NCBI RefSeq assembly: GCF_014635825.1
Contig: NZ_BMDO01000007.1
Coordinates: 124,001-188,000 of the forward strand
Length of the DNA: 64,000 nucleotides
DNA from: Mucilaginibacter galii
GTDB taxonomy: Bacteria; Bacteroidota; Bacteroidia; Sphingobacteriales; Sphingobacteriaceae
Reading direction: 5' to 3'
Shown: positions 1 to 64,000 of the stretch, one piece after another
How the letters are laid out: the number at the start of each line of letters is the position of its first letter
Numbering within the stretch: the first letter of the stretch is position 1
Notes under the pieces: generated by a model
Told to the model about the DNA's origin: nothing
Databases searched by the model: none
The model's input: only the letters and a program-made list of their open reading frames with translations
Program-made: the position numbers and the translations under genes

Positions 1-139
1 GAGAGTTGAGCGGTGCGATAAAAGTAGCTTACCCATTTTTTATGCCCAAAATTTTCCTTTCAGGGCATTTATCTTTCAATTTCTTTCATTTAAGCAATCA
101 TTACCGGGCCGAGTTTGTTAGTTAAGCAAACCATTAACC

Positions 140-421
140 ATGCAGGTAAAACAAGAAACCAACGAAGATGAAGGCGTATTCTTTTTAGAAGAAAACGGAC
201 AAAGACTGGGCGAAATGCGTTACGCCCTGATAGATGGCAACGAAATGGAGATTTACCATACCGAAGTTGCCGAAGATCAGCAAGGTAAGAACCTTGGCAA
301 AGAATTGATTGAAGCAGGCGTAAATTATGCGCGGAAAAGCCACTTTAAAATTGTACCTTCTTGTACATTTGCGCGGGCTACCTTTGCCCGCAACAAAGAT
401 TACCGGGATGTGCTGGCTTAA
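140..421 (+). CDS. Small GNAT-like N-acetyltransferase (GCN5-related, PF14542-like)
   Basis: The product is a 93-residue single-domain protein. The segment around residues 43-55 (VAEDQQGKNLGKEL) has the Q/R-x-x-G-x-G/A-like acetyl-CoA loop expected in this short GNAT class, and an FxIVPxCxFA segment near residues 70-77 matches the conserved end of YjdJ-type small acetyltransferases. Family knowledge says these transfer an acetyl group from acetyl-CoA to an unknown small or protein substrate in the cytoplasm. The ATG at 140 follows a purine-poor AT-rich leader, as is usual in Bacteroidota. The next gene starts 13 nt downstream on the same strand, so both are probably co-transcribed. The substrate cannot be inferred. 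Confidence 0.8.
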   Translation: MQVKQETNEDEGVFFLEENGQRLGEMRYALIDGNEMEIYHTEVAEDQQGKNLGKELIEAGVNYARKSHFKIVPSCTFARATFARNKDYRDVLA

Positions 422-434
422 TTAATTTAACACG

Positions 435-1403
435 ATGCTCGATTTATTGATTATTGGTGGTGGCCCTATAGGTTTAACCTGCGGACTGGCAGCTCAACGA
501 GCCGGCCTCAGTTTTGTGATCCTTGAAAAAGGCACGCTGGTAAACTCGCTCTACAACTACCCTACCACCATGACCTTTTTTTCTACCTCCGAAAAACTGG
601 AAATTGGCGGGTACCCTTTTGCCACTACCCATGTTAAACCCACGCGTGCTGATGCTTTAGAGTACTACCGCAGGGTAGCTTTAAATAATGAGTTGCCGTT
701 GCGTTTATTTGAAGAAGTAACCGGCATCAATCAAAATAACGACTTCTATACGATTACCAGCAGCAAAGCCACTTACCAGGCAAAAAACATCATCATTGCA
801 ACCGGTTTTTACGATATATCGGTCAATTTGGATATTCCCGGTGAAGACCTGCCTAAGGTGAAACACTACTACCAGGACCCGCATTTTTACACCTTACAAA
901 AAGTAGTGGTTGTGGGCGCCAGCAATTCATCGGTTGATGTGGCGCTGGAAACCTATCGCAAGGGTGCCGAGGTAACTATGGTTGTTCGTGGCAGCGAGGT
1001 TAGCAGCCGGGTAAAGTATTGGGTACGGCCCGATATTTTAAATCGCATTAAAGAAGGTACCATCAAAGCTTACTTCAATTCGAGTTTAAAAGCTATCCGC
1101 GAAAACGAGGTGGATATTGAAACACCGGAAGGCATAATAACTATTCCGAACGATTATGTAATGGCCATGACGGGTTATAAACCCAATTTCGATTTCCTGT
1201 CAAAAACCGGCATCAAGCTTTCTGAAGACGGAAAGTTTATCCCGCAATACAATCCCGATACCATGGAAACCAACATGCCGGGTATTTACCTGGCCGGTGT
1301 GGTAGTGGGCGGCTTAGACACGCACTTGTGGTTTATTGAAAACTCGCGAGTTCATGCCGAAATGATACTGGCTGATATTTTAAAGAAAAGAGCAAATCTT
1401 TAA
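435..1403 (+). CDS. ypdA: YpdA-family putative bacillithiol disulfide reductase
   Basis: This 322-residue flavoprotein has an N-terminal FAD-binding GGGPIG motif (residues 8-13) and a second dinucleotide-binding motif VGASNS (residues 160-165) for NADPH. It lacks the CxxC redox pair of thioredoxin reductase, which fits YpdA. YpdA (Bdr) proteins reduce bacillithiol disulfide with NADPH in the cytoplasm, and bacillithiol is known in Bacteroidota. The N-terminal block TTMTFFSTSEKLEIGGYPF, seen at residues 44-62, is characteristic of the family. The gene follows the small acetyltransferase by 13 nt. No other bacillithiol gene is in the window, so the physiological role is inferred from family membership only. 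Confidence 0.88.
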   Translation: MLDLLIIGGGPIGLTCGLAAQRAGLSFVILEKGTLVNSLYNYPTTMTFFSTSEKLEIGGYPFATTHVKPTRADALEYYRRVALNNELPLRLFEEVTGINQNNDFYTITSSKATYQAKNIIIATGFYDISVNLDIPGEDLPKVKHYYQDPHFYTLQKVVVVGASNSSVDVALETYRKGAEVTMVVRGSEVSSRVKYWVRPDILNRIKEGTIKAYFNSSLKAIRENEVDIETPEGIITIPNDYVMAMTGYKPNFDFLSKTGIKLSEDGKFIPQYNPDTMETNMPGIYLAGVVVGGLDTHLWFIENSRVHAEMILADILKKRANL

Positions 1404-1410
1404 AAAACCA

Positions 1411-1507
1411 TTGTTATTTCGTGTGCTAACGAGAAATCTTGTTTAGACCTGTAAATTAGCCGACCTGTAATTTCGAACAGGATCTCTCAGATCGTTCGAG
1501 ATGACAA
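1411..1507. repeat. Imperfect inverted-repeat (REP-like) element
   Basis: The left end (TTGTTATTTCGTG... GAGAAATCT) and the right end (AGGATCTCTC... CGAGATGACAA) are imperfect inverted repeats. Inside lies a short direct repeat (GACCTGTAA-TT, near 1446 and 1462). The element sits between convergent genes with no coding potential. It resembles dispersed intergenic repeats common in Bacteroidota genomes. A second element of different sequence but similar design lies near 46.3 kb. Confidence 0.5.
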
Positions 1508-1519
1508 TTGCTAATCTGA

Positions 1520-2128
1520 TTAAACAGTCTTTAAGTTTTCCTGAACCGGGGTTACCGTAACAATAGTTTTGTTAATCGCTTTTGATTTCATCCACTCATA
1601 ACCGCCAAATAATACGGCTCCAAATACTGCATCAGCCAGAAGCATGTTGCGTTCGAAAGGTATGGCCATCAATAAAGACTCGCCATAGCCTAATAAACCT
1701 TTATCATAATAGCTGCTGTACAACCAGGGCTCAATATCAGTTAATAACCAATGTACGGCTACACCTGCTAACGAAGCCAGCAATACGTTAGTTACGTTCA
1801 CTTTTTTAATGAGACCGCCAATCATAATCATGATAATGAGGCTGGCATATAACCACAATGAACTGGTGCTAAACCACGTTATTTGTGAAGTGTACAGGTA
1901 ATTGATAAAAATATTGGTAGCAAAAAGTGTTACTACCGAAACCAATCCAGCTTTCCATTTATCGGCAAAATAAGTACCGCTAAATATAGCTACAGCCCCC
2001 ATTGGCGTAAAGTTGCTAAGCAACGGAAAATAAAAGCTTATTAAACGCATAGCGCCGGTACTTATAACAGATACGAGTATAATGAGCAACAAGGCAGGAA
2101 TGGTAAGCTTAATTTTTTTTACAGACAT
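1520..2128 (-). CDS. DUF6580-family integral membrane protein
   Basis: The protein is 202 residues with about five hydrophobic segments, starting with an N-terminal helix at residues 8-28 and followed by the FTPMGAVAIFSGTYF block (residues 40-54). That block is the hallmark of the DUF6580 family of putative transport proteins, which resemble ECF-type substrate-binding (S) components. No ATPase or T component is adjacent, and the substrate is unknown. A good TAnnTTTG box lies 20-27 nt upstream of the ATG, so the gene is probably transcribed alone. It converges on ypdA across a REP-like element. Confidence 0.7.
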   Translation of the reverse strand: MSVKKIKLTIPALLLIILVSVISTGAMRLISFYFPLLSNFTPMGAVAIFSGTYFADKWKAGLVSVVTLFATNIFINYLYTSQITWFSTSSLWLYASLIIMIMIGGLIKKVNVTNVLLASLAGVAVHWLLTDIEPWLYSSYYDKGLLGYGESLLMAIPFERNMLLADAVFGAVLFGGYEWMKSKAINKTIVTVTPVQENLKTV

Positions 2129-2147
2129 TTTGGTATAGAGTATGACG

Positions 2148-2155
2148 CAAATTTA
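2148..2155 (-). promoter_or_regulatory. Bacteroidota -7 promoter element for the DUF6580 gene
   Basis: On the minus strand the sequence is TAAATTTG, a full match to TAnnTTTG. Predicted transcription starts about 13 nt before the ATG at 2128. No clear TTG -33 element is visible. Confidence 0.5.
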
Positions 2156-2323
2156 TTAAAATATCCATAGAGTTACCTCTTGTAAATCGAACATTGTTTT
2201 AATGTTTGCTACCGTGGATATATGACAACGCTCTTTTTTATGCTCCATAGTAAAGTTAATTTCAGATTAGGAAAACTTTAACCTGATACCGTCTGTTCAA
2301 ATAATACCTATAAAAACAATGTT

Positions 2324-3079
2324 ATGACAACAGATACATTAGCAAAGAAACCACTGATTGAAGGTTTAACCGATGGAGCCATTAACCTGGAATGGCCTGA
2401 ACGTTATATATCCATTGCCGCAGGCGTGAAAATATCTTTATCAGGTATTAAGAATATATTTTCAAGTCCGTTTACCAGCATTTTAAAAGTTGGAGCCGGC
2501 GGTTATTTAATTACCCGAGGCCTAACCGGTCATTGTGAATTATATACCCAATTAGGAAAGAACAGCACTGAGCCGGTAAATGTTAATATCCGTTCTTCGT
2601 TCACCATTAATAAGCCCCGCCAGGAGGTTTACGAGTTTTGGCGTAAGTTGGATAACCTGCCTAAGTTTATGAAGCACCTTGAATCTGTAGAGGTTTTAGA
2701 TAGCCAACGTTCGCACTGGGTATTAAAATTACCTGTAAATGTAACCACCGTAAGCTGGGATGCTGAAATTGTGAACGACGAACCGGGTTATGCCATTGGT
2801 TGGAGTTCGCTGCCGGGATCAACCATTGACAATGCAGGTAAAGTACAATTTAAAGATGCCGAAGATGGCAGCGGTACCCTTGTAGAAGTGGTGATAAGCT
2901 ATACCCCTCCCGCAGGTGGTGTGGGCACAGCCTTAGGTCATGTGCTAAACCCATTATTTAAAAAGATGGTAGACGAAGATGTGCGCAACTTTAAACAATA
3001 CATGGATATTGAAAGCTCAGAAAACACACTGGCAGGTACAAGCGCCGGCAAGCCGCATGCTCATAGTGCTATATTGTAA
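2324..3079 (+). CDS. SRPBCC-family protein with N-terminal YgaP/DUF2892-like segment
   Basis: This 251-residue protein has an N-terminal part (residues 20-75) with weakly hydrophobic stretches that resembles the DUF2892 inner-membrane segment. A START/polyketide-cyclase (SRPBCC) fold follows at roughly residues 85-225, recognisable by NKPRQEVYEFWRKLDNLPKFMKHLESV and the later VSWDAEIV...GWSS pattern. Family members bind hydrophobic ligands; none is specified here. The C-terminus is a low-complexity tail of Ser, Gly and His. A hairpin terminator follows directly, and the gene appears monocistronic. Confidence 0.75.
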   Translation: MTTDTLAKKPLIEGLTDGAINLEWPERYISIAAGVKISLSGIKNIFSSPFTSILKVGAGGYLITRGLTGHCELYTQLGKNSTEPVNVNIRSSFTINKPRQEVYEFWRKLDNLPKFMKHLESVEVLDSQRSHWVLKLPVNVTTVSWDAEIVNDEPGYAIGWSSLPGSTIDNAGKVQFKDAEDGSGTLVEVVISYTPPAGGVGTALGHVLNPLFKKMVDEDVRNFKQYMDIESSENTLAGTSAGKPHAHSAIL

Positions 3080-3101
3080 AAATATTGCAATGCTAATTTT
3101 G

Positions 3102-3131
3102 AAGCCCTGTCCTATCCGGACGGGGCTTTTG
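3102..3131 (+). terminator. Rho-independent terminator after the SRPBCC gene
   Basis: The arms AAGCCCTGTCC and GGACGGGGCTT form an 11-bp stem with one G-U pair and a 5-nt loop, followed by TTTTG. It lies 22 nt after the stop codon. Confidence 0.8.
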
Positions 3132-3368
3132 TGAATTATCCAATTTATTTTTGTTTATCGTAAAGAAAGAGATAACATTATGTTTTATAATTATCATTTC
3201 AACTGTTCGCCAATTTCCAAAGTTGAGTTGTAAAAACCTTTCAATAATATCTAGTAATAAGAAACCGCTGATTTACTAAATAAACTTATATCGTTAAAAA
3301 GGTATCTAAAACAAGATTTTAATTTCTCCTTTAAGTTCCAAATGAATGCCGTGTACCTATATTTAGAT

Positions 3369-4076
3369 ATGAATTTGTTTAATATTTTCAAGAAGGTGAG
3401 TAAAAGCTCTTTCAAACACAACCCCAAAGAGCAACTGCGCCTTGTGTTGGAATACATACCTGATCACTATAAAGATCAGCGGCAATATATATATGCTGTT
3501 GATTTTTTTAAACGTGATGAATGGGCATTAACTCTTGAAAGTTTAATTGAGTTGACTATAGAAACAGACCACTACTTTTCAGAAAGATTTTGGGAAATAC
3601 TTGCTGACACTGCCGAAAATATGAGCATGATGAATTTGTCAGCCTATTGTAGAAAACAAATTGTCGGTAATCAACAAGAATTAAAGTCAAATATACCGTT
3701 TGGATGGACGACTGAAAAAGTTGATGAAAAACATTTTAAACACCATATAGTGGAAAAAGTTAAACGGCAGTGGACAATAGATAGACATAAAAAGGATAAT
3801 GTAGAATCGTTATTAACGAAAGTAGACGGCATCTATCTAAAGATGAATGGCAGAACGGGCACTTTATACATTATAGATAAATGCCGCTTAACAGAGGTAG
3901 ATGTTGAGATTGGCGTGACCAGCAGCTTAATTTTATTTTTCGAAAAAACAAACTATTGGATGCTGCCTTTTAGGAAGATATTAACGGTTCAAGAGAAGCA
4001 AAATATCAGAACAGCAATAAGTCTTTGGGCATCAGATACAAATACAGCTATTCAATTTGATGATTATCACGTATAA
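3369..4076 (+). CDS. Hypothetical protein, possible immunity-like protein
   Basis: I do not recognise this protein. Translation could start at 3342, but the ATG at 3369 (MNLFNIFKK) gives a more natural N-terminus and 235 residues. It is soluble and rich in charged and aromatic residues. The first third has a helical pattern (DFFKRDEWALTLESLIELT ... FSERFWEIL) of the kind seen in small bacterial immunity proteins that measure out 'workload' repeats. This likeness is only impressionistic. Codon use is AT-rich compared with the neighbouring genes. It is isolated, ends at a strong bidirectional terminator, and has no toxin partner nearby. Confidence 0.5.
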   Translation: MNLFNIFKKVSKSSFKHNPKEQLRLVLEYIPDHYKDQRQYIYAVDFFKRDEWALTLESLIELTIETDHYFSERFWEILADTAENMSMMNLSAYCRKQIVGNQQELKSNIPFGWTTEKVDEKHFKHHIVEKVKRQWTIDRHKKDNVESLLTKVDGIYLKMNGRTGTLYIIDKCRLTEVDVEIGVTSSLILFFEKTNYWMLPFRKILTVQEKQNIRTAISLWASDTNTAIQFDDYHV

Positions 4077-4090
4077 ACGTATATGTAATC

Positions 4091-4131
4091 AAACAAAAAA
4101 CCCCACTCAAATTGAGCGGGGTTTTTTGTTT
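4091..4131. terminator. Bidirectional terminator between convergent genes
   Basis: Arms of 20 nt (4091-4110 and 4112-4131) pair with one A-C/G-T mismatch. The GC-rich core CCCC/GGGG is flanked by A6 and T6 tracts, so it can serve the plus-strand hypothetical gene and rplT. Confidence 0.9.
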
Positions 4132-4149
4132 GCTTATGTAAGAGGTTGC

Positions 4150-4497
4150 TTAGCTAACAACGGCATCAACCACAGCTTTGAAAGCTTCTGGGTGGTTCAT
4201 GGCTAAATCGGCTAATACTTTACGGTTTAAACCAATTTCGCTGGCGTTTAACTTACCCATTAATTGTGAGTAAGAAATACCGTATTGGCGTGCACCAGCG
4301 TTAATACGTTGGATCCATAAAGCACGGAACTCTCTTTTTTTAGTTTTACGGTCGCGGTAAGCGTACTGTAAACCTTTTTCAACTGTGTTTTTAGCAATGG
4401 TGTAAACCTTGCTTCTTGAACCATAATAACCTTTTGCAAGGTTCATTATTTTTTTCCGGCGTCTTCTCGACGCGACTGCATTGACTGAACGTGGCAT
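4150..4497 (-). CDS. rplT: 50S ribosomal protein L20
   Basis: The 115-residue basic protein begins [26 protein letters not shown] and contains the L20 signature [24 protein letters not shown] near residues 46-69. It is full length for the family. L20 binds 23S rRNA early in 50S assembly and in some bacteria represses its own operon. It is the last gene of thrS-infC-rpmI-rplT, 78 nt after rpmI, and is closed by a strong bidirectional terminator. Confidence 0.98.
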
Positions 4498-4575
4498 TTT
4501 TTTTTGCTTTTTTGGTAGTGAGTGTTCCGTTAAGGAAACTTTGCGTACTCGAATACCTGGTTAAAAATTAATGAA

Positions 4576-4776
4576 TTACTTTCCGATACAAAGCATACGT
4601 TTAACGTTACCCATGTCGGCGTCAGACACCATGCTGGTGTGGCCTAAGGCACGTTTACGTTTTGTCGACATCTTGGTTAAGATGTGGCTTTTGTATGCGT
4701 TTTTTCTTGCAATTTTACCGGTTCCAGTAAGCTTAAAACGCTTTTTTGCACTGGAATTGGTTTTCATTTTTGGCAT
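4576..4776 (-). CDS. rpmI: 50S ribosomal protein L35
   Basis: The 66-residue protein begins [21 protein letters not shown], the standard L35 N-terminus, and ends in a basic tail with [18 protein letters not shown]. Its size matches the family. L35 is a component of the large ribosomal subunit. The gene lies between infC (74 nt upstream) and rplT, the conserved bacterial order. The leader upstream contains a 6-bp hairpin that could be part of an L20 control site. Confidence 0.97.
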
Positions 4777-4798
4777 AACACTTATTTGTTTTTATTCC

Positions 4799-4815
4799 TA
4801 CGCTTCCACAGCGTA
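4799..4815 (-). promoter_or_regulatory. Hairpin in the infC-rpmI spacer, possible L20 control element
   Basis: On the mRNA strand the sequence is UACGCU-GUGGA-AGCGUA, a perfect 6-bp stem with a 5-nt loop, 22 nt upstream of the rpmI start. In other phyla L20 represses rpmI-rplT by binding leader RNA that mimics its 23S site. There is no poly-U after the stem, so it is unlikely to be a terminator. Function is inferred from position only. Confidence 0.35.
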
Positions 4816-4850
4816 TTATCTTTAATCAGCTCACGCCGAAACTTAGTCAA

Positions 4851-5417
4851 TTATTTTTTAGCCGCTTTAGGACCAACGATAAGGAACATACGCTTACCTT
4901 CTAATTTAGGCAATTGCTCAACCTTACCCACTTCTTCTAAAGCCTGGGCAAACTTCAATAATAAAATCTCACCTTGCTCTTTGTAAACAATGGCACGGCC
5001 TTTAAAGTGCACGTAAGCCCTTACCTTTTCGCCCGAGGTTAAAAAGCTGATGGCATGCTTCAATTTAAAATCAAAATCATGATCATCTGTATTAGGCCCA
5101 AAACGGATCTCTTTAATTACCGTTTGTTTAGCATTGCTCTTAATCTCTTTCAGCTTTTTCTTTTGCTCGTAAATAAACTTGTTATAGTCAATTACACGGC
5201 AAACAGGAGGAACAGCGTTTGGAGAAATTTCAACCAGATCAAGCTCCTGCTCCTGGGCAATAGCCAGCGCTTCACGTGTTGGGAAAATTCCTTGTTCAAC
5301 GTTATCGCCCACTAAGCGCACTTCGGGTGCTTTAATGAAGTTATTAATGTTATGCTCTGCTTCCTTTTTCTTGAAAGGAGGCCGCGGACCTCTGAAATTC
5401 GGTTTGTTTAAAGCCAA
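4851..5417 (-). CDS. infC: Translation initiation factor IF-3 (TTG start)
   Basis: The 188-residue protein has the IF-3 N domain (residues 25-95, including [19 protein letters not shown] and the linker KFIYEQKKK) and the C domain (residues 105-185, with [18 protein letters not shown] and [11 protein letters not shown]). IF-3 checks start-codon pairing on the 30S subunit. The only in-frame start after the upstream stop is TTG at 5417, one base past the thrS stop; no ATG or GTG is available. Rare start codons in infC are known to allow IF-3 to repress its own synthesis (AUU in E. coli). The short Lys/Arg-rich N-terminal extension is typical of Bacteroidota. Confidence 0.96.
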
Positions 5418-5418
5418 G

Positions 5419-7344
5419 TTATACGGTTATTTCTTTTATTAATTGTTGTTTAAAATCTTCAATACTAATACTTCCCAAATCGCCTGTACCATGCTTACGA
5501 ACAGAAATCGTGCCATCGGCAGCTTCTTTTTCGCCTACAATCAGCATATAAGGAATCTTTTTGACTTCAGCATCACGTATCTTTCTGCCTATCTTCTCAT
5601 CTCTGAAATCAATCAGCCCGCGAATATCGGAATTATTTAGCTCACTTAAAAGTTTTTTTGCATAATCCTCATACTTTTCAGATATAGGAAGTATCACATA
5701 TTGCTCGGGCGATAACCACAGCGGAAAGTTACCTGCACAATGCTCAATTAATACGGCAATAAACCTTTCTAACGAACCAAACGGTGCACGGTGGATCATT
5801 ACAGGGCGGTGCTTCAAATTGTCGCTGCCGGTGTATTCCAACTCAAAACGTTCGGGCAGGTTATAATCTACCTGTATGGTACCCAATTGCCACTTACGGC
5901 CCAAGGCGTCTTTCACCATAAAATCGAGCTTTGGCCCGTAGAAGGCCGCTTCGCCGTATTCAACAACGGTGCGCAGTCCTTTTTCTTCGGCAGCTTCTAT
6001 AATAGCACTTTCGGCTAAAGCCCAATTTTCGTCAGAGCCAATATACTTAGTTTTGTTCTCCGGGTCACGCAATGAAACCTGTGCAGTATAATCTTCAAAG
6101 CCAAGGGCCGAAAATACATAGAGTACCAGGTCAATTACTTTTTTAAACTCATCTTTAACCTGGTCGGGACGACAGAACAGGTGGGCATCATCTTGTGTAA
6201 AGCCGCGTACACGGGTCAAGCCGTGCAGCTCGCCACTTTGCTCGTAACGGTAAACGGTACCAAATTCGGCAAAGCGTACCGGCAGGTCTTTGTAAGAGCG
6301 TGGTTTGGTTTTATAGATCTCGCAGTGGTGCGGGCAGTTCATGGGTTTTAAGAAGAACTCCTCTCCCTCCTGCGGCGTTTTTATAGGCTGAAAGCTATCC
6401 TTACCATACTTTTCGTAATGGCCGGAAGTTACATACAAGCTCTTGTGGCCAATGTGCGGCGTAATAACCTGCTCGTAGCCTTCCTTAACCTGGGCACGTT
6501 GCATAAAGTTAACCAAACGCTCGCGCAGCGCTGTGCCTTTAGGTAACCATAGCGGCAAGCCCATGCCTACCTTTTCAGAGAAAGCAAACAGCTCCAACTC
6601 TTTGCCTAACTTACGGTGGTCGCGCTTTTTAGCCTCTTCCAGCACACGCAGGTACTCGGTTAGTTCGCTGGCTTTAGGAAATGTTACGGCATATATACGG
6701 GTTAGTTGCTTGCGGCTTTCGTCGCCACGCCAGTAAGCACCGGCTACATTCATCAACTTAACCGATTTAATAAAGCCGGTATTAGGTATATGCGGTCCGC
6801 GGCACAAATCGGTAAAATTACCCTGACGATACAAAGTAATGGAACCATCCGGCAAATCTTTAAGAAGATCGAGTTTGTACTCATCATCCTTTTCGGTAAA
6901 ATAGCTGATTGCTTCCGCTTTACTGATGGGTTCGCGAATATACTCCGACTTGGTTTTGGCCAGCTCTATCATCTTATCCTCAATCTGTTTAAAGTCGTCT
7001 TGAGATAAGGTGCGGTCGCCAAAGTCCACGTCGTAATAAAACCCGGTTTCAATAGCCGGACCAATACCAAATTTGGTACCCGGATAAAGCGCTTCTAAAG
7101 CCTCGGCCATTAAGTGAGCCGATGAATGCCAGAAAGTTGATTTGCCTTGAACGTCGTTCCAGGTTAAAAGCTTTACGCGGGCGTCTTGCTCAATAGGACG
7201 GCTGGCATCCCACACCGTGCCATCAACCTCTGCGGCTAACACGTTACGGGCAAGACCCTCAGAAATAGATTGTGCAATTTGCATGGATGTGATTCCTTTG
7301 TCGTATGCACGAACGGAACCATCGGGAAGTGTAATGTTAATCAT
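5419..7344 (-). CDS. thrS: Threonine-tRNA ligase
   Basis: The full-length 641-residue class II synthetase has a TGS domain (residues 1-62), an editing domain with the zinc-type HxxxH motif (H73 and H77), a catalytic core with the [11 protein letters not shown] block carrying the zinc-binding Cys, and a C-terminal anticodon-binding domain (from about residue 540). It charges tRNA-Thr in the cytoplasm. The start codon lies in the right arm of a leader hairpin, and a second similar hairpin lies near the predicted mRNA 5' end, which suggests translational autoregulation. It is the first gene of the operon, with infC 1 nt downstream. Confidence 0.98.
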
Positions 7345-7406
7345 CTACAACTATGATTTAGTGTTCTGAAAAAAATGAAAATATACAATCACCTACAACA
7401 GTGATT
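7339..7406 (-). promoter_or_regulatory. Tandem anticodon-like hairpins in the thrS leader (candidate ThrRS operator)
   Basis: On the mRNA, hairpin 1 (7406-7387) is AAUCAC-UGUUGUAG-GUGAUU and hairpin 2 (7358-7339) is AAUCAU-AGUUGUAG-AUGAUU. Both have perfect 6-bp stems and 8-nt loops ending in the same GUUGUAG. The closing pair differs by a compensatory change (C-G versus U-A). The loop reads U-UGU-A, like U33, anticodon UGU and A37 of tRNA-Thr. The AUG of thrS is the start of the right arm of hairpin 2. E. coli ThrRS is known to repress thrS through anticodon-like leader hairpins, so the same logic is proposed here by inference. Confidence 0.6.
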
Positions 7407-7418
7407 TTCGATTGGGTA

Positions 7419-7426
7419 CAAAAATA
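7419..7426 (-). promoter_or_regulatory. Bacteroidota -7 promoter element for thrS
   Basis: The minus strand reads TATTTTTG, a full TAnnTTTG match. The predicted start of transcription near 7412 places the first leader hairpin within a few bases of the mRNA 5' end, giving a leader of about 68 nt. A TTG -33 box is not evident. Confidence 0.5.
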
Positions 7427-7493
7427 GAATTATTTACCTGAACAGGAATTTTTTTGTAGGTAGACGAATAGACTTCTTATCCACATATTTTTC

Positions 7494-7521
7494 AAGTGAT
7501 CCGAGGCTTATTTGATCACTT
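7494..7521. repeat. Short inverted repeat upstream of thrS
   Basis: AAGTGATC (7494-7501) and GATCACTT (7514-7521) form perfect 8-bp arms with a 12-nt spacer. No T-run follows on either strand, so it is not a convincing terminator. It lies upstream of the thrS promoter and downstream of the minus-strand Fe-S gene. It may be an operator or a 3'-end stem; nothing else is visible in this 295-nt spacer beyond the thrS promoter and leader. Confidence 0.3.
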
Positions 7522-7639
7522 TATGCCGTCTGCATTGCCCGATATGACTTTCTGAGGAAATATGAAGTTTTTTGAAGTTTTATACTACTTTTAAGTACTT
7601 TATTGAACATACTTTCAGGCACTAAAACAGGGTCTATAA

Positions 7640-8368
7640 TTAAATATTTCCCCAGCCATTGGCCAGCACATCGGCTATATGAATGGTTTTAATTGGCAGC
7701 TTATTCTTATCTATATAACCCTGAAGGTGCAGCAGGCAGGAGGCATCGGTAGAGATGATATAATCGGCTCCTGCGGCCAGGGCGTTATCTACCTTTTGCT
7801 GCGCCATAGCCGATGATATGGCATCGAATTTTACGGCAAACGTGCCGCCAAAGCCGCAGCAGGTTTCGTTATCTTTTAAGTCAACTATCTCTAAACCATA
7901 CACTTTAGATAGCAGTTGACGGGGTTCATTCTTGATCTTACACTCCCTCAACCCGGCGCAGCTATCGTGGTAAACTGCCCTACCTTCCAGCTCGGCCCCA
8001 AAGTAATCGAATTGCAAGATATTGATCAGGAAGTCTGAAAGCTCATAGATATTACCCTGTACAGCACGGCATTTATTATGCGATGTGGTATTGGTAAACA
8101 GGTCGTTATAATAATTACGTACCATTCCCGTACATGAAGCCGATGGCGAAACAATGATGTCTTCATCTGTAAAATCATTTAAGAACTTACCACCTACCGC
8201 CTTGGCTTCATCCCAAAAACCCGCATTAAAAGCCGGCTGACCACAACAGGTTTGCGCCGGGTTAAAATTAACCTCACATCCCGCTTTCTGCAGGACCTTT
8301 ACTGTGCTAAAAGCAGTATCGGGGAATAGCTGATCAACAAAACACGGTACAAATAATTCAACTTTCAT
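7640..8368 (-). CDS. LutA/YkgE-like (Fe-S)-binding protein with two CCG domains
   Basis: The 242-residue protein carries two cysteine-rich CCG domains, seen as NPAQTCCGQPAF near residues 37-48 and ETCCGFGGTF near residues 178-187, with additional Cys at CTGMVR and DSCAG. These domains bind Fe-S clusters or contact quinone/heterodisulfide partners in LutA, GlcF and HdrB-type proteins. LutA normally acts with LutB and LutC in L-lactate oxidation, but neither partner is nearby. It lies 14 nt after the MFS gene and is probably co-transcribed. Family assignment is firm; the substrate is not. Confidence 0.85.
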   Translation of the reverse strand: MKVELFVPCFVDQLFPDTAFSTVKVLQKAGCEVNFNPAQTCCGQPAFNAGFWDEAKAVGGKFLNDFTDEDIIVSPSASCTGMVRNYYNDLFTNTTSHNKCRAVQGNIYELSDFLINILQFDYFGAELEGRAVYHDSCAGLRECKIKNEPRQLLSKVYGLEIVDLKDNETCCGFGGTFAVKFDAISSAMAQQKVDNALAAGADYIISTDASCLLHLQGYIDKNKLPIKTIHIADVLANGWGNI

Positions 8369-8382
8369 GGTGGTAATAACAG

Positions 8383-9702
8383 TTACGCCGCGCTAACCGG
8401 TTCCAGTGCCTGTTGTTTCTGCGTATTTAATAACATGAACAACAGCAGTAAACCTGCAATAAAAAATATGGTTAGCACCAATGCCGAGTTACGCATACTG
8501 TTTGTAAGCGACTCCACAAAACCAAAAGTAAACAATCCTATAACAATAGCCAGCTTTTCGGTGACATCGTAAAAGCTGAAATATGAAGCCGTATCGGGGA
8601 TATTTTGTGGTAAAAATTTTGAATAGGTTGAACGTGAGAGCGATTGAATGCCTCCCATCACCAAACCCACCACTACGGCTAACAGGTAAAATTGTGTGGA
8701 GGTTTGTGTGAAATAAGCCGCCACACAAACAAAAACCCAAATCATGACCACGCCTATCAATACTTTCACATTCCCGTATACGGCAGACAATTTTGACATT
8801 AACGCAGCACCGGCTATAGCCACTAATTGAATAATTAGTATGATAGCAATTAGGCTTTCAGTAGGCATTTTAAGCTCTTTAGCCGCAAAACCAGTAGCTA
8901 CAAGCATAACCGTTTGTACACCCATAGAATAGAAAAAGAAAGCTGATAGGTATTTCTTTAAAATTGGATTAGACTTAATATTTTTCCATACTCTCGCTAA
9001 TTCTTTAAATCCACCGCTAATTACGTTTTGGTGTTGTGTTCTATTGTTAGGCTGACCTTTGGGAAGTTTGAAAAATGGAATTTGCGCAAAGCCTAACCAC
9101 CAGATTCCTACCAGCAGGAAAGATAACCGGGGAGGAAAGGAAGCATCGGTAATGCCAAACCATAATGGCTTCATTACAAATACGAAACATATAATCTGCA
9201 ACAATACACTACCTACATAGCCATAGGTAAAACCCTTAGCGCTCACGCTATCTTGTTTATCTAAAGTAGCAATTTGCGGTAGGTATGAATTATAAAATAC
9301 AGCACCGCTACAGTAACCTATGGCTGCAAGCGCAAAACATAGCATTCCCAGCTCCAGCGTATCAAGCTTAAAAAAGTATAATCCACAGCAAGCCAAGCCG
9401 CCAAGCCAGGTAAAAAGCTGCATATAGCTTTTTTTGTTGCCCTTATAATCGGCTATGGCAGTTAAAATAGGTAGCATGAGTACTACAATAAAATAAGCAA
9501 CTGCCAAAACGTAGTTAGATAGCGCCGTATTCACAAACTGGTGGCCTAAAAACATCACCCTATCTCCATTACCTTTTGTTGTGGTAATAGCTGTATAATA
9601 GGCAGGAAATATAGTGGAGGTTATAACCAAATTATAGGCCGAATTAGCCCAATCGAACATAGCCCAGGCACGTATAGTTTGAGGATTGTCTTTGCTTTCC
9701 AT
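8383..9702 (-). CDS. MFS transporter, UMF1/Atg22-like
   Basis: The protein has about 12 membrane segments and begins with the Atg22/UMF1 signature RAWAMFDWANSAYNLVITSTIFPAYY. A conserved GxxSxSRSxYSKFLPxxxxxxYFSFYDVTEK block appears near residues 355-385. Family members are vacuolar amino-acid effluxers in yeast; the bacterial substrate is unknown. The open frame extends to a TTG at 9723, but the ATG at 9702 gives the conserved family N-terminus (MESKDNPQTIRAWAM), so I use that start (439 residues). It precedes the LutA-like gene with a 14-nt gap. Confidence 0.88.
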   Translation of the reverse strand: MESKDNPQTIRAWAMFDWANSAYNLVITSTIFPAYYTAITTTKGNGDRVMFLGHQFVNTALSNYVLAVAYFIVVLMLPILTAIADYKGNKKSYMQLFTWLGGLACCGLYFFKLDTLELGMLCFALAAIGYCSGAVFYNSYLPQIATLDKQDSVSAKGFTYGYVGSVLLQIICFVFVMKPLWFGITDASFPPRLSFLLVGIWWLGFAQIPFFKLPKGQPNNRTQHQNVISGGFKELARVWKNIKSNPILKKYLSAFFFYSMGVQTVMLVATGFAAKELKMPTESLIAIILIIQLVAIAGAALMSKLSAVYGNVKVLIGVVMIWVFVCVAAYFTQTSTQFYLLAVVVGLVMGGIQSLSRSTYSKFLPQNIPDTASYFSFYDVTEKLAIVIGLFTFGFVESLTNSMRNSALVLTIFFIAGLLLLFMLLNTQKQQALEPVSAA

Positions 9703-9930
9703 GTATTGGCTAAAAGTATGCAATTTTACAACAAATTCTACTCCTCTAAACTGCCTATTAAGCAGCTAATCTATTAAACATTATTTGGTGAGGAAAGTCC
9801 TAAACTCATCTGCAAATAGCCGTCTATTTACAAACTCTTATTCTGATTGACTTGGCTCGATTATCAAAAAACTACGCTATTCATTTTCTATAGCAATTAA
9901 AATTGACTAAAAATTAATTATTCACATTAT

Positions 9931-9961
9931 TTGATTTACTAATATTTTTAGCATTATTTTG
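9931..9961 (+). promoter_or_regulatory. Possible promoter of the imuA-imuB-dnaE2 cassette
   Basis: A TTG (9931-9933) is followed after 21 nt by TATTTTG (9955-9961), one base shorter than the TAnnTTTG consensus. The predicted start is about 10 nt before the ATG at 9977. No recognisable LexA-type palindrome surrounds it. Confidence 0.3.
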
Positions 9962-9976
9962 TGTTTCATTATTCAA

Positions 9977-10363
9977 ATGGAAACATTCTATATAGATGCG
10001 GAACTCAGCCGGGGATTAACCCGGATACAGGTAGATGAAATACAGCCTGAACACTGGGATATGCCTGCTACTCCCCAGTTTATGATCGAATTTTACATGC
10101 ATGGCAGTGGTTTCATGACGTTAACTATTCAGTTAGAAAGTGGCATTTGGTATGACCGGCTTACCCGCTTATCAGAAGATGATTTACAACTACTTTATTA
10201 TGAATTAGATCCCAACCACGCCTGGGACCCTAACTATCAATGTCCGTTAAGTAAAGCTGAACTAAAAAATATTGGTATGGTAATCAGTAATTATATGGTT
10301 ACCTACCTCACTATTTATATGGGCGCTTTTATTCCACAGTTCCGTACACCCACTTTAAATTGA
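9977..10363 (+). CDS. Hypothetical protein, first gene of the imuA-imuB-dnaE2 cassette
   Basis: I do not recognise a named family. The frame opens at a TTG (9959), but the ATG at 9977 is the better start, giving 128 residues (METFYIDAELSRGLTRIQ...). It is a small acidic soluble protein with a high content of Tyr, Leu and Met and a conserved-looking middle (DPNHAWDPNYQCPLS). There is no helix-turn-helix, zinc site or signal peptide. It stops 6 nt before imuA, and all four genes run head to tail, so it is very probably co-expressed with the mutagenesis proteins and may be an accessory or regulatory subunit. Confidence 0.75.
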   Translation: METFYIDAELSRGLTRIQVDEIQPEHWDMPATPQFMIEFYMHGSGFMTLTIQLESGIWYDRLTRLSEDDLQLLYYELDPNHAWDPNYQCPLSKAELKNIGMVISNYMVTYLTIYMGAFIPQFRTPTLN

Positions 10364-10369
10364 TGGCCA

Positions 10370-11089
10370 ATGGAAAATAAGAAAGCTATTGTTAATGAGC
10401 TACAGCAAAAAATTCTTCAATGGGAAGGCTACAAAGCTCCGGTTGCAGGCGTACGACCTTTGCTGGGACTCGGACCTCTGGAAGCTGCTTTTCCAAACGG
10501 CGTTTTTCCGGTAGTGGCTGTGCACGAGTTGATTTGCGCCTCAACTGAGCAGGCAGCATCAAGTGGTGGCCTGGTTACAGGTATACTATCAGTATTAATG
10601 CAAAAGGGTGGTATTTGTGTGTGGATTGGCCGTGCACGGCGCATATTTGCCCCATCATTAAGTCTTTTTGGGGTTGAACCTCACCAGGTTATTTTTATAA
10701 GCCTGATTAAAGACAAAGATGCACTTTGGGTTATGGAGGAAGCACTAAAATGCGGAGGTTTAACAGCAGTAATTTGTGAAGTTAAAGAACTTAGTTTTAA
10801 ACATTCGCAACGTTTACAATTGGCTGTTGAACAGAGCCGTGTTACCGGTTTTGTATTGCGCAATGAGATGGCCAAACTTGATTCTACCGCCTGCACCGCT
10901 CGCTGGAGAGTTAGCGCAATGCCCAGTGCCGATATGAACGGACTACCAGGTTTAGGTTATCTGCGTTGGCAAATAGAACTATTGAAAGTACGGAATGGGC
11001 AGCCGGGTAAATGGACATTAGAATGGCAGAATGGTAATTTTATATCAGTTGAAAAGGAATTAGCATTAGTAGAAAGGAAGGTAGGTTAA
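10370..11089 (+). CDS. imuA: ImuA-like RecA-related protein of the SOS mutagenesis cassette
   Basis: This 239-residue RecA-superfamily-like protein matches Bacteroidota ImuA in position, size and sequence. Residues 35-50 (LEAAFPNGVFPVVAVHELI) correspond to the segment preceding the ATPase core, and later LGLFGVEPHQVIFI-like elements are seen at about residues 101-112. A classic GKT Walker A is not evident, which is usual for ImuA. Known ImuA proteins, with ImuB and DnaE2, carry out inducible translesion synthesis. Translation of imuB begins 3 nt after the imuA stop. Confidence 0.85.
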   Translation: MENKKAIVNELQQKILQWEGYKAPVAGVRPLLGLGPLEAAFPNGVFPVVAVHELICASTEQAASSGGLVTGILSVLMQKGGICVWIGRARRIFAPSLSLFGVEPHQVIFISLIKDKDALWVMEEALKCGGLTAVICEVKELSFKHSQRLQLAVEQSRVTGFVLRNEMAKLDSTACTARWRVSAMPSADMNGLPGLGYLRWQIELLKVRNGQPGKWTLEWQNGNFISVEKELALVERKVG

Positions 11090-11092
11090 GTT

Positions 11093-12589
11093 ATGCAAAA
11101 ACGATACATGGTACTGGTGTTTCGTCATTTACTAACCGACGAACTAGCACTCAGAAGGCCTCAATTAAAAGATGTGCCCTTTGTATTAGCGGCTGCAATA
11201 AAGAACCGCATGGTAATTACTGCCTCAAGTCCACTAGCCGAAGCGCAAGGAGCTTTTACCGGCATGGCTGTAGCCGATGCAAGAGCCGCAGTACCGGAAC
11301 TACTTGCGATAGATGATATACCCGGAAAAAATGCAAAGTTGTTACGCCTGCTGGGCCTGTGGTGTATACGTTATACCCCCACAGTTGCCATTGATATACC
11401 CAACGGCCTGATTTTAGATATTTCAGGATGTGCTCATCTTTGGGGTGGCGAGCGAAATTACTTGAAAGAAATTGTTTTAAAACTACGCAATGCTGGCTTT
11501 GATGCACGGGCGGCTATTGCCGATACCCTTGGTGCCGCTTGGGCAGTGGCACATTTTGCAAAGGTATCTCCTATTGTGGCCAGTGGTATGCAAGCTAAAG
11601 CCATTTCTGCTTTGCCAACAGCAGCACTACGCTTGGAAACCGAACTGTTATTAAAGCTTCAAAAACTGGGTTTTCGCACCATTGGCCCACTACTTTCCAT
11701 ATCTGCAACAGTATTACGCCGCCGCTTTGGCACAGTTCTCTTAGTTCGTATAAACCAGGCTTTGGGGAAAGAAAATGAGGTTTTGACGCCTATAGAGCTA
11801 CCTGTTGCTTATATGGCACGCCTCCCTTGCCTGGAGCCTATCCGTACGGCAGTTGGTATTGAGATCGCTATAGAAAAATTATTATCAGAGCTTTGCCTAC
11901 GCCTGCAAGATGAAGGAAAAGGCCTGCGGAAAGCCAACCTAAAATGCCAACGTATTGATGGACGCAAAGTACAGGTTAGCATAACCACTACCAAAGGTTC
12001 ACACAGTGTTTCACACTTAATGCGCCTGTTTAAACTGCAGGTAAGCAAAATTGAGCCAGCGCTTGGAATTGAACTATTTTTACTTGAAGCCCCACGGGTA
12101 GAAGATATGGAAACAGTTCAAGATCAATTATGGGCTGAGCCAAAAGGTCTGGCAGATACGGACTTGGCCCAATTACTCGACCGAATTGCCGGGAAAGTAG
12201 GTGCAGCTGCAATTAAACGCTATTTACCTTCTGAACATTACTGGCCCGAGCATTCTATTAAAAAAGCAAACTCACTTACCGAAAAACCTACTACTGCCTG
12301 GCCAACTAAACCCAGGCCAATAAGCCTGTTAAGCCCTCCAGAACCCATAGAAGTAATGGCATTGGTGCCGGACAATCCCCCTAAAATGTTTATCCATAAG
12401 GGCAAACGTCATCAAATTACCAAAGCCGATGGGCCTGAGCGTATAGGGCGCGAATGGTGGCAGGACAGTGGTGAACACCGGGACTATTTTGCCGTAGAAG
12501 ATAGTGAAGGCAGGCGTTACTGGTTATTCCGTTCGGGGTATTATGATGGCGGCGACGCTCAATGGTATTTACACGGTTATTTTGCTTGA
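11093..12589 (+). CDS. imuB: ImuB, Y-family polymerase-like protein without catalytic acidic residues
   Basis: The 498-residue protein aligns with Y-family polymerases but lacks their catalytic carboxylates. The N-terminal strand reads MVLVFRHLL (residues 6-14) where active enzymes have DxDxF, and residues 108-119 read LDISGCAHLWGG where active enzymes have SIDEAYLD. This pattern is diagnostic of ImuB, which bridges the beta clamp and DnaE2 rather than polymerising. Finger and little-finger regions follow to about residue 330, and the C-terminus (RDYFAVEDSEGRRYWLFR) is the usual ImuB tail. It lies between imuA and dnaE2 with 3-nt and 9-nt gaps. Confidence 0.92.
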   Translation: MQKRYMVLVFRHLLTDELALRRPQLKDVPFVLAAAIKNRMVITASSPLAEAQGAFTGMAVADARAAVPELLAIDDIPGKNAKLLRLLGLWCIRYTPTVAIDIPNGLILDISGCAHLWGGERNYLKEIVLKLRNAGFDARAAIADTLGAAWAVAHFAKVSPIVASGMQAKAISALPTAALRLETELLLKLQKLGFRTIGPLLSISATVLRRRFGTVLLVRINQALGKENEVLTPIELPVAYMARLPCLEPIRTAVGIEIAIEKLLSELCLRLQDEGKGLRKANLKCQRIDGRKVQVSITTTKGSHSVSHLMRLFKLQVSKIEPALGIELFLLEAPRVEDMETVQDQLWAEPKGLADTDLAQLLDRIAGKVGAAAIKRYLPSEHYWPEHSIKKANSLTEKPTTAWPTKPRPISLLSPPEPIEVMALVPDNPPKMFIHKGKRHQITKADGPERIGREWWQDSGEHRDYFAVEDSEGRRYWLFRSGYYDGGDAQWYLHGYFA

Positions 12590-12598
12590 AACAATGCT

Positions 12599-15500
12599 AT
12601 GGATTACGCAGAATTACAGGCCACATCAAACTTTAGTTTTCTACGAGGCGGCTCGCACCCTCATGAACTGGTGGAACAAGCGGCAGCTTTAGGCTATACG
12701 GCTATCGCCGTTACCGACCGAAATTCTTTAGCAGGTATAGTGCGGGCACACATGGCGGCTAAAGCCAACGGCATACAATTTATTCCAGCCACCCGCCTTG
12801 ACTTAATGGATGGTACCAGTTTGCTTGCCTATCCAACCAGTATCAAGGCCTACGGGCGTTTATCAGCCCTACTCACCAAAGGTAATTTGCGTACTGAAAA
12901 GGGCAAATGCGAATTATACAAAGCCGATGTTTATGCACACCACGAAGGACTCTTATTTATCGCCATACCTCCGGATAATTTAGGCAATAACTTTCAATTT
13001 GATAGTAGCTTTAAGAGTGATGTGATAGAATACCGGCGTGAGTTTGGTGGTAATCTCTATATAGCCGCATCATTCAATTACCAGGGCCAGGATGCAAAGC
13101 GTATGTTCCGTTTAGCAGAAATGAATATTCCTTTAGTAGCTACCGGTGATGTGCATTACCACATTGCTGCACGCCGTGAGCTACAAGATATATTAACCTG
13201 CATCCGCGAGAGATGCACTATTCACACTGCGGGCTTCAAGTTACATCCCAATGCCGAGCGCTTTCTGAAAGACCGGAACGAAATAGAACGGCTATTTCGG
13301 CAATATCCTCAAGCTATAGAGAATGCAAACCACATTGCCAATGCCTGTAACTTTTCGCTTGATGAACTTAAATACCTGGAACCGGAAGAGCAAATAGTAG
13401 ATGGACTCACAAGACATGAACGGCTTGTGCAACTAACCTGGGAAAGAGCAACAATATGTTTTGGAGAGAGTATACCCGAAAAGCACCGTAAGCAAATTGA
13501 GTTTGAGTTAGCCTTTATTGAAAAGCGCAAATTGGCCTGGTACTTTCTGCGTGTTTATAACAAAACTCAATTTGCCGAAGATATGGGTATCCTGCACCAG
13601 GGCCGTGGTTCGGCGGCAAACTCTACCGTGTGTTTTTGTTTAGGAATTACTGCAGTAAACCCGGCTAAATCCCGTTTGCTATTTTCCCGTTTTATGTCAG
13701 ACGCCCGTGATGAATGGCCCGATATTGATGTGGATTACGAGCATGAACGCCGGGAAGAGGTAATACAATTTATTTACAATAGCTATGGCCGCAACCGGGC
13801 AGGCATTGTGGCTACCGTAACACAAGAGCGTCACAAAGGCGCTATTCGTGATGTGGGGAAAGCTATGGGCTTATCTGAAGATACCATTAAGCGCATTGGC
13901 GCTACAATTTGGGATTTTTATGAAGAAGGCTTTGATGAGCAACGCCTGCGCGATCAGGGATTAAACCCTAAAGACCCGCTAATCTTAAAAGTACTTCACC
14001 TTACCTGTGAACTTATGGGTTTCCCCAGGCAGTTAGGTCAGCATACCGGTGGCTTTGTAATTACCGAAGGTGAATTATCTGACTTTTGCCCTATTTTGAA
14101 CGCGCGAATGGAAAACCGCACACAAGTAGAATGGAATAAAGATGACTTGGAAGACCTGGGTATCCTTAAGATTGATGTACTTGGTTTAGGGATGCTCACC
14201 ATGATACGTAAAGCTTTTGACATGGTACTACGGAATTATAATAAAAGCTGGACACTTGCAACTGTCCCGCAAGACGACCCCTTGGTATATGATATGATTT
14301 GCCGGGCAGATACAATTGGAGTATTCCAGATTGAAAGTCGTGCGCAGATGACCATGTTACCCCGGTTGAAACCCCGTAAATTTTATGACCTGGTTATTGA
14401 GGTAGCCATTGTTCGTCCAGGCCCAATCCAAGGTGATATGGTACACCCATATTTACGCAGGCGTAACAATGAAGAACCGGTATCCTACCCCTCTAAAGAA
14501 CTTGAAGAAATTTTGGGACGTACATTAGGTGTACCGCTATTTCAAGAGCAAGCAATGGAAATTGCTATAGTAGCCGCAGGCTTTTCCCCTGCTGAAGCCG
14601 ATCAATTACGGCGGAGCATGGCTTCTTTTAAAGCCAATGGCAAGTTGCACATGTACGAAAAAAAAATGGTGGAAGGGATGCTGGCCCGGGGTTATGAAGA
14701 GGAGTTTTCCCGCCGTGTTTTTAAGCAATTACAAGGATTTGAAGGTTACGGTTTCCCTGAAAGCCATGCAGCTTCTTTTGCACATCTCGTTTACATCTCC
14801 TCCTGGTTAAAATACCACCACCCGGATGCTTTTTGTGCAGCATTGCTCAACAGTCAGCCGATGGGGTTTTACCAACCGGCACAAATTGTGCGCGATGCAC
14901 GCGATCACGGCGTGCAGGTATTACCGGTAGACGTAAATAGTTCGGAATGGGATAACACATTGGAAATTAAAAATGATAAGTACTACGCCGTACGTTTAGG
15001 TTTTAGGCAAGTTAAGGGAGTTAAAGAAGCAGACATGGAGTTACTTGTTGCCATGCGTAATAACGGTTATTTACATATAAACCAAATACGATCGGCCGGT
15101 GTACCCGAAGCTGCACTGGAAAAACTGGCAGATGCAGATGCTTATCGTTCATTAGGTGCAGACCGGCGGATGGCTTTGTGGGAAGTTAGCGCTCTTGGCG
15201 ACCGGCCTATAGGTCTTTTTGATGGTCACCTATCAGAAACTGTATTGGAACCAGATACCCCCCTGCCAATTATGACCCGAGGCGAACATGTAGTACAGGA
15301 TTATATTTCCACTGGTCTATCTTTAAAAAACCATCCTATTGAGTTGCTAAGACCACAATTAACCAAAATGCATAATATTCCTGTAAGGGAATTTGCAAAA
15401 AAAAAAGATGGTGATTTTGTAAGTGTAGCCGGCTTAATTACTGTGAGGCAACGGCCAGGAACAGCTAAAGGAGTATTATTCATGACCCTGGAGGATGAAA

Positions 15501-15799
15501 CAGGATCAGCTAACTTGGTTGTTTGGCAATCACTATTTAATAAATACCGTAAAGAGATTGTACAATCACGGCTGCTAATGGTTACTGGGAAATTACAAAT
15601 AGCCAATAATGTTACGCATTTAGTAGTACAACAATGTTTTAATCTTACCGCTTTACTGCGAAGTTTAACAGAAACAGAACTACCTCAAACATTATCAAGA
15701 GGAGACGAAACTACAAAACCTGTTAACTACGACGGTCGCTCAACCGCACCTCCTGTATCCACTGAAAGTGCTTTTCATAAGGGGCGGAACTTTCATTGA
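12599..15799 (+). CDS. dnaE2: Error-prone DNA polymerase III alpha subunit DnaE2
   Basis: The 1066-residue C-family polymerase has an N-terminal PHP domain (residues 1-~210, beginning DYAELQATSNFSFLRGGSHP). The palm carries catalytic PDIDVDY (D375 and D377) and a third Asp at D526 in KIDVLGLGML. A helix-hairpin-helix region and an OB fold near residues 935-1010 (VSVAGLITVRQRPGTAKG) follow. It is slightly longer than replicative-like fragments but typical for DnaE2. It performs translesion synthesis with ImuB after DNA damage. It is the last gene of the cassette; the 136 nt downstream hold no gene before the terminator at 15936. Confidence 0.95.
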   Translation: MDYAELQATSNFSFLRGGSHPHELVEQAAALGYTAIAVTDRNSLAGIVRAHMAAKANGIQFIPATRLDLMDGTSLLAYPTSIKAYGRLSALLTKGNLRTEKGKCELYKADVYAHHEGLLFIAIPPDNLGNNFQFDSSFKSDVIEYRREFGGNLYIAASFNYQGQDAKRMFRLAEMNIPLVATGDVHYHIAARRELQDILTCIRERCTIHTAGFKLHPNAERFLKDRNEIERLFRQYPQAIENANHIANACNFSLDELKYLEPEEQIVDGLTRHERLVQLTWERATICFGESIPEKHRKQIEFELAFIEKRKLAWYFLRVYNKTQFAEDMGILHQGRGSAANSTVCFCLGITAVNPAKSRLLFSRFMSDARDEWPDIDVDYEHERREEVIQFIYNSYGRNRAGIVATVTQERHKGAIRDVGKAMGLSEDTIKRIGATIWDFYEEGFDEQRLRDQGLNPKDPLILKVLHLTCELMGFPRQLGQHTGGFVITEGELSDFCPILNARMENRTQVEWNKDDLEDLGILKIDVLGLGMLTMIRKAFDMVLRNYNKSWTLATVPQDDPLVYDMICRADTIGVFQIESRAQMTMLPRLKPRKFYDLVIEVAIVRPGPIQGDMVHPYLRRRNNEEPVSYPSKELEEILGRTLGVPLFQEQAMEIAIVAAGFSPAEADQLRRSMASFKANGKLHMYEKKMVEGMLARGYEEEFSRRVFKQLQGFEGYGFPESHAASFAHLVYISSWLKYHHPDAFCAALLNSQPMGFYQPAQIVRDARDHGVQVLPVDVNSSEWDNTLEIKNDKYYAVRLGFRQVKGVKEADMELLVAMRNNGYLHINQIRSAGVPEAALEKLADADAYRSLGADRRMALWEVSALGDRPIGLFDGHLSETVLEPDTPLPIMTRGEHVVQDYISTGLSLKNHPIELLRPQLTKMHNIPVREFAKKKDGDFVSVAGLITVRQRPGTAKGVLFMTLEDETGSANLVVWQSLFNKYRKEIVQSRLLMVTGKLQIANNVTHLVVQQCFNLTALLRSLTETELPQTLSRGDETTKPVNYDGRSTAPPVSTESAFHKGRNFH

Positions 15800-15935
15800 T
15801 GTAGTTATTAGGTTAGCGTCTGATTATATTGTTAGCGATGCTAATACCTCGCCACAATAAGCCAACCAATAATGTTTATCGGATGATAATACTATCAATA
15901 AAATTAAAGTGTGTCTCCGGATGTGTCCCTATTGC

Positions 15936-15964
15936 AAAAAAGCAGCCTTAAAGGGCTGCTTTTT
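15936..15964. terminator. Bidirectional terminator between dnaE2 and tRNA-Leu
   Basis: AAAAAAGCAGCC (15936-15947) and GGCTGCTTTTT (15954-15964) form a GC-rich stem flanked by A and T tracts, so it works in both directions. It lies just past the 3' end of the minus-strand tRNA. The 136 nt between the dnaE2 stop and this hairpin contain nothing else I can support. Confidence 0.85.
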
Positions 15965-15972
15965 ATGATTGT

Positions 15973-16053
15973 GCGGAAGAAGGGACTCGAACCCCCACGC
16001 CTCGCGGCGCCAGATCCTAAGTCTGGTGCGGCTACCAATTACGCCACTTCCGC
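15973..16053 (-). tRNA. tRNA-Leu (anticodon UAG)
   Basis: The 81-nt minus-strand sequence has a 7-bp acceptor stem (GCGGAAG/CTTCCGC), the anticodon stem CCAGA/TCTGG with loop CTTAGGA (anticodon UAG, reading CUN codons), a long variable arm (CGCCGCGAGGCG) typical of leucine tRNAs, and the T loop TTCGAGT. No CCA is encoded. A bidirectional terminator follows immediately. Confidence 0.96.
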
Positions 16054-16172
16054 AGTTAGGATTTTGAGAGGGCAAATATAGCGTTTAATAATTATTTATA
16101 AAATTTAAAAAGCATTTTGTATATAAAACAGGCTAAGCGACTGAAATGCAAGCTGATTAAATTTCATTATTA

Positions 16173-17570
16173 TTAGAATGCGTTCTTATCTCCTCTGATA
16201 GTACCCCAAAATGTCAAGAAAATGATCTTCAAGTCTAACAGGAACGACCAGTTTTCAAGATACCAAACATCTGCTTCCACCCTTTCAAGCATATCTTCAG
16301 TAGTTTTAGTTTCACCACGCAACCCATTTACCTGAGCCCAACCGGTAATACCAGGTTTTAAGAAATGACGCACCATAAATTGATCTATTAGTTTAGAATA
16401 CTCTTCAGTATGTTTTAACATGTGCGGCCTTGGCCCTACAACGGTCATATTACCCATTAACACGTTGAAAAACTGAGGCAATTCGTCGAGGTTGGTTTTA
16501 CGTAGAAACGCTCCAATTTTGGTAATTCGGGCATCGCCCCGGGTGGCTTGCTTATTATCAGAATCTTTATTAACCTGCATACTTCTAAACTTGAAACAGT
16601 TAAAAGCTTCGTTGTCGCGCCCTGAGCGTATCTGCACAAAAAATATAGGGCCGGGTGAACTTAGCTTTATGGCAATAGATAGTATAGGAAACAACCAGCT
16701 AAAAACAAAAAGAATGATGAACAGAGAGAATACAATATCGAACAATCGCTTAAAAAAACGATTCAGCATATTCTCTAACGGCTCGGGCCTGATAGAAATT
16801 ACAGGGATGTGGCCAAAGTTTTGCACAAACGTTGGTTTATGCGTGTAATAAAACTCTGGTACTAATTTGAAGCGAATTAAATTTTTATCTGCATCAAGCA
16901 TCAGCTTCTCAATCTTCTTCGCCTCGGAGTTTGGTAACGTACAAAATATCTCGTCTACCCTGTTATCCTTAACATATTGTATGCACTGCTCAACCTCACC
17001 TAAGTAAAGACTATCATCAATATCCTTATCGTCATCGTCGAATATGCCTAATATGCGGTAGCCGCGTTCAGGATTAGAGGTGACAAAATTATACAGATCG
17101 GTTCCTATACGACCGCCGCCAACAATAACGGCCTGCCTGAAATCGGTTAACATGGCGCGGTCTCCCCTTCTTATAGCCAGGAATATCAATTTCCATATAC
17201 CCAAAAGAAAACCGAACATGGCTAAGGCGTAAAACAAATACTGCCTGGTAATGGAGTATGCCTTGGTACCGATTATGATTAAAACAGTGAAGCAAATTAA
17301 GCTTACAAAAAGCATGTAAGTTTTAAATACGCCACGATAAGTTTTGATTGAATCTTTATTGAGCACCTGCTCGTAAAGGCGGGTTATGTTTGCAGAAAGC
17401 AACCATATAAGGTTAAAAACCAACACTATAGGTAAATAATTTTTATTATTTATCCAGATAATGTATGACTTATCTACAATTAAGTAAGCCAATATCATAC
17501 TTACATTTAAAATCAAATAATCAACAGAAAGATTAATTGCTTTAATAAAAGTAGCGTATCTATGACTCAT
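16173..17570 (-). CDS. Undecaprenyl-phosphate sugar phosphotransferase (WcaJ/WbaP-like)
   Basis: The 465-residue polyprenyl-phosphate hexose-1-phosphate transferase starts exopolysaccharide repeat units by loading a sugar-1-phosphate onto undecaprenyl phosphate. It has four N-terminal membrane helices (residues 10-125), a cytoplasmic Rossmann-like domain (about 140-260; AVIVGGGRIGTDLY) and the catalytic transferase domain (about 275-460) with FKRLFDIVFSL, KFRSMQVNKDS and the RKTNLDELPQFFNVLMGNMTVVGPRP core. It lies at the distal end of the polysaccharide locus, separated from gmhA by 152 nt. The exact sugar cannot be read from sequence. Confidence 0.93.
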   Translation of the reverse strand: MSHRYATFIKAINLSVDYLILNVSMILAYLIVDKSYIIWINNKNYLPIVLVFNLIWLLSANITRLYEQVLNKDSIKTYRGVFKTYMLFVSLICFTVLIIIGTKAYSITRQYLFYALAMFGFLLGIWKLIFLAIRRGDRAMLTDFRQAVIVGGGRIGTDLYNFVTSNPERGYRILGIFDDDDKDIDDSLYLGEVEQCIQYVKDNRVDEIFCTLPNSEAKKIEKLMLDADKNLIRFKLVPEFYYTHKPTFVQNFGHIPVISIRPEPLENMLNRFFKRLFDIVFSLFIILFVFSWLFPILSIAIKLSSPGPIFFVQIRSGRDNEAFNCFKFRSMQVNKDSDNKQATRGDARITKIGAFLRKTNLDELPQFFNVLMGNMTVVGPRPHMLKHTEEYSKLIDQFMVRHFLKPGITGWAQVNGLRGETKTTEDMLERVEADVWYLENWSFLLDLKIIFLTFWGTIRGDKNAF

Positions 17571-17722
17571 ATATTGTAATAACCAGGTAGTCCGTAAAGC
17601 ATGCTAAACGGTTTGCTAAATTAGCAGATATATTTGAATTTAGCACTAAAAAGTTACAGTGCTCGACAGTTAAATTGGATATTATTGTTATCGCTTGAAT
17701 GTAGTTGTAATTCAGAAATTTG

Positions 17723-18286
17723 TTAATTAGCATCATCAAGCGCACTGCAGATAATGTGACCTATCAAGATATGCATTTCCTGAATACGGGCAGTAACGTT
17801 AGAGGGCACAACAATATTAATATCGCAGCAATCATTCATCTTACCGCCATTATTTCCCGAAAATCCTATAACCTCGCATTCTAACTCTTTAGCTTTGATC
17901 AACGCTTTTAACACATTGGCACTGTTGCCGCTTGTAGATATACCAATAACTACATCCCTCTTTACAGCTAACCCTTCAATTTGTCTTTCAAAAACACGTT
18001 CAAATCCGTAGTCGTTACCAATTGCAGTTAAGGCAGAAGTATCTGTAGTTAAAGCAATAGCAGGAAATGACTTCCGGTTTTTCACGAAACGGCCTACAAA
18101 TTCTGCAGCAATGTGCTGCGCATCACTTGCACTCCCGCCGTTACCAAATAATAACACTTTGTTACCTCTGTCTATACAGTCGATAATTATTTTGCAGATC
18201 TGCTCTATCTGATCATTAAGCTGTATTAGTGATTGTTGCGCGGTAGCAATATGTTCATTAAACTCTTGAGTAATCTTTTCAATCAT
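17723..18286 (-). CDS. gmhA: Phosphoheptose isomerase (GmhA, SIS domain)
   Basis: The 187-residue single SIS-domain protein keeps the GmhA active-site set: H58 and E62 in HIAAEFVGRF, and Q169 and H177 in RIQEMHILIGH, with the same 4- and 8-residue spacings as E. coli H61/E65 and Q172/H180. Phosphate-binding loops GNGGSASDAQ and STSGNSANV are intact. The family isomerises sedoheptulose 7-phosphate to a heptose 7-phosphate for LPS or S-layer heptose. No other heptose gene is in the window. A TAnnTTTG box precedes it by about 50 nt. Confidence 0.9.
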   Translation of the reverse strand: MIEKITQEFNEHIATAQQSLIQLNDQIEQICKIIIDCIDRGNKVLLFGNGGSASDAQHIAAEFVGRFVKNRKSFPAIALTTDTSALTAIGNDYGFERVFERQIEGLAVKRDVVIGISTSGNSANVLKALIKAKELECEVIGFSGNNGGKMNDCCDINIVVPSNVTARIQEMHILIGHIICSALDDAN

Positions 18287-18333
18287 ATAATATTATAGTC
18301 TTATGTAGGCGATAGTTGCCCAAATAACGGGAG

Positions 18334-18341
18334 CAAATTTA
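18334..18341 (-). promoter_or_regulatory. Bacteroidota -7 promoter element for gmhA
   Basis: The minus strand reads TAAATTTG, a full TAnnTTTG match. The predicted leader before the ATG at 18286 is about 40 nt. Confidence 0.5.
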
Positions 18342-18456
18342 TCGGTAATATATCGAAGTTAAACATTAAACAACGTTTTGTGTTTTAAAGCGAATACTTT
18401 ACATCGTAATTACTCTAACGGCATTACAAGAGCTCCATGCACCGCTTTTGTTTTTC

Positions 18457-18464
18457 TATATTTG
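18457..18464 (+). promoter_or_regulatory. Bacteroidota -7 promoter element for the RemB/Wzi-like gene
   Basis: TATATTTG is a full TAnnTTTG match, 13 nt before the ATG at 18478. Its position supports that ATG over the upstream in-frame TTG at 18448, which would lie upstream of the transcription start. Confidence 0.5.
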
Positions 18465-18477
18465 TTGCACTTTATTT

Positions 18478-20172
18478 ATGAAAAAACATATACCTTCTAT
18501 TCAAGCAGCTGTTGTGCTTATCTCGTTAATTACGCTGGTATTTTGCTCAACTACTACCGAAGCTCAAGTTCAGTATCAACCTTATAGCTATCAGTTTTAT
18601 CAAAAGTTAAATGATTCAGCTTATTCTACAAAAACTCGCTTTCATACATCGATAAAGCCATTTTTATTAGACGATTCCGTTTTAACAGCAAAATATAAAA
18701 GCTTGATGAGCTATGGAGTTGACACGCTTAATCATCATAGCTGGGTTCATCGTAAATTATTCGATGAGCATTTGATCGATATTAAGAAGCCGGATTACAC
18801 ATTTTTTGCTGATTACTTACCAGACTTGGTTATTGGCCGCGAGTTTAAAGAGTCGCGTACTACTTGGCTAAACACACGTGGCTACCAGGTGGGCGGTACC
18901 GTAGGTAAAAAATTTTACTTCTATTCGAGTGGGTTTGAGAATCAAGGTGTGTTTGCCAATTATATGGATACTTACACTAATCAAACGGGTACAGTTCAAG
19001 GCCAAGCCTATGACCGTACTTATGGTACAAAGAGAACAAAAGACTGGTCTTACGTTACTGCTTTGATTTCATATACCCCGGTTAAATACCTCAACATCGC
19101 CGCTGGTCATGATAAAAACTTTATTGGTGATGGGTACCGTTCTATGCTATTGTCTGATTACAGCTCGCCGTATTCATTTCTAAAACTAACCGGCAACTTG
19201 GGCAACGTAAGTTACATGGTAATGTGGAGCTACATGCAAGATCCAAGTTCTCCTAAATTGAGTTACGAAGTAGGCAACCGTAAAAAGTGGGGCGTGTTTC
19301 ATTACCTTGATTGGAACGTAACCAATAGATTGTCTTTGGGCTTTTTTGACTCTGTGATTTGGGCCGACTCTGACGACCAGGGACACAAACGCGGATTTGA
19401 TTTCACTTATGGAAACCCAATCATCTTTTTAAGACCGGTAGAAGCCAGTAACGGATCACCAGATAATGCAATGATTGGTTTCAACGGAAAATATAAATTG
19501 TCTGACCAAATGACAGCTTATGGCCAATTTGCTTTGGATGAGTTTGAAGCAAGTAATTTCTTCTCCAACAAAGGGAGTTCAAGAAACAAGTATGGCTGGC
19601 AAATCGGTATTCGTGGCGCAGATGTATTCAACGTTAAACGACTAAACTATTTAGTAGAATATAATGGCGCAAAACCCTATACCTACAGTCAGGCAACTTC
19701 AATAATTAATTACGCCCAGCAAAATGAACCGTTGGCACATCCATGGGGCGCTAACTTTAAAGAAATAGTTGGCTTATTGAATTATAGCTACAAGCGCTTT
19801 GATTTTTCTGGACAAGTAAACTATGGCCATTATGGGTTGGATGCGAATGGTTTGAATTGGGGTAAAGATTTATTCAAATCATATTTAACACCCGCAAGGT
19901 TTGATGGCAATCCGGCGGATTTCGGCACGCGTAGTGCGGCAACAACTTCGGGTAACTTTATTGGGCAGGGCGTTACTACAAACATGTACTATGCAGAGGG
20001 TAAAGTTGCTTACCTTCTTAATCCAAAATACAATTTGAGACTTGAAATAGGAGGACTATACAGAAGAGAAACTAACAGCTTATTTAAAGAAAATACTACT
20101 ATGTTGAGTATTGGCCTGCGCAGCTCGTTCAGAAGTCTATATAACGATATTGCAAGTTATAAGCTACGTTAA
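18478..20172 (+). CDS. RemB/Wzi-like outer-membrane beta-barrel protein
   Basis: The protein is 564 residues from the ATG at 18478. It has an N-terminal signal peptide (KKHIPSIQAAVVLISLITLVF, cleaved near TEA-QV). The rest is rich in alternating aromatic strands, typical of a large beta barrel, and contains the block QPYSYQFYQKLN seen in RemB-type proteins. RemB affects gliding in Flavobacterium, and Wzi-type proteins anchor capsule at the outer membrane. It is the only plus-strand gene inside the polysaccharide locus, has its own promoter, and ends at a terminator shared with the converging epimerase gene. Capsule anchoring is an inference from context. Confidence 0.65.
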   Translation: MKKHIPSIQAAVVLISLITLVFCSTTTEAQVQYQPYSYQFYQKLNDSAYSTKTRFHTSIKPFLLDDSVLTAKYKSLMSYGVDTLNHHSWVHRKLFDEHLIDIKKPDYTFFADYLPDLVIGREFKESRTTWLNTRGYQVGGTVGKKFYFYSSGFENQGVFANYMDTYTNQTGTVQGQAYDRTYGTKRTKDWSYVTALISYTPVKYLNIAAGHDKNFIGDGYRSMLLSDYSSPYSFLKLTGNLGNVSYMVMWSYMQDPSSPKLSYEVGNRKKWGVFHYLDWNVTNRLSLGFFDSVIWADSDDQGHKRGFDFTYGNPIIFLRPVEASNGSPDNAMIGFNGKYKLSDQMTAYGQFALDEFEASNFFSNKGSSRNKYGWQIGIRGADVFNVKRLNYLVEYNGAKPYTYSQATSIINYAQQNEPLAHPWGANFKEIVGLLNYSYKRFDFSGQVNYGHYGLDANGLNWGKDLFKSYLTPARFDGNPADFGTRSAATTSGNFIGQGVTTNMYYAEGKVAYLLNPKYNLRLEIGGLYRRETNSLFKENTTMLSIGLRSSFRSLYNDIASYKLR

Positions 20173-20176
20173 AATA

Positions 20177-20216
20177 AAGAAAGAGTTGATTGATAAATTT
20201 AAATCAACTCTTTCTT
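20177..20216. terminator. Bidirectional terminator overlapping the end of the epimerase gene
   Basis: Perfect 15-bp arms (20177-20191 and 20202-20216) with a 10-nt loop lie between two converging genes. The right arm contains the last codons of the minus-strand epimerase, whose TAA is at 20199-20201. Confidence 0.7.
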
Positions 20217-21173
20217 GTTACAATCGTTAAACCAATCATCAATTGCCTCCCTTAAGCTATACTTAAGATGAAACTGAGATTCACTTAACTTTTTGCCAGA
20301 TATGTTAGTAGATATCATTAATTTTTTCACACGATCTGGATGTATTCCATTGATCTTCTTACCAATTATACTTCCTGTATAATAAAGCGTAGACGCTGCT
20401 AACTTAAGTAGCGGAGCAGGCACTAATATTTGCGGCTTGTTAACTTTTGTTACTTCAGCCATAATTTCACAAATTTCCTGGATTGTTGGCGCAGGATAAT
20501 ATGTAAGATTATATGTATCTACACCTTTAGATGTATTATTAGCAGACGCTTCATAAAGAATTCGTACAACATCTTTGACATATACGGCAGCTTTTGTGGT
20601 GTCCTTCCTACCAGGATAGAAGAAAAAGCCTTTTTTCATTGATTGATAAAGCCTCGTAAAATTCCCCCCTTCTTGCTTTCCAAAAACTACCCCAGGTCTA
20701 ACTATGAATAATTTTCTGTTAGCAGGATCTTCTGCCTGCCAAACCTTATGTATATACTCGGCAGTCAACTTGGAGATGCCATAAGGTGTATTAGGCATCG
20801 GCATTGTCGTTTCAGATTTTAAGTCTTCCGATGGGCCATAAGGCGCTATGGAGCTTGTGAATATTATAGTATTTATATGATTTTGCCTTGCGAAGTTGCA
20901 AATATTTTCTGCACCTAAGATATTAGTCTCAAAATACTCCTTATCAGCATGCCCGGGAGTTGTGTGTACTGCCGCCAAATTGTAAATAACTGAACCAGAC
21001 AAATCTGGCAAGTCTATGGAAATTGGTTTCCTTACGTCTAAATAAGTAAATTCGTTGTGTGCTTTAGCGGCTATATCGTAACTAAGAACATTTCCGTTTA
21101 TCTGTTGAGCAGATATGTATTTGGTAAGATGACTTCCAATGAAGCCGGCTCCACCAAAGATTAAATAATTCAT
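20199..21173 (-). CDS. NAD-dependent epimerase/dehydratase (extended SDR)
   Basis: The 324-residue protein has the Rossmann motif GGAGFIG (residues 7-13) and the SDR catalytic set S108, Y131 and K135 (TSS...YGISK). The family covers nucleotide-sugar 4-epimerases, dehydratases and reductases. Given a UDP-HexNAc-type dehydrogenase in the same cluster, a 4-epimerase role is plausible but not shown. It is the last gene of the main polysaccharide operon, 10 nt after the GT4 gene, and ends inside a terminator hairpin. Confidence 0.85.
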   Translation of the reverse strand: MNYLIFGGAGFIGSHLTKYISAQQINGNVLSYDIAAKAHNEFTYLDVRKPISIDLPDLSGSVIYNLAAVHTTPGHADKEYFETNILGAENICNFARQNHINTIIFTSSIAPYGPSEDLKSETTMPMPNTPYGISKLTAEYIHKVWQAEDPANRKLFIVRPGVVFGKQEGGNFTRLYQSMKKGFFFYPGRKDTTKAAVYVKDVVRILYEASANNTSKGVDTYNLTYYPAPTIQEICEIMAEVTKVNKPQILVPAPLLKLAASTLYYTGSIIGKKINGIHPDRVKKLMISTNISGKKLSESQFHLKYSLREAIDDWFNDCNKKELI

Positions 21174-21183
21174 TTTTTTATTT

Positions 21184-22287
21184 TTAGCAGTTCAATTTAG
21201 CATTTACAAAATTTAAAAATTGCTCTTTAAATCTCTCCGAACTAAACTTTTCCGCATGTTTTCTAATAACTAATGGGTCAAATTTCGATTTATTCGTTTC
21301 AAACTCAGACACCGCTTGTATAAGGGAATCTGATGTTTGTTCTTTGTAAAATACGCCCGTAATTCCATCTATAACCGATTCTAATACACCTCCCTTGCCA
21401 AATGCAATTACGGGTGTACCACAAGCTTGTGCTTCAACTGGCACTATACCAAAGTCTTCTTCTGCTGCAAATACAAATGCCTTAGATTTAGACATAATTT
21501 CTTTCAATTTGTCAAACGGCTGAAAACCCAAAAGTTCAATATTCGCAGAAGCTAATTTCTTTATTTTTTTGAAGTCTGGGCCATCACCTATAACGATCAA
21601 TTTTTTATCAGGCATCTTAGAAAAGGCACTTACAATCAAATCAATTTTTTTGTACGGAACCATTCTGGAACAGGTAAAGTAATAATCTTCTTTTACTGTT
21701 TCCAAGGTAAAGTCCTCTACTGCAACGTTTGGATATATGGTTTTGCTTTCCCTGTTGTAAACTTTTTTTATCCTTTTGCCTATGTAATCTGAATTAGATA
21801 AAAAGTGGTCTACCCTGTTTGTACTTATAATATCCCAGGTTCTTATCCTATGTAAAAGGTATTTTGCAAGAGCACCCTTAATTCCTTTATCTAAACCAGA
21901 CTCTCTTAAGTATTGGTGATGTAGATCCCATGCATAACGTATTGGTGAATGACAATAACATATATGAAGCTGATTTGAATTCGTTAATACACCCTTTGCC
22001 ACTGAATGAGAAGATGATATGATTAGATCGTACTCCGAAAGGTCGAACTGTTCGATAGCAAGAGGAAACAGCGGAAGGTAAGATCTCCATTTTGTTTTTG
22101 CAAAAGGAAATTTCTGTATAAAAGAAGTTTGCAATTTGTGAGAGTCTAATCCAAGGGCTTTAACAGTTTCAGGAATAGCTACCAATGTAAATAAATCCGC
22201 ATCTGGATAAATTTTTGATATTTCCTGTACAACTTTCTCTGAGCCTCCAACAGTGGTTAACCATTCTTGTATAATAGCTACTCTCAT
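21184..22287 (-). CDS. Glycosyltransferase family 4
   Basis: The 367-residue GT-B enzyme begins MRVAIIQEWLTTVGGSEKVVQEI, as in WbaZ-type mannosyl and related transferases. The C-terminal donor-binding domain carries the E-x7-E pattern near residues 270-285 (FAAEEDFGIVPVEAQACGTPVI). It adds a sugar to the lipid-linked repeat unit in the cytoplasm. The donor is unknown. It lies 62 nt after the polymerase gene and 10 nt before the epimerase gene. Confidence 0.92.
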   Translation of the reverse strand: MRVAIIQEWLTTVGGSEKVVQEISKIYPDADLFTLVAIPETVKALGLDSHKLQTSFIQKFPFAKTKWRSYLPLFPLAIEQFDLSEYDLIISSSHSVAKGVLTNSNQLHICYCHSPIRYAWDLHHQYLRESGLDKGIKGALAKYLLHRIRTWDIISTNRVDHFLSNSDYIGKRIKKVYNRESKTIYPNVAVEDFTLETVKEDYYFTCSRMVPYKKIDLIVSAFSKMPDKKLIVIGDGPDFKKIKKLASANIELLGFQPFDKLKEIMSKSKAFVFAAEEDFGIVPVEAQACGTPVIAFGKGGVLESVIDGITGVFYKEQTSDSLIQAVSEFETNKSKFDPLVIRKHAEKFSSERFKEQFLNFVNAKLNC

Positions 22288-22349
22288 ATTAGCGTTTGTA
22301 AATAATCATGCGTAAAATTATAATTTCGAAGATGTAGCCGTTCATGAAC

Positions 22350-23543
22350 CTAATTAATTTGTAAGTCAAGATATTTCACCGCTGATGTAGAAGACAATGT
22401 ATAAGACGATAAAAACCAAAAGAAAGCCATAACTGGAATTAAAAGCATAGCTCCATCAGAAGCGCATATTATAACATAAATTAGTATTCCCCAATGAGTG
22501 TTATCTAATCTTCTATTTTGCGGATATCTATATAAAGTAATTAAAGGTGAAAGTATGTAAATGACAAATAAAATTAATCCTACTAAACCGAAATTTGTTA
22601 ACATAGAAGCATAAACTATTTCTGTAATACCCTGAAATTTTGCAGCACTAAAAAGTGTAAAATTATCTAGTATACTTAACTGATGCGCTCTACCTCCTAA
22701 ATCTTTATCAGTTAAAAAATTCAGGTCCAAGTTCATGAATTTTAATAATAGAGGCACAATTAATATTACGCCTATAACTGTAAGTCCTAAGGTTATATAC
22801 CCCTTAATGTTTTTTAAATTTTTTATTATGATTAGTAATAAAAAAATGATCATTCCAATCCATACGGTTCTGGATAAAGTTAACGCAAGCGCTGCAAAAA
22901 ATAGAATCTTAAAAATTTTTTTAGGCTCTTTAGCTATATAAAAGGGCGTTAATAATAGCATGCAGACTCCATATATATTACCATTATTATACGTAGAGGT
23001 TAGTTTCATTAAATCGCCTCTCAAATTGAATTTTTCATCAATATGACCGTAGTCTGCAATGTTTACTGTTAAATAAGGAATTTCAAGTATTTTTCCCGTT
23101 AGTATTTTTTGTACAAAGAGTGCTAAGCCAAACACAATAACAAATCTTAGGCACCATAAAAATACCTTATCATAATAGGGCGTATTATAAATTTCATCAA
23201 TTGCCGAATTGAAACACATTAGGCAAATTATTGGCATAACAAGTATACTCAATATATAGGACGATAGAAAACCACCCAAATTACTATCAAACGTACTAAA
23301 ACACAAACTGATACTCGAATAAAAAATAAAAGGCAAACATAAAAGCAAGCACAATTGCCTTTTTTTAGAGAACTTAAATTGAAAATTATTTAAACATAAA
23401 CGTATCATAATAAATGGCAATGCTATTAGAAAAAGCATATAACCCCAGGTAAGCGGAATCTCTCCTATCTTAAACCCTCCTTTAGGAAAAGCAAGCAAAA
23501 AGATTATGGTAATAACAGCGTAAGCTTTTTTTAAACCCTTCAT
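22350..23543 (-). CDS. O-antigen polymerase/ligase-like membrane protein (Wzy candidate)
   Basis: The 397-residue protein has about ten to eleven hydrophobic helices and a longer loop near residues 160-200. It lacks strong sequence signatures, as is usual for Wzy. Polymerases of this class join repeat units on the outer face of the inner membrane. It lies with wzx and glycosyltransferases in the same operon, which makes the Wzy assignment likely. Base composition is among the most AT-rich in the window. Confidence 0.75.
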   Translation of the reverse strand: MKGLKKAYAVITIIFLLAFPKGGFKIGEIPLTWGYMLFLIALPFIMIRLCLNNFQFKFSKKRQLCLLLCLPFIFYSSISLCFSTFDSNLGGFLSSYILSILVMPIICLMCFNSAIDEIYNTPYYDKVFLWCLRFVIVFGLALFVQKILTGKILEIPYLTVNIADYGHIDEKFNLRGDLMKLTSTYNNGNIYGVCMLLLTPFYIAKEPKKIFKILFFAALALTLSRTVWIGMIIFLLLIIIKNLKNIKGYITLGLTVIGVILIVPLLLKFMNLDLNFLTDKDLGGRAHQLSILDNFTLFSAAKFQGITEIVYASMLTNFGLVGLILFVIYILSPLITLYRYPQNRRLDNTHWGILIYVIICASDGAMLLIPVMAFFWFLSSYTLSSTSAVKYLDLQIN

Positions 23544-23595
23544 TTATGAACCTTACCTTAGTACTATAGTCACTTCTCTATACACCATTTGTCAA

Positions 23596-24612
23596 TTATT
23601 TCTTTTGCATATATTTTCTTACAAAGCGATATACAATTGAAGAACGATTACCGAAGATAAAATTTATATAATATAATGTTTTTGGTACTATATGATCAAA
23701 TAACCCTAATTTGGATAATTCTCTCCTTAACTCTTTAAGATTATGCTTACCCGCTGTAGCATTCATTTCGAATATGTGAAATGATTGCCGAACTGTAAGC
23801 TCCCTTTTAAGTGGACTATATAGGTCAATTCCGTAGACTGCTCCCACATCCTTGCCTATGTTCAACACTCCCTTCCACATGCTTGTCCTCGCGCTCGCTG
23901 AATATGCCCCAACAGAATGGTTTTTAGCACCGGCCTCCCCAAATAATGGCGGATTACCTGCCCTTCCACCTACGGTGGGTTTAGCAAGATAACCTATTCC
24001 ATTAGTGCAGTACGCATGACTTGCCAAATATATCTGGTAGTATAATGTTCCATCATATTTATTAGTATGCAAAGGCTCTGCCCAATTTTTGTTGACAATT
24101 AACCCTCCTACAAATCCGGCAACTCTAAATAATAAATTTGCAGGCATTTCATTATTTATTATAACTTCATGATCAAAAAACCTTGATATTCCTAAAGGTT
24201 TATTAATGTCGGTATTGAATCGGATAAATGGTCGGGAAATCATAGCAACGTTAGGATTTCTTAAACAAAATTCATTTATAATACCAATTCCCTCTGGAAG
24301 TAATAAGTCATCGTTACCAATGAGTATTACCCATTTAAAAGAAGATAACTGTATTAACTTACGTATGTTGGCATCATATCCTAAATTGATTTCGTTTTCA
24401 ATATAATTAAATTTACATCCCTTTGCTTCAAAAACAGGCGCCCATTTATCTCCTATAACTTTTAGTATACTACGCTGTTTGGAGTAATCTTCACATATGA
24501 TTACTTCATCAGGCAACTGGGTTGAATTAATTATAGATGTTAGTAATTCTTCAAATTCTTCAGGTCTGCCGTAACTTGGAATTGCAATACTGTATCCTTC
24601 AGGGACTATCAT
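23596..24612 (-). CDS. Glycosyltransferase family 2
   Basis: The 338-residue GT-A enzyme begins with IPSYGRPEEFEELLTSI and carries the DDLLLPEGIGIINEF block (near residues 98-112) with the DxD-like NDD metal site. It transfers a sugar from a nucleotide donor in the cytoplasm. The C-terminal part ends in basic residues, suggesting membrane association. It lies 16 nt after the acyltransferase gene and 52 nt before the polymerase gene. Confidence 0.88.
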   Translation of the reverse strand: MIVPEGYSIAIPSYGRPEEFEELLTSIINSTQLPDEVIICEDYSKQRSILKVIGDKWAPVFEAKGCKFNYIENEINLGYDANIRKLIQLSSFKWVILIGNDDLLLPEGIGIINEFCLRNPNVAMISRPFIRFNTDINKPLGISRFFDHEVIINNEMPANLLFRVAGFVGGLIVNKNWAEPLHTNKYDGTLYYQIYLASHAYCTNGIGYLAKPTVGGRAGNPPLFGEAGAKNHSVGAYSASARTSMWKGVLNIGKDVGAVYGIDLYSPLKRELTVRQSFHIFEMNATAGKHNLKELRRELSKLGLFDHIVPKTLYYINFIFGNRSSIVYRFVRKYMQKK

Positions 24613-24628
24613 TTAAATTTTATTCTAT

Positions 24629-25273
24629 TTATAAACTTTTTATTAATTTGGCTGGAACACCTGCAATAACCGAATTTGGTGGAAAGCTCTTAGTCACTAC
24701 AGCATTTGCACCCACTATTGAATTTGCACCAATAGTTAAATTGGGCATTATCGCTGCCCCTTCTCCAATCCAAACATTATTCTCAATAACAACCGGACCT
24801 TTTGAAATCACAATTCGCTCGGAAGGAGGTATCATTATTGATTGTGCCGATACTTCCCCATGATAATGATCTGTTATGAAAACCCTGCTTGCCAACAAAA
24901 CGTTATCGCCGATAACAATTTTATTTACACAGCCTATATGACAATCATAGTTTATAGAAACATTATCTCCAATAATAATTTCTGGTGTATAATAATTATT
25001 GTTGTGTCTCGTATATGCTTCCATCCTTAGCCTGGAAAAAGATGAAAAATTATTACCGATAGTAATATTCTCAAGGCCTACATAATCAAATGATGGTTGG
25101 ATGCTGAAACTATTGCCGCATTTTTTTAATGAAAACTTGATCCAGCCCGAGTATATATAAAAGCCAAAATGCTGTATAACTTTTATAAGTAATTTAGGGA
25201 AAATAAGGGCAAGGATTAAGCCTAAAAAATTTCCAATAAATTGGAAAACTGATTTGAGAAAGCTCTTGTTCAT
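24629..25273 (-). CDS. Hexapeptide-repeat acyltransferase
   Basis: The 214-residue protein contains left-handed beta-helix repeats (VIIGDNV, IVIGDNVLLASRVFITDHYH, VVIENNVWIGEGAAIMPNLTIG) ending in AVVTKSFPPNSVIAGVPAKLIK. This layout matches WcaF/WbbJ-type O-acetyltransferases acting on sugars, with the conserved HYH histidine. An N-terminal hydrophobic helix may anchor it. Its start codon overlaps the stop of the upstream GT2 gene (TAATG), so translation is coupled. Confidence 0.88.
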   Translation of the reverse strand: MNKSFLKSVFQFIGNFLGLILALIFPKLLIKVIQHFGFYIYSGWIKFSLKKCGNSFSIQPSFDYVGLENITIGNNFSSFSRLRMEAYTRHNNNYYTPEIIIGDNVSINYDCHIGCVNKIVIGDNVLLASRVFITDHYHGEVSAQSIMIPPSERIVISKGPVVIENNVWIGEGAAIMPNLTIGANSIVGANAVVTKSFPPNSVIAGVPAKLIKSL

Positions 25274-26091
25274 TAAATTAACATTTTCTTAACATAACCA
25301 AGCATATTCCTCAATATCAAATAAGATATGTGAACTTTACGGCTATTGCTGTAATACTGTATATTGTTAACATAAGACTTTATGATTGACGCCACAATCT
25401 TCTTTTTATGTTTGGGATTGCGACACATATTTAAGTCATGAACGCGATACAAGGCTACTGTTTCGTCTATAAATAGAAGAAGCTCTTTCCCTATTACATG
25501 TAAATAAAAGTTTAAATCTTCGGCAAGTATATTTTCCGGGTAAGGGCCAATAACATTATAAACCTCTTTTTTTGCCATCATAACCGGGCCAGGAACAGAC
25601 CATTGTTTTATTACACTATCTTTTAGCTTCTCGTCTGATAAATAATTGGCTTTATCACCATGATACAAATCCACTATAGCACTTTGCAAAATTATCTTAC
25701 TTTCTGAATCTATTACTTGAGCGTCACCTACTACAACCAGTTTTGAAGTGCCCTGTAAAGACTTTACTCTGACTGAAATGCTATAAGGTGTTAGCATATC
25801 ATCGCTTGCCAATAACGTTATGTAACTACCATTAGCCGTTTGCACTAGCTCGTTAAGAGTTTTTGCAAGTCCTCTGTTTTCTCTATCGGTAAATAATATG
25901 GGCACACTAGAAGAATTGTCATCAATCCATTTACGAATTACTGAAGCTGATTCATCTGTAGATCCATCATTAATTACAACAATTTCAATATTTTTATAAT
26001 CATTATTTATTACACTATCTAAACATTCCAAAATGTAAGATTCGTGATTATAACATGGGATGATTACTGATACTAAAGGATTAATATTCAT
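25273..26091 (-). CDS. Glycosyltransferase family 2
   Basis: The 272-residue GT-A enzyme begins VSVIIPCYNHESYILECLDSV, with EIVVINDGSTDES (near residues 35-47) and the metal-binding region ASDDM near residue 97. It is likely to add a sugar to the polysaccharide repeat unit. Its stop overlaps the start of the acyltransferase gene by one base, and it begins 1 nt after the wzx stop, so the three genes are translationally linked. Confidence 0.9.
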   Translation of the reverse strand: MNINPLVSVIIPCYNHESYILECLDSVINNDYKNIEIVVINDGSTDESASVIRKWIDDNSSSVPILFTDRENRGLAKTLNELVQTANGSYITLLASDDMLTPYSISVRVKSLQGTSKLVVVGDAQVIDSESKIILQSAIVDLYHGDKANYLSDEKLKDSVIKQWSVPGPVMMAKKEVYNVIGPYPENILAEDLNFYLHVIGKELLLFIDETVALYRVHDLNMCRNPKHKKKIVASIIKSYVNNIQYYSNSRKVHISYLILRNMLGYVKKMLI

Positions 26092-26092
26092 A

Positions 26093-27340
26093 TTAATTAA
26101 ATAACGTCTTTCTAAAAATCATTAGCATTAATAAGAAATACATGAAGTAGCTAACAGCAAACGCTATTGTAATGCCAACTAAACCGAATGAGCGTATGCA
26201 AAAATAGCCAATTACAACGTAGCATACGCTGAATCCAATTTCAGTAATAACATAAATTTTTGTCATTGACTTTGCTACTAACAAGTAACCCAAAAGCCAG
26301 GCTGCAATCTTAAAAAAGTCTCCAAGTAACTGATAGAAAAAGAGACTTTGCATATTTATAAAGCTTTCAACGTATAGAATACGAATTATTATAAACCTCA
26401 TGAAATAGATTATAACGCAACTAACAAATACAGCTGGCATTATAATCTTGTAACCATTTAGTATCTCATTTTTCAAATCCTTATCTAACAATAATGATGA
26501 TAGCTTTGGAAGATAATAAGTTCCTAAGGAAGTTGTTATGAGGAGTAGATAACCATCTGATATACGCATCATCCCCTGCCAATAGCCTGCCGAATCAATC
26601 CCCAATTTGTTAGCAATTAAGTTTCTTAAAAATATTTGCGATACCGGAACTGTTAAGGCTGTTACAATAGCCATTAGGCTAAAATGGGATAAGCTAACCG
26701 CAACTTTTCTATCAAATGGCTGATTGAAATACGACCATTGAAACCAATCGCTTTTCAAGATCATTGCTAACGTAACAAAGAAAACTATTGATTGAGCTAA
26801 TACCAATGCGTAAATTGCACCTTGCAGTTTAAAATAAAATACTAAAATAACTGTAAACAATAAGCCTATAATGCTTCCAGCGGTGTTTATTACTGTGAAA
26901 GATGATATTTGCTTTTTCCCGTTTAGAATTGATATCAGAAGAGAATTGAGTGAATATAACACAATTGTTATACCTAAAACCTTTATAGGCATACTATAAA
27001 CTTCTGAACTAAATAAATAATTTGAGATATATGGCGATAATATTAGCAACACTGCTCCTATAAGGAAAGAGCAATACAAGCTAATTTTAAATGAGGTGCT
27101 AAAAAGCTTTTGTAATTGATCCTTGTCACCATCAAACTCCGCGGTATATTTAATTACCCCATTATTGATAGCCCCGTTAGCAAAAGTTAATGCAATGGCA
27201 ATAAAATTTGTAAATTGACCAATAGTGGCAACACCCGTAGCACCTGTAAAAACGGCTACAGCTTTATTGGCTACAAAACCTGCTGCAATACGGACAACTG
27301 TAATAATTGCCGAGAAAAAAGACGTTTTTAAAAGTTTCAA
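26093..27340 (-). CDS. Wzx-type polysaccharide flippase (TTG start)
   Basis: The 415-residue protein has about 12 membrane helices of the MOP/PST superfamily. Its N-terminus LLKTSFFSAIITVVRIAAGF-VANKAVAVFTGATGVATIG matches WzxB/WzxE-like flippases. The first in-frame start after a stop is TTG at 27340, and the conserved N-terminus starts immediately, so I use it; no ATG lies nearby. It flips lipid-linked repeat units across the inner membrane. A 215-nt AT-rich gap separates it from the aminotransferase gene, with only a weak palindrome (ATTACACTGTAAT at 27376-27388). Confidence 0.9.
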   Translation of the reverse strand: MKLLKTSFFSAIITVVRIAAGFVANKAVAVFTGATGVATIGQFTNFIAIALTFANGAINNGVIKYTAEFDGDKDQLQKLFSTSFKISLYCSFLIGAVLLILSPYISNYLFSSEVYSMPIKVLGITIVLYSLNSLLISILNGKKQISSFTVINTAGSIIGLLFTVILVFYFKLQGAIYALVLAQSIVFFVTLAMILKSDWFQWSYFNQPFDRKVAVSLSHFSLMAIVTALTVPVSQIFLRNLIANKLGIDSAGYWQGMMRISDGYLLLITTSLGTYYLPKLSSLLLDKDLKNEILNGYKIIMPAVFVSCVIIYFMRFIIIRILYVESFINMQSLFFYQLLGDFFKIAAWLLGYLLVAKSMTKIYVITEIGFSVCYVVIGYFCIRSFGLVGITIAFAVSYFMYFLLMLMIFRKTLFN

Positions 27341-27555
27341 ATTATTATATTATAGCACACTAGCATTTCAAATTAATTACACTGTAATAGTTCTATGTTT
27401 TTTGGACAAACCATTGACATTTTATATGCTATAACTCAACGCAAAAGGCTAACATTTAATGCAGTAAAGGTTAATTGTATAAACACTTTGCTACAATTTT
27501 TCATTTGGTGTTAATTATATTACTCCACAATAATTATGTGCATATTAATTAACGG

Positions 27556-28653
27556 TTAATATGCATTTATTACCTCAATTACCTTCTTAACCTCATCATC
27601 AGTCATTACGGGGCTTAGAGGAAGGCTGAGTACTTCGTTATGGATCTTTTCACTTATAGGATAGCTCAGATGGTTCCATTCTTTATAAGCATGTTGCTTA
27701 TGTGGTGGTATAGGATAGTGTATAACTGTTTGAATATTATTATCCGTTAGGTATCTTTGAAATTCACTTCTATCTTCAACTCTTACTACAAATAAGTGCC
27801 ACACATGTCCATATTCATTTGCAACTGTTGGTAAAATAACTTTACTGTTATTAATTCCCTTTAAATATCTATTAGCTACACTTCTTCTTACTGATGTTTC
27901 ATCATCCAGCGCTTTTAGCTTAACGCCTAATAACGCAGCTTGCAATTCATCAAGCCTACTATTGGTGCCTTTATAGTGGTTTTTATACTTTACTTCCGAA
28001 CCATAATTTAGTAATGCTCTAATCACTGTAGCTAATTCGTCATTATTCGTGGTAATTGCTCCAGCGTCGCCTAAAGCACCTAAGTTTTTGCCAGGATAAA
28101 AGCTAAATCCGGCAGCATCTCCAAAATTACCAGCTTTTGTGCCATTAAAGCTCGCACCATGCGACTGAGCACAGTCTTCTATAATAATTAAATTATGTTT
28201 CTTCGCGATAGCAACAACCTCTGACATGTTACACAATTGCCCGTACAAATGCACCGGTAAGATAGCCTTAGTTTTTGAAGTAATTTTTTCAGATATAAGC
28301 TTTGGATCGATATTATAAGTAAATATATCTGGCTCGATCAGAATTGGCACTAAGTTATTCGCCGAAATTGCCAGTATACTCGCTATGTAAGTATTAGCAG
28401 GGACAAGAATTTCGTCTCCATCATTGAAATACCCTAATTCTTTATAAGCGCGTATTATTAATATAAGTGCATCTAAACCGTTGGCAACGCCAATTGCGTG
28501 TTTACACCCGCAATATTTCGCAAATTCAGTTTCAAAGTCACTAACTTCCTTTCCAAGGATGTACCAGCCTGAATCTAATACTCTTTTAAAAGCTTTATCA
28601 AAATCAGCTCTATATTTATCATTTAATTTATGCAGATCAAGAAACTTTATCAT
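27556..28653 (-). CDS. PLP-dependent sugar aminotransferase (DegT/DnrJ/EryC1/StrS, FdtB/QdtB-like)
   Basis: The 365-residue enzyme has the conserved lysine K189 in [16 protein letters not shown], the expected Schiff-base residue. Other family marks are GVANGLDAL (residues 55-63) and PVHLYGQ (residues 133-139). In FdtB and QdtB it aminates the 3-keto-6-deoxyhexose made by FdtA/QdtA. The gene overlaps the acetyltransferase gene by 17 nt, so the module is translationally coupled and the product is probably dTDP-Fuc3N or dTDP-Qui3N. Confidence 0.9.
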
Positions 28654-29197
28654 CTTTTACCAATTTTTCATTTTGAAACTTATACTTTTCGTTAGATTTT
28701 TTGTCAACAAAATCTAAATTCAATAATACTCCATCAACAGTAACGTAGCCTCTATGCGTGGCTGGATTGCCATACCACACAGTAAAAGGGGCAACACTTT
28801 TTGTAACAACACTACCAGCTCCAATAAAGCTGTACTCGCCAATTTCAATTCCGGCTATAACAGTTGAATTTGCACCTATACTTGCACCCTTCTTTATTAA
28901 GGTACGTTTTAAATCGAATCCTGTATTTACAGACTTTGATCTTGGCACCATATCGTTAGTAAATGTAACGTTGGGTCCTATAAAAACATTATCCTCAATA
29001 TGTATCCCATCCCAAATCTGAACGCCGGGCTTGATAGTAACATAATCTCCTATTATAACATCGTTTTCAATTAGACAATGACAATTAATTTTACAATTAT
29101 TACCAATCACTGCGCCTTTTAAAATCACAGCATATTGCCATATCAAAGTATCGTTCCCTATGTTATTAGATTGAACATCAGATAAAGCATGTATCAT
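28637..29197 (-). CDS. dTDP-3-amino-3,6-dideoxyhexose N-acetyltransferase-like (FdtC/QdtC-type)
   Basis: The 186-residue left-handed beta-helix protein has many hexapeptide repeats ([23 protein letters not shown], VWIGxx-type turns, [12 protein letters not shown]). The region YGNPATHRG near residues 152-160 matches sugar N-acetyltransferases of the FdtC type. It lies between the ketoisomerases and the aminotransferase and overlaps the latter by 17 nt. Acetylation of the 3-amino group is inferred from that context. Confidence 0.85.
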
Positions 29198-29611
29198 TTA
29201 ATCATTTTTTAAATGTAAAAACTGAGGGTAATCTCTGATGTAATCTTTTTCATCATATTTTTCGGATGCTAAAACTAATAGTACCGAACCTGATGAAAAA
29301 TTAACTAAATCACGCCATATACCCGGTATAATGTACAACCCGTAATTAGGCCTGTTTAACGTGATTGTTTTTTTGTTTTTACCATCATCAAGTACAACAT
29401 CAAAAGAACCGCTTACTGCAATTATTAATTGGTATAAATTATGATGAGCATGCCCACCCCTAGTTTCACCTCCTGGTACATCGTACAAGTAATATACCCT
29501 CTTTATTTCGAAGGGTATATCTGTAAGTCCATTCAAGGGTGTGATATTCCCTGCTCTATTGTGTATTTTAGGAAACTCAATTACATTACAGTTATATATT
29601 GTTGACTTCAT
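29198..29611 (-). CDS. FdtA/QdtA-type sugar 3,4-ketoisomerase, copy 1
   Basis: The 137-residue cupin-like protein has the family block YLYDVPGGETRGGHAHHN (near residues 41-58) with the H-x-H pair H54 and H56 that is proposed to be the acid/base pair in FdtA and QdtA. The C-terminal block NYGLYIIPGIWRDL is also canonical. It converts dTDP-4-keto-6-deoxyglucose to the 3-keto isomer in the cytoplasm. It is the more conserved of two tandem copies and starts 4 nt inside the end of copy 2. Confidence 0.88.
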   Translation of the reverse strand: MKSTIYNCNVIEFPKIHNRAGNITPLNGLTDIPFEIKRVYYLYDVPGGETRGGHAHHNLYQLIIAVSGSFDVVLDDGKNKKTITLNRPNYGLYIIPGIWRDLVNFSSGSVLLVLASEKYDEKDYIRDYPQFLHLKND

Positions 29612-30006
29612 TTTTTAGCAAAATAGGAATAATCATATTCATAGTCTTTATTACTATACGGTTCCGAAGCAACCACGAAGGCTAGTGAATTTGTCGAAAA
29701 GTTTTCCATGTGTCTCCATATTCCATTAGGTATATATAAGCCATAATAAGATCTATTTATTGAAAAACACTTCTTGTTAACTCCATCATCCACTACCACA
29801 TCTAGGCTTCCAGACAAGGCAATGATTACTTCCTTATTATTATGGTAACTGTGACCACCTCTTACTTCACCACCAGGCACATCATAAATCCAATAAGTAC
29901 GTTTTATACTAAAAGGAACGTGATTGTCGGCTTCGAGAAATGAAAGATTCCCTCTTTCATCAATAATCTTAGGAAGAGTAATTAATTTAACACTATCAAT
30001 CGACAT
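29608..30006 (-). CDS. FdtA/QdtA-type sugar 3,4-ketoisomerase, copy 2 (active-site variant)
   Basis: The 132-residue protein is a clear paralogue of copy 1. It keeps YWIYDVPGGEVRGG and YYGLYIPNGIWR, but the H-x-H pair reads H52-S-Y54, so the second histidine is tyrosine. Other surrounding residues are conserved, so the protein is probably folded and perhaps has altered or lost activity, or a different product stereochemistry. It overlaps copy 1 by 4 nt and starts 18 nt after the Wzc stop. Confidence 0.82.
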   Translation of the reverse strand: MSIDSVKLITLPKIIDERGNLSFLEADNHVPFSIKRTYWIYDVPGGEVRGGHSYHNNKEVIIALSGSLDVVVDDGVNKKCFSINRSYYGLYIPNGIWRHMENFSTNSLAFVVASEPYSNKDYEYDYSYFAKK

Positions 30007-30024
30007 TTGAATTTGGCGTTATAA

Positions 30025-32376
30025 TTAAAATAAGCGTTTCCATAAAGATTTATCTTGCTCCAAATCATGACCATATGCCTGGCCATATGCAGAAAAACCA
30101 CCTTTTTGGGCAGGAATATCGTTTACAATAAGATATAAATTTTTTACTTTACCATTTTTTAAATCATTAACAATAGCTAATTGTGATTTATATGTATAAC
30201 CCTGTCTAATTACATAAAAAGTCAAATCCGAATATTTTTCTATCATTAATGCATCCGTAACTAATCCAATTGGTGCACAATCAACTATTATGTAATCAAA
30301 TTCTACCTTTAAGTAATTAATCAACTTCTCTAGTTTACCATTTTCCAACAGCTCTGCAGGGTTAGGCGGTATCGGCCCTGAAGATATTAGATAACAATTC
30401 TCATTAAAACTTAACGGCTTCAACAATTTTTTGTAATCAAAATTTTCATCATCTGATATAGCATAGTTTGTATATCCATTATCATTACTCAAGCCCATGC
30501 TTTCAGATAGCTTAGGTTTTCTGAGATCCATTTCGAGAAAAACAACCCTCTTGTTTGTAAGAGCTAATGCGCTGCCAATATTCAAGGAAAGAAAGGATTT
30601 ACCTTCACCACTCATACTCGATGTGAAAAGTAAGACATTGGATTTAGATGAATCTAATACGAAATGAAGGTTGGTTCTTAAACTTCTAAATTGTTCAGAT
30701 ATTACAGATCTGGAATTTACACCTGTTACTAAGCTTTGTTTATCACTATTATGTCCAATTTCACCTAAAATTGTAGCATTGGTCGCTTTTTCTATATCAC
30801 TTTTAGAGCTAATTTGAATATTAAATAATTCTTTAACAAATAAGAATAATGCCGGTAAAAGAATACCAATAACCACGCCCATTAAATATATAATAGATTT
30901 TTGGGGCTTAAATGGAGAAAAATCGCTTTTGGCAGTATCAATTATTCTTGAGCTCGATATAGTAGAATTCCTAGAGATTGCAGTTTCTTCCCGCTTTTGA
31001 AGCAGAAATAAATATAGTTCCTGTTTTAAGTTTTGCTGACGAGAAAAATCTAGATAATTACGCTCTTTACCCGGCAACTCTTTTAACTGGCCTGTGAATC
31101 CTGAATTTTGTTTTTGTAACTCTGACTTTCCTAATTGTAAGCCCTTTTTATAGGTTTCAATGTTATTTAATAAGTTTATACGAGAATTGTCTATCTGCTG
31201 ATCTAAGTTTTGAATTACTGGGTTACCATCTGTATAGGATAGCGTTGCTTTGTCTCTACTACGCAACAATTCATTGTAAGCCACAATTCCCTGACCAAAA
31301 GACTGGTCGGTGGAATTTATCAGGGAACTGGGTATAAAATTTTTATTTTTGGGATTGCTTAATGTACGTTCAATATCACTAATTACAGTCAATTGCGTTT
31401 CTTGCTGAGTTAACTTATCGTAATAATCACTCGCACTAGTAACTAACGCTTTAGATTGTTCACTTATGTTAGCTATATTGTTTTCCTTTTTATATTCCTC
31501 AAATTGCTTTTCAATGTTGTTTAGTTCTTTAGAAACTAACACAATTCGAGAATCAATAAATGCCATTGTACTATCAGCTATTTGCTTGTCATTTTGCAAA
31601 TTTGATTGCAGATAAATCTGCATAATCTTATTTAATATAGCCTCGCCTTTCGCCGGATTAGAGTATATAAGGGAAAGATCTATTGTTGTTGCTTGCTTGT
31701 CAGATAGAGCGACACCAAAATTTTTGGAGAAATCTAATACTGCTGCGTCAGGTGATTGTATACTGATTTCAAATTTAACTCCTGTCTTGAGTGCTGGTTT
31801 GTTACGTAATAATAAATTGTATTGATTTAGTTTAATTACTTCACCAAACTTTGCATTAAGTTTAAGATTTTCGTTAGAATTTGAAATCGAAAATCTGTTG
31901 CCAGGTAAAATTTCAATATCATAAGTTCTATTTACTATTGTATCCGCTTTGTAGGCTATGCTTACATTAAAAGGAGCGTCTTCAAAAATTTCATTAGCTT
32001 TTAGGCCAGTTTTTAAATACGTCCGTATATTTAGTTGCATTGCATCAACTGTTTTTTTCATTAAAGTTCTAGACTTTAACACTTGAATTTCGTTGTCGGC
32101 ACTGCTTTTAGCACTAAATAACGATCCAACATCACCACTCAAAGTGCCACTAACTGCACTTTTGGGACTATTTTTTTCATCAACAACAAGTATTTTACTC
32201 GCTACAGACCAACTTGTTGCTGCAAAGTAGGCATAGATGTAGGCTAACATTAAGCAAAAAAATATACTCAATAAAAACCATATCCAATTATGAAGAATTT
32301 TGGCCAAAATCTGCTTAATATCAATAGTATCCTCCTCTACAGGTTGACTATTATTTGTATGTAACTTAGGGGACAT
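30025..32376 (-). CDS. Polysaccharide co-polymerase and tyrosine autokinase (Wzc-like)
   Basis: The 783-residue protein has an N-terminal Wzz-like membrane helix (residues 28-50), a long periplasmic coiled coil, a second membrane helix near residue 497 (IIYLMGVVIGILLPALFLF), and a cytoplasmic BY-kinase domain with Walker A SGEGKS near residue 588 and the Walker B region DYIIVDCAP near residue 698. The C-terminus has only a few tyrosines (AYGQAYGHD) rather than a long Tyr cluster. It regulates export and chain length with Wza. It lies 20 nt downstream of wza. Confidence 0.92.
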   Translation of the reverse strand: MSPKLHTNNSQPVEEDTIDIKQILAKILHNWIWFLLSIFFCLMLAYIYAYFAATSWSVASKILVVDEKNSPKSAVSGTLSGDVGSLFSAKSSADNEIQVLKSRTLMKKTVDAMQLNIRTYLKTGLKANEIFEDAPFNVSIAYKADTIVNRTYDIEILPGNRFSISNSNENLKLNAKFGEVIKLNQYNLLLRNKPALKTGVKFEISIQSPDAAVLDFSKNFGVALSDKQATTIDLSLIYSNPAKGEAILNKIMQIYLQSNLQNDKQIADSTMAFIDSRIVLVSKELNNIEKQFEEYKKENNIANISEQSKALVTSASDYYDKLTQQETQLTVISDIERTLSNPKNKNFIPSSLINSTDQSFGQGIVAYNELLRSRDKATLSYTDGNPVIQNLDQQIDNSRINLLNNIETYKKGLQLGKSELQKQNSGFTGQLKELPGKERNYLDFSRQQNLKQELYLFLLQKREETAISRNSTISSSRIIDTAKSDFSPFKPQKSIIYLMGVVIGILLPALFLFVKELFNIQISSKSDIEKATNATILGEIGHNSDKQSLVTGVNSRSVISEQFRSLRTNLHFVLDSSKSNVLLFTSSMSGEGKSFLSLNIGSALALTNKRVVFLEMDLRKPKLSESMGLSNDNGYTNYAISDDENFDYKKLLKPLSFNENCYLISSGPIPPNPAELLENGKLEKLINYLKVEFDYIIVDCAPIGLVTDALMIEKYSDLTFYVIRQGYTYKSQLAIVNDLKNGKVKNLYLIVNDIPAQKGGFSAYGQAYGHDLEQDKSLWKRLF

Positions 32377-32396
32377 ATAGGAGTTAAGTTCTTTTC

Positions 32397-33203
32397 TTAT
32401 TTAGTGCTTATTATAATTGCCAATAGAGAAACCAGAGAGGCTGTAATTGCTGTTATAATTGAAATATTACGATTTTGAATAGCGTCTGATGCAACTATTT
32501 TGGACTTGCTTGACTCAACATAGAGATAATCGTTTTGCTTTAAGAAGTAATAAGGAGAATTCAACACTTCACTCTTACTCAAATCTAATCTAATCAACTG
32601 TCTTGAACCATCATCATGCTGTCGTATTAAAACAACATTCTCACGTTTACCATAAATTGTTAAATCGCCAGCTAATCCCAGAGCATCTAAAATGTTTACC
32701 TTCTCGTTTGATACCACATAAGTGCCTGGTTTTGATACTTCACCCAGTATAGTTATCTTAAAATTAGCAAAACGTAAATTTACAGTAGGGTTTTTGTAAT
32801 ACTGCGCAGCTTTTTCTCTAATTAGGTTACGGGCTTGTTCAGATGTTAAACCTGATATCTTGATCTTACCTAAAACAGGCATTTCAACATTTCCTTGATT
32901 GTCTACCAAATAACCGGCTATAGTTTGTCCACCGGTACTTCCCGTCGAAGTTGCTCCTATTGCTGAATTTTGAACATTACCTTGCGTTAAGGTTTGAGTA
33001 GCTGCAGGATCGACAGTTTGTATATTGATGGATAAAATATCATCAGGTAATATCTTAGGTTCAGTATACTTTATATCTGCTAAGCGAGTAACAGCCGCAG
33101 AGTCGGGAATATCTTTAAAATATTTAACATTTTTAATGGAAGAACAAGAGGTGAATATAAAAGGAAGATATAAACACACACACCATTTCAGGCTAAATCT
33201 CAT
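32397..33203 (-). CDS. Polysaccharide export outer-membrane lipoprotein (Wza-like)
   Basis: I start at 33203 (268 residues) because this gives a lipoprotein signal MRFSLKWCVCLYLPFIFTSC with the lipobox just before the Cys. The longer frame from 33281 would begin upstream of the predicted promoter. A poly-export domain (residues ~45-130) and an SLBB domain (about residues 140-215, KITILGEVSKPGTYVV) follow. A C-terminal hydrophobic stretch (IITAITASLVSLLAIIIS) may be a membrane anchor as in Wza. It forms the outer-membrane channel of the export complex. Confidence 0.9.
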   Translation of the reverse strand: MRFSLKWCVCLYLPFIFTSCSSIKNVKYFKDIPDSAAVTRLADIKYTEPKILPDDILSINIQTVDPAATQTLTQGNVQNSAIGATSTGSTGGQTIAGYLVDNQGNVEMPVLGKIKISGLTSEQARNLIREKAAQYYKNPTVNLRFANFKITILGEVSKPGTYVVSNEKVNILDALGLAGDLTIYGKRENVVLIRQHDDGSRQLIRLDLSKSEVLNSPYYFLKQNDYLYVESSKSKIVASDAIQNRNISIITAITASLVSLLAIIISTK

Positions 33204-33248
33204 ATTTTTCAAACGGAGTGGTAATTGAATTTTAAAAACAAATCTTTC

Positions 33249-33256
33249 CAAAAATA
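33249..33256 (-). promoter_or_regulatory. Bacteroidota -7 promoter element for wza
   Basis: The minus strand reads TATTTTTG, a full TAnnTTTG match, about 46 nt upstream of the ATG at 33203. It supports an operon that begins at wza, separate from the sugar-dehydrogenase gene. Confidence 0.5.
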
Positions 33257-33413
33257 GAATGTTTTTTTTAATAATCTGCATGAGTGGATTGTATTTGCAT
33301 TAAGACCGTATTCGATTTCACTTAATTAGTTATAGAATAATTCGTTGAGGATATAATTAATATAAAATAAAATTACTTAGATATACAATTCATCTCAATA
33401 AATATGACCTTGA

Positions 33414-34745
33414 TTATAACCTGCCATTGACCAACTTATTATTTATTACACTCTTAATATCGTATAAAATGGAATTAGATTTTCTCTTCAACATTTCATA
33501 ATCAAGTTTCAAAAATTCATCATGTGCAACGGCTAATATAATTGCATCATATTGGCCATTTAATTGCTCAAATTTATTGCAAGGGTGTAATTGATATTCG
33601 CGCTGTACTTCTACTGGGTCTGCCCAAGGGTCGTAAATATCGCAACATGTGTCATACTCATTAAGTGTTCTCACTATATCTACCACACGCGTATTGCGAA
33701 CATCGGGGCAGTTCTCTTTAAAGGTAAAACCTAAGATCAGAATGTTGGCTTGCTTTATGGCAATGTTATTCTTGATCATCAATTTAACAACTTCCTGGGC
33801 AACGTAAGTTCCCATACCATCATTAATACGGCGACCGGCTAAGATAATTTCTGGATGGTACCCTACCTCTTGTGCTTTTTGAGCCAAATAGTAGGGGTCT
33901 ACTCCTGTGCAATGCCCTCCTACTAAACCTGGTTTGAAGTTTAAAAAGTTCCATTTGGTGCCGGCAGCTTCTAATACTGCCTGCGTATCTATATGTAGTA
34001 GATTAAAGATCTTTGCAATCTCATTTGCAAAAGCAATGTTTATATCTCGCTGGGAATTCTCAATAACCTTACAAGCTTCGGCTACTTTAATGCTTGGCGC
34101 TTTATGAGTACCAGCTTTGATTATGGATTTGTATAAATCATCAACAAAGTCAGCCACGTGAGGAGTTGACCCAGAAGTTACCTTAATAATATTGGTCAGC
34201 GTATGCACCTTGTCGCCAGGGTTTATACGCTCAGGAGAATAACCTGCATAAAAATCTGCATTAAACTTCAGGCCAGAAACTTCTTCAAGTATAGGAACGC
34301 AAACTTCTTCGGTTACACCCGGATATACGGTGGATTCATAAATCACCACATCGCCTGTTTTCAATGCTCTACCTACTGATTGGCTTGCTTTAATAATCAG
34401 GCTAAGATCCGGACGGTTATGTTTATCTGTAGGTGTGGGTACCGCTACAACATAGACGTTGCAGTTTTGCATCTGCACTTCATCTGCAGTAAAATAAAGG
34501 CCTGTTTGTTGACTGGCAGCGTTTTTCGTATTTTGCAGAAATTCAGATGTGATTTCGTGGGTACGGTCAAAACCGCTCTTGAGTTCGTTAATACGATTTG
34601 ACGATTGATCGAAACCCACAACCGGATATTTGGTGGCAAACTCCACAGCCAGCGGAAGGCCCACATACCCTAAACCTATTACGGCAATAGAAACAGCATT
34701 GTGCTGCGGCAATGCAGCGATGCTTTGGTTTGAAAGATCAAACAT
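33414..34745 (-). CDS. UDP-HexNAc-type nucleotide-sugar 6-dehydrogenase (TviB/WbpO-like)
   Basis: The 443-residue enzyme has the NAD-binding motif [13 protein letters not shown] (near residues 24-36) and the catalytic Cys in [12 protein letters not shown] near residue 279. The surrounding [13 protein letters not shown] block is typical of TviB/WbpO-type dehydrogenases that oxidise UDP-N-acetylhexosamines to uronic acids using two NAD. The C-terminal domain has [14 protein letters not shown]. It precedes wza by 210 nt and has its own promoter. It supplies an acidic sugar for the polymer. Confidence 0.92.
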
Positions 34746-34777
34746 TATTATGGAGTTCTCAATTAGTAGATAGCCTG

Positions 34778-34785
34778 CAAATGTA
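34778..34785 (-). promoter_or_regulatory. Bacteroidota -7 promoter element for the sugar-dehydrogenase gene
   Basis: The minus strand reads TACATTTG, a full TAnnTTTG match about 33 nt upstream of the ATG at 34745. Confidence 0.5.
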
Positions 34786-34943
34786 CAGATAATTTCTGAG
34801 CCGCGTCGAAGTGTTTTTATTCACACTCCCCCGCTCATTGATTTGCACGAAACCAATTTGATTGAATTTTGTTCCAGTTCAATATCGAAGTAGAAAATTA
34901 ACGCTTCATAAACAATCGATTAAATTAAAGTAAAACAGAGTTA

Positions 34944-34958
34944 GTGTATTTTTTACAT
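34944..34958. promoter_or_regulatory. Operator-like palindrome upstream of GlcNAc-kinase homologue 1
   Basis: GTGTATTTTTTACAT matches the palindrome found at 36820 and 63342 in 13 of 15 positions. It lies 66-80 nt before the ATG at 35024. A -7-like box TACTTTTA (one mismatch) begins at 34990, 31 nt from the operator edge. The regulator is inferred, not shown. Confidence 0.5.
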
Positions 34959-35023
34959 CAAATTGTTTTTTTTAAAAGCAAGTAAATCCTACTTTTAACC
35001 CAAACAAATTATAAAGTAAGCCT

Positions 35024-35884
35024 ATGAAATTAATTGCCGACGGCGGCTCAACTAAAACCAACTGGTGTTTAGTAAATGATGAGGGTAAAAAAGTATACTT
35101 TAATACTGAAGGTTATAATCCATATTTTGTAAGTAAGGAATACATCATAGAGTCTTTAAACAATAATCTGCCCGAAGATCTTGACCGCGCACACCTTACC
35201 GAAGTAAATTATTATGGTGCTGGTTGCTCAACCGCCGAAAAACGCAAAATAGTTCAGGAAGCGATGAGCATTGTGTTTACTAATGCGAAAGTTAATATAG
35301 GTCATGATTTGTTGGCAGCCGCGCGTGCATTATTAGGACATAGCGAAGGTTTTGCTGCAATTTTAGGAACAGGTACTAATACCTGCATCTATGATGGAAA
35401 AGATGTACTCCATAATATAGACTCTGGCGCGTATATATTAGGCGACGAAGGCAGTGGTTGTTATATTGGTAAAAAGTTATTGGTCGATTACCTCCGCGGC
35501 TACATGCCGGAAGCCGTACGTAAGAATTTCTGGGAAACTTATCACCTAACTCCCGATGATGTTAACGAGCAGGTTTACTCGCAACCTCTGGCCAACCGTT
35601 TTTGTGCTGGCTTTAGCAAATTCGTGTATGATAACAACGTTCACCTCGAATATACACGTAACTTGGTGAAGACTTCATTTGAAGATTTTTTCCGCAACCT
35701 GGTAACCCATTATCCTAACTACAAAAACTATTCATTCAATTGTATTGGTTCTGTTGGCTATAACTTCAGAAACGTATTGGAAGAAGTGGTTACCGAAAAT
35801 GGCATGAAAATGGGTACCATTATTCGCTCGCCTATAGATAACCTTGTAAAATACCACTTAGAACTTGCACCAAGCCAGTTATAA
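35024..35884 (+). CDS. BadF-type N-acetylglucosamine kinase homologue 1
   Basis: The 286-residue ASKHA-fold kinase has the phosphate-1 motif DGGSTKT (D6-T12), the phosphate-2 region LGTGTNTCIYDG near residues 114-125, and the DEGSGCYIGK loop near residues 138-147. All expected ATP-binding elements are intact, so it is likely to be active. Family members phosphorylate GlcNAc or related amino sugars. It has an operator-like palindrome upstream and ends at a strong bidirectional hairpin terminator. A second copy lies 1 kb downstream. Confidence 0.85.
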   Translation: MKLIADGGSTKTNWCLVNDEGKKVYFNTEGYNPYFVSKEYIIESLNNNLPEDLDRAHLTEVNYYGAGCSTAEKRKIVQEAMSIVFTNAKVNIGHDLLAAARALLGHSEGFAAILGTGTNTCIYDGKDVLHNIDSGAYILGDEGSGCYIGKKLLVDYLRGYMPEAVRKNFWETYHLTPDDVNEQVYSQPLANRFCAGFSKFVYDNNVHLEYTRNLVKTSFEDFFRNLVTHYPNYKNYSFNCIGSVGYNFRNVLEEVVTENGMKMGTIIRSPIDNLVKYHLELAPSQL

Positions 35885-35891
35885 GCAACAG

Positions 35892-35942
35892 ACTATAAAA
35901 GAAAAGCGCTTTGACAAAATCAAAGCGCTTTTCTTTTATAGT
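35892..35942. terminator. Bidirectional terminator with perfect 23-bp arms
   Basis: The arms 35892-35914 and 35920-35942 are exact complements with a 5-nt loop. They include an AAAAGAAAAG/CTTTTCTTTT flank and a GCGC core, so termination works for both the kinase and the Nudix gene. Confidence 0.9.
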
Positions 35943-35967
35943 ATTATCGATATTGTGGTGATCGACT

Positions 35968-36657
35968 TTAAACATCAACACCCAGTTCGTTTTGAAATAT
36001 CTTGCTGTATTTACGCCTGTCAAATTTATATAGCTTTGCAGCCCTGAACGATACATTTTTCTGTTTCTCATCCAGTTCTTTCAAAAAGCCATAACTCAGC
36101 ATCTTTTTCCTAAAGTTACGTTTATCTAACTTCTTATTTAATATGGCCTCATAAAGTTGCTGAAGCTGGGTAAGTGTAAATTTTTCGGGAAGTAATTCAT
36201 AAGCAATAGGTTGATAACTCAGCCTGCGACGCAATTTATTAAAACCTGTTTTAAAAATTTCAGTATGATCAAATGCCAGTTTAGGCAAATCATTAACGGT
36301 GTGCCACAAAGCTTTTTTTGCTAACTGACCAGGCTTTAATTCCTTTTGACTATCGATGCGTATCAATGCATAATAAGCAACGGTAATAATGCGCCCCCGG
36401 GGGTGACGGTGCACATCTCCAAACGTATGAAATTGCTCCATATGCAAATCATCAAGGCCGGTTAGCTCATGTAAAATACGTTCTGCTGCCTCTTCTATAC
36501 CCTCATCGTTTTCTACGAGGTTACCCGGTAAGGCCGGCCAGTCTTTAAAAGGCTCATCATTCCGCTCAATTAGCAAGATCTTTAATTCGCCGGCCTCAAA
36601 ACCGAAGATCACGCAATCGATAGAAAATTCAGACTCAAATTTAACCAGTTGTTCCAA
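35968..36657 (-). CDS. NrtR-like Nudix-type transcriptional regulator
   Basis: The 229-residue protein has an N-terminal Nudix domain (residues 8-140) and a C-terminal winged-helix domain (about residues 160-225; LTQLQQLYEAILNKKLDKRNF), the fusion typical of NrtR/AraR-type regulators. The Nudix box from G45 has E52 and R60, but the REuxEExGu segment reads RILHELTGL, with I61 and L65 in place of two catalytic Glu. It is therefore probably a ligand-sensing, not hydrolysing, protein. Start is TTG at 36657, the only in-frame start. It is divergent from the kinase2-gapA operon and shares its upstream region, which holds an operator-like palindrome. Confidence 0.88.
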   Translation of the reverse strand: MEQLVKFESEFSIDCVIFGFEAGELKILLIERNDEPFKDWPALPGNLVENDEGIEEAAERILHELTGLDDLHMEQFHTFGDVHRHPRGRIITVAYYALIRIDSQKELKPGQLAKKALWHTVNDLPKLAFDHTEIFKTGFNKLRRRLSYQPIAYELLPEKFTLTQLQQLYEAILNKKLDKRNFRKKMLSYGFLKELDEKQKNVSFRAAKLYKFDRRKYSKIFQNELGVDV

Positions 36658-36819
36658 GACTCCGTTTATAAAGGTTTAAATGATATTTCTTTAGTGTACA
36701 GGTGAAGTAAATACTTGTTAAACCTGCAAATGCAAGTATACATTTTTAAACATAAATCGATACAATTTTGTAAAAATTGACGCCTAAAACAGAGGCTTGT
36801 AACCCCGAAAAATACACTG

Positions 36820-36834
36820 GTGTAATTTTTACAC
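36820..36834. promoter_or_regulatory. Operator-like palindrome upstream of kinase2-gapA
   Basis: GTGTAATTTTTACAC has perfect 6-bp arms (GTGTAA/TTACAC) around TTT. The same 15-mer occurs at 63342. A further half-site TACAC overlaps it at 36813-36817. It lies 41 nt from the -7 box and between the Nudix regulator and its putative target operon. Confidence 0.6.
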
Positions 36835-36875
36835 AATAGCTACGCTACTTTAGGGTAATAAGCCACCAAAGTTGT

Positions 36876-36883
36876 TATATTTG
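36876..36883 (+). promoter_or_regulatory. Bacteroidota -7 promoter element for kinase2-gapA
   Basis: TATATTTG is a full TAnnTTTG match, 26 nt before the ATG at 36910. Confidence 0.55.
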
Positions 36884-36909
36884 CCCGCCCACAAAAGCTA
36901 TACAAACCT

Positions 36910-37758
36910 ATGGTTGCAGTTATTTATAGCGGATCTAATTATGCAGACTGGCGTTTGGCCGATAAAGGCCGCACGGTGGCCTCGTTTAAAACCAGCAGTA
37001 TAAACCCGTTTTTTAATAACGAGAAGCACATTTTGCAACTGCTTAATAAGAATATAAACCTTATACACCACGCCGAAGAAATTAAACGCATTTACTTTTT
37101 TGGTGCGGGGGTTTTAAATAAGAATTTAAAAGAAGCGGTGAGCAATAGCTTATCATCATTTTTTAAATATGCTAAGGTACAGGTAGATCATGATATGCTT
37201 GGCGCCGCAATTGCCTGTTGTAAAAGTGAGCCAGGTATTGTGTGTATTTGCGGTAGCGGTTCTAACGCAGCCTGGTTCGATGGAAAAAAAGTCAAGCCTA
37301 ACAATTATGGCTTAGGATATATTTTAGCGGATGAAGGTTCGGGTAACTGGCTGGGTAAACAGTTGATTAAAGCTTACCTAAACGAAACCCTGCCCGACGC
37401 TTTGCACAAAAAATTCATTAAGCGCTACGATGCTGACCGTAAAACGCTTTTAGATAAAGTTTACCGTCAAAGACAGCCGGCATTGTACTTGAGTTCGTTG
37501 GCCGATTTTTATAAAGATAATCAGGATAATGAATTTCTGCAAAACATCATTATAAGCGGCTTTGAGCAGATGATTGATACTTATGTGGTGCCCTTAAAAG
37601 AACAATACCCCGAGGCCGGTATACACATGGCTGGGTCTGTGGCAGCAGGTTTTAAACCATACCTTGAAAAAGCCGCAGCAAATTCGGGCTTGGAAATTGC
37701 TTACATACTAAAAGAACCTATCAATAATTTATTAACGTATTATTCTAATAAAAATTAA
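36910..37758 (+). CDS. BadF-type GlcNAc-kinase homologue 2 with degenerate phosphate-1 motif
   Basis: The 282-residue paralogue aligns with homologue 1 along its length and keeps GSGSNAAWFDG (near residues 115-125) and DEGSGNWLGK (near residues 143-152). At the N-terminus, however, the position of DGGSTKT reads YSGSNYA (Y6-A12), with Asp to Tyr, Thr to Asn and Lys to Tyr. These residues normally coordinate Mg-ATP, so activity is doubtful. It is 6 nt upstream of gapA and co-transcribed with it, which suggests a sensory or regulatory role by inference. Base composition is normal, so this is not an obvious pseudogene. Confidence 0.82.
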   Translation: MVAVIYSGSNYADWRLADKGRTVASFKTSSINPFFNNEKHILQLLNKNINLIHHAEEIKRIYFFGAGVLNKNLKEAVSNSLSSFFKYAKVQVDHDMLGAAIACCKSEPGIVCICGSGSNAAWFDGKKVKPNNYGLGYILADEGSGNWLGKQLIKAYLNETLPDALHKKFIKRYDADRKTLLDKVYRQRQPALYLSSLADFYKDNQDNEFLQNIIISGFEQMIDTYVVPLKEQYPEAGIHMAGSVAAGFKPYLEKAAANSGLEIAYILKEPINNLLTYYSNKN

Positions 37759-38760
<1,002 letters not shown>

Positions 38761-38782
38761 TCCTTCAAATATGTATAAACAT

Positions 38783-38811
38783 AAAGAGCTTGGCATAATG
38801 TCAGGCTCTTT
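38783..38811 (+). terminator. Probable terminator after gapA
   Basis: AAAGAGCTTG and CAGGCTCTTT form a 10-bp stem (one G-U) with a 9-nt loop, followed by GTGTTTCT. A second AT-rich stem (TGTCTAT/ATAGACA, 38833-38853) follows with a T5 run and may assist. Confidence 0.6.
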
Positions 38812-38925
38812 GTGTTTCTGACCAATCTTTATTGTCTATCACTTTAATAGACATTTTTACCGCATAATATTTAAAAAATCACTATAATAGTCCCCACGCA
38901 ATTAAAAGCGATGTTACTGTTTACT

Positions 38926-39717
38926 ATGAAACCGTTATACATTATAAAAATCGGGGGCAACGTTATTGACAACTCCGAGAATTTGTACCACTTCTTAAAG
39001 GACTTTACAGCCTTAGATGGTCACAAGATTTTGGTACACGGCGGTGGAAAACTAGCAACCACCATCTCCGAACAAATGGGCATTGAAGCTCACCTGGTTG
39101 ATGGCCGCCGTATTACCGATATTGAAACCTTACGGGTTGTCACGATGGTCTATGCTGGTCTAATAAACAAAAACATTGTAGCCCAGTTACAGCGCTTTGG
39201 CACCAATGCTATTGGCTTAACGGGTGCCGACGGTAATTTTATAAAAGCCGCCAAACGCCCGGTTAAAACCATTGATTACGGTTTTGTGGGCGATTTAAAT
39301 GATACATCGGTAAACGCTCAAAACATAAGCAAACTAATGGAAGCAGGCTTCACTCCTGCTTTTTGCGCCCTTACACACGATGGCGAAGGCCAGATGCTCA
39401 ACACCAATGCCGACACTATTGCTTCTGCGCTGGCGGTGGCTCTTTCGCCCCTTTACGAAACTACGTTAATATACTGCTTCGAGAAGAAAGGTGTTTTAAA
39501 AGACATTGATGATGAACAATCACTCATCCAGGATATTGATCCTGCCCGCTACGAAGAGTTGAAGAAAGAAAAAATCATCCATAGCGGTATGCTGCCAAAG
39601 CTTGATAATGCCTTTACCGCTATTGCCTGCGGTGTAAAAGCAGTTATTATAGGTCATGCCCAGGAATTAAGTAAAATTCGACAGAACCAACCATTTGGTA
39701 CACGATTAAGTAAATAA
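38926..39717 (+). CDS. argB: Acetylglutamate kinase
   Basis: The amino-acid-kinase-fold protein begins MKPLYIIKIGGNVID at the ATG 38926; an in-frame ATG at 38911 would add five residues. The KIGG motif, VHGGGK (near residues 41-46) and the distal LNxNADxxA block (near 160-168) are canonical for ArgB. It phosphorylates N-acetyl-L-glutamate in arginine synthesis. In some Bacteroidota the pathway uses N-succinyl intermediates, so the true acyl group is uncertain. It is 2 nt upstream of proC. Confidence 0.9.
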   Translation: MKPLYIIKIGGNVIDNSENLYHFLKDFTALDGHKILVHGGGKLATTISEQMGIEAHLVDGRRITDIETLRVVTMVYAGLINKNIVAQLQRFGTNAIGLTGADGNFIKAAKRPVKTIDYGFVGDLNDTSVNAQNISKLMEAGFTPAFCALTHDGEGQMLNTNADTIASALAVALSPLYETTLIYCFEKKGVLKDIDDEQSLIQDIDPARYEELKKEKIIHSGMLPKLDNAFTAIACGVKAVIIGHAQELSKIRQNQPFGTRLSK

Positions 39718-39719
39718 CC

Positions 39720-40532
39720 ATGAACAGTAAAATTGCCATTTTAGGCAGCGGTAACATTGGCTTGTCATTAGCCAAGGGTTTAATTAAGGCCAACAAGTAT
39801 GAGCCTGAAGAAATTATCTTAACACGCCGCAATGTAGCTGCCCTGGCCGATTTGGCCGAAGCCGGATTAATTACCACGGCAGACAATGCACATGCAGTAA
39901 GTGAGGCTGGTATTGTAGTATTAGCTATACTTCCTCAACAATTAAATAAGCTTTTAGACGAAATAAAGCCGGCTATTGATGTTGATAACCAATTGTTTAT
40001 ATCGGTAGTATCGGGTGTTAGCTGCGAAGATATCCGCAAACAGTTGGGATTAAATGTACAGGTAGTGCGTGCTATGCCTAATACCGCCATAGCCATTGGC
40101 CATTCTATGACCTGCATTGGTACTGATACCGCTTCGGCCGAAAATATGCAAGTGGTTAAATCTTTGTTCGATACGGTAGGCATCACTGTTCAAATTAATG
40201 AAGAACTCATGACCTCGGCCACTGCCCTATGCGCTTGCGGAATTGCATTCTTCTTACGCTCTATACGTGCTGCATCGCAAGGTGGTACCGAAATTGGCTT
40301 CCATGCCCACGATGCCTTAAAAATGGCTGCCCAAACAGCCAAAGGTGCCGCCGACTTGTTATTGCAACTGGCCTCACACCCCGAGCAGGAAATAGATAAG
40401 GTGACTTCGCCAAAGGGGTGTACCATTGCAGGTTTGAACGAAATGGAACACCATGGCTTTAGCTCGGCACTAATAAAGGGCATCAAGCTATCGGCGGAAA
40501 AAGCCGGTGCGCTATATAAGAAAGAAGGATAG
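39720..40532 (+). CDS. proC: Pyrroline-5-carboxylate reductase
   Basis: The 270-residue enzyme has the N-terminal NADP motif ILGSGNIGLSLAKG (near residues 6-19) and the C-terminal catalytic block KVTSPKGCTIAGLNEME near residues 222-238. It reduces pyrroline-5-carboxylate to proline. The gene overlaps nothing but starts 2 nt after argB, so arginine and proline synthesis genes are co-transcribed. Its TAG stop is the first element of an 8-bp tandem repeat. Confidence 0.95.
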   Translation: MNSKIAILGSGNIGLSLAKGLIKANKYEPEEIILTRRNVAALADLAEAGLITTADNAHAVSEAGIVVLAILPQQLNKLLDEIKPAIDVDNQLFISVVSGVSCEDIRKQLGLNVQVVRAMPNTAIAIGHSMTCIGTDTASAENMQVVKSLFDTVGITVQINEELMTSATALCACGIAFFLRSIRAASQGGTEIGFHAHDALKMAAQTAKGAADLLLQLASHPEQEIDKVTSPKGCTIAGLNEMEHHGFSSALIKGIKLSAEKAGALYKKEG

Positions 40533-40589
40533 TCCGTAAGTCCGTAAGTCCGTAAGTCCGTAAGTCCGTAAGTCCGTAAGTCCGTAAGT
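40531..40589 (+). repeat. 8-bp tandem repeat starting in the proC stop codon
   Basis: The unit AGTCCGTA is repeated seven times without a mismatch (40531-40586) plus a partial unit. The first unit begins within the TAG of proC. The array ends 13 nt before a TAnnTTTG box for the aspartate kinase, so it occupies the region where a -33 element would lie. A different 8-bp array is found at 46164. Confidence 0.97.
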
Positions 40590-40602
40590 GGGAACAAACT
40601 TA

Positions 40603-40610
40603 TATATTTG
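40603..40610 (+). promoter_or_regulatory. Bacteroidota -7 promoter element for the aspartate kinase gene
   Basis: TATATTTG is a full TAnnTTTG match. The predicted start near 40617 gives a leader of about 50 to 80 nt, depending on the start codon. Confidence 0.5.
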
Positions 40611-40698
40611 CCGGGTTTTATAATTATCAATTTTTGCGAGCCAGGTAGCTGTAAGTATTTTCTTAATGTCTTACCAACTCCATAACATAATAACTAAA

Positions 40699-42075
40699 AT
40701 GTTAACTGTAGAAAAAATAGGCGGCACCTCTATGAGTGCCCTGGGCGATGTAGTTAAAAACATCATCCAGTATAATCGTACCGGCAATGAGTTATATAAC
40801 CGCATATTTGTGGTGTCGGCATTTTCGGGCGTAACCAATATACTTTTAGAAAACAAAAAGACGGGCGAACCCGGTGTTTATCACCTTGTTGCAAGGCAGC
40901 AGGATTTTAAAGAAGCCCTTTACAACCTTATTGTTAAATTAAAGCAGCTAAACCAACAATACGATTCATTAGGTTTAGATGTTGCTGTTGCTGATGATTT
41001 TATTGAGAAGCACGTGCGTCATGCCGAAGGTTTTTTAAACAACCTCACCGGTATCCTTGCATCGGGCTATGTAAGCACCGAGGGTATCTTACAGGCTGCG
41101 AGAGAGATCTTAGCGTCTATTGGTGAAACGCATTCTGCCTTTGTATTTACTAACATTTTGCAAAACATGGGCATTAACGCTACACTGGTTGATCTCAGCG
41201 GTTTTCATGACCATGAGCCTTATACCATTGATGAGCGCATTAAGCAGGCTTTTAAAGACATAGACTTTGCCAACACTATCTGTATAGCCACCGGCTACAC
41301 TAAAGGAACCGAAGGTATTATGCGTGAGTTTGACCGCGGGTATTCTGAAGTTACTTTCAGTAAAATTGCCGTTGCTGTAAAACCGCAGGAAGCCATTATC
41401 CATAAAGAATACCATTTATGCTCGGCCGATCCTATGCTGGTGGGCGTTAACAACTGTTTCCCTGTGGGCTTTACCAATTACGATGTAGCCGATCAACTTG
41501 CAGACGTAGGTATGGAGGCCATTCACCCGAAGGCATCTAAACCTTTGGAAATTAATGCTATAAACTTAAGAATCAAAAACACTTTTGAGCCCGAACATCC
41601 CGGCACTTTAATTACCCGCGAATATGTATCGCCCGAAAAAAAGGTTGAAGTTATTACCGGTACCAACAAACTGGTTATGGTTGATATTTACGACCCATTA
41701 ATGGTGGGTAATGTAGGTACCGATTTGCATATTATGCAAATATTCGCGCATCACAATGTGAGCTACAACTTTAAAGCTACCAGCGCCAATAGCATCTCTA
41801 TTGTTATCTGGGAAAAAGATTACACCGATAATCTGTTCAAAGAACTTCAAACGAACTTTGAAAAAGTATCTGTAGAAAAGGTGGCTATTGTGTGCCTTAT
41901 CAGCTCCAATATGGATCAGCCGGGTTTATTGGCTAAGGCTGCTACCGCTTTAGCGCAGGCTGGGGTGAATATCAAAAGCGCAGGTTTTGCCTTAAGACAA
42001 GTAAATATCCAGTTCCTGGTTGAGCGTCAGGATTTTGATACAGCCGTTATTGCTTTAAACAAGGCTATGGCGTAA
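40699..42075 (+). CDS. lysC: Aspartate kinase
   Basis: The enzyme has the amino-acid-kinase motif KIGGTSM at its N-terminus and ACT domains near the C-terminus (VAIVCLISSNMDQPGLLAKAA). It phosphorylates L-aspartate at the entry of Lys, Thr and Met synthesis and is probably feedback regulated through the ACT domain. The ATG at 40699 gives the conserved start MLTVEKIGG (458 residues); an in-frame ATG at 40666 would add MSYQLHNIITK. Transcription is predicted from the box at 40603. An octamer repeat array lies just upstream. Confidence 0.93.
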   Translation: MLTVEKIGGTSMSALGDVVKNIIQYNRTGNELYNRIFVVSAFSGVTNILLENKKTGEPGVYHLVARQQDFKEALYNLIVKLKQLNQQYDSLGLDVAVADDFIEKHVRHAEGFLNNLTGILASGYVSTEGILQAAREILASIGETHSAFVFTNILQNMGINATLVDLSGFHDHEPYTIDERIKQAFKDIDFANTICIATGYTKGTEGIMREFDRGYSEVTFSKIAVAVKPQEAIIHKEYHLCSADPMLVGVNNCFPVGFTNYDVADQLADVGMEAIHPKASKPLEINAINLRIKNTFEPEHPGTLITREYVSPEKKVEVITGTNKLVMVDIYDPLMVGNVGTDLHIMQIFAHHNVSYNFKATSANSISIVIWEKDYTDNLFKELQTNFEKVSVEKVAIVCLISSNMDQPGLLAKAATALAQAGVNIKSAGFALRQVNIQFLVERQDFDTAVIALNKAMA

Positions 42076-42098
42076 AGCCGCTTACAAACAAATTTAAC

Positions 42099-42147
42099 AA
42101 AGCCGTATCTGCGTCTGTTCACAACGCTGATACGGCTTTTTCTTTTT
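42099..42147. terminator. Bidirectional terminator after the aspartate kinase gene
   Basis: AAAGCCGTATC (42099-42109) and GATACGGCTTT (42129-42139) form an 11-bp stem extended by GCG/CGC across one mismatch, followed by TTCTTTTT. It also serves the convergent VOC gene. Confidence 0.85.
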
Positions 42148-42152
42148 GGCAT

Positions 42153-42518
42153 CTAATTAAAAAATTCCCCAAAATGCCATAAAACACCTGATGGGTCATG
42201 TACGAAGCATTCTCTTCCCCAGGCTTCTATCCTTATCGGTGTTAATTTTACCGTTGAATATTTCTCTGTCAGGTTTAAGGTGATGAGATGATTCCAAAAT
42301 TCATTCACATTTTCAACCTCCATAAATAACATCGTGTTGTCTATCCAGTCTTTCACATAAGCGTCTTGCAAGTAAAACCCTAATTTACCTGTTCTGAAAA
42401 GCGACATGTTATGAGAGAGCACAACTTCTTCAAAACCTAAATCTCGGTAAAAGCTTCTGGAAATCTCAAAGTTCTGAGCACCTACAAAAGGCCTGATAGA
42501 TATTACATTTTGTTCCAT
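42153..42518 (-). CDS. VOC-family (glyoxalase/bleomycin-resistance-like) protein
   Basis: The 121-residue protein has one vicinal-oxygen-chelate fold, seen as SIRPFVGAQNFEISRSFYRDLGF at the start and VHDPSGVLWHFGE at the end. The family includes metal-dependent dioxygenases, isomerases and drug-binding proteins, and the ligand here is unknown. Both halves of the fold look complete. It lies 63 nt after the Crp-family gene on the same strand and may be its target or simply a neighbour. Confidence 0.82.
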   Translation of the reverse strand: MEQNVISIRPFVGAQNFEISRSFYRDLGFEEVVLSHNMSLFRTGKLGFYLQDAYVKDWIDNTMLFMEVENVNEFWNHLITLNLTEKYSTVKLTPIRIEAWGRECFVHDPSGVLWHFGEFFN

Positions 42519-42581
42519 AACGTTTGTTTAATCGTGTCTTCAAAAATAAGAAAGCTGGTGCCATAAAGCGCTTGATCAAAA

Positions 42582-43169
42582 TCAAGAACCGCGCTTGAAA
42601 AGTCTTTCACGTGCTCTGCTTAAGGTTTCGGGTGCTATTTTTAAATATAAAGCTATTATTTGCAAAGGAAACTTTTGCAATAGTTCAGGCTTATTATCAA
42701 TAATGAATTGATACTGCTGTAAAGGAGAAAGCTTATTATCGTAAAAATAAAGCCTTTGCTTTGCCTGTGCCATGATCTTGTTCATCTGAAAAAACGCAGG
42801 TGATTTAGTTATTAAATAGTGTATAGATTCTAAACTAACTTCAAGCATTGTGCTTTCTGCAAAAGCAGCAATCTCAACATCAGAAGGCCTTTGTGATACA
42901 AAGCTCTGGTGGTTAAAAAACCATTCGCTTTCCAAATGAAGGTCTATGACGCTATTTGCAGTATGCTGGTATACCGCGCCTTTTAAAAGATAAAAAACTG
43001 ATTTGGCTGTTTCACCCTGAGCAGTTAAAACCTCCCCTCTTTGTGCCACTTTAACTTTCACCTCTCTTTTAAAAAGCATAATCTCTTCATGAGTATAGGT
43101 ACCTGTTGATCTTAGAGCCTGGGCAAATTCAGTATATTTTATAGGGTAACTTGGGTCCACAGTAAACAT
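42582..43169 (-). CDS. Crp/Fnr-family transcriptional regulator
   Basis: The 195-residue protein has an N-terminal cyclic-nucleotide-binding-like beta barrel (residues 30-125; KVAQRGEVLTAQGETAKSVFYLLKGAVY) and a C-terminal helix-turn-helix near residues 165-192 (LQIIALYLKIAPETLSRARERL). No cysteine cluster typical of FNR is seen. In Bacteroidota such proteins often control nearby genes, here the VOC gene on the same strand or the divergent peptidase. The palindrome TTACATTGTAA (43221-43231) in the shared upstream region may be an operator, without proof. Confidence 0.85.
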   Translation of the reverse strand: MFTVDPSYPIKYTEFAQALRSTGTYTHEEIMLFKREVKVKVAQRGEVLTAQGETAKSVFYLLKGAVYQHTANSVIDLHLESEWFFNHQSFVSQRPSDVEIAAFAESTMLEVSLESIHYLITKSPAFFQMNKIMAQAKQRLYFYDNKLSPLQQYQFIIDNKPELLQKFPLQIIALYLKIAPETLSRARERLFKRGS

Positions 43170-43306
43170 AACTTTGGTAATAATACATCTAACTGATTAA
43201 AAAACAAAAGGCACCCTCTTTTACATTGTAACTTTTTCATAGCCAACTTTTATTTAAGTAACTTTTTACGCACTTTTAGTACAATTAAACAACAAACTAA
43301 ACTCAA

Positions 43307-46165
43307 ATGCGTAAAATTTTACTGTTAAGCTTATTTTCGGCTGCCGGTATGAGCGTTTTTGCTCAAAAAGCATCTAAAAAACCGCTCGACCATTCGGTTT
43401 ACGATAGCTGGCAAAGCGTTGCCAACCAAATTGTATCCAACGATGGTAAGTGGATAGGTTATGTGGTACGTCCACAACAAGGTGATGCCAACATGGTAAT
43501 CCTTACCGCAAAAAACACGGGCAAGCTGACCATCCCACGGGCGGATACTGCACGTTTCACCAGCGATTCTAAATATGCAGTATTTTTGATCAGACCGCCG
43601 TATGCAGTTACCCGCATGGCCCGCATTAAAAAGAAACGCCCGGACGAAATGCCTAAAGATACCTTGGCATTTATGCCGCTTGGCAGCACCGCAATGACCA
43701 AGGTTGCAGGTGTACGCTCGTTTAAATTAGCCGACAAGGCACCTGTTATGGCCTACCTGGCGCCTTCAGACACGGTTAAACGTGCCCCTGCTGGCGATAC
43801 CTCACGTCGTGCGGTTGCCAACACCATTGCCCCGCCAACCCGCGAAGGTGCTGACCTTACTGTTAAGCAATTAGTTACCGGTAAGCAGCGCACCTTTAAA
43901 TATGTAACCGATTATCAATTAAGTAAAGACGGTAAGTTCCTAGCCTATGCCGTTACCGCTCCACGCCGTTCAAAAGACGTGCAATCGGGTGTTTATTTTT
44001 ATGATATAGAGAAGGATGCCGTTAAGTCAATCAGCAGTGGCCGTGGTACATATAAAAACCTGGTGTTTGATGAAACAGCCAAACAACTGGCGTTCACTGC
44101 CGAAAAAAACCCGGAAAAAGCACAAGTAAAGCCTTTCAAATTATATTACTATAACACTTCTAAAGATAGCGCTACTGCTATTGCAGGTCCGGGCATGGCG
44201 GGTATAACCCAAAAATGGTCGGTTAGCGGCGACGGACGTGTTTATTTTAGCAAAAGCGGGAGCAACCTTTTCTTTGGTACTGCGCCCATTCCAAAACCTG
44301 CTGATACCACTTTGGTTGATTTCGAAACAGCCAAACTCGACATCTGGAATTATAAAGATGAGTACCTGCAGCCTCAACAGCTTAAAACCTTGCAGCGCGA
44401 TCTGCGTCGCAGTTACCTGGCAGTAATACACCCGGCAGAATCAGATTTAAAACTGATCCAACTGGCCGATAAATATATTGAGAACATCTCTCAGCCTATT
44501 GGTAACGATTCGCGCTACGTATTGGGTACTACCGATACCGGTACACGCGTACAAGCCCAATGGGAAGGAAGCGGCAGCCAGGAAGCTTACCTTATTGACA
44601 CCAAAACCGGCGAACGTAAAAGAATTATTCCGCGCACTAAAGGCCGATTCCAGTTTTCAACCGGTGGTAACTATGTGATTTGGTTCGATTCGAAAGATCA
44701 AAACTATTATACTTATAGCCTTGCCACAGGCAGTAAAGTTAACCTCACCAAATCTTTAGGTGTTAAAATAGGCGAAGAAGACAACGATGTACCTGATGAT
44801 GCAAACGCATACGGAGTTGCCGGTTGGACCACAGGCGACAAAAATGTGCTGGTTTATGATCGTTATGATATCTGGAGTATAGATCCTTCAACCGGTGCAG
44901 CTAAAAACATAACTAATGGTACCGGTCGTAAAAACCACCTTATCTTCCGTTACCCTATGCCGGGCGGCGGCGGTCGCTTTGCTGCTTTGATGGGTGGTGT
45001 TGATGAAGATGACCGTTATATTTCTACCAAGAAACCATTATGGTTGTTAACCCAAAATGAAGATAACAAGCAATGGGCTTACTATAAGCAATCAATCGGC
45101 TCAAGCAAGGCCCCCGAAAAAATTATAGGTGGACCATTCTCTTACGGTAGTTTAACCAAAGCTAAAAATGCTGATGTATATATTTATACTAAACAGAGCT
45201 TTGATAAATCGCCAGACCTATACGTATCTACCGATTTAAAAAAAGAAACAAGGCTGAGCGCTATTAACCCGCAACAAGCCGACTATAACTGGTTTACTGC
45301 CGAGTTAGTAGAATGGACTACGCCTAAAGGCTATAAATCAAAAGGTATCCTTTACAAGCCTGAAGATTTTGATCCAACCAAGAAGTATCCTATGCTGGTA
45401 TACTTCTACGAGAAAATGTCGGAAACTATTTACGGGTACAAAACCCCGGCTCCTTCTCCATCGGCTTTGCCTATTGCTTACTTTGCAAGTAACGACTATT
45501 TGGTGTTCGTACCCGATATTAGTTACGAAGTTGGTCACCCTGGTCAATCGGCTGTCGAATTTATTAATTCCGGTGTTGAATCGTTAAAGAAAAACGCTTG
45601 GGTAGATGGCAAGCACATTGGTATACAAGGCCAAAGCTGGGGTGGTTACCAGGTAGCTTACTTAATTACCCAAACCGATATGTACGCTGCAGCATGGGCC
45701 GGTGCTCCGGTTGCCAACATGACCTCAGCTTACGGTGGTATACGTTGGGAAAGCGGTGTTAACCGTCAGTTCCAGTATGAAAAAACACAAAGCCGTATTG
45801 GTGCCACCCTATGGGATAAACCAAACTTGTATATAGAGAACTCTCCTATTTTCCAGTTTCCTAAAGTGCACACACCGGTAGCGGTAATGAGTAATGATGC
45901 CGATGGCGCCGTGCCATGGTACCAGGGTATTGAAATGTTTACCGCTTTACGCCGTTTAAACAAACCGGTTTGGTTGCTGCAATACAACGATGAAGCACAC
46001 AACCTGGTTCAACGCCGCAATCGTAAAGACATCACCATCCGCGAAGCACAATTCTTTGACCACTTCCTGAAAGGCAAACCTATGCCGGTATGGATGGCCA
46101 CAGGTGTTCCTGCTGTTGACAAAGGCAAAGACTGGGGTTTAGCCATAAGCGATGAAGCGAAATGA
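43307..46165 (+). CDS. Secreted S9-family serine peptidase (prolyl oligopeptidase-like)
   Basis: The 952-residue protein has a signal peptide (MRKILLLSLFSAAGMSVFAQ), a long beta-propeller-like N-terminal half, and a C-terminal alpha/beta-hydrolase domain with the catalytic triad Ser777 (QGQSWGGY), Asp866 (NDADGAVPW) and His898 (DEAHN). The family cleaves short peptides, and export fits nutrient or cell-wall peptide breakdown in the periplasm. Its stop codon overlaps the start of an eight-copy 8-bp repeat array. The gene stands alone and is divergent from the Crp-family regulator. Confidence 0.93.
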   Translation: MRKILLLSLFSAAGMSVFAQKASKKPLDHSVYDSWQSVANQIVSNDGKWIGYVVRPQQGDANMVILTAKNTGKLTIPRADTARFTSDSKYAVFLIRPPYAVTRMARIKKKRPDEMPKDTLAFMPLGSTAMTKVAGVRSFKLADKAPVMAYLAPSDTVKRAPAGDTSRRAVANTIAPPTREGADLTVKQLVTGKQRTFKYVTDYQLSKDGKFLAYAVTAPRRSKDVQSGVYFYDIEKDAVKSISSGRGTYKNLVFDETAKQLAFTAEKNPEKAQVKPFKLYYYNTSKDSATAIAGPGMAGITQKWSVSGDGRVYFSKSGSNLFFGTAPIPKPADTTLVDFETAKLDIWNYKDEYLQPQQLKTLQRDLRRSYLAVIHPAESDLKLIQLADKYIENISQPIGNDSRYVLGTTDTGTRVQAQWEGSGSQEAYLIDTKTGERKRIIPRTKGRFQFSTGGNYVIWFDSKDQNYYTYSLATGSKVNLTKSLGVKIGEEDNDVPDDANAYGVAGWTTGDKNVLVYDRYDIWSIDPSTGAAKNITNGTGRKNHLIFRYPMPGGGGRFAALMGGVDEDDRYISTKKPLWLLTQNEDNKQWAYYKQSIGSSKAPEKIIGGPFSYGSLTKAKNADVYIYTKQSFDKSPDLYVSTDLKKETRLSAINPQQADYNWFTAELVEWTTPKGYKSKGILYKPEDFDPTKKYPMLVYFYEKMSETIYGYKTPAPSPSALPIAYFASNDYLVFVPDISYEVGHPGQSAVEFINSGVESLKKNAWVDGKHIGIQGQSWGGYQVAYLITQTDMYAAAWAGAPVANMTSAYGGIRWESGVNRQFQYEKTQSRIGATLWDKPNLYIENSPIFQFPKVHTPVAVMSNDADGAVPWYQGIEMFTALRRLNKPVWLLQYNDEAHNLVQRRNRKDITIREAQFFDHFLKGKPMPVWMATGVPAVDKGKDWGLAISDEAK

Positions 46166-46227
46166 GTGATTGAGTGATTGAGTGATTGAGTGATTGAGTG
46201 ATTGAGTGATTGAGTGATTGAGTGATT
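46164..46227 (+). repeat. 8-bp tandem repeat starting in the peptidase stop codon
   Basis: The unit GAGTGATT is repeated eight times without a mismatch (46164-46227). It starts at the last two bases of the peptidase TGA stop (46163-46165). It is followed 10 nt later by a strong terminator hairpin. The unit sequence differs from the array at 40531 but period and placement are the same. Confidence 0.97.
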
Positions 46228-46237
46228 GAAACTCAAA

Positions 46238-46284
46238 AATGATAAAAGGTGTTTTGAATTTGATTCAAAACACCTTTTATCATT
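46238..46284. terminator. Terminator with perfect 22-bp arms
   Basis: Arms 46238-46259 and 46263-46284 are exact complements with a 3-nt loop. The stem includes GGTG/CACC, and both flanks are A/T-rich, so it can act in both directions between the peptidase and gpmA. Confidence 0.85.
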
Positions 46285-46292
46285 ATATAACT

Positions 46293-46388
46293 CGTCATTG
46301 CGAGCGATAGTGAAGCATCTCTGCTTAGACTAATCAAGCCGTTCGCCTGTCGTTTATAGATTGCTTCGTACCTCACAGCAAAATAACG
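46293..46388. repeat. Imperfect inverted-repeat (REP-like) element
   Basis: The left end CGTCATTGCGAG...GTGAAGCATCT and the right end AGATTGCTTCGTACCTC...AAATAACG are imperfect inverted repeats around a 40-nt centre. Sequences of this CGTCATTGCGAG type are dispersed in many Bacteroidota genomes. It lies between convergent genes and has no coding function. Confidence 0.5.
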
Positions 46389-46433
46389 TCGTTGTATTAA
46401 ACCCACTTAACAATTCACCATACAACCACCAAC

Positions 46434-47126
46434 TTACTCCAAATAATAATGCCTAATCTGGTTCAGCCGTTCATCCAGTTCATAAACCCAGGGCGTGGCA
46501 GTGGGTATATCCAGTTGCGCTACCGCTTCATCACTTAAATTATCAATATATTGTACCAATGCCCGCAAACTGTTACCATGTGCGCATATAATTACTTTTT
46601 GATTTTGGCGCAATGCAGGCACAATGCTTTCATGCCAGAAAGGTAATGCGCGGGTCATGGTTTCGCTCAGGTTTTCCGTCAGCGGAAGTTCGCGGTAAGT
46701 TAAATCATTATAACGCAGGTAATGTCCGGGGAAACGCTCATCATCTTCAGTGATAGCAGGTGGATGCTCTTTTGGGTCGCGCCGCCATTTGTGCACTTGC
46801 TCTTCACCATACTTTTCAATGGTCTCCTGTTTATTCAATCCCTGCAGTGCACCATAAAACCGCTCATTCAAACGCCACGACTTTTGTACCGGTATCCACA
46901 TCATATCCATTTCTTCCAATACGATATGCAGGGTTTTAATAGAACGTTTAAGCACCGAAGTAAAGCCTACATCAAAAGTGTAACCGTGCTTTTTCAACAA
47001 CTGCCCGGCATGCCTGGCTTGTTCAACGCCACCTTCAGAAAGGTCTACATCCGTCCAGCCGGTAAAGCGGTTTTCTTTATTCCAAGTGCTTTCTCCATGT
47101 CTTAATAATACCAGTTGCTGTACCAT
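46434..47126 (-). CDS. gpmA: 2,3-bisphosphoglycerate-dependent phosphoglycerate mutase
   Basis: The 230-residue histidine phosphatase-fold enzyme has the phospho-acceptor H10 in [10 protein letters not shown] and the second conserved histidine in [12 protein letters not shown]. Its length and the [15 protein letters not shown] block fit GpmA. It interconverts 3- and 2-phosphoglycerate in glycolysis. The promoter region shared with the divergent acetate transporter has no clear operator palindrome. Confidence 0.96.
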
Positions 47127-47228
47127 GCAGCTATAACGGTTAAAGCTAATAGCGGTTTGTAATTTTTTTGCGGATTGCGCATGATTAGATTATATTGCAG
47201 GCACTAACCAATTATTAACCATTTTTTT

Positions 47229-47828
47229 ATGATTCCAACTACACCTGCTCCTGTGGTGGTAAAGGATGGCATTGCCAACCCGGCACCGCTGGGCCTTTGC
47301 GCCTTTGGCATGACCACCGTTTTATTAAACATTCACAACGCCGGTTTTACCGAGCTAAGCTCTATGATACTGGCCATGGGTATTTTTTATGGAGGTACAG
47401 CGCAAGTAATTGCGGGTGTTATTGAGGCAAAAAAGAACAACACTTTTGGCCTTACAGCTTTTACCTCTTATGGCTTTTTTTGGCTGTCGCTGGTGGCGCT
47501 TATTGTTATGCCTAAATTAGGTTGGATGGAACCGGCCAGCAATGGCTCTATGGTAGCCTACCTGAGTATGTGGGGCTTATTTACCTTTTGTCTTTTCTTT
47601 GGCACACTGCGTTTGAACAGGGCACTGCAATTTGTATTTGGTTCGTTAACTATATTGTTTGCACTGCTGGTTTGGGGCGATGCCTCTGGCGAAGCAGGTA
47701 TTAAACACCTGGCTGGCTATGAAGGCATTATTTGCGGTGCATCGGCTATTTATACCGGTATTGCTGGCGTTTTAAACGAAGTTTATGGAAAAACGGTATT
47801 GCCAATTGGCACAATAGAGCCTAAGTAA
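47229..47828 (+). CDS. Acetate uptake transporter (GPR1/FUN34/YaaH family, SatP-like)
   Basis: The 199-residue membrane protein has six predicted helices and the family signature NPAPLGLCAFGMTT near residues 15-28. It transports acetate and perhaps succinate with protons across the inner membrane. It is divergent from gpmA. The downstream AHSA1 gene starts 24 nt later and may be read from an internal -7 box. Confidence 0.92.
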   Translation: MIPTTPAPVVVKDGIANPAPLGLCAFGMTTVLLNIHNAGFTELSSMILAMGIFYGGTAQVIAGVIEAKKNNTFGLTAFTSYGFFWLSLVALIVMPKLGWMEPASNGSMVAYLSMWGLFTFCLFFGTLRLNRALQFVFGSLTILFALLVWGDASGEAGIKHLAGYEGIICGASAIYTGIAGVLNEVYGKTVLPIGTIEPK

Positions 47829-47840
47829 GTACATAATTAC

Positions 47841-47848
47841 TATGTTTG
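47841..47848 (+). promoter_or_regulatory. TAnnTTTG box directly upstream of the AHSA1 gene
   Basis: TATGTTTG is a full match to TAnnTTTG but lies only 4 nt before the GTG start at 47853. If active, the transcript would be almost leaderless. It could also be a chance match within the spacer after the acetate transporter. Confidence 0.35.
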
Positions 47849-47852
47849 CAGC

Positions 47853-48236
47853 GTGAAAGATTACAAAAAGTACTATACTATTGGCGCTACTCCCGAAGAG
47901 ATCTATGCGGCCATTACCAACCCGCTAACTTTAGAATTGTGGACGGGTGAGCCTGCCGTTATGTCAACCACACAGGGCACTGAATTTGACTTATGGGGAG
48001 GTAGTATTACCGGGAAGAACATTGAATTTGAAGAAAATAAAAAAGTAGTGCAGCAATGGTACTTTGACGGGCAAGAAGAACCATCAATAGTTACTATTAA
48101 GCTTCACGATAATAAAGGCAGCACCTCTGTAGAGTTGCGCCACAGTAACATTCCTGACGAAGCTTACACAGATATTGTGGATGGCTGGAACGATGTGTAC
48201 TTTGGCAGCATAGCCGAATTTTTTGAAGGATTTTAA
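47853..48236 (+). CDS. AHSA1/SRPBCC-like domain protein (GTG start)
   Basis: The 127-residue START-like protein matches the AHSA1 family: YTIGATPEEIYAAITNPLTLELWTGEPAVMS at the start and YFDGQEEPSIVTIKL in the middle. The family binds hydrophobic ligands or helps Hsp90-type chaperones. The first in-frame start is GTG at 47853, and the family N-terminus (KDYKKYYTIGATPEE) begins there; the next Met is residue 37, so GTG is preferred. It lies 24 nt after the acetate transporter and ends before a strong terminator. Confidence 0.85.
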   Translation: MKDYKKYYTIGATPEEIYAAITNPLTLELWTGEPAVMSTTQGTEFDLWGGSITGKNIEFEENKKVVQQWYFDGQEEPSIVTIKLHDNKGSTSVELRHSNIPDEAYTDIVDGWNDVYFGSIAEFFEGF

Positions 48237-48254
48237 GAAAATTTTTTTATCGAT

Positions 48255-48298
48255 AATAAAAAAACCCCGGTCGAATATCTCGACCGGGGTTTTTTATT
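48255..48298. terminator. Bidirectional terminator between the AHSA1 gene and ompA-like gene
   Basis: Arms 48255-48274 and 48280-48298 form a long GC-rich stem (ACCCCGGTCGA/TCGACCGGGGT) flanked by A7 and T6 tracts. Confidence 0.9.
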
Positions 48299-48314
48299 TT
48301 AATAGGCTGATCTA

Positions 48315-49670
48315 CTAGTATAAAGTAAATTCAACACGACGATTTTGCTGACGACCTGCTGCGGTAGCATTGGTAGCGATAGGTTGAGATTCGCCATAAC
48401 CAGTTGCTTCGATACGTGATGCATTTGCACCTCTTTCAACTAAGTATGCTTTAATTGATTCTGCTCTGTCTTTAGACAATTTCAGATTCAAAGCATCAGA
48501 ACCAGTATTATCTGTGTGACCTGCAAGTTTCAGGCTAAAGTTTTTGTTCACCAATAACTCAGCAACACGGTTTAAGCTGGCGAAAGATTTTTCGCGGATG
48601 GTAGCTTTACCTAAATCAAATTCCAGGTTAGCAATGGCATCTTTAACTACGCGTTTGTCTTCTTCGGTTACATAAACCTTAGTTACTGGAGCCGCTAACG
48701 GACAACCAGAACCATCAACCTTAGTACCGGCCGGAGTGTTAGGACATTTATCGTTGATATCAAATACACCGTCACCATCGCTGTCAGCTGTTAAGCGGGC
48801 AAGGTTTGAATTGGTAGTATTTAAATCGTTACGTAAACGATCGTTCTCAGCTTTTTGCTGATCTAATTGATTTTGCAGCATACGCTCGGCAGTCATATAC
48901 TCAATACGCATTGAGTTTACAGGGTTGTGCGTAGCTAATTGTGGTTTGCTGCGTTTTCCTAAAGCAAACTCTAAACCTGCGTGAGCATAAGAAAATTTAT
49001 CGTTGTTGCTGCCTAAGTTAAGTCCGTCAAGGTTGTCGCTTTGTACAAAGTTAACCTGGTAACCTAAATCTAAGTTAACGCCAGGTGCAAGGTTCACTTT
49101 TAAACCTGCTCCCAATGGAATGTAAAACTGTTGGAAATCATCTGTACGTGCATTAGGTGTTGATGAACCTGAGTTTGCATACAATGAGGTGCTGTAGTTC
49201 ATGCTACCACCACCCACGGTAAGGTAAGGCTGCATAAAGCTTTTGTGGTTCTTCCAGTTGATGTTGGCTAAGGTAATGTTAGCGCTGATATCTACTGCAT
49301 ATTTGATTTTAGTTTCAAAGCGCTCATAAGGAGTTACATTTGAAAATGCAGGTGTGGTACCCTCTACATGTCCTCTAAAGAAGTTAGCTTGTAAGCCAAA
49401 TGAATGTAAGATTTGTTTTTTAATGTAACCACCGTAACCTAAACGTTCGTTTGGTGTTTTGTAATCTTCATGTCCTCTAAAGATAGTGTAAGGCGACATC
49501 ATACCAGCGTGTAAACCTACAGACCAAGTGCGGAAGTTTTCACCACCAGAAAATGGCTTTACATAATTGGTAGTGTTAATCGTAGTATCAGCAGGAGTTT
49601 GTGCAAAAAGTTTGCTACCTATTACCACTCCAGAGAGTAACAAGCCAGCTTTTTTTAAATTTAATTTCAT
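48315..49670 (-). CDS. OmpA-family outer-membrane protein with TSP3-like repeat
   Basis: From the ATG at 49670 (451 residues) the protein has a signal peptide (MKLNLKKAGLLLSGVVIGSKLFAQ), a predicted N-terminal beta-barrel domain, a short coiled coil (near residues 270-300), a thrombospondin type 3 calcium repeat (DSDGDGVFDINDKCPN) and a C-terminal OmpA peptidoglycan-binding domain (about residues 350-451; GHTDNTGSDALNLKLSKDRAE). The frame extends three codons upstream to a TTG, which I reject. It links outer membrane and peptidoglycan. A weak promoter lies 66-97 nt upstream. Confidence 0.92.
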   Translation of the reverse strand: MKLNLKKAGLLLSGVVIGSKLFAQTPADTTINTTNYVKPFSGGENFRTWSVGLHAGMMSPYTIFRGHEDYKTPNERLGYGGYIKKQILHSFGLQANFFRGHVEGTTPAFSNVTPYERFETKIKYAVDISANITLANINWKNHKSFMQPYLTVGGGSMNYSTSLYANSGSSTPNARTDDFQQFYIPLGAGLKVNLAPGVNLDLGYQVNFVQSDNLDGLNLGSNNDKFSYAHAGLEFALGKRSKPQLATHNPVNSMRIEYMTAERMLQNQLDQQKAENDRLRNDLNTTNSNLARLTADSDGDGVFDINDKCPNTPAGTKVDGSGCPLAAPVTKVYVTEEDKRVVKDAIANLEFDLGKATIREKSFASLNRVAELLVNKNFSLKLAGHTDNTGSDALNLKLSKDRAESIKAYLVERGANASRIEATGYGESQPIATNATAAGRQQNRRVEFTLY

Positions 49671-49735
49671 GTTCTTCAAATATGATGTAAAACGTAGGGA
49701 CGCTATTGTCCTAATTACTTACGCATCCACATAGG

Positions 49736-49767
49736 CAACATTAGTGCCAGTAATATTTTTGTTACAA
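49736..49767 (-). promoter_or_regulatory. Possible promoter of the OmpA-family gene
   Basis: On the minus strand a TTG (49767-49765) is followed after 21 nt by TAATGTTG (49743-49736), one mismatch from TAnnTTTG. Confidence 0.35.
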
Positions 49768-49887
49768 ATAGTAGTTTTAATTTTTTTAATCAGAACTTAA
49801 CTTTTTGATAGGATTTGAATTGATAAGTAGTTCATAATCTACGTATAGGCTCAACGTTATCTACAACCAGCTTTAACGTTAAGTAAA

Positions 49888-49917
49888 TAAAAAAAGCCGT
49901 CATGTAACATGCCGGCT
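49888..49917 (-). terminator. Terminator of the metZ operon
   Basis: On the minus strand AGCCGGCATG-TTA-CATGACGGCT forms a 10-bp stem with one mismatch, followed by T7. It is 36 nt past the end of the last gene. Confidence 0.8.
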
Positions 49918-49952
49918 CATTTAAATAATGTTCGTTTAAACAGACAATTGCA

Positions 49953-50795
49953 CTAAGCCATAACCGAAATCATGGTCAGCGCAGGATTTATAAGTTTGGG
50001 ATCGCCCTGAGTTTGTATCTCCTCTCCTGCCTCTTCAGCAGTCATAGCTTTAGTAAATAATTTCCAGGCCACACCTGTGGGCATAGTTACCATAGCCGAT
50101 GGCTCGGCCATGGCCATATTTTTTACAAAACGCCATCCAGAAAATGTTTTTTCAATATACCACACGCCGCCGCCGTCACCGGTAATTTCTACCTTAACCA
50201 AAGCGCCGACAACCGTATCTAAATCTCGGTAAGCATGAGGAAGGGCACGTAAGAAAGTATCTATGCAGGGATGAAAGAACTCGGTGGTCATAAGTACATG
50301 CTGCACCCCGATAGCTTCACGTATTTGCTGCTGATGATGCCATTTCTCGGTATACTCACGCGCAACATGAAACCAGTTTTGCGACTCGGTTTCGCCTGCC
50401 CAGGCTACCGGAAACAAAGCCGGCTCAAACATATTAAGCTGATGCAGGTAGGCATTAAACTCGCGCCCCGTAGTCTCGAGCATCTCGATCAGAATTTTGG
50501 AACTGATGCGTTTGTATGCCAACACCCATATCGTATTCAAATCGTTTAAATACATTACCATTTCGCGGTAACTATTAACGTTTAACGGCGGATCGCCCTT
50601 GTAATCATCGCGCGCAATTGATAGCATACGCAAATTGCCATCAAGTAAATGAGCGGCAATATCTTTTACTGTCCATTGTTTGGACAGTGTTGGCATATCC
50701 CAGTCATCGGGCGACAGGGATTTCAAAAGCTCGATCAACAACTGATCGAGCTTTTGAAATAAATGTAATGTAGGTATTGGAGCAACCTGGTTCAT
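49953..50795 (-). CDS. Maleylpyruvate-isomerase-like/DinB-type protein
   Basis: The 280-residue protein has a four-helix-bundle DinB-like domain at residues 10-170, including WTVKDIAAHLLDGNLRM and a conserved histidine HQQQIREAIG, and a C-terminal domain near residues 190-275. This is the mycothiol-dependent maleylpyruvate isomerase (MDMPI) type. Bacteroidota use bacillithiol, so the thiol partner may differ. It is the last gene of a three-gene operon with metZ and osmC (12- and 11-nt gaps). Confidence 0.75.
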   Translation of the reverse strand: MNQVAPIPTLHLFQKLDQLLIELLKSLSPDDWDMPTLSKQWTVKDIAAHLLDGNLRMLSIARDDYKGDPPLNVNSYREMVMYLNDLNTIWVLAYKRISSKILIEMLETTGREFNAYLHQLNMFEPALFPVAWAGETESQNWFHVAREYTEKWHHQQQIREAIGVQHVLMTTEFFHPCIDTFLRALPHAYRDLDTVVGALVKVEITGDGGGVWYIEKTFSGWRFVKNMAMAEPSAMVTMPTGVAWKLFTKAMTAEEAGEEIQTQGDPKLINPALTMISVMA

Positions 50796-50806
50796 AACAA
50801 GACTAA

Positions 50807-51991
50807 CTACCCTACACTTTTTTCAAGCGCCTGACTGATATCGGCAATAATATCATCCACTTTTTCCAAACCTGTCGAAATACGGATCAATCCGGGCGTT
50901 ATACCCACGGCGGCCCGTTGTTCATCTGTCAGTTTGGAGTGTGTGGTACTTGCCGGGTGCGACGCTATGCTGCGCGAATCGCCCAGGTTAGCCGTTACCG
51001 ACAGCATTTCTAAGTTATCTAAGAACTTCCGGCCGGCTTCTAAACCGCCTTTGATTTCAAAACATAATACACCACCACCCTGCGTCATTTGCTTCTTAGC
51101 AATCTCATATTGCGGGTGTGTAGGTAAGAAAGGGTATTTAACCCAACTTACGTTAGGATGGCTTTGCAAAGTTTCGGCTACCTTTAATGCATTTTCGCAA
51201 TGGCGCTGCATGCGTACGTCTAATGTTTCTAAACTTTTACTTAGCACCCAGGCATTAAAAGGTGATAATGCAGGGCCGGTATTTCGGCAAAACAAATAGA
51301 TCTCTTTAATCAAATCGGCACGGCCAACAATAACGCCGCCCATTACCCTGCCCTGTCCGTCTATCCACTTCGTAGCCGAATGCACTACTAAATCGGCACC
51401 ATAATCCGTTGGGCGCTGCAACAAAGGTGTGGCAAAGCAATTATCAACATTTAAAATGAGCTTATGCTTTTTAGAGAATTGCCCGGCCCACTCCAAATCA
51501 ATAATCTCTAATTGCGGATTGGTAGGTGTTTCCAGGTATACCATTTTGGTATTGGGCTGTACGGCTGCTTCCCAGGCTTCTTTATCATTAGCCGGTACCA
51601 GCGTACAAGTAATGCCATATTTAGGCAAATATTTTGTAACTACCGTAAAGGTGCTACCAAATACCGAACTACAGCACAAAAGGTGATCGCCCTGGCTAAG
51701 CAACGCAAACATCGACGAAAAGATAGCGCTCATACCTGTTGATGTAGCAAAACCTGCCTCTGCATTTTCCAGGGCGCACATTTTGGCTATAAACTCATCA
51801 ACATTAGGGTTACTGAAACGGCTGTAGATATTAGCCTCGGTTTCATCTGCAAAAGCAGCACGCATGGCTTCGGCTTCGTCGAAGGTGAAGCTGCTGGTTA
51901 AGTACAATGGCGTAGAATGCTCTTGCTGAAGCGTTTTGGGCGAACGTATGCGGATAGCCTTACTAAGCGGATCTAAATTATCTGTAGACAT
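50807..51991 (-). CDS. metZ: O-succinylhomoserine sulfhydrylase (MetZ-like, PLP-dependent)
   Basis: The 394-residue Cys/Met-metabolism PLP enzyme has Lys208 in SATKWIDGQGRVMGG, the expected Schiff-base lysine. Other marks include SRFSNPNVDEFI (residues 57-68) and ATSTGMSAI (residues 82-90). The pattern fits MetZ rather than cystathionine gamma-synthase, although MetB cannot be excluded. It makes homocysteine from O-succinylhomoserine and sulfide. It follows the OsmC gene by 11 nt and precedes the DinB-like gene. Confidence 0.85.
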   Translation of the reverse strand: MSTDNLDPLSKAIRIRSPKTLQQEHSTPLYLTSSFTFDEAEAMRAAFADETEANIYSRFSNPNVDEFIAKMCALENAEAGFATSTGMSAIFSSMFALLSQGDHLLCCSSVFGSTFTVVTKYLPKYGITCTLVPANDKEAWEAAVQPNTKMVYLETPTNPQLEIIDLEWAGQFSKKHKLILNVDNCFATPLLQRPTDYGADLVVHSATKWIDGQGRVMGGVIVGRADLIKEIYLFCRNTGPALSPFNAWVLSKSLETLDVRMQRHCENALKVAETLQSHPNVSWVKYPFLPTHPQYEIAKKQMTQGGGVLCFEIKGGLEAGRKFLDNLEMLSVTANLGDSRSIASHPASTTHSKLTDEQRAAVGITPGLIRISTGLEKVDDIIADISQALEKSVG

Positions 51992-52002
51992 GGAAATGTA
52001 TA

Positions 52003-52440
52003 TTATAATGATGAATCGGCCGGGTGAATGATCACCTGCCAGTTGATAGCGGCACCAGCCTTTTCAAGCGTGGCAGCTACCGAACAATATTTATTGATAG
52101 ACAACTCGGCAGCACGCTTGGCTTTGTCCTCATCAATGTTTCCTTTTAAATGAAACTCAATAGTAATGTTTTGCCAAAGTGAGGGCTCCACACCTGCTTC
52201 GCGGTCGCCGCTTATCTTCATGCGGTAATCTAATACCTCCTGACGTTGTTTCTTCAGGATGCTGATCACATCAATAGCCGAGCAACCACCTAAGCCCATC
52301 AGCAGCATTTGCATGGGGCGTACACCGTAGTTTTGTCCGCCGCTTTCGGGGCTGCTGTCCATTTTAACGGTATGGCCGTATTCGTCATTGGCTTCGAAGC
52401 CGTAATCGCCGCTTACGCGTATTAATTCAATATTGGGCAT
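52003..52440 (-). CDS. OsmC-family protein, copy 1
   Basis: The 145-residue protein has the OsmC fold with two reactive Cys in GGCSAIDVI and KYCSVAATL near residues 52-60 and 115-123. Family members reduce organic hydroperoxides or modify small molecules using these Cys. It starts the operon with metZ, a link that may couple thiol redox chemistry with sulfur assimilation. A second OsmC gene is at 60.7 kb. Confidence 0.88.
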   Translation of the reverse strand: MPNIELIRVSGDYGFEANDEYGHTVKMDSSPESGGQNYGVRPMQMLLMGLGGCSAIDVISILKKQRQEVLDYRMKISGDREAGVEPSLWQNITIEFHLKGNIDEDKAKRAAELSINKYCSVAATLEKAGAAINWQVIIHPADSSL

Positions 52441-52612
52441 ATGCTTTAGGATTATTAAAAAGCTAAATTATTATTTTGAGTTGAAACTTTTGTTTACGCA
52501 GTATAAAAATGATAGTTTTAGCAGCATTATCTTAACTCTTGTTGAATAATCGGGTCTTTGCATTATTGTCAACCATAACTATACTGCTTAAAGCTAAATA
52601 CATACCACACGC

Positions 52613-53851
52613 ATGGCGCTCAATTATATCTGGATAGGCTTATTCGTTATTGCATTTTTTATTACCCTGGGTAAGCTGATCTTTTTGGGCGACGTCGACG
52701 CCTTTCAAACGCTGGTAAGCGGCTTGTTTGATTCTACGCAGACTTCTGTAATGACCATTGCACTACCCCTGGTTGGCACCATGGCGTTCTGGTTAGGCAT
52801 TATGAATATTGGTGAAAAGGCCGGCGCTATCAATTTCCTCTCTCGCATTGTAGGCCCGTTCTTTAACCGCTTATTTCCGGAGGTGCCTAAAAACCACCCG
52901 GCTACCGGCCAAATGATGATGAACTTTTCGGCAAACCTGCTGGGACTCGATAACGCCGCTACTCCGCTGGGACTAAAAGCCATGGGGAGCTTGCAGGAAC
53001 TTAATCCTAACAAAGAAACGGCCTCCAACGCGCAAATCATGTTCCTGGTGCTGCATACCTCGGGGCTAACGTTATTACCCATAAGTATTATTGCACAGCG
53101 TGCCATTTTACATGCTAAAGATCCTACCGATATTTTTATCCCCTGCATTATTGCTACTTATGTAGCTACCATGGTAGGTATGCTGGCTGTGGCTATAAAG
53201 CAACGTATTAATTTGTTCGACGGCGTGATAATTGCCTGGCTGGGAGGCTTAACGGCTTTTATTGGTTTACTGGTTTGGTACTTTTCGGTGTACCTGTCTA
53301 AAGAAGAAATAAGCACCGTATCTAAAGTAGCCAGCAACCTTTTGCTGTTTTCTATACCTATTACCTTCATTTTAGGAGGATTATACAAAAAGCTGAATGT
53401 TTTCGATCTTTTTGTGGAGGGTGCCAAAGGCGGTTTTGAAACGTCAGTGCGTATCATACCCTATCTGGTGGCTATGCTGGCAGCGATCAGCGTGTTCCGC
53501 AGTTCGGGTGCGCTTAACTACATTGTAGATGCGTTTAAATGGGGATTTACCTTCCTCCACGTTGACACCCGCTTTACCGATGCCTTACCGGTAGCCTTCA
53601 TGAAACCACTGAGCGGTTCGGGTGCTAAAGCCATGATGCTGGACACCATGACCACCTTTAAGCCCGACAGCTTTGTGGGCCGACTGGCTTGTATTTTCAA
53701 TGGCTCGGCTGATACTACTTTCTACATCGTAGCCTTGTACTTCGGTTCGGTTGGCATCAAAAAATCACGCTATGCCATACCCATGGGATTGCTGGCCGAT
53801 TTAGCCGGGGTTATTGCCGCTATATTTGTAGCTTACTTATTCTTTGGATAG
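52613..53851 (+). CDS. Nucleoside-recognition (SpmA/SpmB-like) membrane protein fusion
   Basis: The 412-residue protein joins an SpmA-like half (residues 1-200; NFSANLLGLDNAATPLGLKAM) and an SpmB-like half (residues 215-412; FMKPLSGSGAKAMMLDT) with many membrane helices. Both halves belong to the 'nucleoside recognition/gate' family. SpmA and SpmB are separate in Bacillus and act in spore-core dehydration, but this organism is not a sporulator, so a transport role is more likely. It is preceded by a 172-nt spacer with no obvious regulatory site. Confidence 0.88.
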   Translation: MALNYIWIGLFVIAFFITLGKLIFLGDVDAFQTLVSGLFDSTQTSVMTIALPLVGTMAFWLGIMNIGEKAGAINFLSRIVGPFFNRLFPEVPKNHPATGQMMMNFSANLLGLDNAATPLGLKAMGSLQELNPNKETASNAQIMFLVLHTSGLTLLPISIIAQRAILHAKDPTDIFIPCIIATYVATMVGMLAVAIKQRINLFDGVIIAWLGGLTAFIGLLVWYFSVYLSKEEISTVSKVASNLLLFSIPITFILGGLYKKLNVFDLFVEGAKGGFETSVRIIPYLVAMLAAISVFRSSGALNYIVDAFKWGFTFLHVDTRFTDALPVAFMKPLSGSGAKAMMLDTMTTFKPDSFVGRLACIFNGSADTTFYIVALYFGSVGIKKSRYAIPMGLLADLAGVIAAIFVAYLFFG

Positions 53852-54038
53852 TAAATAACACCTATTAACCCTCTTATTATTAGTAAGTTTACGCATATTT
53901 TTAAAGAAAAACACTTTCATCATAAATAGCCTAACTTAAGTTTTAAATTAATTATTTAATTAGAACATTTAGAGTTGCTCATCGTAAAAGGGCATATAGG
54001 TGTTATTGCACATACTTTTTTATACGATATCAGTCTAA

Positions 54039-57000
54039 ATGGTTAAAACTTTTACCCGATTATTTGTCAGAGGCTTATTATTTTGGTGTTGTTTGCTGGG
54101 TGGTATCCAGGCTTTCGCTCAAACTGTTACCATACGCAACGTTGATCCGGGGCCTTACGGGCTGGGTTCGAGCATCTCGGCCGAAATTACTGTTGATGAA
54201 TCGGGTGGCCGCATGGGCCTGACAAACAGGTATGATCTATATCTATCAGATGCGAACGGAAATTTCGCATCGCAAACATTGATTGGTTCCTTCTCAGGCT
54301 TTTATACTGGATTTGTAAATGGAGTGTTACCTAATACTTTGGCAGCAGGCACGGGTTACCGCGTACGTGTTCAATCAACGGCACCTGCTATTGTAAGTGC
54401 ACCATCTAATCCATTTACGGTTACCACCGATCCTGGCGTTAAGGCAGTTGCAGCATCGCCAACCACTTCATCAGCATCTAATGAGGTATTTGGTTCTTGT
54501 GCCGGCGAAAACGGTAACCGTTATAGCCTAAGCAGTACCTTAAGCAGCAACCATACGGTTACTGCTACCTTGTATAACGACATGACCCGCCAAAGCGTAG
54601 GCGGTACTATTAATGTAGCTCCGTTGGGGCAAACACCCGCCTTGCCCGCAGCAAGCTATACGGTATTGGTTAAAGCGGTAAACAGTAATGGTACTGTTGG
54701 AACCAAGTCGTATTTGCTTCTTAACAATAAAGTTTTAATCAATTTCGGATCAGAAAATTCGGGTGCCAGGTGTTTACAAAACGGACAGGCAGAGGTTAAT
54801 TTTAATGTTGACATTACCACTGCACGTAGTATAGAAGCCAACTACCCTGGTACTGTATACACCGCTACATGGGGCGATGGAACCAGCCAGAATTATACGT
54901 TTGCCCAAATTAAGGCAGCGGGTGGTATATTAGTGCATACCTTCTTAAAATCATCGTGTGGTGCAAAAAATGCGCAAGGTAATATCACCAATCAATTTTT
55001 GGTGAGATTTAGTTTGGTTAACCCTTATTGCCCTCCATCATCCCCAGACAATGCCGTATCTTTCTCTACAAACCAGGCGGTACTACTTCCCCCAAGAAAC
55101 GGTATTACCGGCCCTACCAAAATATGTTTAAATACCGAAGCTATATTCATCAACTCCTCCGATCCCGGTCAATCGGCTACTCCGGGTAATAACGCAGGTT
55201 GTAAATTTAACGATGCAACTTATTCCTGGTATGTAGATGGTGAATTAAAAGCCATTGGAAAAAAGCTTACTGATAGGTTTCCATGGACCTTTACTACCCG
55301 CGGCCCTCATACAGTTAGTATAGAAATGGAGAACAGCCAGAGTGAGTGTATTGCTCCCAGATTTAACTTGGACGTATGTGTACAAGAAGCACCTAAACCT
55401 GAATTTACCCTTCCTGCTACGGCTTGTATAGGTTCTGGTACGATAACCCCGGCCGATCAATCTGTGCTTGATAATATCTGCAGCGATAACTACACTTATA
55501 AATGGACAGTTACACCAGCCACTGGTTTTACTTATGCTAATAGCACCAATGCCGCCAGCAAAGCACCTCAATTTTTATTTAACACACCCGGCAATTATTC
55601 GGTTTACTTAGAAATCAGCAATACATCGTGCGGAAGCTTTAAAAGCACCACCAAACAGATAGTAGTAACCGGCACACCGATGGCCACGTTATCGGCCGAC
55701 TTTTCGTTGTGTGGCAGAGGTCAAACCTTGACTTTCGACGCAACCACTGGAAGCCTGACACGCACCATATTAACTGGTACGGTAACCCCGCAAGCCAACA
55801 CCTACCAGTGGACGATTAACGGTCAGGGAGGCATTGCAGCAGCCATTTTCGCTAACGGCACAACGGCTAACAGCCAGTACCCGCAAATTACCTTTCCTGC
55901 ATTTGGCACTTATGAGGTAACCGTTACACACACCAACAACTGTGGCACCGTAACCTCAAATACGCAACGAATTACATTTAAAGAAGCTCCGACGGTATTG
56001 GCCGGGCCCGATCAAGTTATTTGTCCCGGTACCACAGCTCAGCTCGATGGGCAAGTAGTAGGCAACTACAACACACTTACCTGGAGTACCAGCGGCACGG
56101 GTACCTTTAGTGATCGCAACGCACAAAAACCTGTTTACACGCCAAGCGCGGCCGACAGAACTGCAGGTAACGTAGTGCTCACCCTATCGATCACCACTTC
56201 CCTACCCGGCGATTGTGCTACCATAGCCGACCAGGTACAGATCACCATTAATCCAACAAACACATTAACCAGCACATCTGCAAAAACTATATGTACAGGC
56301 ACTTCGGTTAATTATTCGCCTGCTTCTACAGTAGCAGGAAGCACATTCAGCTGGTTAGTAACGGTGAACTCATCAACGGTTAGCGGCTTTAGCCAATCAG
56401 GTACAGGCGATATCCTGGATGTGCTGACCAATTCATCGCCTACCATCAATGGCACCGTTACCTACCGAATTACGCCAAGGGCTAATGATTGCGATGGCAC
56501 CCCGTTCAACTTTACGGTTACTGTAGCACCAAAGCCACAAATAACGCTAACTGGCCCTGCTGGTAATACCATCTGCAGCGGCTTAGCTAGCGGCATACAA
56601 TTAAGCTCTACTGTTGCGGGTACACGATACACCTGGACGGTTGATGTTACCGGCGGGGTAACCGGTGCTACTGAACAAACCACACCTATTGCCGCAACAG
56701 GTATAAACCAGATACTTACCAACAATACCAATACAGCTGCTACGGTTACTTATACAGTAACGCCCGTAAACGCCAGTTCGGCCGATGCCTGTGAAGGCGC
56801 ACCGCAAACCATTACTATTACGGTACAACCAGCCGTTCCGGCAGCTAACGCGGGTACCGATGCCGTGCTGTGCAGCCAATCAAGTTTCCAGCTGCAAGGT
56901 AATGACCCCGGCACAAATTTCAACGGCACCTGGACAGTTACTTCGGGTCAAACCGGTGTTACTTTCGCTAACGCAAATCAATTTACCACCACTGTAAACG

Positions 57001-59594
57001 GGTTACAGCCCGGCCAAGTATACACCTTCAGGTGGACCATTACCGGAGCAGCGCAATGTACTGCCCAGTTTGACGAGGTGAAGGTGACCAATAACCCGCC
57101 TATTGCAAATAACGTAACTACGTTACCTAATCCTACCACCTGTGCGGGTCAAAACGTAACAATAAACGGCAGCACGCCAACCGGTGGCAGTGGTGCCTAT
57201 ACTTATGTTTGGGAAAGCAGTTTAAACGGTACTACATGGACTACCCTTTCTAACCAAACAGAAAAAGACCTTAACATTGTGATTGCCGAAAGCACTTACT
57301 TCAGGCGTTCGGTAAATTCGGGTGCATGTACCGATGATAAGAGCAACGCGGTAAGGGCCATTGTGCAACCGGCTATCTCAAGTAATACGATTGATGCCGG
57401 GCCTTTTAGTGTTTGCGTTAACAAATCGGCCGGGCAAATAACAGGAAGTAATCCGGCCGGTGCCGATGGCAATTTTATCTACCAGTGGCAGAGCAGCAGC
57501 GATGGTGGTAACACCTGGAGCAATATTAACGGTGCTACACAAATGAACTATACTACGCCGGTGTTAATTGCCGATATTCAATATCGCCGTGTGGTAAGTT
57601 CAGCATTATGTAATGGCGTACAAAGCAGTACCAGTAACGTTGTTGTAGTTAAAGTTAATCCTAATGCCAAAGCCGAATATACCTGGACGGCAGATGCAGG
57701 CTGCATTCCCTTTGTAATAACGCCACAAAATGTAAAGGCAGTGCCGTATCCAGATCGTAATAGTAGTTACACCTGGTATGCAAATAACCAGATTATAGGT
57801 ACGGGCATAACATTCCCAGGTTACACCATTTCGGTTGATGGTGAGTCGGTAGAGATCAAGCTGATGGCAACTAGTCAATTCGGCTGCGAGTCGAAAGTAT
57901 TTCCTCATATTTTCACCACCACAAAACAGGTTAAAGCTGCATTTACACCCAATGCAACGCAGTATTGCGGCACATCAACTATTCCCTTCGCCAATACATC
58001 AACTCCACTAAGTAGCGGTACTTATACCTGGAACTTTGGTAACGGCCAGTTCTCTAACGAAGTGCAACCACCTGCTGTAACTTTTGCTGCTGATGATGCC
58101 GACGGTACTGATAAAGTTTATAAAGTATCACTGATTGCCCAAACTACCTGTAGTATTGATAGCATGGTGATGAACATTACCGTTAAGCCCACCAAACCTG
58201 TACCACGTTTTGCACCACGCTCTACCTCAGGCTGTGCGCCATTTACATTGGTCATAGATAATATAACTCCAGGTAATAATGACCGCTACCTGTATCATTT
58301 GGTAGATGCAGCCGGTAATGATGTGGTTGTGCGTACCGTTACCAGCAAAACGCAGCAAAGCATCATAATAACCGATGAAGGTAATTACAGTGTTTACCTT
58401 GAAGCTATTAACACCGGTTGCAACACAAGCGGCAAAAGCACGGTACGGAGCATTCAAGTAACCGCACGTACGGTAAGTGCAGGCATAGCCACTTCAAACC
58501 CTCCGGGTGACAGAGTTGGATGTGCTCCCTTCTCGGTAACCGTATTAAACCAAAGCCAGGGTGCAAGCTCATATTTATATGAGTGGGGCGATGGTACTTC
58601 GCTGCCAACCAATAGCAACAGTCCTTTACCGCATGTATATGCAAACCCAGGAGTCTACAAAGTAAAATTACATGCCATTAATACTTGCGGCGAAGCCATA
58701 GACTCATTAACCATTACGGTAAAACCTAAACCGGCACCTGTATTTGCTCCCGATAATTCGACCGGATGTAATATGCTTACCGTGAACTTTACCAATACCA
58801 CGCCTATTGATCCGGGTTCGCAAGCAAGCGATTATTTATACAGCTGGAACTTTGGCGATGCCAGCTCAACATCGGCTAACCCCAACACATCAGATCAGCG
58901 TACGCCGCCCGCGCATACCTTTAGTTATTTGGGTTCACCGTATACAGTGAGTTTAACGGTGACCAGCAGGGCTACGGGCTGTTCTGAAACTACCACGCGT
59001 ACTATTACGGTAAATTCACCTGCTATCGCTAATTTTAGGGTGAAGCCCGATAGTGTGATCACTTTTCCTAACTACTCTTTCTCGTTCGAAGATCAAAGTA
59101 CCAACGGGCCGCGCAGCTGGCGTTGGACCTTTGGTGATGGCAGCGGATCGACCCAGCAAAACCCTACTCATACCTATGCCGACACAGGTTTATATAAAGT
59201 CACATTAATGGCCACAAATCAGTTTTGCGGTTCAACTAAAGTACGCTATGTACGTATAACCGGAACACCCGGACAATTGTACCTGCCTAACGCCTTTACC
59301 CCTGCCAGCACCAACCTCGAACTGCGGACTTTCATGGCCAAAGGTTCGGGTTTGCGCGAGTGGCACATGCGGATATTTAACAACTACGGTCAGCTGGTTT
59401 GGGAAACCACTAAGCTTGACTCACGAGGTGAACCTTTAGACGGCTGGGATGGCACTTTCAAAGGGACACCGGTGCCGCAGGGTGTATACATATGGCAGGT
59501 AGAAGCCAGCTTTATCAATGGTAACGAGTGGAAAGGGATGTCGTACAACGGCTCGGCGCCTAAGCGTACCGGAGTAATACACGTCATAAGATAA
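54039..59594 (+). CDS. Giant PKD-domain protein with T9SS type B C-terminal signal
   Basis: The 1851-residue secreted protein has a signal peptide (MVKTFTRLFVRGLLFWCCLL, cleavage near AFA-Q at residues 27-29). Most of the chain consists of immunoglobulin-like and PKD-type beta domains; WGDGT-type or FGDG-type motifs appear near residues 277, 1330, 1514, 1604 and 1696. From about residue 1745 a type B T9SS C-terminal domain follows (YLPNAFTPAS ... NNYGQLVWETT ... GWDGTFKGTPVPQGVYIW). Such proteins are exported by T9SS and act as adhesins or gliding-related surface proteins. It is directly followed by its PorP-type partner (gap 5 nt). Confidence 0.93.
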   Translation: MVKTFTRLFVRGLLFWCCLLGGIQAFAQTVTIRNVDPGPYGLGSSISAEITVDESGGRMGLTNRYDLYLSDANGNFASQTLIGSFSGFYTGFVNGVLPNTLAAGTGYRVRVQSTAPAIVSAPSNPFTVTTDPGVKAVAASPTTSSASNEVFGSCAGENGNRYSLSSTLSSNHTVTATLYNDMTRQSVGGTINVAPLGQTPALPAASYTVLVKAVNSNGTVGTKSYLLLNNKVLINFGSENSGARCLQNGQAEVNFNVDITTARSIEANYPGTVYTATWGDGTSQNYTFAQIKAAGGILVHTFLKSSCGAKNAQGNITNQFLVRFSLVNPYCPPSSPDNAVSFSTNQAVLLPPRNGITGPTKICLNTEAIFINSSDPGQSATPGNNAGCKFNDATYSWYVDGELKAIGKKLTDRFPWTFTTRGPHTVSIEMENSQSECIAPRFNLDVCVQEAPKPEFTLPATACIGSGTITPADQSVLDNICSDNYTYKWTVTPATGFTYANSTNAASKAPQFLFNTPGNYSVYLEISNTSCGSFKSTTKQIVVTGTPMATLSADFSLCGRGQTLTFDATTGSLTRTILTGTVTPQANTYQWTINGQGGIAAAIFANGTTANSQYPQITFPAFGTYEVTVTHTNNCGTVTSNTQRITFKEAPTVLAGPDQVICPGTTAQLDGQVVGNYNTLTWSTSGTGTFSDRNAQKPVYTPSAADRTAGNVVLTLSITTSLPGDCATIADQVQITINPTNTLTSTSAKTICTGTSVNYSPASTVAGSTFSWLVTVNSSTVSGFSQSGTGDILDVLTNSSPTINGTVTYRITPRANDCDGTPFNFTVTVAPKPQITLTGPAGNTICSGLASGIQLSSTVAGTRYTWTVDVTGGVTGATEQTTPIAATGINQILTNNTNTAATVTYTVTPVNASSADACEGAPQTITITVQPAVPAANAGTDAVLCSQSSFQLQGNDPGTNFNGTWTVTSGQTGVTFANANQFTTTVNGLQPGQVYTFRWTITGAAQCTAQFDEVKVTNNPPIANNVTTLPNPTTCAGQNVTINGSTPTGGSGAYTYVWESSLNGTTWTTLSNQTEKDLNIVIAESTYFRRSVNSGACTDDKSNAVRAIVQPAISSNTIDAGPFSVCVNKSAGQITGSNPAGADGNFIYQWQSSSDGGNTWSNINGATQMNYTTPVLIADIQYRRVVSSALCNGVQSSTSNVVVVKVNPNAKAEYTWTADAGCIPFVITPQNVKAVPYPDRNSSYTWYANNQIIGTGITFPGYTISVDGESVEIKLMATSQFGCESKVFPHIFTTTKQVKAAFTPNATQYCGTSTIPFANTSTPLSSGTYTWNFGNGQFSNEVQPPAVTFAADDADGTDKVYKVSLIAQTTCSIDSMVMNITVKPTKPVPRFAPRSTSGCAPFTLVIDNITPGNNDRYLYHLVDAAGNDVVVRTVTSKTQQSIIITDEGNYSVYLEAINTGCNTSGKSTVRSIQVTARTVSAGIATSNPPGDRVGCAPFSVTVLNQSQGASSYLYEWGDGTSLPTNSNSPLPHVYANPGVYKVKLHAINTCGEAIDSLTITVKPKPAPVFAPDNSTGCNMLTVNFTNTTPIDPGSQASDYLYSWNFGDASSTSANPNTSDQRTPPAHTFSYLGSPYTVSLTVTSRATGCSETTTRTITVNSPAIANFRVKPDSVITFPNYSFSFEDQSTNGPRSWRWTFGDGSGSTQQNPTHTYADTGLYKVTLMATNQFCGSTKVRYVRITGTPGQLYLPNAFTPASTNLELRTFMAKGSGLREWHMRIFNNYGQLVWETTKLDSRGEPLDGWDGTFKGTPVPQGVYIWQVEASFINGNEWKGMSYNGSAPKRTGVIHVIR

Positions 59595-59599
59595 TATAA

Positions 59600-60631
59600 A
59601 TGAATAAGATTAGATACTATGTACTAAGTGCGGTGATGATGGTGTTGGCGATGAATGTTGTAGCACAAGACCACCAGTATTCCCAATTTTTCAATTCGCC
59701 GGTCTACCTTAACCCGGCACTGAATGGCCAATTTGAAGGCGATGTGCGGGTGAATATGATCTACCGCAATCAATGGTCGTCGCTACCAGGCGCACTCACT
59801 TACATGACGGCCTCTGTTGATTATAACATCCCTAAGTTTGGTGGCGGTGTGGGTTTAATGTTTACCCGTGCTAACGAGGGTACCGCCTACTACTTGCGCA
59901 ACAACCTGGCCGGTATATATTCTTACAGTGTAGGATCCGATGACTTTGTATTGTCATTTGGTTTGCAGGCCGGTATTGGTAACCGTACTATTGACCGCAG
60001 TAAACTCGTTTTCGGCGACCAGATAGACCCACGCTTAGGCTACATCCCCGGCACCACTTCGGCTGCCGATTTAGGTGACCTCAATAATAAATTCTATTTT
60101 GATGCCGGTGCCGGCGTAAACTTAGTTGTGGGTAACTTTATGGGGGGTGGTGCCTTGCAACACATTAACCGCCCCGACCAATCGTTTACCGGGGCAACGG
60201 CCAAACTGCCCATGCGCGCTACAGGCCATTTAAGCTACCGCTGGGATTTAAACCCTTATGATAATTACACCGAGGATGAGAAATCGTATGTTATACCATC
60301 GGTAGTTATGTACAAACAAGGGGCATCTACATCGGTTAGTGCAGGTATGCAATACAAGCGCCGTGCAGTAAATGCGGGATTATGGTACCGCAGCGGTGGT
60401 CAAAGCGGTCCGAGTGCTTTCGTGGTATCTTTCATTTTCGACCTGTTTATTAACCGCGACGGTGGCGAGAAGTTGAGGTTCGGTTTAAGCCACGATGCAC
60501 CATCATCCAAACTTAATTACAGTAACACCAGCGGTACTACAGAGGGCAGTTTAGGATATGAAACCACCTTACCATCGCGCAATAGTTCGCCTAAGTTTCA
60601 GGGTGCACGCCGTTGTTATGACTTTTATTAA
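59600..60631 (+). CDS. T9SS PorP/SprF-family outer-membrane protein
   Basis: The 343-residue protein has a signal peptide and the PorP/SprF signature DHQYSQFFNSPVYLNPALNG near residues 24-43, followed by YRNQWSSLPGALTYMT. PorP/SprF proteins are outer-membrane barrels that work with type B CTD substrates and help attach them to the cell surface. The pairing with the giant PKD protein just upstream supports this role. A poorly defined leader separates the two genes by only 5 nt, so they are co-translated. Confidence 0.95.
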   Translation: MNKIRYYVLSAVMMVLAMNVVAQDHQYSQFFNSPVYLNPALNGQFEGDVRVNMIYRNQWSSLPGALTYMTASVDYNIPKFGGGVGLMFTRANEGTAYYLRNNLAGIYSYSVGSDDFVLSFGLQAGIGNRTIDRSKLVFGDQIDPRLGYIPGTTSAADLGDLNNKFYFDAGAGVNLVVGNFMGGGALQHINRPDQSFTGATAKLPMRATGHLSYRWDLNPYDNYTEDEKSYVIPSVVMYKQGASTSVSAGMQYKRRAVNAGLWYRSGGQSGPSAFVVSFIFDLFINRDGGEKLRFGLSHDAPSSKLNYSNTSGTTEGSLGYETTLPSRNSSPKFQGARRCYDFY

Positions 60632-60718
60632 GGGTTGCACTGTCATTGATACTGCTTCTTACTTTGCATCTTGCTGAAACTAATTGCAAAGTATCCCGTT
60701 AAATCCATACTTTATAAG

Positions 60719-61126
60719 ATGGATACTGAAACTACTTCAATAGCACAGGCCAATGCCCGCATTGCCCGGGCAAAATATCAAACCATTGCTGGCAGCGGCC
60801 AGCACTCAATTATTATAGATGAACCGTCTGAAATTGGCGGCGGCGATACCGGCATGAACCCTTTCGGTCTGCTACTAAGTAGTCTGGGCAGTTGCACCGT
60901 CATCACCCTGCGTATGTACATAGACCGTAAAATGTGGGTGGTAGATGAGATTAGTGTTGAACTGGAAGCCTTTGCCGTAGATGGCGGCCACCTTATTCAA
61001 AGCAAATTAGATTTTAAAGGCGATTTAACTACCGAACAAATTAGCCGCCTGTTAACCATAGCCAACTCCTGCCCTATACATAAAGTGTTAGCAGGTAACA
61101 TCACCATGGAAACTGCCATTGCCTGA
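60719..61126 (+). CDS. OsmC-family protein, copy 2
   Basis: The 135-residue protein starts at ATG 60719; a longer frame from TTG 60671 has no support. It carries the two Cys motifs SLGSCTVITL and SCPIHKVL near residues 57-66 and 118-125, which are typical of OsmC/Ohr-type proteins. It probably handles organic peroxides or a thiol-modified metabolite. It follows porP by 87 nt and ends in a bidirectional terminator. It is not closely similar to copy 1 in sequence. Confidence 0.88.
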   Translation: MDTETTSIAQANARIARAKYQTIAGSGQHSIIIDEPSEIGGGDTGMNPFGLLLSSLGSCTVITLRMYIDRKMWVVDEISVELEAFAVDGGHLIQSKLDFKGDLTTEQISRLLTIANSCPIHKVLAGNITMETAIA

Positions 61127-61147
61127 TTAAAGACATCTCTTAAAATA

Positions 61148-61183
61148 AGAAAGGTGCGCAGAACTAAATCCCCGCACCTTTCT
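61148..61183. terminator. Bidirectional terminator between osmC copy 2 and GNAT gene
   Basis: AGAAAGGTGCG (61148-61158) and CGCACCTTTCT (61173-61183) are exact complements with a 14-nt loop, with A/T-rich flanks. Confidence 0.8.
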
Positions 61184-61203
61184 ATTTATTAATTTTCAAA
61201 GCC

Positions 61204-61632
61204 TTAACGCTTCAGTAGCATTTTGTAATGCCTGATGCCGGCTTCCTCAAATTCAGGGCCTGTTTTCTCGAAATTGAACTTTTCATATAAGCTTACAGCC
61301 TGTATCTGGGCGTGCAGATATACATAGTTTGCATCGGCAGGCAAATCGGCTAAAACAGCTTGTACAAGTGCCTGCCCCACTCCTTTTCCTCTGAAATCTT
61401 TTTGCACGGCAAAGCGCTCCAACTTGTAGCCCTTATCGGTTTTACGCCAGCGCGATGCCCCGGCAGGTAAGCCGTCAACGGTAGCTAAAAAATGGGTCGA
61501 CTCGTCTTCAAACTCCCATTCCAGTTCGGGCGGACAGTTTTGTTCGCCTACAAAAACCTCGCGGCGTATGGCAAATACCTTATCCAGGTCAGTTTGCTCC
61601 GTTACTTTCTGCACGTTTATTTTTTGATTCAT
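61204..61632 (-). CDS. GNAT family N-acetyltransferase
   Basis: From ATG 61632 the protein has 142 residues and the GNAT fold, with the acetyl-CoA loop VQKDFRGKGVGQALV near residues 76-90. The family acetylates small molecules or proteins. The substrate is unknown. A longer frame from 61698 overlaps the upstream gene more, but the conserved start MNQKINVQKV favours 61632. Even so, the first 44 nt overlap the end of the iron-permease-like gene. Confidence 0.85.
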   Translation of the reverse strand: MNQKINVQKVTEQTDLDKVFAIRREVFVGEQNCPPELEWEFEDESTHFLATVDGLPAGASRWRKTDKGYKLERFAVQKDFRGKGVGQALVQAVLADLPADANYVYLHAQIQAVSLYEKFNFEKTGPEFEEAGIRHYKMLLKR

Positions 61633-62098
61633 TAATTTTGTCTGTATTGGTTTTTGTCCGTTGTGATTTATGCTGATGGTTGAAGTTTGCGGCATCAATA
61701 GTATGGGTGCAGCCTAAATTATCCTCACTCTTAGCTAACTGCGATAATTTAACATAGTATTTATGAATTTGCTCCAGTTCATGTTCGCTTAGATCTTCAA
61801 TGTTAACCATGCGGTTGCTGGCACCTTCCATGGCAGCAACAAGTTCATTCAATTTCAGATGTACCGCTTTTGAGTCTTTATTTTGCGCCTTTTGAATTAA
61901 GAATACCATTAAAAACGTAATAATGGTGGTACTGGTGTTAATTACCAATTGCCAGGTTTCAGAATACTTAAACACCGGGCCGCACATAGCCCAAAGTACC
62001 ACTACGCCTGCAGCCAATAAAAATGCACCTGAGCTTCCGGTGGCGGCGGTTGCCCAATTCGCAAATCTTTCCATTAATCCTGTTTGTTTCTTCGACAT
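61589..62098 (-). CDS. Low-affinity iron permease-like small membrane protein
   Basis: The 169-residue protein has two membrane helices near residues 22-65 and a soluble C-terminal tail. The core WQLVINTSTTIITFLMVFLIQKAQNKDSKA is the low-affinity iron permease (Fet4-like) signature, although bacterial members are short and transport has not been shown. The C-terminal tail is charged and low complexity. The GNAT gene start lies inside its last 44 nt. Confidence 0.85.
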   Translation of the reverse strand: MSKKQTGLMERFANWATAATGSSGAFLLAAGVVVLWAMCGPVFKYSETWQLVINTSTTIITFLMVFLIQKAQNKDSKAVHLKLNELVAAMEGASNRMVNIEDLSEHELEQIHKYYVKLSQLAKSEDNLGCTHTIDAANFNHQHKSQRTKTNTDKINESKNKRAESNGAN

Positions 62099-62120
62099 GA
62101 TCAGCTTTGGTAATTAAACA

Positions 62121-62158
62121 TCAAAAAAAGCGTTAGTGCCTTTTAGGTACTAACGCTT
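62121..62158 (-). terminator. Terminator of the aldolase gene
   Basis: On the minus strand AAGCGTTAGTACC/GGCACTAACGCTT forms a 13-bp stem with one G-U pair and a 5-nt loop, followed by T6. It lies 24 nt after the fba stop codon. Confidence 0.85.
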
Positions 62159-62181
62159 GTAACAAATAATTTATATAACTA

Positions 62182-63261
62182 TTATAACTTACTGTTCACA
62201 TCCAAACAGTTCAAATCGGCAAATGCCTGGGTTAAACGCTTAACAAAGGTTTCTTCGCCTTTACGTAACCAAACACGCGGATCATAGTATTTTTTGTTCG
62301 GAGAATCTTCGCCCTCAGGGCTTCCGATCTGCGCTTGCAGGTAACCTTCTTTAGATTTATAGAAATCTTTAATACCTTCCCAAAATGCCCATTGCATATC
62401 GGTATCAATATTCATTTTAATGGCACCGTAAGAAATAGCCTCACGAATTTCTTCCTGACTTGAACCCGAACCACCATGGAATACGAAATTTATCGGTTTC
62501 TCTTCGGTAATATTGTGTTTTTGCTTTAAATGCTCTTGTGAGTTGTGTAAAATAACCGGTTGTAATTTTACGTTGCCCGGTTTATAAACACCATGCACGT
62601 TACCAAAAGCCGCAGCTACGGTAAAACGCGGACTAACTGCCGACAGATGCTCGTAAGCATAAGCAACTTCTTCGGGCTGGGTGTATAAGCGTGAGCTGTC
62701 AACATCGCTGTTATCAACGCCGTCTTCTTCGCCACCGGTAACACCTAACTCAATTTCAATGGTCATGCCCATTTTGGCCATACGCTCTAAGTACTTAGCC
62801 GATATTTCGATATTTTCTTCGATAGGCTCTTCAGAAAGATCGAGCATGTGCGAAGAGAATAAAGGCTTGCCAGTTTCAGCAAAAAATTTCTCACCATGAT
62901 CTAACAGGCCGTCGATCCAAGGTAACAGTTTTTTGGCAGCATGGTCGGTATGTAAAATAACCGCAACACCGTAGTGCTCGGCTAACAAATGCACGTGCTT
63001 GGCAGCCGATACACCACCCAAAATGCAGGCTTGCAATTGCGAATTATCTAATGATCTACCGGCGTAAAATTGCGCACCACCGTTAGACAGTTGGATAATA
63101 ACGGGCGAATTAACCGCCTTGGCTGTTTCCATTACCGCATTAATTGAGTTGGTGCCAATTACGTTCACTGCAGGTAAAGCAAACTGGTGCTTCTTAGCAG
63201 CTTCGAACATTTCCTGCACCTGATCGCCGTGCAAAACGCCTTTATAACTTTTTAAATCCAT
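62182..63261 (-). CDS. fbaA: Class II fructose-bisphosphate aldolase
   Basis: From ATG 63261 (MDLKSYKGVLHG) the protein has 359 residues. The frame extends 25 codons further, but those residues are unrelated to the family and overlap the promoter. The zinc-binding region HTDHAAKKLL (near residues 106-115) and FHGGSGSSQEE (near residues 264-274) are canonical for class II aldolases. It cleaves fructose-1,6-bisphosphate in glycolysis. An operator-like palindrome shared with the gapA operon lies 81-95 nt upstream. Confidence 0.95.
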   Translation of the reverse strand: MDLKSYKGVLHGDQVQEMFEAAKKHQFALPAVNVIGTNSINAVMETAKAVNSPVIIQLSNGGAQFYAGRSLDNSQLQACILGGVSAAKHVHLLAEHYGVAVILHTDHAAKKLLPWIDGLLDHGEKFFAETGKPLFSSHMLDLSEEPIEENIEISAKYLERMAKMGMTIEIELGVTGGEEDGVDNSDVDSSRLYTQPEEVAYAYEHLSAVSPRFTVAAAFGNVHGVYKPGNVKLQPVILHNSQEHLKQKHNITEEKPINFVFHGGSGSSQEEIREAISYGAIKMNIDTDMQWAFWEGIKDFYKSKEGYLQAQIGSPEGEDSPNKKYYDPRVWLRKGEETFVKRLTQAFADLNCLDVNSKL

Positions 63262-63282
63262 ATGCGAGATTAGTTTATTGTA

Positions 63283-63290
63283 CGAATGTA
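63283..63290 (-). promoter_or_regulatory. Possible -7 element for fbaA
   Basis: The minus strand reads TACATTCG, one mismatch from TAnnTTTG, 21 nt before the ATG at 63261. It is 51 nt from the operator-like palindrome. Confidence 0.35.
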
Positions 63291-63341
63291 TAAATTTTAT
63301 GTATTTGAAGACAATGTATTCTATATATTTTACCAAGAAGT

Positions 63342-63356
63342 GTGTAATTTTTACAC
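63342..63356. promoter_or_regulatory. Operator-like palindrome upstream of fbaA (and accD)
   Basis: GTGTAATTTTTACAC is identical to the palindrome upstream of kinase2-gapA. It lies 81 nt from the fbaA start and 95 nt from the accD start, between the divergent genes. Confidence 0.6.
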
Positions 63357-63450
63357 TAACTGGTATGCTTCGAATACAAAAGGGCCAACAATTAAGTAAG
63401 AATATTTTCGTTTATTTGCAGTCTGATTTTGATCAATGAAAGATATAGCA

Positions 63451-64000
63451 ATGGCGTGGTTTAAGAGAGAATCTAAAGGAATTACTACTTCTACCGAAGA
63501 TAAAAAAGAGGCCCCGGATGGCGTCTGGAATAAGTGCCCTAATTGTAAAAGACCGCTACACTACACCGAGCAAGTTGAAAACCAGTACGTTTGCCATTAC
63601 TGCGGCTTTCATTTGCGTATAGGTTCAAAAGAATACTTTTCGGTATTGTTTGACAACAATGAATTTACCGAACTATTTGCCAACCTGCGTTCTGGCGATC
63701 CGCTTGAATTTGAAGATACCAAAAAATATAAAGACCGTTTAAAAGACACCATTGCCAAAACTGGCCTTAATGATGCCATACGCGCAGCACATGGTTTAGT
63801 AGACGGCCAGCCTTTGATGGTAGCCTGTATGGATTTTAGCTTTATCGGCGGATCGATGGGATCGGTAGTGGGCGAAAAAATTGCCCGTTCTATTGATTAT
63901 AGCATCGCTAACAAAGTACCGTTCCTCATGATCTCCAAATCGGGTGGTGCCCGTATGATGGAGGCTGCGTTTTCATTAATGCAAATGGCCAAAACATCGG
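63451..64000 (+). CDS. accD: Acetyl-CoA carboxylase carboxyltransferase beta subunit, partial
   Basis: The gene runs off the end of the window; about 183 residues are visible. The start is ATG 63451 ([10 protein letters not shown]), with an in-frame ATG at 63436 as a less likely alternative. The N-terminal zinc ribbon has Cys pairs in [10 protein letters not shown] and [10 protein letters not shown], and the crotonase-like carboxyltransferase region begins later ([14 protein letters not shown]). It transfers carboxyl from biotin to acetyl-CoA in fatty-acid synthesis with AccA. It is divergent from fbaA, and they share an intergenic region with an operator-like palindrome. Confidence 0.93.

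Follow-up and report, generated by a model that had tools for sequence, protein, structure and literature searches.

The locus studied here raises the question of which protein reads a palindrome that recurs ahead of sugar kinase and glycolytic genes of Mucilaginibacter galii, and to what effect. We addressed it computationally in the window, the whole 64-kb stretch of DNA under analysis, and in the corresponding loci of relatives. Two exact copies of the palindrome GTGTAATTTTTACAC lie at 36820-36834 and 63342-63356, and GTGTATTTTTTACAT at 34944-34958 is a degenerate copy with two mismatches (13/15), in agreement with the preliminary description of this DNA. The putative operator at 36820 precedes kinase2-gapA, with its edge 41 nt upstream of the predicted -7 box TATATTTG (36876-36883, plus strand, no mismatch), a box of a type that is also seen in loci L021-L024. 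The putative degenerate operator precedes kinase1, its edge 31 nt upstream of the predicted -7 box TACTTTTA (34990-34997, plus strand, one mismatch), while the copy at 63342 precedes fbaA on the minus strand, 51 nt from the predicted -7 box TACATTCG (63290-63283, minus strand, one mismatch). The spacings of 31, 41 and 51 nt claimed earlier had thus been measured correctly, two of the boxes carrying one mismatch each. Since the site at 63342 is situated between fbaA and the divergent accD, accD may share it. The palindrome is unusual because of its two exact copies in the window and not because of its count at up to three mismatches, which is unremarkable (7 matches against 5.05 expected from shuffles). 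In the whole genome of 4.86 Mb, GTGTAANNNTTACAC occurs exactly in four places, two of them inside the window, and with up to two mismatches 278 times, compared with 204 for the reversed control.

The gene content points to sugar metabolism. A Nudix and winged-helix regulator of the NrtR/AraR family is encoded at 35968-36657 on the minus strand (PF21906 1.5e-28, PF19368 AraR_C 5.6e-16, PF00293 1e-13). It directly flanks only the site at 36820; the one at 34944 is separated from it by kinase1, so that the regulator gene is not, as had been stated, beside two of the sites. Kinase1 (35024-35884, plus strand) is a BadF-type sugar kinase, with PF01869 just below the cut-off and the GlcNAc kinase 8oqk as nearest solved structure (2.4e-67). 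Kinase2 (36910-37758, plus strand) is likewise of the BadF type, with PF01869 below the cut-off, and its nearest solved structures are 8oqw (2.4e-49, named ATPase) and 8ow9 (named putative MurNAc kinase). It is followed by gapA, encoding glyceraldehyde-3-phosphate dehydrogenase (37765-38760, plus strand, TIGR01534 above cut-off), and the class II fructose-bisphosphate aldolase gene fbaA occupies 62182-63261 on the minus strand (TIGR01520 above cut-off, ATG at 63261). The presence of two kinases nearest to GlcNAc and putative MurNAc kinases in a glycolytic regulon hints at a link to amino sugars or peptidoglycan recycling.

The clearest evidence for a function of the palindrome comes from its position in relatives. 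Our locus set (n=110) comprised the best 80 of 422 confirmed named loci and 30 loci taken from 61 sampled genomes of the family, 58 of which had a Nudix match and 52 a match of at least 53% identity. In 100 of these 110 loci, the window locus included, the motif GTGT-N7-ACAC occurs, within 400 nt, in the interval that separates the Nudix gene from the gene divergent to it. That divergent gene is usually pfkA, with kinase2 and gapA behind it. Among the 99 loci that have both pfkA and an exact site, the -7 box of pfkA starts exactly 2 nt past the palindrome in 97 and 1 nt past it in the other two, many of these loci being close relatives and not independent events. Promoters of B. thetaiotaomicron are described as having two elements, the first centred on -7 and the second close to -33 (PMC7366714); by that description, the 2-nt position therefore means that the palindrome fills the spacer of the pfkA promoter. 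We also examined a further 30 pfkA loci. The regulator is alongside in 22 of them, two from genomes that the 99 loci had already included (G072 and G075), and 16 of these 22 show the 2-nt arrangement; the six exceptions are L414 and L415, without a good site, and L417-L420, with a weaker site about 30 nt from the box.

The class sample yielded a match in 54 of 119 genomes. Of the 26 loci that belong to families of the class other than this one, six have the exact palindrome, the Nudix gene standing next to pfkA in three of these six (L378, L379 and L386); the tree does not firmly join these three to the window clade. In three loci from other families (L365, L370 and L371), the Nudix gene is preceded by a tandem pair of palindromes spaced by about 50 nt, recalling tandem AraR sites.

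The protein itself looks like a sensor that reads DNA in the manner of BtAraR. Both PF00293 and PF21906 score above cut-off, as expected of the NrtR/AraR family, and the best solved relative is BtAraR (5bs6, 2e-54). Seven DNA-reading residues of BtAraR (D178, K179, R180, N181, R183, K184 and R205) are identical in 113/113 rows of our alignment, which counts the window protein twice, whereas the wing residue K204 is replaced by Y or F. The contact residues, K204 excepted, and the GTGT-N7-ACAC operator are thus of the AraR type. Read by hand, the Nudix catalytic box is impaired, with RILHEL in place of REUXEE, and the protein is therefore probably a sensor and not an enzyme. The sugar-contacting residues R34, R86 and H131 of BtAraR are retained in all 113 rows, but the remainder of the pocket differs in all or nearly all of them, F36 being mostly E/D, G48 mostly Y/N and G89 mostly Q. 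Because of these three changes the effector is probably not L-arabinose; a different sugar or a metabolite of glycolysis is the more probable candidate. The pocket of the window protein and of L021-L024 is altered further (Y48 to N/D, Q89 to R/S), single changes of this kind being found outside the clade as well. In the tree the window protein falls within a family clade of 15 rows (support 99/96).

Phylogenetic footprints, identical recognition residues and AraR-like operator geometry agree, and for this reason we consider it very likely that the palindrome serves as operator for the Nudix-winged-helix protein encoded next to it, which would be a conserved glycolysis regulator of the NrtR/AraR family. 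The proposal of a shared operator, of a regulon of glycolysis and amino-sugar genes, and of the Nudix protein as its reader is supported by these comparisons. The genome holds three PF21906 proteins, however, and the sites might be read mainly by one of the other two, an AraR-like copy on contig C1 or a copy on C3 resembling the NAD-type NrtR. The C1 copy (1077250-1078018; L019, L391) groups with BtAraR (100/98, flagged as a possible long-branch join), adjoins a ribulokinase-like gene (by eye) and has GTGTTAATGTAACAC in its upstream region; the C3 copy (330451-331163; L222) has a more intact Nudix box, and behind it come GTGTATTTAAAACAC and a gene that resembles nadM (by eye), which suggests an NAD-type NrtR that would read nearly the same DNA. 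With a GTGT-N7-ACAC site near each and similar recognition helices (DKRNFSRK, DRRNFRKK), the paralogues could share sites with the window protein. Yet GTGTTAATGTAACAC and GTGTATTTAAAACAC differ somewhat from the glycolytic sites, and the pfkA and kinase2 sites adjoin the window-type orthologue, for which 52 of the 61 family genomes have a match of at least 53% identity, so that we regard reading by a paralogue as improbable. Other Nudix paralogues of the genus (L260, L282 and L298) are divergent to GH3-like glycosidase genes (by eye), with a variant palindrome in between.

If the window protein is the reader, how far does its regulon extend? The preliminary description had proposed a genome-wide scan for further sites before glycolytic genes. 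We built a matrix from 29 distinct Nudix-locus sites, leaving out the locus of the own genome (that of the window), and scanned 250-300 nt upstream of target genes and 200 nt upstream of controls, every counted target match lying within 200 nt. Control upstreams reached a score of 12 in 1/268 cases and of 15 in 0/268. Compared with these, fba has a site scoring at least 15 in 7 of the 28 genus genomes with a readable start (Fisher 3e-8), eno one scoring at least 12 in 8/22 (2e-9) and pgk one scoring at least 15 in 3/22 (4e-4), values that overstate the significance because the genomes are related. The fba set consisted of 30 loci, from which L124 and L128 were dropped for want of a readable start, and starts were placed by the MDLK/KGVL peptide. 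No eno site was found in the eight rows from other families among the 30 eno loci, and in the genus all eight sites lie downstream of the -7 box, the distance from the first base of the box to that of the site being 24-27 nt. Upstream of kinase1, GTGT-N7-ACA(A/C/T) precedes a box in 65 of 92 cases, in 54 with a spacing of exactly 11 nt and in the window clade with one of 31 or 33 nt; matrix scores are mostly below 12 here, and 9/92 reach that value.

In the own genome, where the search was made by pattern, pgk has a site scoring 18.9 at 38 nt before its box, a second pfkA (pfkA2) one scoring 17.4 at 10 nt, overlapping the -33 region, and eno a weak one scoring 8.0 at 42 nt, all three boxes having been read by eye. 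Further glycolytic sites were thus found both in relatives (fba, eno, pgk) and in the own genome (pgk, pfkA2), and the regulon appears larger than first proposed, with eno and pgk carrying sites in part of the genus. Its breadth is limited, the fba, eno and pgk sites each being found in a minority of genus genomes. Two further sites of the own genome stand apart from these: a third top-scoring copy (C8:43772-43786; L004) between an AraJ-like MFS transporter gene and a maltose-acetyltransferase-like gene, for both of which the best family matches are below cut-off, and GTGTAAAAAAAACAC (C7:278214-278228; L224) between glycogen-debranching-enzyme-like and xylulokinase-like genes (by eye).

These counts also bear on whether the palindromes are chance or generic AT-rich sequences without function. 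The loosely matching copies in the window are as many as expected, and the looser motif GTGTWN5WACAC has no genome-wide excess in the own genome (22 against 19 in the reversed control), with 6 of 20 inspected sites inside coding frames and 3/22 before glycolytic units (kinase2-gapA, fba and pfkA2). Enrichment is hence seen upstream of glycolytic genes relative to the 268 controls but not for the loose motif. Against chance stand the fixed position in about 100 loci, the single control at a score of 12 or more, and an AT-rich genus pattern that occurs 229+258 times in 41 genus genomes compared with 40+40 for its reversed control, palindromic matches being counted on both strands. Some of these matches, among those listed for instance L260, L282 and L298, belong to Nudix paralogues and were therefore not counted as glycolytic. 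We consider chance very improbable overall, and hold it to be excluded for the interval between pfkA and the Nudix gene.

A conserved operator does not by itself reveal the sign of regulation. The three window sites had been taken to indicate an activator that contacts RNA polymerase from one helical face, at upstream sites spaced by whole turns. In the own genome all six sites indeed lie upstream of their boxes, at 10, 31, 38, 41, 42 and 51 nt (boxes by eye), and the centres of five of the six are near -50 to -70, positions that suit upstream activation. With the best period taken from 10-11, the p value for phasing is 0.051 in these six sites and 0.021 in the three first described; ten strong sites yield 0.027, a set of 14 events across relatives 0.013 and one of 17 events 0.008, in each case with predicted -7 boxes that were selected by eye with the site positions known. 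The sites at 98, 121 and 144 nt are poor fits, however, and in a set of 15 distances to which the 2-nt pfkA site contributes, p is 0.13 at a period of 10.5, though 0.003 at 10.0. The spacing numbers stand, but in view of the exceptions and of the manual choice of boxes the phasing is only suggestive.

The claim of an activator, on the other hand, is not established. The pfkA site, 2 nt from the -7 box in 97/99 loci, and the eno site, downstream of the box in 8/22 genomes, occupy repressor positions, and they therefore argue for repression at pfkA and eno, which we deem probable. NrtR proteins are, moreover, described as repressors, and BtAraR is reported to release DNA on L-arabinose, with its operon rising (PMC4666351). 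Activation from the upstream sites in the window lineage appears rather doubtful by comparison.

Loci that have lost pfkA or the regulator offer a further view of the system. The pfkA gene is absent from the locus in the own genome, L021-L024, G032 and G002. Two pfkA paralogues, 55% and 53% identical to the locus type, are all that the own genome retains; in G002 the kinase2 site, at 121 nt, is weak (11.9), and kinase1 and fba have none. The regulator-loss cases number three genomes only. In G081 (L401) no Nudix match was found, and the pfkA site has one ruined half while the -7 box is still 2 nt away, so that decay following loss of the regulator is possible; in G083 (85% complete) neither regulator nor site was found; and in G092 no regulator was detected and a weak site is kept, as it is in relatives with a diverged Nudix protein. 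A scenario in which the lineage was rewired would have the regulator move, when pfkA was lost from the locus, from repression at the promoter core (the pfkA spacer, downstream at eno) to helically phased action from upstream on kinase1, kinase2-gapA, fbaA, pgk and eno. That action may be activating, and changes in the ligand pocket would have accompanied the move. We regard this scenario as rather unlikely.

Altogether, we propose a conserved regulator whose binding, sign and effector we infer from sequence, conservation and geometry. Its dimer would read GTGT-N7-ACAC as BtAraR does, and its catalytically degenerate Nudix domain would sense a sugar or glycolytic metabolite distinct from L-arabinose. 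At most sampled Sphingobacteriaceae loci the regulator gene is divergent to pfkA-kinase2-gapA, and the single site in the pfkA spacer would most likely serve repression; in part of the genus eno would be subject to the same protein through a site immediately downstream of its promoter. The window lineage has lost the pfkA of the locus; there kinase1, kinase2-gapA, fbaA and pgk have putative upstream operators, eno has a weak one, and at the second pfkA the putative operator overlaps the -33 region. If this is true, a candidate main regulator of glycolysis can be named for the Sphingobacteriaceae, NrtR-type regulators extend from NAD and pentoses into central metabolism, and the relocation of an operator following loss of its target gene becomes a natural experiment that can be tested.

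How much of this is already known from related systems? Our full-text search of open-licence papers found no glycolysis regulator from the NrtR/AraR family, and the available part of the B. thetaiotaomicron regulon paper names AraR and XylR as NrtR-family sugar regulators and no glycolytic one (PMC3878776). Family, operator and fold are familiar from AraR, and the predicted glycolytic regulon would be new as far as the searched open-licence literature goes. BtAraR (BT0354; PDB 5bs6, 5dd4, 5ddg and 5deq) is the NrtR-family L-arabinose regulator of Bacteroides, and its description gives a 27-bp co-crystal DNA that carries GTGT, seven bases and ACAC, together with AraR sites proven by EMSA, a geometry identical to that of the window operator (PMC4666351). 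The window protein further resembles BtAraR in domain order, in the base-reading residues of the recognition helix, in the degenerate Nudix box and in R34, R86 and H131. It differs in that its sites are found at glycolytic and not at arabinose genes, in the changed F36, G48, G89 and K204, and in the tree, where it groups in a separate clade, apart from the AraR subgroup.

With NrtR, exemplified by the ADP-ribose-responsive NAD-metabolism repressor SoNrtR of Shewanella, it shares the Nudix and winged-helix domains and a match to 3gz5 at 4.5e-22, 3gz5 and 3gz6 being structures that we take to be SoNrtR. Unlike NrtR, its sites adjoin glycolytic genes and, among the targets found, not those of NAD biosynthesis, a nadM-like gene adjoining the C3 paralogue instead; the ADP-ribose-responsive NrtR equivalog NF050029 matches with 152.9 bits, under its curated cut-off of 400. 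In its mode of action, finally, the putative regulator would recall Cra/FruR, CggR and CcpA, which are regulators of glycolysis: one protein serving several glycolytic promoters through a mixture of upstream and promoter-core sites. These belong to unrelated protein families, however, and the likeness is one of function and not of homology.
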